Of a DNA stretch of 64,000 bases, positions 1 to 64,000 are shown in pieces. Position 1 is the stretch's first letter, and every line of letters begins with the position of its first letter. The translations under genes and the position numbers were made by a program. This DNA is from Eurosta solidaginis (lineage: Eukaryota; Arthropoda; Insecta; Diptera; Tephritidae): assembly GCF_040869045.1 (NCBI RefSeq), contig NC_090322.1, positions 244,117,148 to 244,181,147 on the forward strand. The letters are read 5' to 3'. The notes under the pieces were generated by a model. It was given only the letters and a program-made list of their open reading frames with translations. It did not search any database and was not told the origin of the DNA.

Positions 1-129
1 ATCGGTCTGAATTCTTTCCAGGACGTCCCGTCTTAATTCATTATCCAGCAAAGTCTTTGAGCAGTTATTCCATGTACTACTTCAAATCTACATTAAGCTT
101 TTTATTAAAACTTTTTTTACACGTAAATG

Positions 130-312
130 ATCTTAAGTTATGCGAAGAACTTCTCTCTCGACTACTCCAACATCCATCAACAACTTCTGCCGACACCTTA
201 CTTATGTGGTTCCAAGCCATACATCAGTACCGGTATAATAAGGTGCTTATAGAGTCTGATATTTACCTGTATACACAGAGAAAGGATTTTGCTTTCAGTC
301 CAAAGTAGCACA
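130..312 (-). pseudogene. Decayed LINE reverse transcriptase, C-terminal fragment
   Basis: On the minus strand, short stretches in shifting frames resemble the end of a non-LTR retrotransposon reverse transcriptase: a CYFGLK motif, then RLYKHLIIPVLMYG, then VVEREVLR followed by a stop. The order and spacing match the 'LYK.LI.PVL.YG...ALGVFER.VLR' segment that is also seen, better preserved, at 33600-34200. The pieces lie in different frames with stops, so the copy is dead. The first 130 bases have no recognisable content and may be more of the same element. Assignment is by motif only. Confidence 0.5.
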
Positions 313-404
313 TCTTGACAAGACTTATTTTTCGGTGGATTTATTGACTTACAGAGAAGTTCTTCCACTTCAACTATAAATTCTATTGGAGTTTTTTAAT
401 TTTG

Positions 405-830
405 TGTTCTGGGTTTTTAGATTTTTTTTTTTGGTTTCCTGTCCTTTATTGTCTTTTGTTCTCTATTTCTTGATTCCTCATTATTTTTTCATGTTCCTCG
501 TTCCTATTTTTTGTTTTATTTCTTGTTGCTGTTACATGTTTCTTGTTTCTTGTGTTTCTTATTTCTTATTTCGTGTTTCTTGTTTCCTATTTCTCATTTC
601 TTATTTTTTGTTTCATGTTTCTTGTTTCTTTTTTCTTGTTTCATCATTCAGATTTTTTGTTTCTTATATGTTGTTGGTCTTTTCTTATTTCATTTTTCTT
701 CTTTGCTACTTTTATTTATTTGTTCATACTTACATTGCCGTTTTAATGTATAGAGTCGTTTCTCTTTACGATTCTTGGTTTTTATCTCTTTATTTAAGGT
801 GTGTCTTTTTTCATTGCTCTTTTGTTGTTG
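405..830. repeat. Pyrimidine-rich low-complexity tract (TTTCTTGTTTC-like)
   Basis: The plus strand is dominated by T with scattered C and G in a loose TTTCTTGTTTC/TTTCTTATTTC rhythm. Long open frames arise here only because TAA, TAG and TGA are rare in such sequence. Their translations are Phe/Leu/Val/Ser runs without domain structure. I see no gene. Confidence 0.75.
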
Positions 831-1297
831 TTGTTGTTGTTGTTGTAGCGATAATGACACTCCCCTAAGGCCTTGGGGAGTGTTATCGAGTTAATGGTCC
901 TTTGCAGGATGCAGATCCGGTACGTTCAGGTACCAAGCCAGACCATCTCGGGAACGATTGGTTATGACCACATGCGACCTTCTAGGCCATACCGCCCTCC
1001 CACCCCCTAGATCCATGAGGAGTTCAGAGTCATTTTTCTTTACCATTCTTGGTTTTTATCGCTTTATTTTAAGTGTGTCTTTTTTGTTGCTCTTTTTTGT
1101 TGTTGTTGTAGCGATAAGGACACTCCCCTAAGGCCTTGGGGGGAGTGTTATCGAGTTAATGGTCCTTTGCCGGATGCAGATCCGGTACGTTCAGGTACCA
1201 AGCCAGATCATCTCGGGAACGATTTGTTATGACCACATGCGACCTTCTAGGCCATACCGCCCTCCCACCCCCTAGATCCTTGAGGAGTTCGGGGTCG
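753..1297. repeat. Tandem duplication, ~263-272 bp unit, carrying a SINE-like end
   Basis: A block made of T-rich flank (GAGTCRTTTYTCTTTACSATTC...), a TTG run and the start of a SINE-like element occurs twice head to tail. The first block runs from about 753 to 1023 and the second from about 1027 to 1297. The second copy continues into a fuller element. Non-mobile flank is duplicated together with element sequence. This points to segmental duplication rather than two insertions. Confidence 0.75.
830..1023 (-). mobile_element. SINE-like retroelement, copy 1 (5'-truncated by duplication)
   Basis: Read on the minus strand, this ends 3' with a self-complementary stretch (about 860-885: CTCCCC..AAGGCC..GGGGAG), then GCTACAACAACAACA, a (CAA)n tail like that of the LINE at 19518-22016. 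Three other copies occur at 1095-1500, 36275-36573 and 58022-58297. It has no coding capacity. The short length, many copies and LINE-like tail suggest a non-autonomous retroelement. The family name is unknown to me. Confidence 0.6.
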
Positions 1298-1500
1298 CCA
1301 GAGCCTCGGCTGTTAATGAAACAGTATTCGCCACGGATAGGTGAGGTTGACAATTGGGTTTGGAGAAGCTATATATTGCGCCGGAAATCTGAAATGGTTG
1401 CGCTACACAACCCCTTGAATCTGATATTTTAGTCGCCTCTTACGACAGGCATACCTACCGCGGGTATATTCTAACCCCCTAACCCGCTGGGGGCAGCTCT
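1095..1500 (-). mobile_element. SINE-like retroelement, copy 2 (longest copy)
   Basis: This is the most complete copy. Its minus-strand 5' end (about 1430-1497) contains the C/G-rich conserved segment CCCAGCGGGTTAGGGGGTTA followed by GGTATGCCTGTCGTAAGAGG. The body matches 36275-36573 and 58022-58297, and the 3' end is GCTACAACAACAACA. I recall the GCCTGTCGTAAGAGGCGACTAA core as recurrent in many invertebrate repeats, but could not check this. Short open frames over 1156-1432 are not conserved between copies and are not genes. Confidence 0.65.
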
Positions 1501-3425
1501 TTTTTGTCGTATTTATTTGCTCAATATTATTTTTTATGTTGTGTGTACAGTCTCGTTTTCTTTCTATTATCTTATTTATAATTTATGGTGTCCTGTTTCT
1601 TATTTGTTGTTTTCCGCTTCTGCTGAAGTTTGTCTTGCTTCGGGTTGCTGGTTACCTGTTCAGAGTATCTCTTTTCCATTTTCTTGAAAGAAAACCTCTG
1701 ACGAAACGCCGCCTCACCACATCTACTATTATGAAATTAATAGCTTTGATGCAAGGCTAGGTTGAATTGGTCGGCCAATAAACACATCACATAGACTGAA
1801 AGTGTCCATAGTGTTACCAGAGCCTTAATGCAAACTCTAACATTATTAGAATTAGAAAAATCTACTTTCTAAATCTCTAACCATAAGTTTTGTCAAATGT
1901 TTTATAATCCCAAATGTTATTTCTTGCAAAAGACTCATGCAAAAATTTATGAGCATTTATACTCAAGTAAATTTTAGTACGAACTTCAGTGGTGGTTCGT
2001 AGTATTATGTGTGGTATGCTATTCAAATGATAAGCAATGCATACAGAAATTTATTTGCATTTTACTGCATTGAAAACCTTTCATGAATAAAACTAGAGCC
2101 AAATGCATTTAAAAGATAACGAGTTACAAATAATGGATATTCAAAACAACATTTGAAAGGGTGTACCGTTGTTTATAGAACCTACATTGTTTAGTGCGCC
2201 ACTAAACAATGCAAATACAAAATAGCGTCGAAAGCTCTAAAGTTTGAGATAAACATTGACTCAAAGAGAAAACTGTGGCAACCTTAATAATCTCACTGGA
2301 AAATTTGCATATTGGTCCTAGAATTCTAGAAAATGCAAAGAAATGAACGCTACCACAAATACACTACAACATCATGTGACCACTTAGCAAATGCCAAAAT
2401 ATTTATAAGCAAACAAATATATGTAAATCGAATGGTTTCGATTTAGTTTTCTGTACCCAACGTACATTGCGATGACTCACGATAAGCTGACTATTGAAAT
2501 GTTAAAAAGTTTTCAACAAAGCTAACCTAGCAAGCACAACTCTGCTCTTATGAGAGCTTCTTGGCCGATGGAATTACGTAAACCAAAAAGCTTATTTTCC
2601 CTGAAGAAGGCGGAAACACGCGTAGGAGCCCGACAGCGTCCTTATTGCTTTAATTTTACCGGCAAAAGAACGCATAGTAATCAATAATATATTGAACAAT
2701 AAACTCATCGCTTTTTGTGAATATTTCGCAGATTTTTTAATTTGATTTAAGCTTGTTCGCTTGGAAATTCTAGTTTTTAAATTTAAAATTATATATTTAA
2801 AAAGGAAAAACACATTAACTCGTGTTTAAAAGTAATAGTGTATGCCATAAAACAATCTACAACTTTTTACAATTTCAACACCAACTAACTGATTTTACAC
2901 TTGAAAATATACTCCTTTTGTATTCGTTTTTTTTTCATTTTTTCATTCATTTTTGTTTTCGTGTTTGTTTTGTAAATTAACGCACTGCAGTAGAATGAAG
3001 TGTTTTTATTGTAAATTCAAAAGTTTACATTTCTCGTAGGAGTTTATATAGAAAGAAGTCTATTGTTTCGTGTTTTTACTTCTAACGTGAGATGTAGTAG
3101 GGGGCATGAGCATACAACAACAAAAGAAAACCTCTTCGCCGTCATTTGTTGCGATTTCGCATCTCTGCATTCGCTTCAAAAGTTTTAGATTTGAAGCAGT
3201 TAAATGTGGTAAATTTACGAAATGTAAAAATGCAATTTGTTGTTTGTGGGTTAGAAGGCAGCAGCATTCCTTAAACTTTTGAATCGCGTGTTATGTGGTA
3301 TATGTAGAAAATCGTGTATTTTAGCACATAAGCTTTCAGTTTTGCTGAAAATTTTAACTTTTAGGTTTATTCTCTTGTTTTACTTGAAGTTCATAAGAAG
3401 AATATTTATTGTTCATGAATTATTA
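1501..3425. other. No recognisable feature
   Basis: This is AT-rich unique-looking DNA with only short chance open frames, none with coding character. I see no RNA gene or element ends. It lies upstream of the Adar exons and could hold non-coding 5' exons or promoter sequence, but nothing in the sequence identifies them. Confidence 0.4.
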
Positions 3426-3429
3426 AGCA

Positions 3430-4965
3430 TTAAGAATTAGAAACAAAAAAATAGCATAAAAAAATAATTAAAATAAGAGAATTAAAAAAATAAAAGAATA
3501 AAAGAATAAAAACGTAATAAAAAGTAAAAACAAAAACATAAGAAAATAATAAAAAAAACTTAAAAAACAATTTTGAAAATAAATTACTAAACAATAAGAG
3601 ACTAATCCCAAATAAAAGTACAAATAAAATAATTTAAGAGTTGAAAAAAGCTGAAGAATATGAATTGAAAAAAATAAAATTATTATTATTTATTGGTCAT
3701 AAAAAATTTTTTAAATAAAAAAAAACTAAAAGAATTTAGAAAGAAACTAAAAAATAGGAATAAAAAGATAAAAAGTAAAAGCATAAAAAAATAAAAGCAT
3801 TCAAAAAACAGAATGGAAGAATAAAATAATAAAAGAATGACACAGCAAAATTAATAAAAATAAATAAAAGAACAATAAAAGAATTAAAAAGGAATAAAAA
3901 TAAATAAAAGAATAAAAAATTATGGAATTAAAGAATAAAGAAAAATAAGATAAGAACTACTACAAAATTTATGAAAATTTAAGGAGAATTAAAAAGATTT
4001 AAGAACTAAACAAGTTTTAGAAATAAAAAAAAATTGAAAGAGTAAATGAATTGAAAAATATAATAATAATATTAAATTAAATAAAATGATAATTAAATAA
4101 AAACAAAAAATATTAAAAAAATATCAAAAAAATGATAAAAAAATATAAAAAATTAAAAATAAAATGATAAAAAAAAATATAAAAAATTAAAAATAAAATA
4201 ATGAAAAAATATTAAAAATGGGAAAAAATAAAAATAAAAAAATAAAAATAAAAATAAAAACTAAAACAAAAAAATAAAAATTAAAATTAAAAAGTGAAAA
4301 AAAAATAAATTAAATAAAAGTAAGAAAATGAAAAATATTAAAAATGGGAAAAAATAATAAAAAATTATAATTAAAATTAAAAAGTAAAGAAAAAATAAAT
4401 TAAATAAAAGTAAAAAAAAATGAGAAATAAAAAAAAAAACGAATAAAAAAAATAAAAAAGAATATATAAATAAAAACTAATACAAAATTTATGAAAATTA
4501 AAGTAGAAGTAAAAAGATTTAAAAATTAAAAAAGTTTAAGATATAAAATAGATTAAAAAAAAAAAATAATAATAATATTAGATTAAATAAAATGATAATA
4601 AAATTAAATGAAAAAAAAAAAATTTATAAAATAAAAGAACATAAAAAAAAAATAAAAATAAAAATGGAAACTAAAAGGTAAAGAAAAAATAAATTAAATA
4701 AAAGTAAAAAAAATTAGAAATAAAAAAATTTAATTAAAATAACGAATAAAAAAATAAAATAAAATATATAAATAAATATAGAAAAATTAAAATAAAAGAA
4801 AAAGGAAATAAAAAATAGAAAAGAAATTATACCAAAAATTACAAAAATTAACTTTAAAATTTTTAATTAATAATAATAAAAAGTATTTTAAAGAAATTTT
4901 CAAAAACACTTAGTTAAATAAAAAGAAAATAATAGTTATTGTTGTTCTTATGTTTGTTTTTTAAT
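3430..4965. repeat. A-rich low-complexity block, strong strand asymmetry
   Basis: About 1.5 kb of the plus strand is built from degenerate AAAATAAAA/AATTAAAA units with almost no C. Some local near-duplicates occur, for example GGGAAAAAATAA-containing stretches at about 4220 and 4345. It resembles a decayed simple repeat or expanded poly(A) tail. Similar blocks lie at 53640-54170 and 54802-55620, and a T-rich counterpart at 30305-31380. Confidence 0.8.
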
Positions 4966-5036
4966 TAATTTAATTGATTCCTAAGGAATATTCGCACAAA
5001 TAGCCATTTCAATAATTATTCGTCTGGAGTTCTTTT

Positions 5037-6554
5037 TATACCCAGCTGTACTTGTACACAGGGTATTATAATATTGATTGGATAACGGTTGGTTGTAAAG
5101 GTGTAAAGGAATCGAGATAGATATACACTTCCATATATCAAAATCATCAGTATCGAAAAAAATATGATTGAGCCATGTCCGTCCGTCTGTCCTTTAACAC
5201 GAAAACTTTAGTAAACATTGAGATATCTTCCACAAATTTGCTACACGAGCTTATCTGGACCCAGAGTAAATTGGTGTTGAAAATGAGCGAAATCGGATGA
5301 TAACACGCCCACTTTTTATATATATAGGTAGGTAGGTAGGTGAAATGGCTGCGACCCTGGTCGTCCAAGTAGCTATTTAAAGCCGTTTTGATGCCACATA
5401 ACTCGCCTAAAACCTACGGAATGTTACGGTCAATGTATTACAACCAGCCAGAGTTGTTGATAAAATTAAGAATATTCGGGATTGCTATCACAGATAGACC
5501 TCTGAGGTCTTCTAGAAACGGGGTTCCAAGGAACCTTAGTGGGGCTCTAGCTAGAGCCGGACATTTACACATAAAGTGTTCACCTGTCTCCTTGGCATTT
5601 ATATCTTTGCAGCTTCTGCAGTAGTCGTTATACGGAATGCCCATCTTTTCCGCATGCGTGCCTACTGCCCAATGACCGGTGCAGACTGCTATCAGTTTCC
5701 GTGTGTTGGCCCTGGATTCAGAAGACTTCTCGTCCTCCTTCCATCATAGTTTGGTCAAATGGATTTTGATATTGCACAGGTGGTGATGTTATTCCACTTT
5801 GTTTGTGCTTTCTTCAAGTAGAAGCTTTAGATATTCCCCTTGGCTACTGCTAAGGGTATGCCTACTTCAACACTGGTGATTTCCTCGCTCATCTCCGATG
5901 AGCCCCTGCGTGCCAGCTCGTCGGCCTTCTCGTTACTCTCTATCCCCCTATGACCCGGGACCCAGATAACGCATAGTTCTAGATTGGTGGATAATAATTT
6001 ATATATATAACATTTTGGAAAACACAAAAAACCTGATTATTTAGTAAATAATACACCTAGAATGTTGAAATTTGACGTGTGGACTGATATTGAGACTTTT
6101 GAAAAAAAAATAAAAATTTAAATGGGCGTGGCACCGCCCGCTTGTGATAAAATCAATTCTACAAAATATTAATCATAAATCAAAAACTTTTACTATAAGA
6201 AATGCTTTAAAGAAAAATTTACGAATTCGGTTAAAGACCACGCCCACTTTTATATAAAAGATTTTTAAAAGGGCCCTGGACGAATAAAATAAGCTATATA
6301 TTTGCAAAAAAGAGCTTTATATCAATGGTATTTCATTTCCCAAGTGGATTTATAACAATAAATAGGAAAAACTACAAATGTTTCGAAAGCCATAACTCGA
6401 AGAAAAATTAGTGCAAAATAGAACCATATGTATATGTATTATGGTGCAGCCTTTTAACACTAATAAGCACTCAAAACAAACAACAACAGCATTTCAAGTG
6501 TACAGCTGGGTATGAAATGTTCGGTTTCACACGAACTTAGACTTCCTTACTTGT
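5037..6554 (+). mobile_element. Helentron/DINE-1-like element with nested LINE
   Basis: The element starts TATACCCAGCTGTACTTG and has a subterminal inverted match (AAGTGTACAGCTGGGTA) near 6498-6514. After this come a short hairpin (GTTCGGTTTCACACGAAC) and the end TTCCTTACTTGTT. A short GTCCGTCC microsatellite sits near 5178. It also carries the GATTGGATAACGGTTGGTTG and 'CACGCCCACTTT' segments shared with the 22-30 kb elements. Subterminal inverted repeats, a GTCY microsatellite and a 3' hairpin are the hallmarks of non-autonomous Helentrons (HINE/DINE-1). A LINE is inserted at 5327-5997. Confidence 0.75.
5327..5997 (-). pseudogene. 5'-truncated LINE (RNase H-bearing, I/LOA-type) nested insertion
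   Basis: On the minus strand, 6027-5827 reads into an RNase H C-terminal motif, VIWVPGHRGIESNEKADELA. A frameshifted continuation (5644-5438) carries CRSCKD...GEHFMCKCPALARAPLRFLG, a Cys-His knuckle typical of the ORF2 C-terminus in RNase H-bearing LINEs. The 3' end finishes in a repeated ACCT motif. The insertion is flanked by a perfect 12-bp duplication (TTTATATATATA at 5315-5326 and 5998-6009) inside the host Helentron-like element, fixing both ends. Only the last 0.67 kb of the LINE is present. Confidence 0.85.
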
Positions 6555-6647
6555 TTTACAATAAAAGTTTTCGAATGAATACGGTATATACTGGCATATT
6601 TAAAATAATGCCAACAAATTTCTTTGGAATTTTTGTATTGAGTTTTC

Positions 6648-6818
6648 CGGCGCAATAGGTGCAGCAGCGGCTTCCGTATTGTGGTGGTTCCTACCACACT
6701 GGGTTCAAGTTCTGGGAAGAGGTCCTGTCCTGCAAAATTTGAAGGAACAATTAAAATTTAGCACGACGCAATTGGCTTGTATCTCGAAGTTACATCGCGT
6801 CAAGTATCTATTTATTTT
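6648..6818 (+). mobile_element. Degenerate tRNA-derived SINE
   Basis: A decayed, internally deleted copy of the SINE at 12878-13228. It has the tRNA-like head (TGGTGGTTCCTACCACACTGGGTTCAAGTTC, B-box-like GGGTTCAAG near 6702), the GGTCCTGTCCTGC segment and the AGCACGACGCAATTGG tail. Its Pol III boxes are mutated. No clear target duplication was found. Confidence 0.6.
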
Positions 6819-8347
6819 TTTATAGGGACAGCCTTTACTTTAATGTAATTTTTCTTCGTGTTCTTAATTTTTTCTTGGGGATTTCATTATATTATACGTT
6901 GTTATAGCTGGTGTTTTCTTTGGTATTGCTTTTCTGATTGAATAATTTCCAAAGTAAACGGGTCGTGAAAGTTTAATGTGTTTGTTTTGATGTTACCCCT
7001 TGTTTTTTACATTTGATACCAATACAATATAAGATAATTTTTAATCTTCCGACACAAATGCCTGCAACACAAAATAGTTAATAAATTTTTTTTAACATGT
7101 CATATTTCTCGTCCTAAAACAATTGATTGTGAAATTGATAGACGCAGTCAATTTTTAAATCAACTCCAGTCCAAAATTATCTATGTCTTCAAGTCTTAGA
7201 TTTGTTAAAGAGCTTTTCAATAATAACATTCATCGCTCAAAGCTTTGTTTTCCTTAAAATTGTTGTTGCTACATAGAGAATGAAAGACGACTCGCACCAT
7301 GACTTTAACTACATACGTTTTTGTTAACTTTTAGTGCAGTTTCTGAAATTCTTCTATTTCTAGTTCTTTAATTCGTAACGAATCTCTATCATCCTTCATT
7401 CTATCTTAGAATATATCTTTATATTTTATTGCTTAATCTACCTTCATAATTGAAATTCAAGAATATTTCTAATATTCAAGAAAACAATTTCCCGAAAATT
7501 GTTTACGAAATCTGTTGAAATCCCTTTTTAATTCATTAAGACCAACAATAGAGCATCGCTGCATCACTGCATTCATGTCATCATCTTTCCCTTTTTACCA
7601 CTAATTTGTAATTGCGCTATTTGCACACGCATCTGACATGGGAATGCAAAGCAGTAAATTTAAATGAATGACAGCAAGTTGAGGAAAAGAAAAAAATGCG
7701 AAAACTTTGAGCATAAGATAGGAAAATAGGAAACGAAAATGGTCGTGCAACTCTCATTGCAGCCCAGGTCCCATGCTCATTGTGCTAAATAAATGTGATG
7801 GAATGAAAATGAGAATGCAAATGTAAATTTTGGCAAAAAGTCAAAGGAAGAAAAAGGTTTCCATTACACATTTTGGTTAAGTTACATGCTTGCACTATAT
7901 CATGTGTCTGTATGTGTTGATATACCCGTAATATTTTATATAAGTACTTAATATGAAAGGGCGAATGCCAAAAAGGCAGTAACACAATTTTAATGTTGGC
8001 AAAAGTGCCAAAGCAAAAGCCGCAGTGAATGATACACAAAAAAGGCAAGATATTCTTCACAAAGGATGCGCGAAAAAACTCGCATGAGTCGTAAACAAAA
8101 CAAAAAGGCGAAGAAACGCAAAAATAAAAAATAAAATAAAATAGAAATAAACAAACGTTTGTCTTATGGCATCCCTACGGACAAGGACAAGTGCATGAAA
8201 TGGCGCACTTTACAATAATTTTTATAGTCCCGTCTCATTTGCGCATATTTTGAAGTTAAGTGATAGCTCAGGCAACTTGTGTGTTTTTATGCGTACATAT
8301 GTGGTAGAATATACTTATACATACATGTATGCACGTATGTCCATTTA
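6819..8347. other. No recognisable feature
   Basis: AT-rich sequence with short chance open frames only, for example 7785-8060 on the minus strand, which has no recognisable domain. I see no repeat termini or RNA genes. Confidence 0.4.
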
Positions 8348-8355
8348 ATTTAAAG

Positions 8356-9253
8356 CAGAGCCGGCCACACACATACTAAAACAATTGCATAAGTGTGTGT
8401 AAAAATTGAGTGACAACTCCCCACAGTGTGCTAAAAGAAAATGTGGACTGTGAAGTTCGAAGTTAAAAAGGACTCTGGTTATTTGATTTCAAGCTAATCC
8501 TAACAATACTTACTTATATTCATATAACTAAGAACGTGGAGGTCGAGCTAGCCACACACATACTAAAACAATTGCATAAGTGTGTGTAAAAATTGAGTGA
8601 CAACTCCCCACAGTGTGCTAAAAGAAAATGTGGACTGTGAAGTTCGAAGTTAAAAAGGACTCTGGTTATTTGATTTCAAGCTAATCCTAACAATACTTAC
8701 TTATATTCATATAACTAAGAACGCGGAGGTCGAGCTAGCCAGATAAAACTTTTTTATAAAAGAAGGTATGGTGTTTCTTCAATGCAAAATTTACTTAAAA
8801 AAATCACTTTTTCATCAAGAAAGAACTATAAAACAAAGTAAATGTAAAGATAGAAGTATATATTTTCAAAACATAAAGTTATTCAATAAAAAAAAAATGT
8901 ATAAAAATTAATAAAACTAAGTAGAACGTATAAAAAGTTACGTATATTAAATTGTCAATATTTATTAATAATTAATTAATTATTATTAATTATTAATATT
9001 TAAATTGTCAATATTAATATGTATGTTCAAAGGAACCTAATAATACTAACTAAAACGTATTAAAAGTCACTTTAACATTGCAGCATATTGTTTTTATTAT
9101 GTGCCCAAAAAGTAGCATGGACTTTTCCTTTTGCATTCACTGTTGATTTTAGTGATTGACCAGCGAAAGCAAACGATCGTGATCGCACATCGTTAGTGTC
9201 TGTGTGAAAATACGAACTCAAATTGCACAATGTGCAACTTTTGACCGGCTCTG
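8356..9253. mobile_element. Non-autonomous hAT-like DNA element (CAGAGCCGG...CCGGCTCTG)
   Basis: The ends are inverted repeats CAGAGCCGG / CCGGCTCTG. They are flanked by 8-bp direct repeats that match at seven positions: ATTTAAAG at 8348-8355 and CTTTAAAG at 9254-9261. An 8-bp duplication with CAG...CTG-type ends is the hAT superfamily signature. The 898-bp interior has no transposase frame, so the copy is non-autonomous. It contains an internal 187-bp tandem duplication (8364-8737) and an AT-rich palindromic stretch near 8960-9000. Confidence 0.75.
8364..8737. repeat. Perfect-looking 187-bp tandem duplication
   Basis: The unit beginning GCCACACACATACTAAAACA at 8364 recurs at 8551 with nearly no changes; the visible difference is AACGTGGAGG versus AACGCGGAGG. 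The near identity implies a recent duplication inside the hAT-like element. Confidence 0.9.
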
Positions 9254-9354
9254 CTTTAAAGCAAGCGTTGGCAGATTTGTAAATGCAAGTGTATAGGTAA
9301 GTGAGAGCACATTGATCGCGCGAACCAATTGGTTTTCATGTCAGTCACTTGTTA

Positions 9355-9719
9355 GACTATAGCACTCATCAACAGCTTTCATTTGATATCCATATTGTAT
9401 AAACACATTCTAGGTGTATCCGGGTCCATGTTTTGGGCTATACCTCGAGAACCTAGCCTCCCAGTTGTATGAAAATTATCCTGTACTATAGCACTCATCA
9501 ACAGCTTTCATTTGATATCCATATTGTATAAACACATTCTAGGGGTACCCGGGTCTACGTTTTCATCCCAAGACCCTAGGCACGTAGCGAAAAAAAAGAT
9601 AGACGTTGGCCGATTCTCAGACCTACCCAATATGCTCACAAAATTTCATGAGAATCGGTTCAGCCGTTTCGGAGGAGTTAAGCCTCTAACACCGTGACAA
9701 AAGAATTTTATATATTAGA
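9355..9719 (-). mobile_element. Helitron 5'-end fragment with ~131-bp repeats
   Basis: Read on the minus strand from 9719, this begins TCTAATATATAAAATTCTT and GTCACGG, matching the start of the complete Helitron at 17322-18624. It continues through two internal units (TTTCATTTGATATCCATATT... at about 9380 and 9508). The 3' end is missing. The short open frame at 9512-9697 is chance. Confidence 0.75.
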
Positions 9720-10790
9720 ATAAAAAAATTGTATGCCTAACTCTTTATTCAAGAAACCATTTATTCGAAGTGGCGATACGTCCGTTAAAAACAAATTTTT
9801 CGTTCATATTTCAAAATAACTGCAAGAGCAGAAATACGAAATCTACAAACTTCATTTTTAAAAATTCCAAACCAAAGCAACAATAAAATTTTCAACTGCG
9901 TTTTGATTAGTTTACATAACTAAATAATTATGATGAAAATTTTCCGCACTCATAATAGCTCACTCCCTTTAATAATCCCCTATGCATTGAGCTGGCAATA
10001 CTCATACATAAAACATATTCATAAACAGCACTACATGCATTGTAACGGCAATATATCCCATAATCGATATTAGAGAAAAATTGCAAAGTTTACAAACGGC
10101 GAGGGTTACTAGGGCGGTTTCTCTAATATCAATAACAAAAACAATTGCATGAAGCAATATGAGCGTGTCTCGCTAATTAAATACAGATGACAGTATCTCA
10201 TAATCACTAACACTAAATTCCCTTTCCTTATGTATATTTAGCCCCCATCAAGACAAGCAAATCTTATTAAAAGTTCTTAATCATATCATACATTTCCACC
10301 TAAATGTTTTCTTCGTAGATTTAACTTATTTATGTTTATACAATTTTCATTTGCAACGTGTCCATTTCTCAAATCATGTCCTAAGTACTGTAAGTAAGTA
10401 GATTGACTTGCTTATATTTATATGGAATCAATGTTATGTGTAGTTTTGTCATGAATATTTAATTCTGAATGTCTTTAAGTAATTTCGATTTGTGATATCA
10501 GAATCCTCTTAACATTTTGTATCTGATGCAATCAAAGAATGCATAAAATGTTTCATAACTCAATGGAATAATAAATAACTAATTATGTTTGTGTGTTTAA
10601 AAAATCAAAGCAAAGCAAATCTTGTGTCCCCCAAAGTCAAATTGTTATAATACATACATTATATGACATTGTGACAATATAAAGCGTGCCAAAACTTTGT
10701 TAATTCCTTAAATTTTTGTATTATTTTACTCATTGTAATATTTGAATTGTATCAAGTTTTTGCATTTTTATATACATATACTAGAGTTCG
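9720..10790. other. No recognisable feature
   Basis: AT-rich DNA without coding character or repeat ends that I can identify. Confidence 0.4.
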
Positions 10791-10830
10791 CCCAGTGGTT
10801 GAAATTCAACCACATAAGCAGTTAAAATAA
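10791..10830 (-). mobile_element. Helitron 3' terminus (hairpin plus CTAG)
   Basis: On the minus strand the sequence reads a 9-bp-stem hairpin, GTGGTTGAA/TTCAACCAC around one unpaired base, then CTGGGCGAACT, CTAG and a following TATA. A hairpin about 10 nt before CTAG, with insertion next to T, is the canonical Helitron 3' end. Its 5' end should lie at higher coordinates but could not be placed. Sequence up to about 11300 may belong to it. Confidence 0.6.
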
Positions 10831-12865
10831 TATATACAATTTTTATTGTTCATACTTAACGATATTTACCTTAGTAAGAAAAAGAGTTATTTAAAAACGT
10901 TAACATTTTTATTAATATTAATATATGGCTAAATTTAACAATTTCAATACTGAACAAAACTTAAAAAACTATTACATAGTTCAAAACTAACTAAAATTTT
11001 AATTTATATTTATTTATTTATTCTAATTTTAATATAACAATAGGCACATTAGATGGGTAATATAATGAATAAGTATGCTCAAAATAGGGAAATTTTATAT
11101 TGCTCTGGCAGGAAGGTGATGATTTAATCAATCTGAAATAGAAGGAAAGGAAAGGAAAAGACAGCGAAGGACAGAAAAGGAACGGATATTTGGACTTAAT
11201 GCAAATGCAATAATTAAAATCACAAATTTTAACATATTAATTAAGAAATTTTCTTGCCTTCTGTAAACAAAATTATGATAATTAAATAAGTTCATCTAAA
11301 GTGAAAGAACGCCAAACCCCCCTTTTGATGCTAACAGTTTAAAGTTGTGAAAAATAGCAACAAAAATACAGTAATTTTTCGAATATCCAGAAAACATACA
11401 AAACCAAAAACAAAGACTACATTCGTACGGCGTTATTCTCTTGGAAATGATTTCGCTTCACTCATTCTCAATAAGTACACAAAAAGCAAGTACACACACA
11501 TACAGCGTGTCTATAGTATGAATAAGTGCATGTGTAGTGGTGTGACTTTTATGTTAAATTTTTTATATTAAAATGATTTTTCAAATTTTTTTATTTAAGG
11601 ATAACACTTCACCTCAAAATTTCCTATCAATACATATATAATTTGTATATCTTATAATTATAGTTTAGCAGAAAACGGTTCCACATTTTTTCATCTTGTC
11701 TATTTATATATAAGATGTATATTTTTTATATATATTTTTTATGTATATTTTTTATGTTATATATATATGTATATTTAATTAGCGAGACATGCTTATATTA
11801 TATTGCTTTACAAAAATTTTTTCTTATTGATATTACACTGAAAGAAATGGTGCTAGTAAAATCAACAAATCGGTTCTGTTGTTCTTGACTTAACGGAGAT
11901 TCGGTGAAATTGATCGAATTATGGTTAATTCGACCGAGTTTAGTCATTTCAACATAAGAGAAATTGTCGCTCTCAAGTTAACAAAATTTTGTAAAATTGA
12001 CAGACTCCTAATCAATCTAACTGATTTTTTTGTTAACACAACTGATCTTACATGTCATTTCAACGGCGATCAACTGTCAATACATGAGCAAATTTCAAAG
12101 AGAATTGTACGCTCACTGCGTTCTCTACTTTGTACTTATGACGATGAGCCACTTATTAAAAAAAAAAACACCAAAATAAGAAAACCATCAAATCGAAAAA
12201 ACACACAAAATGGGAAAACAACAAAAAACTAGTTTTTCAGTTATGAATACAAAACGAAAAAACCCTTTTTTGAATTTACTGTGCAAAAAATTATGCGATA
12301 CCGGGACATCTATTTATCGGGTACAATTTTACAACTTCTGGTCCAAGCGAAATGCAAAATTGCGCCCTCTTGTTGCAAAAGTTTTGCTTGAACGAACAGG
12401 ATTTTTCCAAAGTTAGTAACATTTTGTTCAAGTTTTTATGAGTTTTCACTCACGCGAACGAATTTAATAAGATAATAAAAAACATCCTTTTTTAATGTTG
12501 ATGTTTTCGACAAAATAAAAGTTTGAGTTGTTTTAGAATCGTTTCAACTTAAAGTGTTACGAAAATTAAACTTGCCGAATTACATGTAAAGTTACTCCAG
12601 TGGTGAATTACCTTCCTGCGATTTGATTCTTTACTTTTCTATAACTTACAAGTTCTCTATTTAAAATGTTACATCAAACATTTATTCTACAAGTTTTGTT
12701 CGAAACAATTAAGTGTGGCAACTACATGCGAGAGAAGAAATTGAGAATGAGCTGTGGTGCAACTGAAAGAATTGAGAATCAGTTTTGTGACTACTATTTT
12801 CATTTCTATATTCATATGTATGTGTATGTAGCAAGCGTGCGTATTTATGTATTCACATATTTACG
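10831..12865. other. No recognisable gene; possible decayed repeat at 11836-12640
   Basis: The segment is AT-rich. From about 11836 (CACTGAAAGAAATGGTGCTAG) a stretch rich in TTGA/TCAA-type motifs resembles the edge of a decayed element, but I could not find a matching opposite end. The open frames at 11921-12232 and 12210-12416 are Lys/Asn-rich and without domain signal. Confidence 0.35.
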
Positions 12866-12877
12866 TATTTATATGGC

Positions 12878-13228
12878 GGCCGCTGTGGTGTGATGGTAGC
12901 GTGCTCCGCCTACCACACCGAATACCCTGGGTTCACACCCCGGGCAAAGCAACATCACAATTTTAGAAACAAGCTTTTCCAATTAGAAGAAAATTTTCTA
13001 AGCGGAGTCGCCCCTCGGCAGTGTTCGGCAAGCACTCCGAGTGAATTTCTGCCATGAAATGCTCTCAGTGAAAACTCATATGCCTTGCAGATATCGTTCG
13101 GAGTCGGCATAAAACAAGTAGGTCCCGTCCCGCCAATTTGTAAGAAAAATTAAAAAGGAGCACGACGCAAATTGGAAGAGACGTTCGGCCTAAAATCGCT
13201 TCGGAGGTTATTCCGCCTTACATTTATT
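12878..13228 (+). mobile_element. tRNA-derived SINE with intact target duplication
   Basis: The 5' head is tRNA-like: GTGGTGTGATGGTAGCGTGC as the A-box region and GGTTCACACCC (12930-12940) as the B box, giving an internal Pol III promoter. The tRNA-unrelated body follows (CGGAGTCGGCATAAAACAAG, GGAGCACGACGCAAATTGG). The insertion is bracketed by a perfect 12-bp repeat, TATTTATATGGC, at 12866-12877 and 13229-13240. This is the best copy of a family also seen at 6648, 38607, 39124 and 57378. It lies upstream of the first Adar exon seen here. Confidence 0.9.
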
Positions 13229-13240
13229 TATTTATATGGC

Positions 13241-13818
13241 AACATAGGTACTTTCATACAAAGCTGTCGCAACAACTTTTTTTTGTTCATTTGACTACTA
13301 AAACGGTCAATTACGAATCAACGATTTGTGCGCAGTTGATTCAACATCTTGTTGCCATGGATAAAAATTGTCAGAAATTTCGGTTGAATTGACCCGTAAT
13401 CAGGAATATACTCAAGTATTGTTTCCTTTCTTTTTTTTTATATATTTTTGTTGCGTTCCATTTTGCTTTATTTACACCTACACATAAAACTTGCATTCGA
13501 AGAAATTCGAATAACAACAACAACTACGCATTCGGTGAATCTAATTAAGTGTATGTCTATATGTTAGATTATATGTTTGTATCGACTAGCAGCAAATGAA
13601 ATATCAGGAAATAACCTATATATATGTTTATTAATCTAAATGTCCCAATAGCTAGAGCTTGATTGCATCTATGTATAACTGTATGTCTATTTATGCCTGT
13701 GTGTGTGTATACCAATAACTATATGTACATATCTCAATCAAAATCAAACTTAATTTCTCTAATTTGGAAAAATAAAATTTCATTTCTCTTCTTTTCAATT
13801 CATTGCAAATGCCTGCAG
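13241..13818. other. Adar 5' flank or upstream intron
   Basis: The sequence immediately 5' of the first Adar exon seen. It ends in a pyrimidine stretch (TTTCTCTTCTTTTCAATTC) and the acceptor TGCCTGCAG at 13810-13818. No upstream coding exon could be recognised, so the true start codon may lie upstream or at 13853. Confidence 0.5.
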
Positions 13819-13912
13819 CCTCTGATACTACCAACAACTGATCAACCAAATATGAATGGCTATAGTCGCAAGTCACCATCGAAGCGTCGTTATGAAGGCT
13901 CTAAGTATTCAG
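13819..13912 (+). CDS. Adar: Adar, N-terminal coding exon (partial gene)
   Basis: The exon is bounded by an acceptor (CTGCAG ending at 13818) and a consensus donor GTAAGT at 13913. It encodes ...TTDQPNMNGYSRKSPSKRRY followed by EGSKYS. This resembles the N-terminus of Drosophila Adar, the enzyme that deaminates adenosine to inosine in double-stranded nuclear RNA, where I recall an MNGYNRK-type segment just before the first dsRNA-binding domain. The frame is open upstream of the Met at 13853. Translation may therefore start at that Met or in an upstream exon joined in phase 0. The downstream intron is phase 1 (a single G left over), which joins correctly to the exon at 14290. The intron between them (13913-14289) has normal GT/AG ends. 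Only this exon and the next are in the window. Confidence 0.88.
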
Positions 13913-14289
13913 GTAAGTGCACTTGCAATGCAATCGTTTCGTAACTGTATTGGTGCAGAAATTTACTCGTTTCCGGCATTATTTTAATTGGCTGAGTGGG
14001 GGGAGGGAGGGTTGTGATGGCATACTCCAACGTTGAGTGCTTTAGTTTGGACAATATGTGAAATTGCATAAAAACCAATATCAGAGCAGCTGTACTCTTT
14101 TTAACTGTTATTTTTTTTGCTTCTGTTTTTACTGCTTTCCATTTTAGTCGGAAACGATGATGCTCCAAGCTTTTCATTTTTGTTTCCTTTATTTGTGCTT
14201 TCAGTGCAATTAATTGGCCTTTATATGCAACTAAAAAATTTACTTTAAAATACAAATTTGTTTTTATTTTGTTTGTTCTATGTTCACAG

Positions 14290-14444
14290 TTGTGCCAAAA
14301 AAGAAGCCGCGCACTGGTAAAGAGCGCGTCCCACAACCGAAAAATACTGTTGCCATGCTGAATGAACTTCGTCATGGTTTGGTATATAAGCTGGAATCGC
14401 AAACTGGACCGGTACATGCACCGTTATTCACTATTTCCGTTGAG
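14290..14444 (+). CDS. Adar: Adar, exon encoding first half of dsRNA-binding domain 1
   Basis: The acceptor is TGTTCACAG (ends 14289) and the donor GAG|GTAAGT (14445). Joined to the previous exon in phase, it encodes a basic stretch ([17 protein letters not shown], possibly a nuclear localisation signal) and then [17 protein letters not shown] and [17 protein letters not shown]. These are helix 1 and strands 1-2 of a dsRBD and read almost like the Drosophila Adar dsRBD1. The exon ends in phase 0 after the Glu. In the fly protein the domain continues with a segment like VDGQKYLGQGRSKKVAR, for which I found no match in the rest of the window. The gene appears functional here: no stop, good splice sites, conserved residues. 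A long minus-strand open frame at 13890-14417 is the shadow of these exons. Confidence 0.93.
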
Positions 14445-14517
14445 GTAAGTTAGCTTTTATACGCATACCCAAATACTAAGGCAATTCATTGAAACTCGTA
14501 AATGCCTCGTGACCATA

Positions 14518-15475
14518 CACTCAGAGAAAAAATCGTTCTAAAACGAACGAAACAAGTTCAAAATTAATAACATTCGTTGACAAAAGTCTGTTAAGTACGT
14601 TTTTTCTTAACTCGTGACCGATGGGCTTGTTTTAAGAACAGTTTTTCCAAGCACACCGTTCGTGTTTTATGACCACTTTGGTATTGATTTGTGAACCTTC
14701 TGTGCTCATTTCAAGCACTACTTGGGCTTGATTTCAGATTTTTCATTCTCACGCTTCGAGAACGATTTGTGGTCGATTTAAGACTTTTCGGTCTCAATTT
14801 AAGAACGGTTTGGTCTTGACCATTGGTGGGAGGAACATAATTTTTTAATTATTACCCATTTATTTATTTATTTTTTATTAATAAATAATTTTTTGTTATT
14901 AATAAGAAATATTAATAACAAAAAACTATTATTAAATGCCAAAAAGGTTTGAAAAAACGCATAATGTGCATTTTTTCATAGATTTCACGATAGAAGAAAT
15001 CTTTCTTATTTGATGAAGGTAATCTGAATGTATATTTAAAACATTTCACAATAAGTTTGAGAATTACCTGAATGGAACTGAATGAAAAATAAGAGTTAAA
15101 AAAATAGAATATAAAAAAATTGTTTTAAAAAACTTCAGAGTTTGACGGCGATCGAACTCGCGCCATACGATCGCAACCGCAACACCATAGCCGCTGGGCC
15201 ACTACAACTGCTTGGTAGTTCGTGCCAAATGTTGTATTTAACATTTTAGTGCACACGAATTATACCGTTTCTTTTTTCTTGAACCTAATTTAAGAACATT
15301 GTTCATAATTTAAGACCAGCCGTTCTCTTTTCAAGAAAATGGTGTCAGTTCAAGAACAAAGTTGCTGTTTTAAGAACAGATCGTTCGTTTTTCAAGAGAC
15401 AAAAAAGTAAGAATATGAAAAGCTTGAATTGAGTCCGGTGGTGCTGGATTTTAGAACGGCGTTTTTCTCTGAGTG
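14518..15475. mobile_element. CACTCAG-ended non-autonomous DNA element, copy 1
   Basis: The termini are inverted repeats: CACTCAGAGAAAAAATCGTT at the left and AACGGCGTTTTTCTCTGAGTG-type at the right. They are flanked by TA on both sides (14516-14517, 15476-15477). The 958-bp interior has no transposase frame. It contains many degenerate TTTTAAGAAC/GTTCTTAAA-type units and a tRNA-like segment (15137-15208). It is homologous throughout to 20387-21384. CAC-starting ends with a 2-bp duplication would fit the CMC (CACTA/Mirage/Chapaev) group, but no transposase is present to confirm this. It lies just inside the big Adar intron. Confidence 0.8.
15137..15208 (-). ncRNA. tRNA-like sequence with Pol III A and B boxes
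   Basis: On the minus strand, TGGCCCAGCGG (15191-15201) matches the A-box consensus TGGCNNAGYGG. A B-box-like GTTCGATCG follows with its start 44 nt after the A-box start, the spacing of a real tRNA gene. I cannot fold a clean anticodon arm, so this is a tRNA-like or tRNA-derived promoter rather than a tRNA gene. The same segment is kept in the second copy of the element (about 21028-21098). Confidence 0.5.
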
Positions 15476-15620
15476 TAGAAGCCACGCAAAGAATAACAAC
15501 TTTCATACAAGTTTGCTTGGTTGACACTGTTTGCGGGCTTCATGAGGCATTTGTGTGTTTGAATGGGTTGCCTTACTGTGTTTGTTTTTATATGAAAACA
15601 AAAAAAAATATATGTATATT

Positions 15621-16211
15621 AGGGTGGGTCGATTTGTATGGACGTAAGTTAATCGATATCGTGCCATCGATTTTTGGATAGGATTTGGGCTCAGTGAAAA
15701 AAAGTTCCACTACGCATACGCAAAAAAATAATTTTCGAGCCTACGAAATTTTATTTTTTTTGACTCTTTCGACTTTGATTTTTAAGGTTTTTTCATGACC
15801 TACTAAAAAAATTTTCATATGTATACCCTGTCCGACCCAAAAATGTCCGCTAAAAACGTTGGCGATAACAGTTTTTGCAAAAAAACAAAAAAAAAAAAAG
15901 TATTTGCGAAATTAATTTTTTTTTTTAACTTTTTTGACTTTGATTTTTCAAAAAACTCTTATCGCCAACGTTTTTAGCGGACATTTTTGGGTCGGACAGG
16001 GTATACATGAAAATCTTATAATCAAACGAAAATTTTTTTAAGTAGGTCATGGAAAAAACCTTAAAAATCAAAGTCGAAAAAATTCAAAAAAATTAAATTT
16101 CGCAGGCTCGAAAATTATTTTTTTGGGTATGCGTGGTGTAACTTTTTTCCTGAGCCCAAAGCCTATCGAAAAATCGATGGCGCGGTATCGGTTAATAAAT
16201 CGACCCACCCT
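15621..16211. mobile_element. 590-bp palindromic fold-back element, GGGTGGGTCGATTT ends
   Basis: The whole segment is one large imperfect inverted repeat. The left arm opens AGGGTGGGTCGATTT and the right arm closes AATCGACCCACCCT. Inner landmarks recur in inverted order: TACCCTGTCCGACCC with AAATGTCCGCTAAAAACG versus CGTTTTTAGCGGACATTT with GGGTCGGACAGGGTA. There is a short central spacer near 15880-15900. It has no coding capacity. TA before GGG on the left suggests a TA target, with the right TA mutated to TT. The element at 54174-54801 has the same kind of ends. Confidence 0.85.
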
Positions 16212-17321
16212 TGTGTATATATATTTTTTTCATTGAACTATCTTTTGGCTATCCGAAAGCAATTTATTCGGCGCTCAAATTTTTTATCTTCAACTTTGAA
16301 ATGTTCCAATTTTAATGGAATTTGCATCATCGCCTTTTGTAGTGCCGCGGTCGCATGTAGTCGGATTTAAGTTTGTTAGGGCGTGAGGGCATGTTGTAAG
16401 CGCTGCCGGAAATTGTTGCTACCTATTCGTTTTTTTATTATATTAAAGATTGACAAGAGATTTGATAACGTGTGCTTGTGTGTGTGCCTGTTGGTGTTCT
16501 GAACGTTTTTCATATCTTGTGTTCGCTGCAAATCCTGCTTTCTATCAAAAAGTAATCGCTGCTTTTTAGTTTTGTTTTATTTATTTATTTTCATCAATAT
16601 TTTTTTCTTATTTCATCTGTTATCACCTTTTTTGTATTTTAAACGCAACACTTGCGTGTCCTAAATTTTCTACTTTTAAACACCATTATAAAGGTTTAAC
16701 GAGTTTCTTATGGATCGCATTTTTTCATTTAGTGAAAATTTTTTTCTTCCTATTTATTTAATCACTGTTAAAGAATGCGGCAAATTTTAATATAATGGGT
16801 TATTAAAATTTTTGTCCACTATCTGTTATAGAAAGTATACAACAGGTGTCGTTGGTGTCGGCAAGAGAGGAAGAGTAAGATGGGGATGGAAACGAGAAGA
16901 AAAAGTGAGTTGAATGGGCTAGTAAGAGGCAGATACAGAGACTGATATAGGATCAGGTGATTAGGGTGAACGACAGGGAAAGGAGAGCGATTGGCAATCA
17001 AAGTTAAACCGAGAAGGATAGGGAAAGTGAGAGGTAGATGGGGAGGCACAGGAGAGATATGGATATAATAGGTAGCAGTGTATGTAGATAAAAAGACGTA
17101 ATAGTTCGCAAGTCATTCACCTACCTATTTAACCATTGTTCGGTCAGCATTGGACTTCCAGTCCTATATTCGACCTCTGCGAAATTCAGCCTGCTCTCAG
17201 GTCATTTAGTTTGCCTCGCTATGTTCTTAAATTTTTGCGTCGGAGTTTTATCCCCACTCTCCTAATAGTTTTTTGGCATATATTTTTAAAATAAATTTCA
17301 TTTTATATTTATTTTAAACAA
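16212..17321. other. Intronic DNA with a polypurine stretch (16845-17070)
   Basis: No gene was seen. Between about 16845 and 17070 the plus strand is strongly purine-biased (AAGAGAGGAAGAGTAAGATGG and similar), like the tail of the adjacent Helitron and the tract at 57560-58580. The minus-strand open frame at 16819-17049 results from this bias. Confidence 0.5.
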
Positions 17322-18624
17322 TCTAATATATAAAATTCTTCTGTCACGGTTTTAGAGGCTTAACTCCTCCGAAACGGCCGAACCGATTCTCATTGTGAGC
17401 ATATTGGGTAGGCCTGAGAATCGGCCAACGTCTACCTTTTCTTTCGCTACGTACCTAGGGTCTTGAGATCAAAACGTGGACCCGGGTACCCCTAGAATGT
17501 GTTTATACAATATGGATATCAAATGAAAGCTGTTGATGAGTGCTATAGTACAGGATAATTTTCATACAACTGGGAGGCTAGGGTCTCGAGATGTAGCCCA
17601 AAACGTGGACCCGGGTACCCCTAGAATGTGTTTCTACAATATGGATATCAATTGAAAGCTGTTGATGAGTGCTATAGTACAGGAAAATTTTCATACAACT
17701 GGGAGGCTAGGATCTCGAGATATAGCCCAAAACGTGGACCCGGGTACCCCTAGAATGTGTTTCTACAATATGGATATAAAATGAAAGCTGTTGATGAGTG
17801 CTATAGTACAGGATAATTTTCATACAACTGGGAGGCTAGGGTCTCGAGATATAGCCCAAAACGTGGACCCAGATACACATAGAATGTGTTTTTACATTAC
17901 GGGTATCAAATTGAAGCTGTTGATGTATGCTTTAGTACAGAGTAAGTTTTACACCGCTGAGTGACTACGGTCTCAAGATATAGGCCAAAACATGGACCCG
18001 GATACCCCTAGAATGTGTGTGTATTATGGATATATTATGGATATCAAATGAAAGCTGTTGCTGAGAGCTTTAAAGTAACTTTCATTGTGATATTCGATTT
18101 AGTGGCATCAACCTGGCAAAACTGATAAATATGCATGCGAAGACAAAATAAAGACATGAACTAATAATACCCACATACCTATTTACACGTCCTATTCGAT
18201 TTGACTGAAATTTGGTATATAAATTTGCCTATATTAGTATTTACGATGTTTTTTTCCGGGAAGTATACCAGAGACGGACTGGGACTGGGTTAGGACTAGG
18301 ACTGGGACTGAGACTGAGACTCGGAGTGGGACTGGGACTGAGACTCGGAACGGGAATGGAACAAAATACATACCACCCTCTGGGACTGGCAATAAGAGAT
18401 GAAGAAGGAGAAAAACTTGAGAGAAAAGAAAAGAGAGAAGGAGGCTGATAAAGAGATAGAAGGAGACGAAGATGGTGATGAAGCGAAAAAGACGGAAGGA
18501 GGAGTGAATAAAAAGATAAGGAAAAAGTGCAGAGGGGTAGGGCAGAGTTAGACGGAAAAAACTTATTAAAGAGCATGCAGATAGGCCAAATTTAGGGCAG
18601 AACAACGTCTGCCGGGTCTGCTAG
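17322..18624 (+). mobile_element. Complete non-autonomous Helitron (TC...CTAG)
   Basis: The element begins TCTAATATATAAAATTCTTC right after an A. It ends CTAG followed by T (18621-18624), and a 6-bp hairpin GGCAGA-ACAACG-TCTGCC sits just upstream. These are the canonical Helitron ends, with A/T insertion and no target duplication. The interior holds four to five ~131-bp tandem units (17480-18065, TTTCATTTGATATCCATATT...), a GGGACT hexanucleotide array and a purine-rich stretch (18395-18540). No Rep/helicase gene is present. The overlapping open frames at 18212-18605 are by-products of the simple repeats. Confidence 0.85.
18264..18360. repeat. Degenerate GGGACT/GAGACT hexanucleotide array
   Basis: About fifteen imperfect GGGACT, GAGACT and GGAACG units run in a row inside the Helitron. 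Their translation as Gly-Leu or Pro-Ser repeats is not biologically meaningful. Confidence 0.85.
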
Positions 18625-18753
18625 TATATTTTTAAAATGAATAATAGTTAAAAAATATGTTTTGAATACTTTAAAAATCAGGAAATCCTTTCCGTATCCT
18701 GGAAAGTTTCCCAATTACATGGTTGACAATAACAACTAAATATGTATATGCAC

Positions 18754-19238
18754 TAGGATGGAGTGAATTTATTTTTTTTTCGAAATCGCTTTTGGTTGGC
18801 CTCCAGAAAGTTGCCTTTCTAGACCAGAAATAAGGTTGAACATTTTTATTTCACTCATCGTATTTTTAGAGGTGCCCCAACGCAACTAAACTTTGAAAAA
18901 GACGGTAGGCACAAATTTTTTTTGTTTTTGTTTTTTTTTGTCATTGATTTACTTTCGCTTGTTGTTAGCACAATTGATTTCAAAGCCTACTGATTTTCAT
19001 GGCCTAGTATGTGCCAGTAAAACTTTTACTTATACACTTGATTACAAACATACTATTATCAAAAAAAAACTGTAAAACACCATTTAAAATTTGTCGTTTT
19101 TAGTTATAATATGTAATTTTTCTAAAGTTATGTATATTAAAAAAGAAATAAAATAGATATGTAAATAATGAGCTTTGTAAAATCGCAATTATTTTGCTCA
19201 ACTTCTTGGGGCTGGGGGCACCTCAAAACGCCATCCTA
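18754..19238. mobile_element. MITE with TAGGATGG...CCATCCTA ends
   Basis: The 485-bp segment starts TAGGATGGAG and ends CGCCATCCTA. A second inverted match lies further inside (GAGGTGCCCC near 18870 versus GGGGGCACCTC near 19215). TA at both outer edges fits a TA-target element of the Tc1/mariner type. There is no coding capacity; open frames here are Phe/Lys-rich chance frames. Confidence 0.6.
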
Positions 19239-19517
19239 CGAAAATAATATTTGGTGGTTTTGGCTAACTCTTATAAAGACAACTTTCCATTGCTAGGCCA
19301 TTACAAAAAAAAAATCCAAAAAATCCACCCTAAATGCAAATTTAATTTGTTCGATATTTATTTGATAAACTTTGACATTACAGAGCAAATATGGTTTTGG
19401 CGAATACATAGCAAAGAATTTGTATTGAACAATTTAGATTGAACTTTTCATATAAAAAAAAAGATTTTGAATGAAGGCGGGACATATTGTTGCATTAGAC
19501 AATAAATTGTATTAATG

Positions 19518-22016
19518 TTGTTGTTGTTGTTGTAGCAATGTTTTGCCCCACCTAATAGCTGCGACCGATCACAAATTGTCATTAATATCCTCTAACGGGA
19601 GTCCCAGGAAACTTGCTGTTTCGACAGGGGTGGACCATAATGAAAGGGGTGTTAGAGGCGTTGGTTCCACATTACAATTAAAGAGATGGTTGGTGTCATG
19701 TGGGGACACATTGCAAGCGGGCATACATTTTGTATGTCGGGATTGATTCTGGATATGTAAGAGTTTAACCTGTTACAGTATCCAGAACGAAGTTGAGCCA
19801 GAGTGACTCGCGTTTCCCTGGGGAGTATGCGTTCCTCTTCCGCAAGTTTTGGGTACTGTTCCCCTAGTACTGGATTCACCGGGCAATTCCCGGCATAAAG
19901 GTCCGACGCCTGTTTGTGGAGTTCACCAAGGACCTGCTTATGTTTTTTTGCTTCATACGGCTGAGTTGTCAGGTGCCATATTTCCTCAAAATGCTTACGG
20001 AGATGACTCCTTAAGTCCCTAGGCTGTGCTGGCTCATCAATCAGATATCTGTTGGGATGCCCAGGTTTCTGGGTATTCAACAGGAACTGTTTGGTTAGCA
20101 TCTCATTTCTCTCCCTTCTCGCCTCATTATGTAGATGGTGTTCTGGGGACATAAGAAGACAGCCCGTGGCGGTTCTGAGCGCAGTATTTCGGCAGGCCCG
20201 TATCTTCTTCCAGTGGGTAGTTTTTAGGCTTCGCGACCATATAGGGGACGCGTAGCACGCAAACGGCTGACCAATTGCTTTGTATGTGGTAATGAGCGTT
20301 TCTTTGTATTTTCCCCAAGTACTGCCAGCAAGGGATTTGAGGATTTTATTACGGTTCTGGATTTTCGGAACAATTGCGGCTGCGTGCACTCAGAGAAAAA
20401 ATCGTTCTAAAACGAACGAAACAAGTTCAAAATTAAGAACATTCGTTGACAAAAGTCTGTTAAGTACGTTTTTTCTTAACTCGTGACCGATGGGCTTGTT
20501 TTAAGAACGGTTTTTCCAAGCACACCGTTCGTATTTTATGACTAGTTTGGTATTGATGCGTGAACCTTCTGTGCTCATTTCAAGCACTACTTGGGCTTGA
20601 TTTAAGATCTTTCGTTCTTACGCTTTGAGAACGATTTGTGATGGATTTAACATTCTCCGGTCTCAATTCAAGAACGGATTGTGCTTTATCTTTGGGAGGC
20701 GAGGGGGGGGAGGGGGGGGGGGGTAAACAATTTTACAACTAGTACCAATTTATTTATTTTTTTTATTAATAATAATTTTTTTTAATAAAAATATTAATAA
20801 CAAAAAAATATTATTAAAGTCCAAAAATTAAAAAAAAAATGCATAATATGCACTTTTTATGGCCTTCTCTTATTGAGTAATTCTTGTTTTTATTGATGTA
20901 ATCTGAATATATACTTAAAACATTTCATAACAAGTTTGAGAATTACCCGTGCATATGTGAATGGAAATGAAAGAAAAATATGAGTTAAAAAAATATAACA
21001 TAAAAAAATCGTTTAAAAAAATTTCAGAGTTTGACGGCGTTCGAACTCGCGCCACACAATCGCAATCGCAACATCATAGCCGTTGGGCCACTACGAATGT
21101 TTGATAGCTTGCGCTAAATGTTGTATTTAACATTGTAGTGCGCACGAATTGTACCGTTTCTTTTTTCTTGGGCTTAATTTAAGAACAACGTTCTCATTAA
21201 TAGAACATTTGTTCATATTTTAAGACCAGCCGTTCTCTTTTCAAGTAAATGGTGTCAGTTCAAGAACAAGGTTGTTGTTTTAAGAACAGGTCGTTCGTTT
21301 TTCAAGAACAAAAAAGTAAGAACATGAAAAGTTTGAATTGAGTCCGGTGGTGCTAGATTTTAGAACGGCGTTTTTCTCTGAGTGTGCTCACCAAAATGTA
21401 GATCCTGATCAAACGTCAAGATTTTGGGGTGTAGGACAGTCGGTAGCATAGTGCCATCGACGTGGATGTTCAAAATGGTCGACATTTGGGACTTCCAAGT
21501 TGTAAATAGGGTCGCGGATGATTTAGTCGGTGATAATGCCGGCTTCGCGAGGCGAAAAAACTGGAGAGATCAGGGAGGTAGCCGTTTATTCTATTGCAAA
21601 GCTCATCGATCTTTTGGGCCCGGGCCTGTGGCCATTATTGTGCAGTCATCGACGTAAGAAACGATAGTAACTCCTTCTGGTGGCGAAGGTAGTTTTGATA
21701 TATAAAAATTAAACAAAAGTGGGGATAGCACACCACTCTGAGGCACCCCTTATTTAATTCTTCTTGGCTTTGATATTTCGTTTCTGAATTGCACCGATGC
21801 CTGCCGACCACCCAGATAATTTGCGGTCCACCTTTTAAGACATGGGGGATGAGTAGACCCTTCCAAGTCTTGCAGTAACGTGCCATGGTTGACCGTATCA
21901 AAAGCTTTTGATAGGCCTAGCGCTACGAGTACTGTTCTATGGTGCGGCTTCTGATTTAAACCACAATTTATCTGGGTGCTAATGGCTAACTGCAAATTTG
22001 CTTTGAAGTGGGCAAA
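19518..22016 (-). pseudogene. 5'-truncated jockey-like LINE, split by a DNA element
   Basis: The minus strand encodes the C-terminal half of a LINE reverse transcriptase. Motif A reads LGLSKAFDTVNHGTLL. GVPQSGVLSPLLF follows, and the catalytic box SYVDDCT (YVDD codons at 21645-21656). After the inserted element (20387-21384) come the thumb region (NKILKSLAGSTWGKYKETL, NTALRTATGCLLMSPEHHLH) and a Cys/His-containing end. The element ends 3' in GCTACAACAACAACAACAAC. A 10-bp duplication, GTATTAATGT, lies at 19509-19518 and 22017-22026, so the insertion was 5'-truncated. One in-frame TAA (near 21750) and a frameshift near 19690 make it inactive. Confidence 0.88.
20387..21384. mobile_element. CACTCAG-ended non-autonomous DNA element, copy 2
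   Basis: A second copy of the 14518-15475 element, with the same inverted ends (CACTCAGAGAAAAA / TTTTTCTCTGAGTG) and the tRNA-like segment on the minus strand near 21028-21098. It interrupts the LINE reading frame. Removing it together with one copy of the flanking TG (20385-20386 / 21385-21386) rejoins the LINE frame as Glu-His-Ala. That establishes the ends and a 2-bp duplication. A G-rich run occurs at about 20698-20723. Confidence 0.88.
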
Positions 22017-22143
22017 GTATTAATGTATTTATTTTAAATTAAATTCTTCAGAACCCAACAGGATATCGTTTTTTCTCAGTTAAATTTTTCAATAATTTAT
22101 TTTGCATTTTATTTTATTTAAAGAAAAAATTTCACTTCCTTTT

Positions 22144-25092
22144 TATACTCAGTTGAGCAGAGCTCACAGAGTATATTAAGTTTGATTGGATAACGGTTGG
22201 TTGTACATATATAAAGGAATCGAGATAGATATAGACTTCCATATATCAAAATAATCAGGATCGAAAAAAAATTTGATTGAGCCATGTCCGTCCGTCCGTC
22301 CGTCCGTCCGTCCGTTAACACGATAACTTGAGTAAATTTTGAGGTATCTTGATGAAATTTGGTATGTAGGTTCCTGAGCACTCATCTCAGATCGCTATTT
22401 AAAATGAACGATATCGGACTATAACCACGCCCACTTTTTCGATATCGAAAATTTCGAAAAACCGAAAAAGTGCGATAATTCATTACAAAAGACCGATAAA
22501 GCGACGAAACTTGGTAGATGAGTTGAACTTATGACGCAAAATAGAAAATTAGTAAAATTTTGGACAATGGGCGTGGCACCGCCCACTTTTAAAAGAAGGT
22601 AATTTAAAACTTTTGCAAGCTGTAATTTGGCAGTCGTTGAAGATATCATGATGAAATTTGGCAGGTAACGTTCCTAACGTTACTATATGTACGCTTAATA
22701 AAAATTAGCAAAATCGGAGAAGGACCACGCCCACTTTAAAAAAAAATTTTTTTAAAAGTAAAATTTTAACAATAAATTTAATATCTTTACAGTATATAAG
22801 TAAATTATGTCAAGATTCAACTCCAGTAATGATATGGTGCAACAAAATACAAAAATAAAAGAAAATTTAAAAATGGGCGTGGCTCCGCCCTTTTTCATTT
22901 AATTTGTCTAGGATACTTTTAACGCCATAAGTCGAACAAAAATTAACCAATCCTTTTGAAATTTGGTAGGGTCATAGATTTTATGGCTTTAACTGTTTTC
23001 TGTGAAAATGGGCGAAATCGGTTGATGCCACGCCCAGTTTTTATACACAGTCGTCCGTCTGGCCTTCCGCATGGCCGTTAACACGATAACTTGAGCAAAA
23101 ATCGATATATCTTTACTAAACTCAGTTCACGTACTTATCTGAACTATCTTTATCTTGGTATGAAAAACGAACGAAATCCGACTATGACCACGCCCACTTT
23201 TTCCATATCGAAAATTACGAAAAATGAAAAAAATGCCATAATTCTATACCAAATACGAAAAAAGGGATGAAATATGGTAAGGTAATTGGATTGTTTTATT
23301 GACGCGAAATATAACTTTAGAAAAAACTTTATAAAATGGTTGTGACACCTACCATATTAAGTAGAAGAAAATGAAAAAGTTCTGCAGGGCGAAATAAAAA
23401 ACCCTTAAAATCTTGGCAGGTATTACATATATAAATAGATTAGCGGTATCCAACAGATGATGTTCTGGGTCACCCTGGTCCACATTTTGGTCGATATCTG
23501 GAAAACGCCTTCACATATACAACTACCACCACTCCCTTTTAAAACTCTCATTAATACCTTTAATTTGATACCCATATCGTACAAACTCATTCTAGAGTCA
23601 GCCCTGGTCCACCTTTATGGCGATATTTCGAAAAGGCGAACACCTATAGAACGAAGGCCCACTCCCTTTTAAAAATACTCATTAACACCTTTCATTTGAT
23701 ACCCATATCGTACAAACAAAGTCTAGAGTCACCCCTGGTCCAGAAAGGCCCACTCCCTCTTAAAATACTCATTAACTCCTTTCGTTTGATACCCATATTG
23801 CACAAACGAATTCTAGGGTCACCCCTGGTCCACCTTTATGGCAATATCTCGAAATGGCGTCCACCTATGGAACTAAGGATTACTCCCTTTTAAAATACTC
23901 ATTTCATTTGATACCCATATCGTACAAACGCATTCTAGAGTCACACCTGGTCCATCTTTATGGCGATATCTCGAAAAGGCGTCCACCTATAGAACTAAGG
24001 CCCACTCCCTCTTAAAATACTCATTAACTCCTTTCGTTTGATACCCATATTGCACAAACGAATTCTAGAGTCACCCCTGGTCCACCTTTATGGCGATATC
24101 TCGAAAAGGGGTCCACCTATAGAACTAAGCCCCACGCCCTTTTAAAATAATCATTAACACCTTTCATTTGATACCCATATCATACAAACAAATTCTAAAG
24201 TGACCCCTGGTCCACCTTTATGGCTATATCTCGAAAAGGCGAACACCTATAAAACGAAGGCCCACTCCCTTTTAAAAATACTCATTAACACCTTTCATTT
24301 GATACCCATATCGTACAAACAAAGTCTAGAGTCACCCCTGGTCCACCTTTATTGCGATACCTAGAAAATGCGTCCACCTATAGAACTACGGCCCACTCCC
24401 TCTTAAAATACTCATTAACTCCTTTCGTTTGATACCCATATTGCACAAACGAATTCTAGAGTCACCCCTGGCCCACCTTTATGGCGATATCTCGAAACGG
24501 CGTCCACCTATAGAACTAAGGCCCACTCCCTTTTAAAATACTCATTAACACCTTTCGTTTTATGCCCATATTGTGCAAACAAATTCTAGGGTCACCCCTG
24601 GTCCACCTTTATGGCGATATCTCGAAACGGCGTCCACCTATGGAACTAAGGATTACTCCCTTTTAAAATGCTCATTAACACCTTTCATTTGATACCCATA
24701 TCGTACAAACGCATTCTAGAGTCACCCCTGGTCCATCTTTACGGCGATATCTCGAAAAGGCGTCCATCTATAGAACTTAGGTCCACGCCCTTTTAAAATA
24801 CTCATTAATACCTTTCATTTGATACCCATATCGTACAAACGCATTCTAGAGTCAACCCTGATCCACCTTTATGGCTATATCCCTAAATGGCGTCCGCCTA
24901 TAGAACTATGGCCCACTCCCTCATAAAATACTCTTTAATGCCTTTCATTTGATACACATGTCATACAAACACATTCCAGGGTTTCCCTCGGTTCATTTTC
25001 CTACATGGTTATTTTCCCTTATGTTGTCACCATAGCTCTCAACTGAGTATGTAATGTTCGGTTACACCCGAACTTAACCTTCCTTACTTGTT
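22144..25092 (+). mobile_element. Helentron-like (HINE/DINE-1) element, tandem copy A
   Basis: Starts TATACTCAGTTGAGCAGAGCT. The inverted counterpart AGCTCTCAACTGAGTAT lies near the 3' end (25030-25050), followed by the hairpin GTTCGGTTACACCCGAAC and the terminus CCTTCCTTACTTGTT. A GTCC microsatellite lies at about 22285-22316. The body contains several 'CACGCCCACTTT' segments and then a minisatellite of about a dozen ~131-bp units (23560-24990, consensus TTTGATACCCATATCGTACA plus CACCCCTGGTCCACC). No Rep/helicase is encoded, so it is non-autonomous. Open frames across the minisatellite are chance products of the unit. Confidence 0.85.
23560..24990. repeat. ~131-bp minisatellite within Helentron-like copy A
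   Basis: About twelve units spaced roughly 130 bp apart, some shortened to about 100 bp. Each runs TTTCATTTGATACCCATATC, ACAAACGCATTCTAGAGTCAC, CCCTGGTCCACCTTTATGGC, GATATCTCGAAAAGGCGTCC and GGCCCACTCCCTTTTAAAAT. The corresponding arrays in copies B (26450-27500) and C (29030-30200) have about nine and ten units. Confidence 0.85.
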
Positions 25093-27616
25093 TATACTCA
25101 GTTGAGCAGAGCTCACAGAGTATATTAAGTTTGATTGGATAACGGTTGGTTGTACATATATAAAGGAATCGAGATAGATATAGACTTCCATATATCAAAA
25201 TAATCAGGATCGAAAAAAAATTTGATTGAGCCATGTCCGTCCGTCCGTCCGTCCGTTAACACGATAACTTGAGTAAATTTTGAGGTATCTTGATGAAATT
25301 TGGTATGTAGATTCCTGAGCACTCATCTCAGATCGCTATTTAAAATGAACGATATCGGACTATAACCACGCCCACTTTTTCGATATCGAAAATTTCGAAA
25401 AACCGAAAAAGTGCGATAATTCATTACAAAAGACAGATAAAGCGACGAAACTTGGTAGATGAGTTGAACTTATGACGCAGAATAGAAAATTAGTAAAATT
25501 TTGGACAATGGGCGTGGCACCGCCCACTTTTAAAAGAAGGTAATTTAGAAGTTTTGCAAGCTGTAATTTGGCAGTCGTTGAAGATATCATGATGAACTTT
25601 GGCAGGAACGTTACTGCTATTACTATATGTGCGCTCAATAAAAATTAGCAAAATCGGAGAAGGACCACGCCTACTTTTAAAAAAAAAATTGTTTTTAAAG
25701 TAAAATTTTAACAAAAAATGTAATATCTTTACAGTATATAAGTAAATTATGTCAACGTTCAACTCCAGTAATGATATGGTGCAACAAAATAAAAAAATAA
25801 AAGAAAATTTAAAAATGGGCGTGGCTCCGCCCTTTTTCATTTAATTTGTCTAGGATACTTTTAACGCCATAATTCGAACAAAAACTAACCAATCCTTTTG
25901 AAATTTGGTATGGGCATAGATTTTATAACGTTAACTGTTTTCTGTGAAAATGCGCGAAATCGGTTGATGCCACGCCCAGTTTTTATACACAGTCGTCCGT
26001 CTGTCCTTCCGCATGGCCGTTAACACGATAACTTGAGCAAAAATCGGCATATCTTTAATGAACTTAGTTCACGTGCTTACTTGAACTCACTTTATCTTGG
26101 TATGAAAAATGAACGAAATCCGACTATGACCACGCCCACTTTTTCGATATCGAAAATTACGAAAAATGAAAAAATTGGATTGTTTTATTGACGCGAAATA
26201 TAACTTTAGAAAAAACTTTATAAAATGGTTGTGACACCTACCATATTAAGTAGAAGAAAATTAAAAAAGTTCTGCAGGGCGAAATAAAAAACCCTTAAAA
26301 TCTTGGCAGGTACTACATATATAAATAAATTAGCGGTATCCAACAGATGATGTTCTGGGTCACCCTGGTCCACATTTTGGTCGATATCTGGAAAATGCCT
26401 TCACATATACAACTACCACCACTCACTTTTAAAACTCTCAATAATACCTTTAATTTGATACCCATATCGTACAAACTTATTCTAGAGTCACCCCTGGTCC
26501 ACCTTTATGGCGATATCTCGAAAAGGCGTCCACCTATAGAACTAAGTCCCACGCCCTTTTAAAATACTCATTAAAACCTTTCATTTGATACCCATATCGT
26601 ACAAACATATTCTAAAGTCACCCCTGGTCCACCTTTATGGCGATATCTCGAAACGGCGTCCACCTATGGAACTAAGGATTACTTCCTTTTAAAATACTCA
26701 TAAACACCTTTCATTTGATACCCATATCGTACAAACGCATTCTAGAGTCACCCCTGGTCCACCTTTATGGCGATATCTCGAAAACCACCACTCCCTTTTA
26801 AAACCCTCATTAATACCTTTAATTTGATACCCATATCGTACAAACACATTCTAGAGTCACCCCTGGTCCACCTTTTTGGCGATATTTCGAAACGGCATCC
26901 ACCTATAGAACTAAGGCCCACTCCCTTTTAAAATACTCATTAACACCATTCGTTTGATGCCCATATTGAACAAACAAATTCTAGGGTCACCCCTGGTCGA
27001 CCTTTATAGCGATATCTCGAAACGGCGTCCACCTATGGAACTAAGGATTACTCCCTTTTAAAATACTCATTAACACCTTTCATTTGATACCCATATCGTA
27101 CAAACGCATTCTAGAGTCACCCCTGGTCCACCTTTATGGCGATATCTCGAAAAGGCGCCGACCTATACAGCAACCACCACTCCCTTTTAAAACCCTCATT
27201 AATACCTATAATTTGATACCCATATCGTACAAACACATTCTAGAGTCACCCCTGGTCCACATTTGTGGCGATATCTCGAAACGGCGTCCACCTATGGAAC
27301 TAAGGATTACTCCCTTTTAAAATACTCATTAACACCTTTCATTTGATACCCATATCGTACAAACGCATTCTAGAGTCAACCCTGATCCACCTTTATGGCT
27401 ATATCCCTAAATGGCGTCCACCTATAGAACTATGGCCCACTCCCTCATAAAATACTCTTTAATGCCTTTCATTTGATACACATGTCATACAAACACATTC
27501 CAGGGTTTCCCTCGGTTCATTTTCCTACATGGTTATTTTCCCTTATGTTGTCACCATAGCTCTCAACTGAGTATGTAATGTTCGGTTACACCCGAACTTA
27601 ACCTTCCTTACTTGTT
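25093..27616 (+). mobile_element. Helentron-like (HINE/DINE-1) element, tandem copy B
   Basis: Begins at TATACTCAGTTGAG directly after the ACTTGTT end of copy A, with no intervening base. Same layout: GTCC microsatellite (about 25237-25256), 'GGGCGTGGCACCGCCCACTT' blocks, about nine ~131-bp units, inverted subterminal repeat, 3' hairpin and CCTTACTTGTT. It is shorter than A, mostly through fewer minisatellite units and a small deletion near 26170. Confidence 0.85.
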
Positions 27617-30304
27617 TATACTCAGTTGAGCAGAGCTCACAGAGTATATTAAGTTTGATTGGATAACAGTTGGTATAAAGGAATCGAGATAGATATAGAC
27701 TTCCATATATCAAAATAATCAGGATCGAAAAAAAATTTGATTGAGCCATGTCCGTCCGTCCGTCCGTCCGTCCGTCCGTTAACACGATAACTTGAGTAAA
27801 TTGTGAGGTATCTTGATGAAATTTGGTATGTAGATTCCTGAGCACTCATCTCAGATCGCTATTTAAAATGAACGATATCGGACTATAACCACGCCCACTT
27901 TTTCGATATCGAAAATTTCGAAAAACCGAAAAAGTGCGATAATTCATTACAAAAGACCGATAAAGCGACGAAACTTGGTAGATGAGTTGAACTTATGACG
28001 CAAAATAGAAAATTAGTAAAATTTTGGACAATGGGCGTGGCACCGCCCACTTTTAAAAGAAGGTAATTTAAAACTTTTGCAAGCTGTAATTTGGCAGTCG
28101 TTGAAGATATCATGATGAAATTTGGCAGGAACGTTACACTTATTACTATATGTACGCTTAATAAAAATTAGCAAAATCGGAGAAGGACCACGACCACTTT
28201 AAAAAAAAATTTTTTTTTTTAAGTAAAATTTTAATAAAAAATTTAATATCTTTACAGTATATAAGTAAATTATGTCAAGATTCAACTCCAGTAATGATAT
28301 GGTGCAACAAAATACAAAAATAAAAGAAAATTTAAAAATGGGCGTGGCTCCGCCCTTTTTCATTTAATTTGTCTAGGATACTTTTAACGCCTTAAGTCGA
28401 ACAAAAATTAACCAATCCTTTTGAAATTTGGTAGAGGCATAGATTTTATGGCGTTAACTGTTTTCTGTGAAAATGGGCGAAATCGGTTAATGCCACGCCC
28501 AGTTTTTATACACAGTCGTCCGTCTGTCCTTCCGCATGGCCGTTAACACGATAACTTCAGCAAAAATCGATATATCTTTACTAAACTCAGTTCACGTACT
28601 TATCTGAACTCACTTTATCTTGGTATGAAAAATGAACGAAATCCGACTATGACCACGCCCACTTTTTCGATATCGAAAATTACGACAATTGAAAAAAATG
28701 CCATAATTCTATACCAAATACGAAAAAAGGAATGAAACATGGTAAGGTAATTGGATTGTTTTATTGACGCGAAATATAACTTTAGAAAAAACTTTATAAA
28801 ATGGTTGTGACACCTACCATATTAAGTAGAAGAAAATGAAAAAGTTCTGCAGGGCGAAATAAAAAACCCTTAAAATCTTGGCAGGTATTACATATATAAA
28901 TAAATTAGCGGTATCCAACAGATGATGTTCTGGGTCACCCTGGTCCACATTTTGGTCGATATCTGGAAAACGCCTTCACATATACAACTACCACCACTCC
29001 CTTTTAAAACTCTCATTAATACCTTTAATTTGATACCCATATCGTACAAACTCATTCTAGAGGCACCCCTGGGCCACCTTTATGGCGATATTTCGAAAAG
29101 GCGAACACCTATACAACGAAGGCCCACTCCCTTTTAAAAATACTCATTAACACCTTTCATTTGATACCCATATCGTACAAACAAAGTCTAGAGTCACCCC
29201 TGGTCCAGAAAGGCCCACTCCCTCTTAAAATACTCATTAACACCTTTCATTTGATAGCCATATCGTACAAACGCATTCTAGAGTCACCCCTGGTCCATCT
29301 TTACGGCGATATCTCGAAAAGGCGTCCATCTATAGAACTTAGGTCCACGCCCTTTTAAAATACTCATTAATACCTTTCATTTGATACCATATCGTACAAA
29401 CGCATTCTAGAGTCACACCTGGTCCATCTTTATGGCGATATCTCGAAAAGGCGTCCACCTATAGAACTAAGGCCAACTCCCTCTTAAAATACTCATTAAC
29501 ACCTTTCATTTGATACCCATATCGTACAAACACATTCTAGAGTCACACCTGGTCCACCTTTATGGCGATATCTCGAAAAGGGGTCGACCTATAGAACTAA
29601 GCCCCACGCTCTTTTAAAATAATCATTAACACCTTTCATTTGATACCCATATCATACAAACAAATTCTAAAGTCACCCCTGGTCCACCTTTATGGCGATA
29701 TCTCGAAAAGGCGAACGCCTATAGAACGAAGGCCCACTCCCTTTTAAAAATACGCATTAACACCTTTCATATGATACCCATATCGTACAAACAAAGTCTA
29801 GAGTCACCCCTGGTCCACCTTTATTGCGATACCTCGAAAATGCGTCCACCTATAGAACTAAGGCCCACTCCCTCTTAAAATACTCATTAACTCCTTTCGT
29901 TTGATACCCATATTGCACAAACGAATTCTAGAGTCACCCCTGGCCCACCTTTATGGCGATATCTCGAAACGGCGTCCACCTATAGAACTAAGGCCCACTC
30001 CCTTTTAAAATGCTCATTAACACCTTTCATTTGATAGCCATATCGTACAAACGCATTCTGGAGTCAACCCTGATCCACCTTTATGGCTATATCCCTAAAT
30101 GGAGTCCACCTATAGAACTATGGCCCACTCCCTCATAAAATACTCTTTAATGCCTTTCGTTTGATACACATGTCATACAAACACATTCCAGGGTTTCCCT
30201 CGGTTCATTTTTGTACATGGTTATTTTCCCTTATGTTGTCACCATAGCTCTCAACTGAGTATGTAATGTTCGGTTACACCCGAACTTAACCTTCCTTACT
30301 TGTT
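27617..30304 (+). mobile_element. Helentron-like (HINE/DINE-1) element, tandem copy C
   Basis: The third head-to-tail copy, abutting copy B at the same ACTTGTT|TATACTC junction. It carries about ten ~131-bp units and ends at 30304. A small deletion near the start removes part of GGTTGGTTGTACATATATAA. The near identity of A, B and C suggests recent amplification. Confidence 0.85.
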
Positions 30305-31385
30305 AAGTTTATTTTTAGCTTTTGATTTATTAATTCACTAAATTTTTATTTTTTTTCTAACTCGTTCTTCTAATGTGTTTAATAGTTTTATTTTTAATAT
30401 ATTCGTTATCTTTTTTATTTGGTTTAAAACAAAATATTTGTTTCATTTGATTTTTAGATTTTTTGAGCTAGAAGGCTTCGCAAAATGAATACAACTTTTA
30501 TTTTCTGTTTATATTCGTTAATATTTAATTTGGTCGATATTTCGACTGCAATCTGAAATGATCATCAGGAATATATGGACATATGTATATGATCGACTGA
30601 TTTATTAATATAATTTAATATTTTTTTTTAATAATTTTTTTTTTATTAAATACAATTTTTTTTATTTAAATCTTATTTCTTTGTTCACTTAATTTTTTGT
30701 TTGGCTTTTAGTTTTAACAATTTTTTTTTAATTACTATATGCTTCTTTATTTTTTAAATCCATTCCTATTCGTTTCTATATTTATAATTTCCTTTAATTC
30801 GCAAATTCTTTAATTGTTATTTTCTGTTCCGTGTTTTTTGTTGTTTTTTTTTGTTATGTTTTTTTGGTTTTTTTTGTATTATCTTTTTTATTCAATTTTG
30901 CTTCTATTCGTTGCTATATTTCCCAATTTTCTTGATTTCAGCAATTTTCTGTTTTTATTTTTTTGTCTGTTTTTCCTTTTTGTATTTATTCTTTACTTTT
31001 ACTTCTTTTTTATTGGGTTTATAAATGTTTTTCTATTTATTTTATTTTGTATACGTATATACACACTTTTTTATTTTGCATTTGTTTTTTTTTTTTTGAT
31101 TCTTATACTCCTTTTTTTTATTTTATATATATATTTTTTTTTTTTATATTGTTTATTATATGTTTTTGTTTTATATTGTGTTTGTTATTTTGCTTTTTCT
31201 TAATTTTTATATATTTTTTTATATACTGTTTTTAACATTGTTATTAATATTGTTTTTTGCTTTTTTGTAATTTTTTTATATTTATTTTTGTTTTTTGATC
31301 TGTTTTTAATACTTATCTTTGCTTTTTTATATCGTTTTCTTTTCTTTTCAAAGTTATTTCAAACAATATTTTGTTTTTAAATATA
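30305..31385. repeat. T-rich low-complexity block
   Basis: About 1.1 kb of plus-strand T-rich sequence (TTTTTTATTTTGTATT-like). It is the complement in character of the A-rich blocks at 3.4 and 54 kb. The open frames at 30814-31235 are Phe/Leu/Tyr runs and are rejected as genes. Confidence 0.75.
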
Positions 31386-33595
31386 TTTAAATTTTCTGTT
31401 CCCGAAAAAGGTTTATAATACCTAGTATGCACTTAAACTACTTGGGCAATAATCACAAGATTCCCACATTCATTGCAAAGGAGTTCATGATCTCCAATAT
31501 GACATTTGATTGAAACATGTCGAATAGGAGAACTTGTGAATCGCCTATTTACATATTTTTGACAAATTTAAATGTTTTTTTTTATTATTTATTTTAGTTG
31601 CATTGGGAATCTGGGCTAATTTCACTTGTATGTTTTATGTATGCTATTCTCTTTCATACCAAATAATAAAAAAAAATTACGTATACGCACGGGTACCTGT
31701 TTTTTCATGTGATACTGATATACTCCTCTCGTGTAATTGGTTGGTTTTTAATAAAACAACGTGTTTATTTCTTGTTGTAATTCGAAACAAAAAATTATTC
31801 CTTAGAAAAAATGTGTCGTTTGAACATGTTCCATAACCCTGGGAATAGAATAGTGCGGTGACCTCACACACTTATTTAGGTACCAAATGCATTAGAAATG
31901 TAATGAACACAAAGGTTACATAATTAATTTAGCCACCCATTTATGAATAACAGATATGGCATGAGTACTAGAGCTCCATCAGCATTCTTGCTGACCAAGT
32001 AAACATTAATGTTACTATGTTAACGCGCTGCAAGCTGAATATTTCGGCAAAGCACTTTGCTTAGCTAATTGCTGTACTATTTTGATTGGTTGTCCTTTCT
32101 ATTACTCACAAAACATGGAATTTTGGGCGGAGATATGGAAATACTTCCGTGACAATGATTTAAGAATTGCAAAACAAATGAGAATGAAATTAATGGGCAA
32201 ACACTTATGCTTCTTACTATTCATCAATCAGACAATCTTAAGACTGCATACAGACGTGCCACTACCTAATTGTCGGAAGAAACCTCTCTGCCTTTATCAA
32301 GAAAATGTTTTGATTTCATATTCTAGATAGTAATAACCATTGATAAGCTCCAAATTCCATGATGAGGCAAGCTAATCTCGTTTTTATTTCTCATACATAA
32401 ATAAGCTTTGTTTGTTTGATGTTCCGTTATAATTATTGAGTGACTCGCTGACGAGTTTCAACCTCTGATGTCCTTAGTTACGTGCTTGATTTGTTTGCAA
32501 CTTTTACTGCTCAGTTTATCTGACTCATTTTGTTTGATTGTGACTGATAGAGGAGTCACAAGGTGCAACACAATGACAACAGCTCGAATTGCATTTCAAA
32601 GATTTAAGCGATATCAGCGAACTAATCAAGTCTCTTAAAAATGATCCCATCCAAGCAAATCTCTTAGATGCCAATATAGAAATGAGTGAATTTTCTTAAT
32701 AGCCTTATCTGCAAAGCCATGTAAATATGTTGTAGCACTGTTGAGTCAAAGGAGCTGATACCTGTCACATTTAGGATGTGTATTTGTTTATGTTTGTACG
32801 TTTGAACACAATAATGATGATCATTCGCTAGCAGGAATCGCTTCCATTCATTGAACACAGCTAACATTGTTCCACCAGTTAATCCCTAGTGTTGATGGCT
32901 TTTCAAAAGTTATTGCACAATATGCGCTTTGTATATGTATCATGCACATATACATATGGGACGTTCCTGTGTAACTCATCTTATCAATAGATATAATTCC
33001 CTTCCGAATTTTCTTTTGAAAACGTTTTTAAGATAGTTCCAGTTACAATATTTATAGAAGTTTTTTTCTAAAATATCGAAAATAAAAAACGAATTTGATT
33101 GTCGAAACTTTATAAAAATTACCACTGATACATATTATTCTGTTCCATCAAAAGTTGAAGGACAGATACAATCAAGATTTATTAGAAACCGAATTCGGTT
33201 CTCATTTATGTGATTAGTTCGTTAAGTGACTCTGCAATAAGTATGTTGCTACGTTTGTTGAAGTGTCTCTGTGCTAGAGAATATGAAAGTAATGAAAGAT
33301 GCTACAATATCTCGACGGCATTATACTTACGGAGAATGATTGACCTTACAGCCAGTTATCACTGCCAATGATGCTATTAAGTTTAGAGCAATCCGTCAAA
33401 ACGGCCGTGAACTCTGGGTATAGAGTAGAGATATCGCACTACGTCCCTCTGTGGAATTCTAATGGAAAGGTTGTGCAGTGATCTGATATATTTGGTTCTG
33501 ACGGCTCAGGCCCAGATTTTGTGAGACACGGTGGCAGTTTACGTCACACAAATTGGTATTCACAACTATTGAAAATCAAAAATTACAAAAAGGCA
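31386..33595. other. No recognisable feature (intronic)
   Basis: AT-rich sequence of more ordinary composition. The open frames 31603-31836, 32082-32330 and 32664-32867 show no domain signal, codon bias or splice context that I can support. Confidence 0.4.
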
Positions 33596-33599
33596 CCCA

Positions 33600-34205
33600 C
33601 CACTGTTGGCAGGCATAATTTCGAAATAGTAAAAGATTTCATTTAATTTGGGAGCCAGAACTAACGCAAGCTACAATATCTGCTTTGAAATCCGGTGAAG
33701 AATCACTATTGCCAATAAATGCTACTTTGGACTAGGTAGGCATTTGAAACATAAAGTCCTCTCTCGACAAACGAAATTCATGCTCTACAAGTCGCTTATC
33801 GTTCCTGTTCTGCTCTATGGTGCGGAAGCATGGATCATGAAAACATCAGATGAAGTGGCTCTGGGAGTGTTCGAGGGATAAGTTCTTCGAAAGTTTTACG
33901 AACTTCCACGAGTTGGCGACGGTGAGTACCGAAGTAGATTTAACGATGAGCCTGCGAGCTTTAAGCAGGCATCAACATGGTTATGCGAATTGGAGCGCTG
34001 TGGCTAGGCTGACCTGGCACTGTTAAGCGAGATGATGCTCCGGTTAAGAAAGTATTTTTTTTTTTCGGAATCCGCCAATGGAAGCAGATGAAGAAGCCGG
34101 CCCCCACTCCGCTGGAAGGACCAGGTGGAAAGCGATTTAAATCAAATTGGTGTTACCAATTGATGCCATAGCGGAGAAGCGACTTGTTTGGCGGCCGTAG
34201 CCGTT
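33600..34205 (+). pseudogene. LINE reverse transcriptase C-terminal fragment
   Basis: Reads IVKDFI.(stop)FG in one frame, then CYFGLGRHLKHKVLSRQTKF and MLYKSLIVPVLLYGAEAW, EVALGVFEG, a stop, then VLRKFYELPRVGDGEYRSRF. This is the end of the reverse transcriptase found in several LINE clades, the segment where 'LYK.LI.PV..YG.E.W' and 'F...LR..YG' occur. Stops, a frameshift and a T-run insertion (34052-34063) show decay. It is related to the minus-strand relic at 130-312. Confidence 0.8.
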
Positions 34206-36270
34206 TAAACGTTTAAGCGCCAACTAAAGGAGGAATCAAGTTATTGAAGAATTTGTGTACACAGTAGACTTTTTAAACGTTTCGGTCATCTTAGTCGCTG
34301 TAAGATACTGGATGGTTTTTCCACTTAGCTTACTTGTTGGAAAGTATCGAGTCAGCACTCCTTATAGAATATATGCTAAAAGCACAAAACTCACTAAATC
34401 CATTATATTAGTGTTGCACGGGTTATTGTATGTATTTGGTGAAGCCTCTACCTGGTCCAATCATTATGTATAGACTATTAAAGTTGCATCCTCGATTGTA
34501 CCTTTTCCCGATTGAGTCCCTGAAGGCGTAGTTCATCGTCACAACCAGAGAACAAACTTATTCATCCTTCCGCTTTCTACTATTTTCTTGAGATAAGACT
34601 AACCAGGGGCCCATCATCTGGGAACGAAAATAGGATAGTTATATCACGTACTCAGATATGGATCTAAAATCCGGTGTGAGCATTTTTGTTATCCCATAGT
34701 TGGAAATTACACTGAAGATGGCACAACGTCAAACTGGTTGTCTCCAACCCCATTTTGAAAAGGTATAACAATAAATTCTTTCAGTATACATTAAAAACAA
34801 AAATATCAAAATTAATGGCTGCACTCCCGTTGAGTGCACTCATAGACTCATTAATCCAGTTTTGAATGAACGACAAATCAATTGCGATTGAATACGACTG
34901 TCAAAAGGCAAAACGTATTAAGAACACCCATAAAATGTTATGGATCATTGAAAACGTTGGTGAAAACATTTTTATTTCAATCTATGAGCTGCCAAGCCGT
35001 ATAAAGCAGATGAAAAAAGAGCGAAGAAAAGACACGCAGCAACAGCAAATGGCAAATGCTTTTCACATTAAAAATATTTAAATTATCATGCCATTTCTTA
35101 CAACAACAGCGGCGACAACAAATGCAAACGTAAAGGAACAATTTTAATCATATTTCACGGCGAAACGCGAACGACACCTGCAGTTGTCAGTTCATATTAC
35201 AACAACAACTAGTTCTAAACATAAATACGAGCAAAAAACTATGTAAAAGCGAAAAGGGGTATATCACACTAATACTTATACAAATTAATAGACATTTGAA
35301 TGCATTGGAAATTGCATTAAAACTCTGCCCTGAAGTGAATTCACAAATTGGTGTGCGCGTCCATTCGCGAGATTGTCTTGGCTGCTTTGTTCGTCGGCTG
35401 GCCGTGCGGCGTTCCCTTGTAAATTATTGCACTGTTAATTGTGGTTGTTGTTTTTGTACCATTTTTCTTTGGTGAGTGTGCAACGGTGTTTTGTTATGCA
35501 GCAAACATTTAATTTATACAACACATTTGCACAATTGAAACAACAAATTGGTGCAACGTAATTGCCAGCTCATTTGTGACTCATTTTAATTGATAGTCGT
35601 ACGCATTGGCGCATCGTTATGTTACGCACTATGTTGAGAAGTGAAATGAAAAGAAAACAAATATGTACATGAGCATCTGTAGGCTATTTGAATCGCCGCA
35701 TGTCTAGGTGCCTTTAGTTTATTTGAACATTTCTGAGATTTATCACTGTTTATACAGTGATAGTCACTGTTATAACTCAGTGGAACCGGGAGCGAATGTC
35801 ATTCCCAATATGGCTTCGGTTGGAGCTCAACAGGCCTTCATATTGATAAAGCGGAAGGGCTGTAGCTCAACCTGTTGTATAACAATAGGCCACCTAGTCT
35901 ATGAGTCTATCTTCTTTTCTATGAAGCATCCTACCCTAACCTTATATATAGTTGGCTGAGCTACACAAATAGCTGCCTATTGACAATTAAGTATACTTCG
36001 TTCATAGGAAACACTTCTTCTATTTTACTTATAGCTTGTTTCCGTACGATGAAGTTGGTATGCAAGTTCCGGCTATCGGTAAAAAAAAAGATCGTTGTCC
36101 TCTTGTGAATGACATGAAATCAGAAGACACCCGAGTGTCCGTCTAGCTACAACAACAACACTTATCCTAGATATTGATAAACGAGAGAGATGCCATTTGA
36201 TGGAGCAGTGTAAAGATGTAGAGTGTTGTAGAAAAAATGAATTAGCTGCGAGATCTGTACCTCCTACCAC
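34206..36270. other. No recognisable gene
   Basis: No exon could be supported. The motif GCTACAACAACAACAC at about 36147-36162 resembles the (CAA)n 3' tail of the LINE and SINE-like elements here. A short unrecognised retroelement tail could therefore end there on the plus strand. Open frames such as 34866-35081 and 35708-35959 lack supporting features. Confidence 0.35.
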
Positions 36271-36274
36271 ACCT

Positions 36275-36573
36275 TGTTGTGGTTGTTGTGGCGAAAAAGA
36301 CACTTCCCGAAGGTTTTGGGAGTGTTATCGATGTTGATGATCCTTTGCCGGATATAGATCAGGTACGTCCCGGTAACAAGCACCATTAAGGTACAAGCCC
36401 GACAATCTCGGAAGTGATTTAGCATGACCATATTGCACCGTCTAGGCCACCCACTCCCTAAATCCAGTAGGAGCTTGGGGACGCCAGGGCCTCATTTGCT
36501 ATAGAAACAGATTTTGCCACTGGTAGGTAAGGTTGACCATTGGGTTGGAGAAGCTACAAATTGCGCTGGCAAC
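36275..36573 (-). mobile_element. SINE-like retroelement, copy 3
   Basis: Same family as 830-1500 and in the same orientation. The minus-strand 3' end is an imperfect hairpin (ACACTCCCAAAACCTTCGGG) followed by a decayed CCACAACAACCACAAC tail. The body includes the GACGTACCTGATCTA and GGAGAAGC-type landmarks. It joins the LTR-retrotransposon leader abruptly at about 36573, so it probably inserted into it. Confidence 0.65.
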
Positions 36574-36808
36574 CTCTTCAAAGGCTTTGTGAAAACTAGA
36601 AGCTCCACTGGCGTTTTCTTAAGTTTGTGATTTTTAAGTTGATCGCGGTTTAGCTCTTGTTGGAAAATTACGATCTTGGCCTGGTTTCGTATCAAACTGT
36701 CACTTCTGTTGTATCTTGTCTTAAATCCCACTGCTACTCTTACCATTGCTCTGCGCTACTAGTTGGATTGACTCTTTGTTGCAATAAACTCTTGTAATTA
36801 CCTTATAC
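36574..36808 (-). pseudogene. LTR retrotransposon leader and gag-like start, truncated
   Basis: Immediately downstream, on the minus strand, of a primer-binding site. An open frame starting at 36746 lies about 60 nt from that site and continues until the SINE-like element. Position rather than sequence similarity suggests it is the beginning of a gag gene. The basic, Gln/Asn-rich peptide has no domain I can name. The rest of the retroelement is missing. Confidence 0.45.
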
Positions 36809-36826
36809 GCCCCACGTTGGGCGCCA
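36809..36826 (-). other. Retroelement primer-binding site
   Basis: The minus strand reads TGGCGCCCAACGTGGGGC, an 18-nt sequence of the form complementary to a tRNA 3' end (TGG followed by T-arm-like sequence) and typical of gypsy-type LTR elements. A perfect 11-bp-stem hairpin, CCACTTTTACA/TGTAAAAGTGG, lies next to it (about 36824-36848). Confidence 0.7.
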
Positions 36827-36908
36827 CTTTTACATCGTGTAAAAGTGGTTGGATGTTCGAAAGTTAGACGTTTTGAAAAGGATTCAGTCTTTCACGAATT
36901 TAAAATAT

Positions 36909-37388
36909 TGTAACAAATTCTGGGGAAATTCCGCTTATTCCAAACCTTCTGCTAACGTTTGAATCGCTAAACTGTTGAATAAATCACTCCAATATTCAAT
37001 ATTGCAAGTTGGTCTTTATTTAGTCTACTTGGGAGTAGTACAATCATACTTCAATATAACGTACTTCACAACAGCTTGTTTAAATGATTAGTTAGTACTC
37101 AGCTTGCGCTGCTTTTATACTCTCTGTTGCTTCGTCCGCATATTTCTCGAAAGGTCTAGATGTTGTACCTTCTATAACTCTTGTATCTCCTGCTTGGTAA
37201 TTAGTTATATGCGTGTCTATTTGTGAGTAAGAACTTCGGCTGATGATTACATCTGTGTGTGTGAGATAGCTCTTCGTTGCCTTCTACATAAGTGTTGCTA
37301 GCTTTAATGTGTACATGTACATAACGAGTGGCTGCTTCATGTTTTTGTTGATGTACATTTATTTAGTAGCAGCATAGTGATCGTCACA
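36909..37388 (-). mobile_element. Long terminal repeat, gypsy-type
   Basis: Minus-strand sequence starts TGTGACGA and reaches GTTACA. It contains a TATA box (GAGTATAAAAGCAGC, about 37108-37122) and an AATAAA polyadenylation signal (about 37014-37019). ATAT flanks both sides. The 3' part matches the LTR at 55733-56164 (TTATTCAACA...TTTAG.GATTC.AACG..GGAATAAGCGGAATT). The primer-binding site lies about 80 nt further on, so the true LTR end may be nearer 36827 than 36909. Confidence 0.7.
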
Positions 37389-38606
37389 ATATATTTTGTT
37401 TAATAAAAACGCACGCTTCACGTTAGGTGCCAACGAATCACAAGCGGAAAATCATTGATTTAGAATTTTTGGACTATCTCTGGCAAAGCTGTTGATTCCC
37501 TATGCAAAAGTAATGGGCCGTGGTTTAACTCTTACAAGTTTGGACGGGGATCTGCAGATTCGTCCTAATTCGAATGATATCGGTCACCACAGTAAATATT
37601 CCAAGGTGTTGAGGCCGCTACGTATGATCTGCGGAAAAAAACTGAAGCGGTTGCTGGGTTCCTGAGTTAACTAAACACATACGAAGATTCAAGCCAGATA
37701 ATTGATTGCTTTGAATGAAAGTCCAATCAAATAGCAGTAGAATGTAAACTTATCTGTGAGTGAACATCCTTTTGCCATTTCCGCTGCAATATATGCTAAT
37801 GAAATAGTACATACAACAACACAACAAAACCTAAAGCAAAGCAACCCCAACTGCTAACAATGCGTGCAAGTTGAATAACAGGAATTACAAAATTCTAAAC
37901 TTAAAACCCACATAAAATTGCTAAAGCTCATAGCTTTGGACATTAAATGTCAGACATGCGTAAAACTTATTGCAGCTACCATTTCGATAACTATTCGAGA
38001 CTAACACATACGCATACACAATGAGAATAGGGTAACAAGCTTTGTGTACAAGCTACTCATTTACATATGACCCACATAGAGCAGAAAATGCATTACAGAC
38101 ATAGATATTCCCCTGTCTGCAATTGATAGGAATTGGCATTGTTGTCGGTCTAAAAATTCAATGCGCCAAAAATCTCTCCCTATCAAATTTTGTGTAAACT
38201 CTCAGTGAGAAAATGGTTTTCCTATATACCCCTATGTACATAATAGTTAGGATAGCAACGACAACCACACTCTGGAACATATTCTTGCACTGTAGGATGC
38301 AAAATCCTCTGAGTGTAAACAAACAAACATCTAAGAATGCATACGTGCTCCAGTAATACTTGAACAAATACCAATGAGCTAATGCACACAAGCCGGAAGC
38401 CACAAAGCCATGAAGCCGTGAATGACAGCAGGAAACAAAATGATTTTGGATGCGTTGCAAACTAAACAACACAACTGCCTTAAATGTACACAGAAATATA
38501 TTGCCTTCATTGATGATATCCAAAGGAATAAAAACGATATAAAAATTCATTAAGAATATGACATGTTTTATTAAGTCATATTATTTCAATTTAATTCCAA
38601 TTTTTG
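37389..38606. other. No recognisable feature (intronic)
   Basis: Mixed-composition DNA. The minus-strand open frame at 38158-38550 is hydrophobic and without recognisable domain, splice context or neighbours, and I do not call it a gene. Confidence 0.4.
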
Positions 38607-38908
38607 GCGCGATCTACCTTCGAAGGGATTTGCGCCACGATTCAATTCCAAATTGCATTGTGCTCCTTTTTAATTTTTCCTGAAAATCTGCGTGGCGGGA
38701 CTCGGGATTGGGCGACTTCAAAAGGTAGCTGCAAGGCAGGTGGATTTTTAGAAGCTTTTCTTGCCAGAAATATGCTCGGGCTGTTTTCTAAACCACTGCA
38801 GGTGGGCGACCCCGCTAAAAAAACGTTTTGTCAGATTGAAAAAACTTGCTGTGACAGGGACTTGAACCTAGGAGTGAGCACGCTACCACAACTGCACGCC
38901 GACCCTCC
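38607..38908 (-). mobile_element. tRNA-derived SINE, decayed copy
   Basis: The minus strand shows the SINE family of 12878-13228. The tRNA-like head (GTGGTAGCGTGCTC, then CCTAGGTTCAAGTCCCTG as the B-box region at about 38855-38872) is followed by AGCGGGGTCGCCCACC and CCTTGCAGCTACC, and finally the GAGCACAATGCAATTTGG tail. It is diverged, and target duplications were not identified. Confidence 0.75.
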
Positions 38909-39123
38909 GTATAAAACTCGAAATATAAAACCACACAGCATTGAAAAAAAAGTAGCAGTGGAATTTTTTTTTTTTTATTTGGTCAGCTAAATTCCCTCTT
39001 TGGTTAATGTCTATGAATTTTTGTAACTGGAACTATGCAAACCAATCTTGAAAATTTGAGAAAGTTTAATACTTCGTTATTTTATCTGAAGTTTTCTGAT
39101 TTTTTCTTGAGTATGCAGTTTTC

Positions 39124-39395
39124 CCGGCCGCCGTGGTGTGATGGTAGCGTGCTCTCCGCCTATCACACCGAAAATCCTCGGCTCGCGCCCCGTGCAAAGC
39201 AACATCAAAACTTTAGAAACAATCTTTTTCAATTAGTTAGAAGAAATTTTTTCTAAGCGGGGTCGCCCGTTGGTGGTGTTTGGTAAGCACTCAGAGTGTA
39301 TGCCTTGCAGATTTCGGTCGGAGTCGGCATAAAACAAGTAGGAAAAATTAAAAGCAGCACGATGGAGGCTATCGCGCCTTACATTTATTTACTTT
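39124..39395 (+). mobile_element. tRNA-derived SINE with internal deletion and target duplication
   Basis: The head GCCGCCGTGGTGTGATGGTAG matches the SINE at 12878. The B box is degraded (CTCGGCTCGCGCCCC). A central block is missing between GCACTCAGAG and TGTATGCCTTGCAG. The insertion is flanked by TATGCAGTTTTC (39112-39123) and TATGCAGTCTTC (39396-39407), a 12-bp duplication with one mismatch. Confidence 0.85.
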
Positions 39396-39514
39396 TATGC
39401 AGTCTTCAAGCCGAATCAAATTTAATTGACGGGATCTCAAAATTCGTAACTGATTTTTGGCTATTATTTTGTCCGAAGGCCATTTTATATTTTCTTCCAT
39501 TCAAAGGGCCCATA

Positions 39515-40175
39515 GCTTAATTTTTTATGTGGGAGAAAATCTGAAACACCCTTCGTTAAAAAAATTTCCAAAAATCAATACGATTTCGAGAGACCTTTAA
39601 CCTGTACTTTGTTAGACTAAAATTGATTAGGCTATAAAATTGCAAATTAAAAAAATCTAAAAACCAGAGATTGGATTTTCGGTTAACTATATTAAGCAAA
39701 TCGGGTTATCACGGATAACAACCGATATCCAAAAGCAATAAGGGGCTTTCTCTGTGAGCTATGTTTATATTTGAATTTTTTCGAATTTACTCAGGGATTA
39801 ATTTTTATTTTCAAATGTTTTCTCACTACCACTGAAATAGCTTAGTGTGATTTATTAGAATAGTTTCGAGACATTTTTGTGGTAACGTTGGGATCATTCC
39901 GGGACTGTTATGGGATCACATCGGCGTTGTTTTAGGCACTGTTCTGAGATTACTTTGGCAATATGTGATAATACATTTTAGGACTATAGGCACAATTATT
40001 TCGGGATCATTTTGGTACTATTGGGGAATCATTTAGCGGATCGGAAAAGTTCATTTATGAATACGAAAAATTGTCGGGCTGTTATTATTATCGGTATAAT
40101 ATTGGTTACTTATCGACGAATCATTCGTTTGTTATCGATAAAGTGGTTTATTATCGGAGCATTATCGATGTATTA
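39515..40175. repeat. Composite unknown repeat, left part (GGGATCATT and TTATCG arrays)
   Basis: The order is: a segment beginning TTTTTTATGTGGGAGAAAATCTGAAACACCCTTCG-like (39515-39560), ACTAAAATTGATTAGGCTATAAAATTGC (39615-39645), a degenerate GGGATCATTTTGG minisatellite (about 39885-40035), then a TTATCGATT array (about 40085-40175). Related pieces occur at 43584-44640, 46150-46470, 50340-51045, 51667-51830 and 60890-61765, so this is a repeat family of unknown type. Confidence 0.55.
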
Positions 40176-40706
40176 CACTGGACCACGAATTTTAACTTTT
40201 TTTCTTTACCAGAAACGCCGTTATGAAATTCATATGTAAAATCACCCCCTGATTTCGAAAATTGAGTTCATTTTTGATTCTATGGTACCGTTTTTGAGAT
40301 ATTTGCAATTTACCGTTATTCGAAAAAACCAAAAAGATGGCTCCCATTAATTACGTATATCTCACGAACGGGTCAAGCAATTGCAAATAAGTTCACAGAA
40401 TCGGAAAGACGATACAATTTTCTATAAATGCATCATACATTGTTTTTTGCTCAACCATATAGTTTTCGAGATATTAGCTCATTTCAGATTTTTGTTTTTT
40501 TTTATGAAAAAATATGAAAAAAAAAATACTTTTTGCGAGGGCAGCATTCCAAAACCACAACTTTTTTTCCAAATATTTTTTATTTACGTAAAGCTCTGTT
40601 TAATTATAAAAAAGATAAGCTATCATCGCAGAAAATCGATGCAAAACTACGTAAGTTATAAGCGATCAAATAAAAATACCCAGGTTGCGCAATTTCAACG
40701 TATACC
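40176..40706. repeat. Left terminal inverted repeat
   Basis: Matches 43077-43583 in inverted orientation along its whole length with scattered substitutions and small indels. The first 60 bases are the most diverged, with an extra CTTTTTTTCT run near 40197. The apparent open frame 40381-40812 lies in this non-coding repeat. Confidence 0.88.
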
Positions 40707-40836
40707 TCAAAACGTATGTAGAAGAGTGAAATATCTAGCTATGCTCTGTTTCTATTTAGTTAAAAGTTCAATGTATGAACGAAATTACCCATATTTTAAA
40801 ATTTTTTTTTAAATTTATTTATGTTTATACTATATT

Positions 40837-42576
40837 CTAACAATCTTTATTTGATTTTGCTATGTAGTCGAAATAATTATGTGTTCTACTTTGACGCTTA
40901 TTCAGTTTCGGATCGGTTTCTCTTATGAGAAACCAGCAGTAATCACCCATCATTGCGACGTCCCAGAATCCTTGATATCGATTCTCAATTAATTTCATTT
41001 GCTGATTAAACCTTTCGCCATGTTCGTCACTTTCGAAGATTTGCCGGAAAAAAGCTCAAATGTGAGTGCAGAAAGTGAATTTTTAACGACATATTTACGC
41101 CTGGAAAGAAAATATTAGTTAGGTAAACAAGTTATAGAATTTTTGGAAATTAATTTTAATAAGCCTTTAATATTTACCCATTTTCGCATAATTATTGATT
41201 AAGTCGTTCACTATCTGCTCGTAGTTAGGGCTTTTGTTTCTACCGAGAAAAGAAGCAACGACGTTTTCAAAGGATTCCCACGCTGCTGCCTCAACTGATG
41301 ACAGTAGTCCTTTGAATTGATTATTGTTGATCAACTTTTTTATTTGTGGTCCGACAAAAATACCTTCCTTTATCTTGGCTTGAGAAATATCTGGAAAAAT
41401 TGTTTTCAAATAGTCGAATGCTTCGCCTTCTTTGTCCAAAGTCTTAACAAAGTTTTTAATGAGACCGAGCTTGATGTGTAAGGGTGGAAGTATGATTTTC
41501 TCTTTCTTGACAAGAGGGGTGTATTTGATGTTATCCACACCAACGGTAAACTCGACTCTTTCCGGCCAATCCTTTCTGACGTAGTGGTCCTTACGAGCTC
41601 GGCTACCCCACTTGCAAAGGAAGCAGCAGTGCTTGGTGTAGCCACTTTGTAGACCGCATAGCATTGCAACGACTTTGAGATAAGAACATATTTTCCAATC
41701 AGGCTCTTCATATTTGATAAATTTGAGTAGTTTTTGCATTTCCTCGTAGGTTTCCTTTGTATTTACTGCATGTGCTAGCGGGATAGAAGGCTTTTTGTTA
41801 CCAATATGCAATAATACAACCTTTAAACTCAGTTTATTGCTGTCTATGAACAATCGCCACTCTTTTGAATCATATGTTTGACCAAACTCTTTGAATAAAC
41901 CAGGAATGTCGTTGCAGTAGCATATACTGTCTTTCTTGGTATAGTGTTTGGAAAATGGTTCGTGACGAGTTCTACAATATATCACCTTAACATCGGATGA
42001 TACAAATTTAAATTGTTATATACGAGAAGTGTGGATCTCGGCCTTTTCCTTGGATAGTTCCAAATCTCTTATCCAATCATTAAGTTGTGCTTGTGATAGA
42101 ACGTTTCTCTCCTTTCCCATACGAAATTCAGTACAACTTGATTCCCCGCACTCAGATGTTACTGTTGACAATGGAACTGGATCCGCAACTGCCGTTGAAT
42201 GTAGTACTGGTAATGTCACTGTAGGTACGCTGGCATAGGTTACTCTTCTTGATCTTCCAACGCCAAGTACTTTTGTTTGACAAATATAACACTCTATTGA
42301 ATGGCAAGTAGGTTCTCTCCATATCATTGGTGTATCAAATTTTATTTGTTGTCCGGATTACGGCTGAATCAATTCTACTCGACACGATGTACACAAAGTG
42401 TTCGGTGTCCATGGTTTTTCAGCATTTTTAGGCTCAATGCCAAAATATTTGGAGTATAAAGTTTTGATATGATCTGAGAACACTCGTCGTCGCCTTATGA
42501 TAGTATATTGGCCACACATGAAACAGAACATATCTGGATCGTTATTACACTCAAATTCTCGCGTCCTTTTACTCAT
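40837..42576 (-). pseudogene. Putative transposase of an uncharacterised family, broken
   Basis: The minus-strand frame starts at 42576 (MSKRTREFECNN) and runs in one frame to 41178, with in-frame stops at 42358-42360 and 42016-42018. It is spliced over a 77-bp intron (41101-41177, donor GTAAAT, acceptor TTTCTTTCCAG) and ends at 40837 after a frameshift near 41030-41050, about 550 codons in all. Features: an N-terminal CFMCGQY...CTSCR zinc-binding-like module, a CYIC pair, RLFIDSNKLSLKVVLLH, WKICSYLKVVAMLCGLQSGY, CCFLCKWGSRARKDHY, LPPLHIKLGLIKNFVK, GIFVGPQIKKL and, after the intron, SDEHGERFNQQMKLIE plus FWDVAMMGDYCW. I recall many near-identical predicted 'uncharacterised' proteins in cnidarians, molluscs and arthropods. 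Acidic residues followed by a Cys pair suggest an RNase H-fold transposase, but this is inference. In family members I recall, Tyr at 41680-41682 is Asp. Confidence 0.85.
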
Positions 42577-43076
42577 TTTATTTTTTTTACTAAATCACGG
42601 TTTTGAAATTTGACTTATGAACTGAACTATCTCCGGCGAGCCTTGCAGATGTTATGAAGTTTCAAGACGCATTAACTCATATTTATACTCGGAACAAGAA
42701 TAAAATTTAAAAAATCAAATCTTACCTAGACAGAAAGGTTCCTTTTTATACGAAGCCGGGAAAAGAAAATACTACCTGCTTTAGATGTAGGCTTTAAAAA
42801 TTTTCTGTGTCTTATAATTTTGAAAATCTACCTGCATACTTACCCATAAGTGACGGAAATACATGTTTATAACTACATGCCTACAGCAGCTTTCGAACCC
42901 AACCACTCTTCCTTTCGATGCAACCACTCTACCTACTATAAAACAATTCGAGTATTAAAAGTACTATTTGATTTATTTAAAGAAAAAGTATTATCATTGT
43001 TATGGTGTTATTCGTTTATCCGGATAATATCCCATTTGCACTTTATACCTACCTTAAATATATGTATGTATACATA

Positions 43077-43583
43077 CATTGAAGTTGCGCAACCTGGGTA
43101 TTTTTATTTGATCGCTTATAACTTACGTAGTTTTGCATCGATTTTCTTCGATGATAGCTTATCTTTTTTCTAATTAAACATAGCTTTACGTAAATAAAAA
43201 ATATTTGGAAAAAAGTTTTGGTTTTGGAATGCTGCCCTCGCAAAAAGTAATTTTTTTCATATTTTTTCATAAAAAAAAAAACAAAAATCTGAAATGATGA
43301 GCTAATATCTCGAAAACTATATGGTTGAGCAAAAAACAATGTATGATGCATTTATAGCAAATTTTATCGTCTGTAAACTTATTTGTAATTGCTTGACCCG
43401 TTCGTGAGATATACGTAATTAAAGGGAGCCATATTTTTGGTTTTTTCGAATAACGGTAAATTGCAAATATCTCAAAAACGGTACCATAGAATCAAAAATG
43501 AACTCGATTTTCGAAATCAGGGGGTGGTTTTACATACGAATTTCATAACGGCGTCTCTGGTAAATTTTGGCCGTCGACCAGTG
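43077..43583. repeat. Right terminal inverted repeat
   Basis: The inverted partner of 40176-40706, ending GGCCGTCGACCAGTG. The stretch between it and the gene start (42577-43076) is AT-rich and probably holds the gene's promoter. I see no certain TATA box. Confidence 0.88.
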
Positions 43584-44640
43584 TTATCGGTTTATTATTG
43601 ATTTGTTATAAAAATGTTATTGATGTGTTATCGACAAAATATCCATTTGTTATCGAAAAGTTAGCGATTAGTTATCAGAAAAATATGGATCTGTGATCGA
43701 AAAAGTATCGATATACGATAGAAAAATATCGATTTGCTCTCGAAAAAATACTGATTTGTTGTCAAAAATATCGACTTCTTATTGCGATTTTTTATTATAA
43801 AAATATTGATCTGTGATCGAAAAAATATCGATTTAGGATGGAAAAATATCGATTTGCTACCGTAAAGCTATCGAAAAAAGATTGATTTTTTATCAGAAAA
43901 TATCGATTTGTTATTAAAAAAATTGATTTGTTATCGCAAAAATATCGACTTTTTATCGAATAATATTGATTTGTAAACGAAAAAATTTGAATGATAACTA
44001 TATTTTAGTTTTCATAGCTTCAGTTACAAATTTTATAATTTTTTTTTTTTATATTATCGAAAAAAAAATTTTAATTCTATTGACAAAATTTGATCAAAAT
44101 AGCCACTGCTATTTTCGTGTTCGCTGATGTATGTAATTGTACCACCGATGGTTCAGTTCATTCATCAAACTTCGTGCATGTCAGTTGGGGACTCGAATCG
44201 GGTATCACAGGTTTTATGCTTTTTAAATAAAGTATTTTTTTTTTGTTGTGAGAAATATTGAGTAGGGGATTTTAAAATTTCATCTACGATTTCTTAAACC
44301 AGTGAACTTTAATTTTGTAATTTAATACTATGTTCTCTAGAAGTACTAAAAATTCGTGAGGACCTATTTAAATCTTAAATTGACTGATCTTGATAGTATC
44401 AAAATTAAAGTTCATTTCGTTACGAAAGTCAAATATTTTATTTATTTATATTTTTTTATACGAAAAGTTATAGATTTTTTGTAAAAGTTTTAAATTTTTT
44501 CGAAAAGTTATCTTGTTATCAAGAAGTTATCGGTTTATTATTAAAAAGTTATCTATTTGCTATCAGAGAGTTATTCATTTTTTATCGGCGTTTTATCGAT
44601 TTGTTGTCGAAGAGTCATCGGTTGCCATTTGAAATCCCGA
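43584..44640. repeat. Degenerate TTATCGATTTG minisatellite
   Basis: About 20-bp degenerate units TTATCGAAAAATATCGATTTG are repeated from 43584 to about 43990 and again from about 44510 to 44620. A segment (43990-44100: AGCTTCAGTTACAAATTTTAT ... GACAAAATTTGATCAAAAT) lies between them and is also found near 61000. The array continues the phase of 40085-40175 on the other side of the transposon. Confidence 0.75.
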
Positions 44641-46145
44641 AAATCCCATTGTCGCTAAAATCGAATTAATTGGAATCCCTAATGTCAGTGTTGAAATGTC
44701 AAGTATGCTTCTCTTTTTTGATCAAATTTGTTGAAACTGTTTTGATTTTGGTTTGTTACATTAAATTTAACAAATTTCACTCAAATCTAATTGTATATAA
44801 TTCGATTTGTTTAACGAATATTCATTTAATTAAATGTAAATTCGTTTAACAAATTTCAACATAGTTATGTACGTAAATAAACAGAAAAAGTTCTGGTTAC
44901 TGATACCACGCCCACAAAGTCGCTTCCGCCACTTACCCTTCTCTGATGCTAAGTTCGGAGTCATGAGTTTCACACCATTTATCCTGCGTAATTTGTTATG
45001 CCTCATTGATATCCGTCGTTGACGGAAGCAACAAAAAATATGGTGACACATGCAATGGTATTTGCTAATACATATATGTACATTGTACACCCACGAGTAA
45101 AAAATTTGAAGCGCCCATTCGTCTCTAATTTTATTTTTTCTTATCGTTCGGAATGAAATATTATAAAGAATAATAAAGTGAAAAGAAATTTAAACGAAAA
45201 AAATATATATATATGTATAATTAAAAGAGTTTCAGAAGTTTGTGTACTGTCCCAGCCTAAAAAAAATATCACCAAATATAATTTGCAAATCTTATCAGTT
45301 TTTTCTTCTTTTCTATTTTTTGATAGCATTTGTGCTGCAATTTTTTTACTCGCTTGTGTATAACATACCCTATTTCCAACATATTTTTCACATTAATTTT
45401 CAAAACCGCAACCATTGCAATACAAATATCGTGTAGCTTTAAATTTATTTTGGATTTTATATTTTCTACTGCTACTCTTTGTGGTTGTATTGCTATTGGT
45501 TGCAAAATGTCATTTAATTGCCTGTAATAAGTTTAACAGCGCAGGAAAGTTGGCGTTTTTCGCTACTCATTTTCACGTGCGTGGGTCGTTTTGCCGCCAT
45601 GCCTGCCCCACACCCCAAAACACGCCAAACAAAACCTAAAAAGCGCCAAAGTGGCAATCATTCATCTCTCTCTTTGTTTAAATGCTTTTGTATTTGTTGC
45701 AATTTTCTATACAAATGCAGGAAGTTTTCTCAAATTAATTTTCCCCCACTTTCAGCTTTTATTGTAGGTATTAGGTGTAGGTGGAATTAAGTATGCACAA
45801 AATTCAGAAAATTAATTGGGCTTCTAATAAATCAAATTAGTTAAAACAAATTCATTATGAAACAAAATTAAATTGATTTGCTTGAAGAGAGTTGCTAATT
45901 GGCAAATGACGCACAACGATGAAATAGACAATTCTGGAATGATTTTCCGTTTAGAGTTGCCAGATCAGGCTAATTTTGTGGAGCAACGTGATTTGTCACC
46001 GTAACTCTAAATCCGCAGCAATTTTTGTTCGTGACTACAACTGAACAATGATAGAAGAGAGAGTAATGTGATTGAAATCACATGAATAATCGCAATCTCG
46101 CAGCATAAACCAATCTCAAAAACATTTTCGTAAAATTCGAGAAAC
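44641..46145. other. No recognisable gene
   Basis: AT-rich intronic DNA. Overlapping open frames between 44830 and 45790 occur on both strands without domain signal, and none is supported. Confidence 0.4.
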
Positions 46146-46149
46146 GCGC

Positions 46150-46470
46150 GGGCGCATACCTTTATTTTTTACGTGGTAGAAAGAATGAAACACCCTTCGG
46201 AAAAAAAAATTGTCAAGCATCAATGCGAAGTTTGAAAGACCTATAACTTGTATTTTATTGCGCTAAAATTCTTTGAACTAAAATACTACATGCTCAAAAA
46301 AATTCAGGAAATTCCAAACGAAAAGTTCAAAAGTTGTTTACAATTTTCGTTTTTTTTTCGAACTTGTTTTTGAGAGTGATTGACATAGCTTTAGTTATCA
46401 AAAATAGGAAAATAAAATTTATTAAGAAAGCTTGATAAAAAATGTAACTGCTAATTTTGTGCTCACTGCT
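46150..46470. repeat. Composite unknown repeat, partial copy
   Basis: Shares ACGTGGTAGAAAGAATGAAACACCCTTCG-like sequence (46170-46200) and AAAGACCTATAACTTGTATTTT...GCTAAAATT with 39515-39640. It also shares the TTTTTTTCGAACTTGTTTTTGAGA-type segment with 60970-61000. It lacks the GGGATCATT array. Confidence 0.5.
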
Positions 46471-46559
46471 GTATATAAAATTTTCAAAATCACCAAAAAT
46501 ATAATTTTTCTTTAAATTATGAAGCTCCAATAGCCAAAATATGTGTGGGTTGAAACAAC

Positions 46560-47155
46560 GATCGCTAATTTATACTTATAAAATTTGAAAAAAAGGGGCG
46601 TGGAACCGCCAACTTCTGAAAAAATTTATGCATCAAATATGATTGGTTATAAAGCAAAAATCGTTTAAGTTTTGACCACAAAACTTTGTAAACTGATTAC
46701 TCATGTCATAAGGAACGAGAATGCGCAAAATGGACGAAATCGATTAAGAGCCACGCCCAATTATATATGTACTCTACATATGTATACATACATATATATG
46801 TTTAATGAGATCATATCTTTGGGAAAACACCTTTATATCAATGCAATTTTGTTCTTAAGTCTATTTATAACAAAAATATTTATAAATACAATTTTTTTTT
46901 TTAAACGTGTGTGGCACCGACCTTTTTTTACCAATAATTGTTCTACGGTTCGGGAGCCACAACTTGAAGAAGAACTGACTTATCGTGGATAAATTCGGTA
47001 CACTTATTTTTTTTATAAAGGAGAATATTAATTACCAAGCCCACTTTTGATAGTACTTGTTGGCAAAAAACTGGCACTAAATGAACTGGACGATAAAGGC
47101 TCTCAGCTGAGTATATGTATAATATTCGGTTAAACCTAAACTTAGACACTTCCCA
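46560..47155 (+). mobile_element. Decayed Helentron-like element, 3' part
   Basis: Contains GGGGCGTGGAACCGCCAACTT, AGCCACGCCCA and CACTTTTGATA segments, then a subterminal CTCTCAGCTGAGTAT and a degenerate terminal hairpin ATTCGGTTAAACCTAAACTTAGAC. This layout matches the 3' half of 5037-6554. The 5' part is missing or unrecognisable. Confidence 0.6.
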
Positions 47156-47159
47156 AATT

Positions 47160-47324
47160 TTTATTATTTTATTTTTTGTATCTTAATCCTCTTCTCTACC
47201 TCTATCGCTATCTGTTTCTTTATCTTTATCCATAACTTTAAGTTAATCTTCATCTATTTAATTATCGTTATCTCAATCTTTGTCTTTAGCTTTACTTCTC
47301 TTTGTCTTTATCTTTATCTATATT
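47160..47324. repeat. Pyrimidine-rich TCTTTATC simple repeat
   Basis: Degenerate TCTTTATCTTTATCTATA units directly precede the next element. A similar stretch follows it at about 48560-48660. Confidence 0.6.
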
Positions 47325-48546
47325 TATACCTTTCATGAACATGAATGGTATATTAACTTTGGTTCGATGTTCGTAGCGTTGAGAAATATAGAAGATAGAC
47401 TCACCATTAAGTATACCGAATTGATCAGGGCGACGAACTGAGTTGATATAGCCATGTCCGTCTGTCCTTCCGTCCGTCTGTTTGAACGCAAACTAGTCCC
47501 TCAAATTTTCAGATATCTCAATGAAATTTGGCACAAGGATGTATTTTTATATTATATTAGACATTTTTCGGATCCGGTAGGATCGGACCACTATAAGATA
47601 TATCTCCCATACAACCGATCGTTCAGATAAGACAATTTTGGTCATTCCTGCTGCAATTTAGAAAGTATAAGCGTGAAACTTGGTGATATATATTCTAATA
47701 TATCATAGAAGATATCCTGAAATAATCACTTTGATCTGAGCTATATATAGTTATATCCCATACAACCGATCGTTCAGATAGAAAGGTTTTTGGCCATTTC
47801 TCCCTTAATTTAGAAGGTATAAACGTGAAACTCGGTGATATATATTTTAATATATCATAGAAGATTTCTGAAAAAATCACTTTGATCGGAGCTATATATA
47901 GTATATATCCCATACAACCGATCGTTCAGATAGAAAGATTTGTGGCAATTTCTCCCTTAATTTCCAATATAAAAACGTTAAGCTTGTTGATATTTATTCT
48001 AATATATCATAGAAGATTTCATGAAAAAATCATTTCGATCGGAGCTATATATAATATATATCCCATACAACCGATCTTTCAGATAGAAATATTTTTAGCC
48101 ATTTCTCCCTTAATTTCCAATATAAAAACGTTAAACTTGGTGATATTTATTCTAATATATCATAGAAGATTTTCTGAAAAAATCACTTTGATCGGAGCTA
48201 TATATAGTATATATCCCATAAAACCGATCGTTCAGATAGAAAGATTTTTAGCCATTGCTACCTTAATTTCCAATATAAAAACGTGAAACTTGGTGATATA
48301 TATTCTAATATATCATATAAGATTTCCTTTAAAAATCATTTCGATCGGAGCTATATATAATATATATACCATACAACCGATCGTTCAGATAAGGGGGTTT
48401 TTTTGCCGTTTTTTATTTTATATTTATCTTAAAAATCGTTTAGGTATGTACATCTGTTCACTATATATTTCTTATCTTATACATCCGATTATTTAGAGAT
48501 TACGAACGGGATAAGATTATTGTTCAGCCCCATTCATGAAAGGTAT
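47325..48546 (+). mobile_element. Helentron-like element, TATACCTTTCATGAAC family, copy 1
   Basis: The left edge TATACCTTTCATGAAC pairs with the right TTCATGAAAGGTATA as subterminal inverted repeats. A GTCYGTCC microsatellite lies at 47456-47485. The body is six or so ~150-bp tandem units (TCCCATACAACCGATCGTTC, AGATAGAAAGATTTTT, CTCCCTTAATTTCCAATATA, ATATATCATAGAAGATTTC). The terminal hairpin and CTTACTTGTT seen at 59880-59933 are missing here. Open frames 47882-48496 are Ile/Tyr-rich products of the unit and not genes. Confidence 0.75.
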
Positions 48547-50028
48547 AATCTTTACACTCATCTATTTTTTATGTTTATCTGTTTATGGCTATCTTCATGC
48601 TGATCTTTGACCTTGTCCTAGTCTTTATTTTTATTTTCATCTCTCTTGAAGTCTTCATGTGCCTCCTAATGTTTATTTTATGCACTTCAGCAATCACTTC
48701 GTTTTAAAAATCTAGTTTTTGTGGCCTGATTTTGTTTGTTACGTTGAATGCACGCATAAGCCATACACACGCACGCACCACATACACATCCACCTGGAAT
48801 AAATGTAATCTTAAGTGCTCAAGCTGCCTTGTACGGATTTTAGAGAACGAAAATAAAAACGTAAAATTTGTTTAGATGCGAATGTGGATCTTGAGTGCAC
48901 TAATAACTTTTTGTAAAAACAAACAAACAAAAAACCAACAAAAGAAACATACCTTTTCAAAAAACATGGTTAACTTTGTTGTTTTAGCAGAATGCAATTT
49001 TTTATAGTTTCACTTTATTTTGCTTGTTCTGTCACATTTCACCGCTGTGCGTCACTCACGCACTCACTTCTCGCGTATGAGTGGACATCCGCCCATCAAA
49101 AACTTAACCGCACCAAAAGTTGACACACACACAGTAACATGCCACCAAAAGAACTAAGTGCAGGCACTCGTTCCAATCTACCTCTCGGGTGCTGCTCAAC
49201 ACCACTCTCCACACATAACCACTTCAGTGCATTGTGATTGTGTTGCAATATTATTGCAATTTTTTCGTTTGTCGGACGCAAGCCTCGACGTCGCTTTTCC
49301 TTTCCTTTGCGGGCATACTAAGCGGTAGATACCGTGTTATTCGTTTATATGTATAATGCATTTCGTATATCCTTTTTTGTACTTTCTGCAATGCAAATAT
49401 CAGCTTCCGTTGTTGTTCGTATGAAAATCACTTCAATCAAGGTTGTGTGCAGTATTTAGTAGGTACAGCCCCGTACTCTTCTCTTTCTCACATTTCTTCT
49501 TTCCTCTTATCTATAGCTATCTCTTTCATTGCATTTTTCATATGAATAATTTTTTTGTTGTTCGCTTTTTTTTCTGTTTTTTTTTTTCTTCTTGAAACTC
49601 ACCTGCGGTTGATTTTGATAGCGTCACCCCAGCATGACTGTTTGAAAGGGTGGATAAGGGTGCTACTGGGTTCTACACCGTGGGGTATTCCAAGACGAAT
49701 TATATTTCTGTAAAGTTAAAAGGTTTCTTTAAAAAAAATTAGGTATTCCAGTAAAAAAAAAAAAAACACTTAAAACTCATTTTTGAAAAACTTAAAATGG
49801 ATATTTCTATAACAAGCAGTTTTAAAACTACTCAAAACTAACGACATTTACACTAATTCCACACTGACAAGCTGACAGTGTGACAAGTTGAGCATGACTA
49901 AAGAAATATGTATTACTATCCTTTATCCGAAGTTCCGTCCGCAAAAAAACGTTAAATATAAATGTTCGTAAAAAAATACTCACAGCGTCGGGGAGTGGGT
50001 CGAATGATTCCGATATAGCACAGATATA
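48547..50028. other. No recognisable gene
   Basis: Intronic DNA with T-runs (about 49555-49590). The open frames 49096-49281 and 49828-50067 on the minus strand have no domain signal. Confidence 0.4.
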
Positions 50029-50346
50029 ACACAGGCCGACAAGAAATTTGGCCATAAACCAGACCATACTTTCCTAAAGGTTTTCTTAGCGAAAAAAAAG
50101 ATATTTGAGCAAACTCAACGCCATTCGTAAGAGAAAGACTTCGTCTTTAAGATGCTATGTGTGCTTTAAAAAAAAAAAATCTGTCGTTTATATATAACCT
50201 CAAAAATAGGCAAAAGCGGTGTTTTTTGCACATTTAGGTTAGGATATCTCAAAATCCTGACGTGATAGAGCAATTCTGCGTCCAGATTTGAAAGTATGGT
50301 CTGGTTTATGGTCAAAAAAATTGGTCTCATTTTGTCGGCCTGTGTA
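50029..50346. repeat. Inverted repeat, ~45-bp arms
   Basis: The arm ACACAGGCCGACAAGAAATT, CCATAAACCAGACCATACTTTC (50029-50073) reappears inverted as GAAAGTATGGTCTGGTTTATGG...TTGTCGGCCTGTGTAA (50291-50346), with about 215 bp between. No target duplication or known ends were recognised. Confidence 0.7.
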
Positions 50347-50960
50347 ATTATTAAAACGATTCTGAAAGAGTTCAGAAAACAAAAACTTAACTGTACCGAA
50401 CGATCAACACGATCAACGATTTCGAAATACTCGTAAAATGATAACGAAAAATTTTCCAAACGAATTGGGTTCTGAAGCAAACAAAAAAACAATCCAAAAA
50501 CTATTTTGAAATGCTTCCTAAATGGCTCCGAAAAAATTTGAAAAAAAGCCCTGACATTATCCGGATATAGTTTCGAAATGGTTCCGAAATGATTTAGTTG
50601 CTATTACGAAAACTTCCTACTAGTCCAAAAGTGCTGTTTTAATCTGAATTAAATATTATAAATGTGAAAGTTTCAAAGTGTGAATGTGTAGATGTCCGAA
50701 TTTTTTCCGAAGTGGCCCGAGTTCATCCCGAAAACAATGCCAAAGCTATCCCGGAGTTAAATGATCCGGAGATAGCCCCCATGTGGTTCAGAAGTAGTCT
50801 CGAAAAAATTGGGAAATTATCCCAAAATTATCTGGCGGTGCCTCAAAGAAAGGAGGAGCTAGGGAACGTCGACATTGCTTACTTTCCAAAATTGCTTAGA
50901 CCTCGATCGACTCATGAATCAGATAATAAAAATCATTATTGGTCATGAACCAGATAACTA
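50347..50960. repeat. Degenerate CCGAAATGATTCCGAA minisatellite
   Basis: Units of about 15 bp (TCCCGAAAAC..., TTCCGAAATGATTTAG, GTTCCGAAATGG) run through the segment, as at 61190-61765 and, inverted, at 39885-40035. The 94-codon open frame at 50664-50948 lies in this array and is a chance frame. Confidence 0.65.
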
Positions 50961-51049
50961 AAATTCATTTGTCTAATCCAAATAAGTTCAGTGTTACAGT
51001 AAGAGGAAAATCTAAAACACCCTTCGAAAAAAGTCAAAAATCAAAGCAA

Positions 51050-51666
51050 AACAAGTGAGGACGGGACTGTCTTCGGGCTGACGGGCTGTGCCGAAGACTT
51101 CATACCTTTCATGAATGGGGCTGAACAATAATCTTATCCCATTCGTAATCTCCAAATAATGCGCTGTATAAGATAAGAAATATATAGTGAACAGATGTAC
51201 ATACCTAAACGATTTTAAGATAAATATAAAAAATGGCAAAAAACCCCGTTATCTGAACGATCGGTTGTATGGAATAGGTATATACATATAGCTCCGATCA
51301 AAGTGATTTTTTCAGGAAATCTTTAAAATATATATCGCCGAGTTTCACGTTTATACTTTCTAAATTGCGGCAGGAATGACCAAAATAGTCTTATCTGAAA
51401 ATCGTCTACCGGATCCGACAAATGTCTAATATAATACAAAAATATACCCTTGTGCCAAATTTCATTGAGATATCTCAAAATTTGATAGACTAGTTTGCGT
51501 TCAAACAGACAGACGGACGGACGCACAGACGGACATGGCTATATGAACTCAGTTCGTAGCCCTGATCAATTCGGTATACTTAATGGTGAGTCTATCTTCT
51601 ATACTTCTCAACGTTACAAACATCGGACCAAAGTTAATATACCATTTCATGTTCATGAAAGGTATA
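51050..51666 (-). mobile_element. Helentron-like element, TATACCTTTCATGAAC family, copy 2
   Basis: Minus-strand copy with a full 3' end: hairpin GAAGTCTTCGGCAC..CCGAAGAC, then GTCCTCACTTGTT. The 5' edge is TATACCTTTCATGAAC at 51666. It has only one ~150-bp unit. The GTCCGTCTGT microsatellite is at about 51508-51535. Confidence 0.8.
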
Positions 51667-53635
51667 AAAAATTTTGAAAATTTCGTAAAATTTCGTAAAA
51701 TTTTCTCGAACTTTCGAATATTTTCGAAAACGTTTTTAGATTGATTTGTATAGTTTAAGTTGCGAAATTTCTTAAAATATTGAAAATAAAAAAGAATAAC
51801 TTAATTGACTAAATTTTGTAAAAAACTGCCACTAACACTGGTGTCAAATAGTCTCGAGAGTTATAGAGATCTTAATAAAATAGGCGAGAAAAATTCAGAC
51901 GTTTTAATTTTATAAATAGTAAAGATATGTTTAGTGTATGTTTGGCAACATTCTTTACATACTTTGCCATTGTGCAGCACCCACATGTACCCGGCACTTC
52001 ATTCATACATGCTGCTTCACTTATTGTAGGCATGAACAACAACAACAACAAAAATAAATGAATGAATTCACCTCGAGTGCCACGCGTCAACTGCGTTATT
52101 GTCTCTCAAGCACAAAATGTCGGGTGCACCCAAAGAGGGTATGAAGTTTGGTGTGTAACTTGGTGAACCTGAAAGTAGTTACGCAAAACCCTTAAAATCG
52201 CCCGTGACCATTTACACGTGTAAGAATTCGTTAAGCAAACAGCAAGAATTGTGTACTACAACAAAAAGTGTGCTTTAAAACTATTTATAAGTTCTTACTA
52301 CACGTTCAGGCATATACATAGATAACTTAAGTTATGCGGGTATGTGGCCAAATAGTAGTAGTGAACATTAGAATGGGAACACCCGAAAAAATTGGAAAGA
52401 AAGTTGTAAAACTTTTTGGTTAATCAGAGTTTGCAAATATTGGTATGGCAAGCATTTAAAATAAAAATAAGTTTATTGAGTTAAGTTCATATAACTATGT
52501 TTTATTCAGTTGAAAACGGGTCTAGGACTAAGTTTTAGCGCCTTTTTTTTATACTCTGCACCAAGCAAATGGTTGGGGATGCTCTGTAAGGTACTAGTCC
52601 GACGCCATTTCAACACTCAATTGTGAAACAGTGTAAAAGCGTCAGTGGCGCTACCGTCGGTATCAACGCAATATGCCAACGCATCGCAGCGTTGCGTAAC
52701 CATAAACGGGTCCTTTTTCAAAATGTAAATTGTCAAATCTATACGACCGGTAAATAAAATAAACACTGCAAGACTTCATAAGTTGGTGCTTTTTAAGCAC
52801 GTTTTGCTATAAACACACACATACACATCTGTACCGACCTATGCATATGATATTCAATTACATACTCATCTGCATATCTAATTAGCATGCAGTAATTTTC
52901 ACCTTGAAATGTAATATCGTCCTTGTGTTTATGTAATATTCGTATGCCACAAAAACCAGCATTTTGTGTGCAAATGTTTTGATTCGTGTCTATTTTTTTT
53001 GCTTGAATTATTGCCAAGCATTGGTTGATTGTCGTGGTAATAAAATGTTTTGGCCTTAGACCTAATTATCATTATTTATCAACGAAATTTATGATTTGTA
53101 ATCTAGAATTTAAAATAGTTGACTAAAAATATTAGAGATTATTGGTGTGCCAAATTGCCAAATAATGTGTGTCAATAATGTTGCCAGTTGTACAACATTA
53201 ATGGTCGAAAAGTAATAAGAAAAAGACTTATAAGAGATGTTATGACTGCAAGTATGGTAAATATGATGGTCAACGCTTTGATGTCTGTTGGTTCAAATTC
53301 CCGTCATCCTAAGCAAAACTTGGTTTGTATACAAACCGCGTACGACATTGTGTCATATTCAGTGTAACTTTTTCGTTCTCTGCAATTCAGCTGATTTACT
53401 TTGTTTTTTTTTTTTTTAGTTTTCAGCTTTTTTTCTTTTTGAAGCAATTTTGCCTCAACCCTTGTCCCATTGGGTTGGAAACAAACCGGTTTGAGCGTTG
53501 TGTCATCTTTAGTATAATTTTTCTTTCTACGAAAATTTCTTGTTTTCTGAAAATAACACTGCAGATGGCACATCACAAAAACTGGGTTGTATATCTTTTA
53601 GAAAAAAATTGAGTGTTGTTTTCTATTCCAGTTTT
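51667..53635. other. Mostly unannotated; repeat remnant at 51667-51830
   Basis: The first 160 bp (GAATATTTTCGAAAACGTTTTTAGATTG, AATTGACTAAATTTTG) resemble the composite repeat of 43990 and 61000. Further on nothing was recognised. Between 53325 and 53545 two diverged copies of a segment (ACAAACCG.....TTGTGTCATMTTYAGTRTAA) lie about 155 bp apart. The open frames there are not supported. Confidence 0.4.
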
Positions 53636-53639
53636 TTAA

Positions 53640-54173
53640 TATATGTTTGAGAAAATTGTAAAATAAAAACCAAATGATTACAAACGAATGTGAAAATATT
53701 TAACAAATTTTACCTAAAAAAAAAAGTTAAAAAGTTGAAAGTTGATAAAATAAGTTATGAAATTTTAAAAAACGGAAAACACTTCAATTATAGCATTAAA
53801 ATAGTAAAAAAAAATTAATAATAATATTTTAAAAATAGATAAAACTTTGTAAAAAATTAATAAAATGAACAAATATTAAGTGAAGACAAAAAATAAAAAA
53901 AATATCAAAACATAAACTTTATAAATTACAAACAAAATCAACATAGAAAAGAGAAAAATAAATTTAGATCAAAGTTATAAAAAAATATGTAATATAAATA
54001 TATATAAATATTAAAAATTGTGTATAAAAGAGACTGAAAAATAATTAGAGGGGAAAAATAAAAAAGTGAAGTACTAATTTTGGGTAACAGAAGAAAAATT
54101 AAATTCAAAGACAAAAAACTAAATAAAATTAAAAGGCTCAAAACTTTATAATAAAAAAAATATATGTATATAT
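53640..54173. repeat. A-rich low-complexity block
   Basis: Degenerate AAAATTAAA/AAAATAAAA sequence directly abutting the palindrome at 54174, continued on its other side at 54802-55620. The fold-back element thus inserted into one A-rich block of about 1.4 kb. Confidence 0.7.
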
Positions 54174-54801
54174 TAGGGCGGGTCGATTTAAAAATCGCCC
54201 ATTGCTCTGTGAAAATCGTATTCTAGGGATCAAAATAAGAAACTTTGCCGAAGGAACCATACCCCTAAAACGAATTCTGATGTCCCCCCCCCCCCCCCCT
54301 TTGGGTCGAAATTTTGGGTAGGGGCAATTTCAATTCTACCTGCTGTGTCTTGTGGTGGCTTAAAAAAACAACACAAGCAAGTTTACGATCTGTAATTGTG
54401 TCACAGTGATACCTTCATTTTTTAAAACGGTTGAATAAAAAACCCACACAACTATGTTTATGACATGCAAATGCATCACAGTGATGCCTTGGTTTTAAAA
54501 GGGGGTTGTAAAAACGCTAATTTCTAATAATTTTTTTTAATTTCTTTTCTATTACTTAGTTAAATTCATTTTTTAATTTACATATGTTCTGACTAAATAA
54601 ATTTCTAAAGAGAAAAATAAACTCCAAAAAGAAAAAACATAGGCATTTCAAAGTGGGATTTTTCAAAATTTGCCCCTACGACATCAGAATTCGTTTTAGA
54701 GGTATGGTTCCTTCGGCAAAGTTTCTTATTTTGATCCCTAGAATATGATTTTCACAGAGCAATGGGCGATTTTTTGCCCCTCCACAAATCGACCCGGCCT
54801 A
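54174..54801. mobile_element. Palindromic fold-back element, GGGCGGGTCGATTT ends
   Basis: The left end TAGGGCGGGTCGATTT and the right end AAATCGACCCGGCCTA flank inverted arms of about 110 bp. Matching blocks are GCCCATTGCTCTGTGAAAAT, TTCTAGGGATCAAAATAAGA, AACTTTGCCGAAGGAACCAT and AAACGAATTCTGATGTC. A central part with a C-run (54286-54299) and two copies of a CACAGTGATRCCTT motif lies between the arms. TA at both edges suggests a TA target. It has no coding capacity. Confidence 0.85.
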
Positions 54802-55625
54802 GTATATATATATAAAAAAAAAATAGAAAAAACAATTAGTTGAAAATTTTCAAAGAAGTAAAACACAAAATTAAAATAATAACCGTTTTTAAATCAATGA
54901 ATGAAAATTAAATGAACTAAAATGAAATTATATAAATTAAACCAATGCAAAAATTTATAAAATTCCAATAAATTAAAAAAGTAAACAAAAAATTATAGAA
55001 ATTAAAGCAATTAAATAAAAATAATGAAAAAATAGTAAAAAATTTAAAAAAATATTATTTAATAAACTAAAAGAAATAAAAGTGTTTATAGAATTTATAT
55101 AAATACTGTGAAAAATTATCTTTAAAAAAAATTAAATTTAAAATATATTAAACAAAAAACTTAAAAATTTATAATAAAAATCGTTAATTTATTTTAATTA
55201 GTTAAGATAAATGAAATAAATAAATAACAAAAAGACAAAAACTATATGAAAAAATAAAACTACAAAATTATGAACACATACATTTAAATATAGAAAAAAA
55301 AACTTCCTATATTAAAAAAATTTAAATTAAAAAATGGAAACTAACAAAAAAAAAAACATAAAGCTTGAATAAAATAATAATAAATAAAATAAACGTAGAA
55401 GCGTCATAAAAAGAAATAAAAAGCAAAATTAAAAAAAAAAATAAAGTTTAACAAACTAAATAAAAGAAACTACACAGTATAAAAAAAATAAAGCAAGTAA
55501 AAACCGCTATATTTAAAGGAAATATATTGTATTAAAAAAAATAAAAATAAGTTAAAATCAAAAATGGAATATGTAAAAAACCTAAAAACTCATTTTAGGA
55601 AAGGAAAATGTAAAAAAGGGAATAG
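54802..55625. repeat. A-rich low-complexity block (continuation)
   Basis: AAATAAAA/TTAAAA-type sequence with very little C or G on the plus strand, as at 53640-54173 and 3430-4965. No genes. Confidence 0.75.
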
Positions 55626-55732
55626 CCTTTTGTAAATTTTTAATGATCTTGGATTTAATTGTCTGTTCATGTTTTACTGTCGTAAAATTTTATGAGTTTT
55701 AGACGCATTGCACAATCATTTTTTTATTGTAT

Positions 55733-56164
55733 TGTGACGAATATTAGCAACACTAATGGATACTATCATCTATAAGCCAATATAAGCATTGACTTGTATG
55801 CACATCAATAAATCAACCATTATGTCTATACATATGTCCATACAAAGAGCGGAGAGCACAAACACATGCATATATCTGAGATACTCCCAAAAGTAGGCAA
55901 TAATTTGTACAAGTATCACTCACATATACACGCGCATATGAGAAGCTATAAACGTAGTTATAGCTGGTAACTAACTAGTAAATTCTAGAAATAGAAGCGC
56001 CTAGAAATATGCCAACGATTTAAGCAAGCTATCAGTTGCGAAGTATAAGTGTTATTGTGAAGTACCTTAATCAAGGCCATTTTGCATAATTGAATAGTGG
56101 AGTTATTTATTCAACATTTTAGTGATTCGAACGGAATAAGCGGAATTGCAGCAAATTCGTTACA
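55733..56164 (+). mobile_element. LTR, probably solo, same family as 36909-37388
   Basis: Starts TGTGACGAATATTAGCAACA and ends GCAAATTCGTTACA. Internally it shares GTGAAGTACSTTA, TTATTCAACA and GGAATAAGCGGAATT with the LTR at 36909-37388. No primer-binding site or coding sequence follows, so it looks like a recombined solo LTR. The flanks (GTAT and CTAT) match only in three of four positions. Confidence 0.65.
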
Positions 56165-57377
56165 CTATTTTATTACTGATAAATATACATACATATATTT
56201 GAACAGACGTTATATAGATGAACAGGCGATTATCACCCATTATTATAGTTTCGTTTTCATTGAAACTTTATAAATTAACAGTTGGCATCTTTTTATTACA
56301 ATTGTCAGTAGCACACAGCATTGAAGAAATCAGAAAGAAGTTTAATTTGTCCATAGAGTCCATCTTCTAACCGCTTATATAGCTTCCGAATCTGAAGCGT
56401 ACTAACCAAACTTAACCCAGAATTAAATTTACAATTTGCACCTAATATGTTTAATTAGATCACTGAAAATAAAAGATAAATTATGCTACTCACTGTGAGT
56501 TATTTCCAATCTCACGAGTTTTAGCTGCGTCTGCTACAATTTCGGTTGTCCAACTGAACTTCCTTACAAACGAATGCATTTATTACACAACTACAATCGC
56601 TAAGTTAATTTCTTCAGGTGTAAAAGCACAGCAAAAATCAATTGAGTGAAAATAAAAGTAGTAGAGATAAAACAATTTGAAAACAAATTTCAGCATGTGC
56701 ATACAAAGTACGTGAGATTTGCGGTTAAGATGCGCCCACGTGAGTGCTTCACCGCCCACATACTACATACTTACTTAAGTACAAAAAGAAAAAAGATTAA
56801 AAAATACTGGAAAGGGTTGATGAAGTGGTTTTTCACTGCACATTTATTATTTTTTATTGCTAACTTTTGTTGTTGTCATTGTGTATGTTAAGAACTGACT
56901 CAAGATTGTTCTTTTATGAAGTGACGAAAATAAAAATATATATTTTTTTTTTAAATGTGCATAAGTGAATTCAAGGGCCTTGAAGGACTAGCACGGCATA
57001 GTATGTGGGGATATGAATCTAGCAATACCAGTTTTAAATCCTTATTTCTATTTCATTCTTGCATTGCGACATTTGAATATTTAATTTTATATGAAATCAA
57101 GCGTAGCAACATTCGATTTCCTTTTTCCCTAATGCCTATTTTTACTTTATGCATTCATACAATGGAGCAAGTGAAGCATGCAAAAAAGAAAATATCTTCG
57201 AATGATGCGAAATATTATATACCCAATTTCGGGCTCTAGCAATTCATTGACCAATGAAAAAAGGCCAAGTACTTGTGAAGTGCGAGAAGAAATCAATATA
57301 TCATCCACTTTGTTATCGATAGCAAGTAAATAAAAAAAAAAAAATAAAGAAATAAATAATAAAGTAAATAAATGTCA
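56165..57377. other. No recognisable gene
   Basis: AT-rich intronic DNA. The open frames at 56646-56891 and 56955-57239 lack any domain or splice support. Confidence 0.4.
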
Positions 57378-57558
57378 GGCACGATAACCTCCGAAGGGAT
57401 TTAAGGCCGAGCTTCTCTTCCAATTTGCTTCGTGATCTCATTTTTTCCTACAAATTGGTGGGATGGGACCTACTTGTTTTACACCGACTATGAACGGCAT
57501 CTGCAAGGCAGATGAATATTCACTGAGAGCTTTTGATGTCAGAATTACAGTCGAAGTG
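57378..57558 (-). mobile_element. tRNA-derived SINE, 3' part only
   Basis: The minus strand shows the body and tail of the 12878-13228 SINE: CTGCCTTGCAGATGCCG, AAAACAAGTAGGTCCCATCC and the CAAATTGGAAGAGAAGCTCG and CCTTCGGAGGTTATCG tail. The tRNA-like head is absent. Confidence 0.75.
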
Positions 57559-57559
57559 A

Positions 57560-58020
57560 TTGCCAAACAGAGATAGGATAGGAAAAGAGGCATGAAAAGT
57601 GGACGGGAAAATGAAAAGGATAAAAATAATGATAGTATGAGAATAATGAGAGATGAGGAAAGGAGGAGTGAGATCAACAGAAGGAGGGGGCAGTATTAAA
57701 AGAGATACTGAGAAGGAGAGAAAGATAAAGAAAGAAAGAATAATAGAGTATGATGAAAAGATTAAGAGAGAGCGAAATATAGGCCATTAGAGCAAAAATA
57801 AGGGAGACCAAGTGAGGGATTATTCGAGCAATCTTAAGAGGGAGGAAATAGTGTGAATACGAGTGAAGGCAAGATCAAGAAATTATGGAGAGGGCTATTC
57901 CAATAAGCCGTTGAAATATGGGTTGAAAAATAGATATTAAAATAGACGGATCAGTAGGAATAGATGATGCGACAGAATTATAGATATGATAGAATGATGG
58001 TTAGGCGAACGTGCTTACCG
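57560..58020. repeat. Purine-rich degenerate AGAGA tract, part 1
   Basis: The plus strand is dominated by A and G (GATGAGGAAAGGAGGAGTGAG, AGAAGGAGAGAAAGATAAAG). The same character resumes at 58300-58580 beyond the inserted SINE-like element. It resembles the purine-rich tail of the Helitron at 18395-18540. Confidence 0.6.
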
Positions 58021-58021
58021 A

Positions 58022-58297
58022 ACAGAGAAAATATACGTTTTAGCTAAGGCAACTTATAGCTTCTCCAACCTGGTTGTCAATCTAATTTACCCGCGGCGAA
58101 TCCTGATGTTCTATATGGAAAGAAGGGGTTGTATGACGTAATAGGTGCGTGGTCATATCAAATCCCTCCCGAGATGGCCGGGTTAGTGCTTTAATGGTGC
58201 GGCATTTCGGAGCGTACCGGATTAATATCGTACAAAAGACCATCAATATCAATAAAACTACTCAAAACCTTTTGGTAGTCTCCTTATCGCTACAAGA
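58022..58297 (+). mobile_element. SINE-like retroelement, copy 4
   Basis: Plus-strand copy of the 1095-1500 family, 5'-truncated. Landmarks are AGCTTCTCCAACCTGGTTGTCA, CCCGCGGCGAATCC, GATGGCCGGGTTAGTGC, CGTACCGGATTAATATCGTAC and the 3' hairpin region, ending CTTATCGCTACAAG. The (CAA)n tail is nearly lost. It separates two halves of a purine-rich tract. Confidence 0.7.
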
Positions 58298-58299
58298 AA

Positions 58300-58580
58300 A
58301 AAGAAGAGAGCGAGATTAAGAGACTGAAATAGCAAAGTTTAGAGAGAGTGTAAGGCAGTCAAATCAAGAGAGAGATTAACAGAGCGATATTAAAAGGAGA
58401 GCGAGCCAGATTAATAGAGAGGGAGAAAGTGTTACCAAGCGAGAGAAATATTCATATTAAGAGGGTGTGAGAGCGATAGCAAAGATTAAGAGCAATAAAG
58501 AGAGCGAAATTGAGAAAAAAGGAGAGAAATTAGAAGAAAAAGAAAAACAGAAAGAGGGAGATATATAAAATGAGCGAAAA
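58300..58580. repeat. Purine-rich degenerate AGAGA tract, part 2
   Basis: AGAGAGCGAGATTAAGAGAC-like units continue the tract interrupted by the SINE-like element. No gene. Confidence 0.6.
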
Positions 58581-58986
58581 ATGGGCTGTGGTGGTAGTGA
58601 GTATGTGAGGAAAAGGTATAGCGTATTGGAAACGCCAACTGTAGAAAATATTCCATATTTATATATTTTTTCGATTCAATTTATATTACATCACGCGCAA
58701 CTTGGTATAAAAAAAATCTCAAGAAAAACTAGTATGGCCGCTCTATTCACATGTAAATTTGTGCAAAATGAATGTGAATTCCCAAATTTGTTCGGGCATG
58801 ACGCAAAGGAAATGTGTCTCAGCTCGTTTACACATGTACAAATGTATCTCGTATGGTATTGATGACGTGTCACTTTATCTATCTGCCGCAACCGCAATTG
58901 CAACGTTTTTGGGTCAATAAACAGTGTTCAACATGGCACTATGAGCTGCACACAAATTGTAACGAGCTATATTTTGTTTCCATTTG
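58581..58986. other. No recognisable feature
   Basis: Short intronic stretch. The overlapping frames at 58581-58903 have no domain signal. Confidence 0.4.
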
Positions 58987-59933
58987 TATACCTTTCATGA
59001 ACATGAAATGGTATATTAACTTTGGTCCGATCTTTGTAACGTTGAGAAATATAGAGGATAGACTTACCATTAAGTATACCGAATTGATCAGGGCGACGAG
59101 CTGAGTTGATATAGCCATGTCCGTCTGTCTGTTTGAACGCAAACTAGTCCCTCAAATTTTGAGATATCTCAATGAAATTTGGCACAAGGATGTATTTTTG
59201 TATTATATTAGACATTTGTCAGATCCGGTAGGGTCGGACCACTATAACATATATCTCCCATACAACCGATCGTTCAGATAAGACGATTTTGGTCATTCCT
59301 GCCGCAATTTAGAAAGTATAAACGTGAAACTCGGTGATATATATTCTAATATATCATAGAAGATATCCTGAAAAAATCACTTTGATCGGAGCTATATGTA
59401 GCATATATCCCATACAACCGATCGTTCATATAGAAAGATTTTTGGCAATTTCTCCCTTAATTTCCAATATAAAAACGTTAAACTTGGTGATATATATTCT
59501 AATATATCATAGAAGATTTCATGAAAAATTATTTCGATCGGAGCTAAATATAATATATATCCCATACAACCGATCGTTCAGATAGAAAGATTTTTAACCA
59601 TTTCTCCCTTAATTTCCAATATAAAGACGTGAAACTTAGTGATATATATTCTAATATATCATAGAAGATTTCCTGTAAAAATCATTTTGATCGGAGCTAT
59701 ATATAATATATATCCCATACAACCGATCGTTCAGATAAGGGGGTTCTTTGCCATTTTTTATTTTATATTTATCGTAAAAATTGTTTAGGTATGTACATCT
59801 GTTCACTATATATTTCTTATCTTATACATGCGATTATTTGGAGATTACGAACGGGATAAGATTATTGTTCAGCCCCATTCATGAAAGTATGAAGTCTTCG
59901 GCACATCCGAAGACAGTCCCGTCCTTACTTGTT
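58987..59933 (+). mobile_element. Helentron-like element, TATACCTTTCATGAAC family, copy 3 (complete)
   Basis: Left edge TATACCTTTCATGAACATGA; inverted counterpart CCCATTCATGAAAG near 59874-59887; 3' hairpin GTCTTCGGCACATCCGAAGAC; terminus GTCCTTACTTGTT. It has about four ~150-bp units and a short GTCTGTCTG microsatellite. It is the best copy for defining the family's ends. Confidence 0.82.
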
Positions 59934-60889
59934 TTCATTCTGATTTGATCTGCATTTGCACACACAGATAGACACTCATGCGAAAATGTTCTTGCAAGCA
60001 TATGCTGCCCGGGTGCTCATTTCATTGTACACTTCATCAACATTGAAGTGAATTTACGATTTCGTTTGTTCGTTTCGTACTTTTTGTTGTAAACGCAGCT
60101 CAGCTGATTTGTGTTTGTGATATTTCCTGTTCTTTTTTTCTGGTTCTCTTCCTGTTTTCCCATGTTGTTTATCTGATTTATATGCGTAAAGTTTGGCTCT
60201 GCGCCGCAAAGTATGCAAAATGTTGGTTTGCTGCAAGCGGTTGGTCGGTTATTTGCTCGTTGATTAAATTCACGCCGCGCGTACAATATTTATTGTGTTG
60301 TTTGTTCGTATGTGTAATGTCTCTCATGTGTGTATGTAAACGTGAAGAAAGCCTGTAATGGATGCCTATAAATCACGCTTGTTAATATGAAGTCAATCAG
60401 GCCTTTGATAAACGTTGATTAAGAAAATATTACGCAATTTATATGGTATGAAAAGTGTCGATCAAACGATTTTGCACTTTTGTGTCCTCTTCTCATACTT
60501 ATTGAACTGTTAATGTAGTTCTTCTCAGGCTATCCATTTTCTTTGTTGATTTATTTTACCCTATAACCTTTTCGAAACGCTTAACTTTTGTCGTATCGAG
60601 TCTTTGAAAACTGACATGCAAAGTAGAAGTGGCGTCCAACTTTCGGTGAAACGCCTAATTTTTGTGTCGTATCTTTGAAAACAAATTCATGAGCTACATT
60701 AGGTGCCAATCGTAGGGATCTTCTAAGGAAAATGGTGACAATTGCCTCAAAAGGAAAGTTGGAATGGTGCCCCAAAAGAATAGTCGGAACGGGCTCGGTA
60801 AATAATCTTGTGATGTAGTAGGTGTAAATTACGACTCTCTGCATTATCGAGAGTCGCCCAACTCATCTGCTCTTAGCAACTGTTATTAT
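59934..60889. other. No recognisable gene
   Basis: Intronic DNA. The minus-strand frames 60017-60286 and 60581-60844 show no domain or splice evidence. Confidence 0.4.
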
Positions 60890-61389
60890 TTGCCTGAATG
60901 CTTTGGTTAGATTAAAATTGATTGGGCTACAAAACTATAAATAAGAAGTTCAATTTTCTGGAACTTACGATTTTTTCGAATTTTTTTTTGAGATTAGTTT
61001 GAATAGTTTAAATTACAAAATTCATACAAATTTTTTCTTCAGTTATCGAAAATAAAGAAAGTTGAATTTAGTTGACGATATTTGATCAAACTTGTAGCAA
61101 TAACAAATATATTAATATGTACACTTATTTCTTCACGACTCTTTAACACTATTGGGTACAATGAAGAAAAAAATTAAAGGTTTGAGTACTTTTAAACTTT
61201 CTTAAATAGTGCAGAAATCCTCCCGAAATAGTGCTGAAATACTCCGGAGGATGTCTCGAAATGATCTTCAACACAATCCTGAAGCAGACCAGAAATGACG
61301 CCGAAAATAATTTCGAAACGATCTTGGAACAGTCCCGAACTGATCCAGAAATAGTCTTTAAATTATCTTTAAAGAATATCTTAAGGACA

Positions 61390-61421
<32 letters not shown>

Positions 61422-61765
61422 ATCCCGGTATAATCTCGAAGTTATTAAAATAATATCCGGAAATAGTACCCAAACAATCCCGAAATAATTCTGTAATATT
61501 CTTAAATTTAAATTATCCCAAAAAGACCCCAAAATAATCCGGAATTTAAATGTGCTCGCGCGCATTCCGAAAATCATCCCGAGTTAGTCCTGGAATTAAC
61601 ACTAAAAAATTTCAAAATTATCCCGGCGAAGTCTTGGTTCCATCCCGAAACAGACTTAAAATGAGTTAGATCGAGAAACAATCCGGAAAGTGTACCGAAA
61701 GTCCTGAAATGAAAATTATCCCGAAAATAATGCTGAAACAATCACGTAGTAGTCCCAAAAACAAT
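60890..61765. repeat. Composite unknown repeat with CCCGAAATAATCC minisatellite
   Basis: The left part (GGTTAGATTAAAATTGATTGGGC, TTTTTTCGAATTTTTTTTTGAGA, AGTTGACGATATTTGATCAAAC) matches 39615-39645, 46340-46370 and 44080-44100. From about 61195 to 61765 a degenerate ~15-bp array (TCCCGAAATAGTGCTGAAAT) follows, interrupted by a poly(A) run at 61390-61410. The open frames 61149-61577 on both strands are products of the array. Confidence 0.65.
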
Positions 61766-63660
61766 ACTCAAATGCTTATTTTATTTATGTATTTATTTAT
61801 TACGACTCTAAGGGCCTAGTTCAAAAGCTTAAAAATATGATTGCATTAAAGGTGATCTCGGAACAGTCTTGAATTTATCCACAAAAGATATCTAAAGTAT
61901 ACTGAACTCAACTAAGTCTGTCACAATAGTTTATTAAAAAAAATAGTTCTTGAAACTCATCACAGGTCTGTCAATATACAAACGAAATTGGGAACCTCCA
62001 GTGAATAAAGTTGCGGCATTTTTCATATAATAGAAGCGAAACTTTTATCAAAAACGTTGTTTCGTAAGAACGCCGTTGAAAACTTTCATTGGAGATATGA
62101 CTAGCGCCCAACATTGGGCGTAGTATTGATCCTAGCTCACGGAGTGCGCCTTTTTACCAATATTCTAGAAGATATTCGTAGAAAAATCTTAATCGGAAAA
62201 CAATGTATATCACAACAGATATTTCGAAGAGTAGCAACGAGCGCCTAGAGTTGAACAGTCAAGTTGTCTAAGCAATAAAGTTAATTTGAGAAAAACAGAA
62301 AACTAAACATAAATGCAGGGAAGGCCACCAAAACTCGAAAGTCAAACACGAGGTTCATGAAGTATAGTTAACGTGATTTCTTGTCTTGTATTTTTCACAA
62401 GGGCAGCTATAAATGTAACGACGGCATACTTCAGCGTCGTACGAGGTATCTCCTAGTGGTAGCATAGCTCACTCTCCAAAATGAATAAAACGAAAATTTT
62501 TTAATTTCATTAAATGTACATGTTTAAGCAGTCATGTATGTAGGGATGGTGCAGAATAAATTATTTCAAGCGTTTAACTGAAACATGATTTACAATATTT
62601 TTCACGTAAATAAACTTTTTTACCCACTTCTGTCTGTTCTCAGATGTTACAATTAAACATATGTATGTATTTGATTTATATGAATAAAAACGATGATTTT
62701 CATACGTACGCATTATTACTTTTACGTTTCGTATTTCGATTATGGTTTTTAATATGTTGTAAATGGCAGGTTGCACTTAAAAAGTGCCCACCATTATCTG
62801 CATGCAGCATGTGGGCTTTCAATTCCCCAACTGTGGTGTTGTTAATATTCCCCGGTGATAATTTTCCTTTTCTCACTTTGTTCTCGGCTTTTTTTTATTG
62901 CTATGAACAATGGAAATACATAAATTTGTGAAAGTGTGCTGCAAATATGCCTATCGACTGCTGTATCAGAAGCTGCTAAAGGAACATACAAATATTATTT
63001 AAAACAGCAGGGAAAAAATTAATGTTTATTTTTATATGTAACAAATTTTAGTTATGACGCATTGTGCAATAAACTGGGTAATTTAAGAGTTTGATAAGAT
63101 GAAAAGAACCTGAGGATAAATACTTAATTTTTACTGGATTTTAGAATGGAATGGATTTAGAATGGAATGAGATAATGCTTTATTGACACTGCAAGGGTCT
63201 TGTCTTTAAAAGACCACTACTTTCAATAATTTCAGATAGTATACTGTCTTCCGAACAGACGGACTATGTGTAAGACGAGCACATGCCTCCTGATTAGAAT
63301 TTCGCATTTAAAGTTTTATCTTGCGAGTTGCGTGAAAAAAGATGCACAAAGTCGGCGAACTGAACTGGTAAATGTACTATCGGTCACGTCCGCCTTCGAT
63401 TTCAAATCAGCTTTTTTCAACTCAGTGAAAAAACGGGGTATGCGAATTTAAGTAGCTTGTGAAAGACCTCCCCGAGCCTTTGATAACTAATTACATGAGA
63501 GAACTATTTATCTTGTGATTTCTTTAAACTAATGCTGAAAAGATAATTTTCGCAACCGTAGTACAATCTATTACAAGAGCGTTTCGTTTGCTGATCATCA
63601 TCTAGATATCATTCGATAAAAGGGCAAATAAGTTGGGTCTTACTACGCAACCGCGCCTTA
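61766..63660. other. No recognisable gene
   Basis: AT-rich sequence. AGCGCCCAACATTGGGCG at about 62103-62120 is a near-palindrome recalling a primer-binding site, but no LTR was seen beside it. The open frames 62644-62931 and 63266-63451 are not supported. Confidence 0.4.
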
Positions 63661-63665
63661 GCAGT

Positions 63666-64000
63666 AACTTTATTGTTGGGAGATAAAAGTTCTAAATTGT
63701 GAATAACTTTCCCTGTCTTCGAACCAGCATAAACAACAAAAACAAAGTCAGCCTTGAAGTAGAACTTGTTTAGACTCAATGCGCAATTGTTGTTGGGAGA
63801 TAAAAGTCCTAAATTGTGAATAACTTTCCCTGTCTTCGAACCAGCATAAACAGCAAAAACAAAGTCAGCCTTAAAGTAGAACTTGTTTGGACTCAATGCG
63901 CAATTGTTGTTGGGAGATAAAAGTCCTAAATTGTGAATAACTTTCCCTGTCTTCGAACCAGCATAAACAACAAAAACAAAGTCAGCCTTGAAGTAGAACT
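63666..64000 (-). repeat. 117-bp tandem repeat, open on the minus strand, runs off the window
   Basis: Nearly three units of exactly 117 bp (for example the GCGCAATTGTTGTTGGGAGA starts at 63781 and 63898). 117 is 39 codons, and the minus strand is open through the units, with repeats such as NKFYFKADFVFVVYAGSKTG and KVIHNLGLLSPNNNCALS. The units differ at few positions. It may be a coding repeat or, more probably, a young satellite. The array continues beyond the right edge, so its extent is unknown. Confidence 0.85.

Follow-up and report, generated by a model that had tools for sequence, protein, structure and literature searches.

Introduction

Chapaev3 transposons are characterised by CAC/GTG ends, a TWA target-site duplication (TSD) that always lies between A and T, and a transposase with the motifs C(2)C, LH and H(4)H (PMC4079192). 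The transposase gene of Garfield, a Chapaev3 element of the silkworm, consists of two exons encoding 556 residues (PMC4079192), and Chapaev3 elements are also recorded in another fly, Calliphora vicina (PMC3630058). Chapaev, with its sublineage Chapaev3, forms one clade with EnSpm, Mirage and Transib, whose members have C(2)C and H(3-4)H in common (PMC12730594). Chapaev3 has further been grouped with Transib and RAG1, and an N-terminal Chapa zinc domain has been described as a Chapaev3 feature (PMC4411706). Within this wider group, an asymmetry of the 12/23 type is found in the RSSs and in some Transibs, and one of 27/31 in ProtoRAG (PMC8355894, PMC8289069).

Here, we analyse a stretch of 64,000 nucleotides from the tephritid fly Eurosta solidaginis (the window; NC_090322.1, positions 244,117,148 to 244,181,147), located on C4 of the 1.9-Gb assembly. 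Positions 40176–43583 of the window very probably represent a degenerate member of an autonomous cut-and-paste family, of the Chapaev3 type within the CMC clade, the clade name being assigned by features. The kind of transposon is already known, since its hallmarks match those published for Chapaev3; the new part is the asymmetry of its ends.

Results

The window copy is complete, spans 3408 bp on the minus strand and is flanked by TTA on both sides, at 40173–40175 (preceded by A) and at 43584–43586 (followed by T). Its terminal hexamers are CACTGG (40176–40181) and CCAGTG (43578–43583). The bodies of two inverted repeats of ~530 bp occupy 40205–40724 and 43053–43564 and show 85–96% complementarity (I1–I5), while the outermost ~30 bp are unlike between the two ends. 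The left end is a long tip (type A, 40176–40204), in which CACTGGACCACG and a spacer make up 29 bp ahead of the common repeat body TTTACCAG; the right end is a short tip (type B, 43565–43583), which reads CACTGGTCGACGGCCAAAA inward and places 19 bp ahead of the same body. In this copy, the long tip lies on the 3' side of the gene. By eye, TTATCGATTTG-like units are loosely arrayed along the right flank (43584–44000), and the element seems to be embedded in a degenerate short repeat.

The transposase gene is encoded on the minus strand by two exons that are separated by a GT-AG intron of 77 bp (41101–41177). Exon 1 (41178–42576) contains an N-terminal Cys-pair region, with pairs at transposase residues 18–21, 62–65 and 91–99, followed by the candidate codon for the first catalytic Asp (41844–41842), the Asp 2 site (41682–41680), C(2)C (41625–41614) and the LH motif with its His at 41481–41479. 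Exon 2 (40837–41100) contains H(4)H (His codons 41077–41075 and 41062–41060) and the motif DEHGE, which offers two candidates for the catalytic Glu (41025–41023 or 41016–41014). The exon junction reads M-G-V-N-M-S-L-K and matches that of the Onthophagus homologue P0017. The N-terminal piece of exon 1 (42358–42573) has a zf-AD match with an E-value of 0.00054, under the zf-AD cut-off.

The window copy is unable to encode an active enzyme, because exon 1 carries two in-frame stops (42358–42360 and 42016–42018), exon 2 has a frame break near 41035 and Tyr replaces Asp 2. The frame break is present in none of the 36 sibling copies compared. Among the 34 copies in which every splice landmark is present, 9 retain an open frame of at least 540 residues, in most cases 550; such a frame does not by itself imply activity, since at least one of these nine (L026) carries Asn in place of Asp 2. 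The initial annotation had described a spliced minus-strand gene with an intron and breaks, lying between inverted repeats of ~500 bp with CACTGG/CCAGTG ends, and both parts of this description hold at the exact positions given above.

We surveyed 41 copies, comprising the window copy, 20 copies picked for long open frames and 20 lower-ranked candidates from a protein search of the genome, in which 138 of 5543 first-look candidates were scored, each 92–100% identical. Both ends were located in 35 copies, and six were without one end. A perfect 3-bp duplication flanks 28 of the 35 two-ended copies, compared with a chance of 0.023 for a match between two random 3-mers of the window; the remaining seven are without an identical flank. 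The duplicated 3-mers are TTA (14), TAA (11), TTT, AAA and TAT (one each), so that 25 of 28 conform to TWA and three do not, and 24 lie in an A..T context and four outside it. Exact tips number 549 (B) and 578 (A) genome-wide, with no match for reversed-sequence controls. Comparison of the joined flanks of these 28 copies with the available sequences yielded matches across the joint for eight copies; L021, L024 and L026 were kept, and WIN, L016, L028, L031 and L032 were discarded as low-identity or self matches. The uninterrupted relative of the L021 target is 94% identical over 294 bp and contains the target once. For L024, the relative is 89% identical over 166 bp and contains the target once, in a TTATTA run that makes the boundary ambiguous. 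The relatives of L026 (94% and 92%) are neighbouring tandem units at its own locus and contain the target once. The element is mobile: the copies show traces of mobility, a TWA target, the transposase motifs and a common end anatomy. TIRs and 3-bp duplications thus regularly flank the gene copies in this genome, as would be expected of the transposon proposed at the outset.

Homologous proteins are numerous: at E ≤ 0.001, two queries matched 1111 and 2614 proteins, which bears out the wide, multi-copy occurrence named in the initial annotation. The closest named protein, from Rhagoletis zephyria, is 95% identical over 83% of the query, and among the matches listed, named homologues from insects, crustaceans, a tunicate, fish and a frog are labelled uncharacterized, hypothetical or unnamed. 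Such labels would also suit host genes that form a multi-copy family and have inverted repeats by coincidence or by borrowing. That reading is contradicted by the number of copies and the diversity of their sites, by the tips and TSDs that bound the majority of the copies examined, and by the existence of uninterrupted sites; we reject it as having a negligible chance of being correct.

C(2)C is conserved in 113 of 120 homologues, LH in 112 of 120 and H(4)H in 47 of the 53 with the C-terminal part, and D, D and E are conserved as well. A structural model of the bee homologue P0014, in which the first ~75 residues are absent, matches RAG1/Transib-type RNase H transposases, with a residue identity of 9–13% in the structural alignments among the matches listed. 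The expected RNase H fold is therefore predicted, specifically in its RAG1/Transib form, and together with the flanked gene copies it supports the original view of this protein as the transposase of a long-TIR DNA transposon. A likely function and a fold can now be proposed for an unnamed protein family spread across animals. Searches elsewhere found no relative: no Pfam model scored above its curated cut-off for the transposase, the PDB sequence search gave no credible relative, the BFVD fold search returned nothing at E ≤ 0.001, and none of the pattern stretches from a search for homologue loci (79 in viral_contigs, 14 in genome_contigs) was confirmed. The literature search found no paper containing the motif strings of the protein. 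One partial protein, P0117, is labelled Klebsiella pneumoniae; it stems from a contig of 716 bases, is 58% identical to the animal transposase and is probably contamination.

We consider the following mechanism. The two-exon gene would give rise to a transposase of ~550 residues with a predicted RNase H domain of the RAG1/Transib type (Asp, Asp, Glu) and a putative inserted zinc site formed by C(2)C with H(4)H. The enzyme would cleave the CAC..GTG ends, insert the element into ATWAT and duplicate TWA.

Comparison with described elements places this family closest to Chapaev3. CAC/GTG ends, an A-TWA-T target and a wide animal range are shared with Merrow, Garfield and Conan, as are a C(2)C-LH-H(4)H DDE transposase of ~550 residues and, with Merrow and Garfield, a gene of two exons (PMC4079192). 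Unlike Chapaev3 as described in the same source, the family has inverted repeats of ~500 bp and long and short tips, and 3 of 28 duplications that are not TWA and 4 of 28 outside A..T depart from the rule given there (PMC4079192). The name Chapaev3 was set by features rather than by protein alignment to a Chapaev3 reference, no Pfam model exceeds its cut-off, and the clade contains several diverged lineages (PMC12730594), all of which would allow a separate CMC-clade lineage that stands beside Chapaev3. Yet the TWA duplication, the A..T context, the CAC/GTG ends and the C(2)C-LH-H(4)H series are all as in Chapaev3, and the gene has two exons and a similar length (550 residues compared with 556 in Garfield), which makes a separate lineage unlikely.

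Two other groups share parts of this anatomy. CACTA/EnSpm elements have CACT(A/G) ends, a duplication of 2–3 bp and an EnSpm transposase. The present family resembles them in its CACT ends, its 3-bp TSD and its membership of the CMC clade, but its TWA target and its LH/H(4)H set agree more closely with Chapaev3, and Pfam gave no EnSpm sequence match. PIF/Harbinger elements prefer TWA targets and encode an IS5-type transposase together with a Myb/SANT protein. The 3-bp TSD found here is also the canonical length for Harbinger (PMC12730594). Against a PIF/Harbinger element stand the one gene recognised, in which C(2)C and H(4)H lie between Asp 2 and Glu and the predicted fold is of RAG1 type, and the CAC..GTG ends, which are a hallmark of Chapaev (PMC4079192); on the predicted fold and motifs this reading was rejected, and we consider it exceedingly improbable.

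We return to the Chapaev3-type transposon and its ends. The two ends are not equivalent. The body TTTACCAG starts 29 bp from the A tip and 19 bp from the B tip, so that the A spacer is longer by 10 bp. These spacings are modal in the 35 two-ended copies, with 29 bp in 26 of 35 A tips and 19 bp in 30 of 35 B tips; five A and three B tips have no recognisable core, and the remaining six tips are found at 28, 32, 20 or 18 bp. All 35 copies combine one A with one B tip, and A+A or B+B does not occur among them. We aligned the 70 ends and counted a site if the difference in letter frequency exceeded 0.4. Tip type is tracked by sites 7–39, 67 and 88 and gene side from site 518 inward; between these sites no position passes for either. 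With respect to the tips, the interior has the orientation of the window copy in 17 copies and the opposite orientation in 18. The repeat bodies are therefore homogenised, and the interior occurs in both orientations. Inverted interiors and bodies homogenised from ~90 to 518 bp suggest frequent exchange between the two inverted repeats.

Tip pairing was analysed for the listed places on C1, which cover 100 of the 549 B and 88 of the 578 A tips. Of the A places listed (100), 12 were situated past the last listed B place and left out. In this part of C1, all 59 pairs of facing neighbours within 10.5 kb are A+B (31 BA, 28 AB), none is A+A or B+B, and 70 of the 188 tips are without a facing exact partner. 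The tips of six further neighbour pairs within 10.5 kb do not face each other: two B-B pairs and one A-A pair have both tips on the same strand, and three B-A pairs diverge. Among the 59 facing pairs, three have their tips 7.4–9.9 kb apart and may span nested insertions.

Further families were obtained by a genome search with P0063 and subsequent locus retrieval. The long and short spacings are 27/17 bp in 3/3 copies of one family (L049, L059, L060), 25/15 bp in 3/3 copies of a second (L054, L057, L058) and 29/20 bp in a single copy (L051) of a third, whose relatives L050, L052 and L056 (88–94% DNA identity) are without an intact long end; for L052, the offset is about 8 bp by eye in the presence of A/T runs. 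Two additional loci, L053 and L055, form a subfamily of the window family (94% and about 90% identity) with spacings of 29/19 and 27/19 bp. The transposases of the four families are 41–52% identical over the 278–299 residues compared, and the compared repeat samples have no blastn similarity at E ≤ 0.01; the tips look alike. An end asymmetry of about one turn is thus kept across four diverged families, with family offsets of 10, 10, 10 and 9 bp and a full range of 8–10 bp, mostly 10. TAA is duplicated between A and T in 8 of 9 further copies, L059 being flanked by TAA/TAC. The long end lies on the 5' side of the gene in 9/9 further copies, opposite to the window copy.

Discussion

The offset of about one turn between the two ends is similar to the 12/23 arrangement seen in RAG signals. 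We tentatively propose a long-end/short-end rule, in which a similar terminal signal of ~12 bp starting with CAC is followed, ahead of the repeat body, by a spacer of n bp at one end and of about n+10 bp, one helical turn more, at the other, and only the mixed pair is mobilised; we hold this to be possible rather than probable. The transposase would contact the terminal signal and a second site past the spacer and would pair one long-spacer with one short-spacer end. If the functional requirement for long/short pairing that we infer is true, it would be analogous, or distantly homologous, to the V(D)J 12/23 rule and lie outside the RAG/Transib branch.

A real possibility, somewhat short of an even chance, is that the asymmetry goes back to a founder with unequal ends and plays no part in pairing. 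Within a family, every copy derives from a single element, a crossover that inverts the interior will on its own leave an A tip paired with a B tip, and the offset varies (8 bp in L055, 9 bp in L051, about 8 bp in L052). Most Transib families have symmetric TIRs (PMC8289069) and RAG1 without RAG2 has no preference for a 12/23 pair (PMC8355894), which advises caution against assuming a functional rule here, where no RAG2-like gene was recognised. Bodies that are homogenised while A+A and B+B tips are absent from 35 copies and 59 facing pairs speak against inheritance alone, as does the recurrence of 10, 10, 10 and 9 bp in families with such diverged transposases and repeats. A founder effect explains A+B within one family; the conserved cross-family offset fits it less easily.

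The likeness to RAG systems has bounds of its own. The core fold of the transposase is predicted to be of RAG1 type, as in Transib and RAG-like elements. Transib duplications are 5 bp long. ProtoRAG differs from the present family in a 5-bp GC-biased duplication in place of the 3-bp TWA (PMC8289069). The offset is 8–10 bp here compared with 11 or 4 bp in Transib, RAG1 and ProtoRAG, the spacing between His and Glu is 14 or 17 compared with 20 in RAG1, and, unlike in RAG systems, no RAG2-like partner was recognised inside the element. Our literature search, outside subscription papers and Repbase Reports, found no report of end asymmetry in Chapaev. The naturally replicated families described here allow one to ask whether a one-turn asymmetry extends more widely among RAG1-fold transposases, a question that bears on the origin of the 12/23 rule.

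A separate observation concerns the genomic arrangement of tip pairs. At G000:C1:285195887-285229831, four facing A+B tip pairs follow each other in steps of ~10 kb, and in three of them the two tips are 2419–2421 bp apart, a pattern suggestive of a shortened copy that was duplicated in tandem together with its surroundings.
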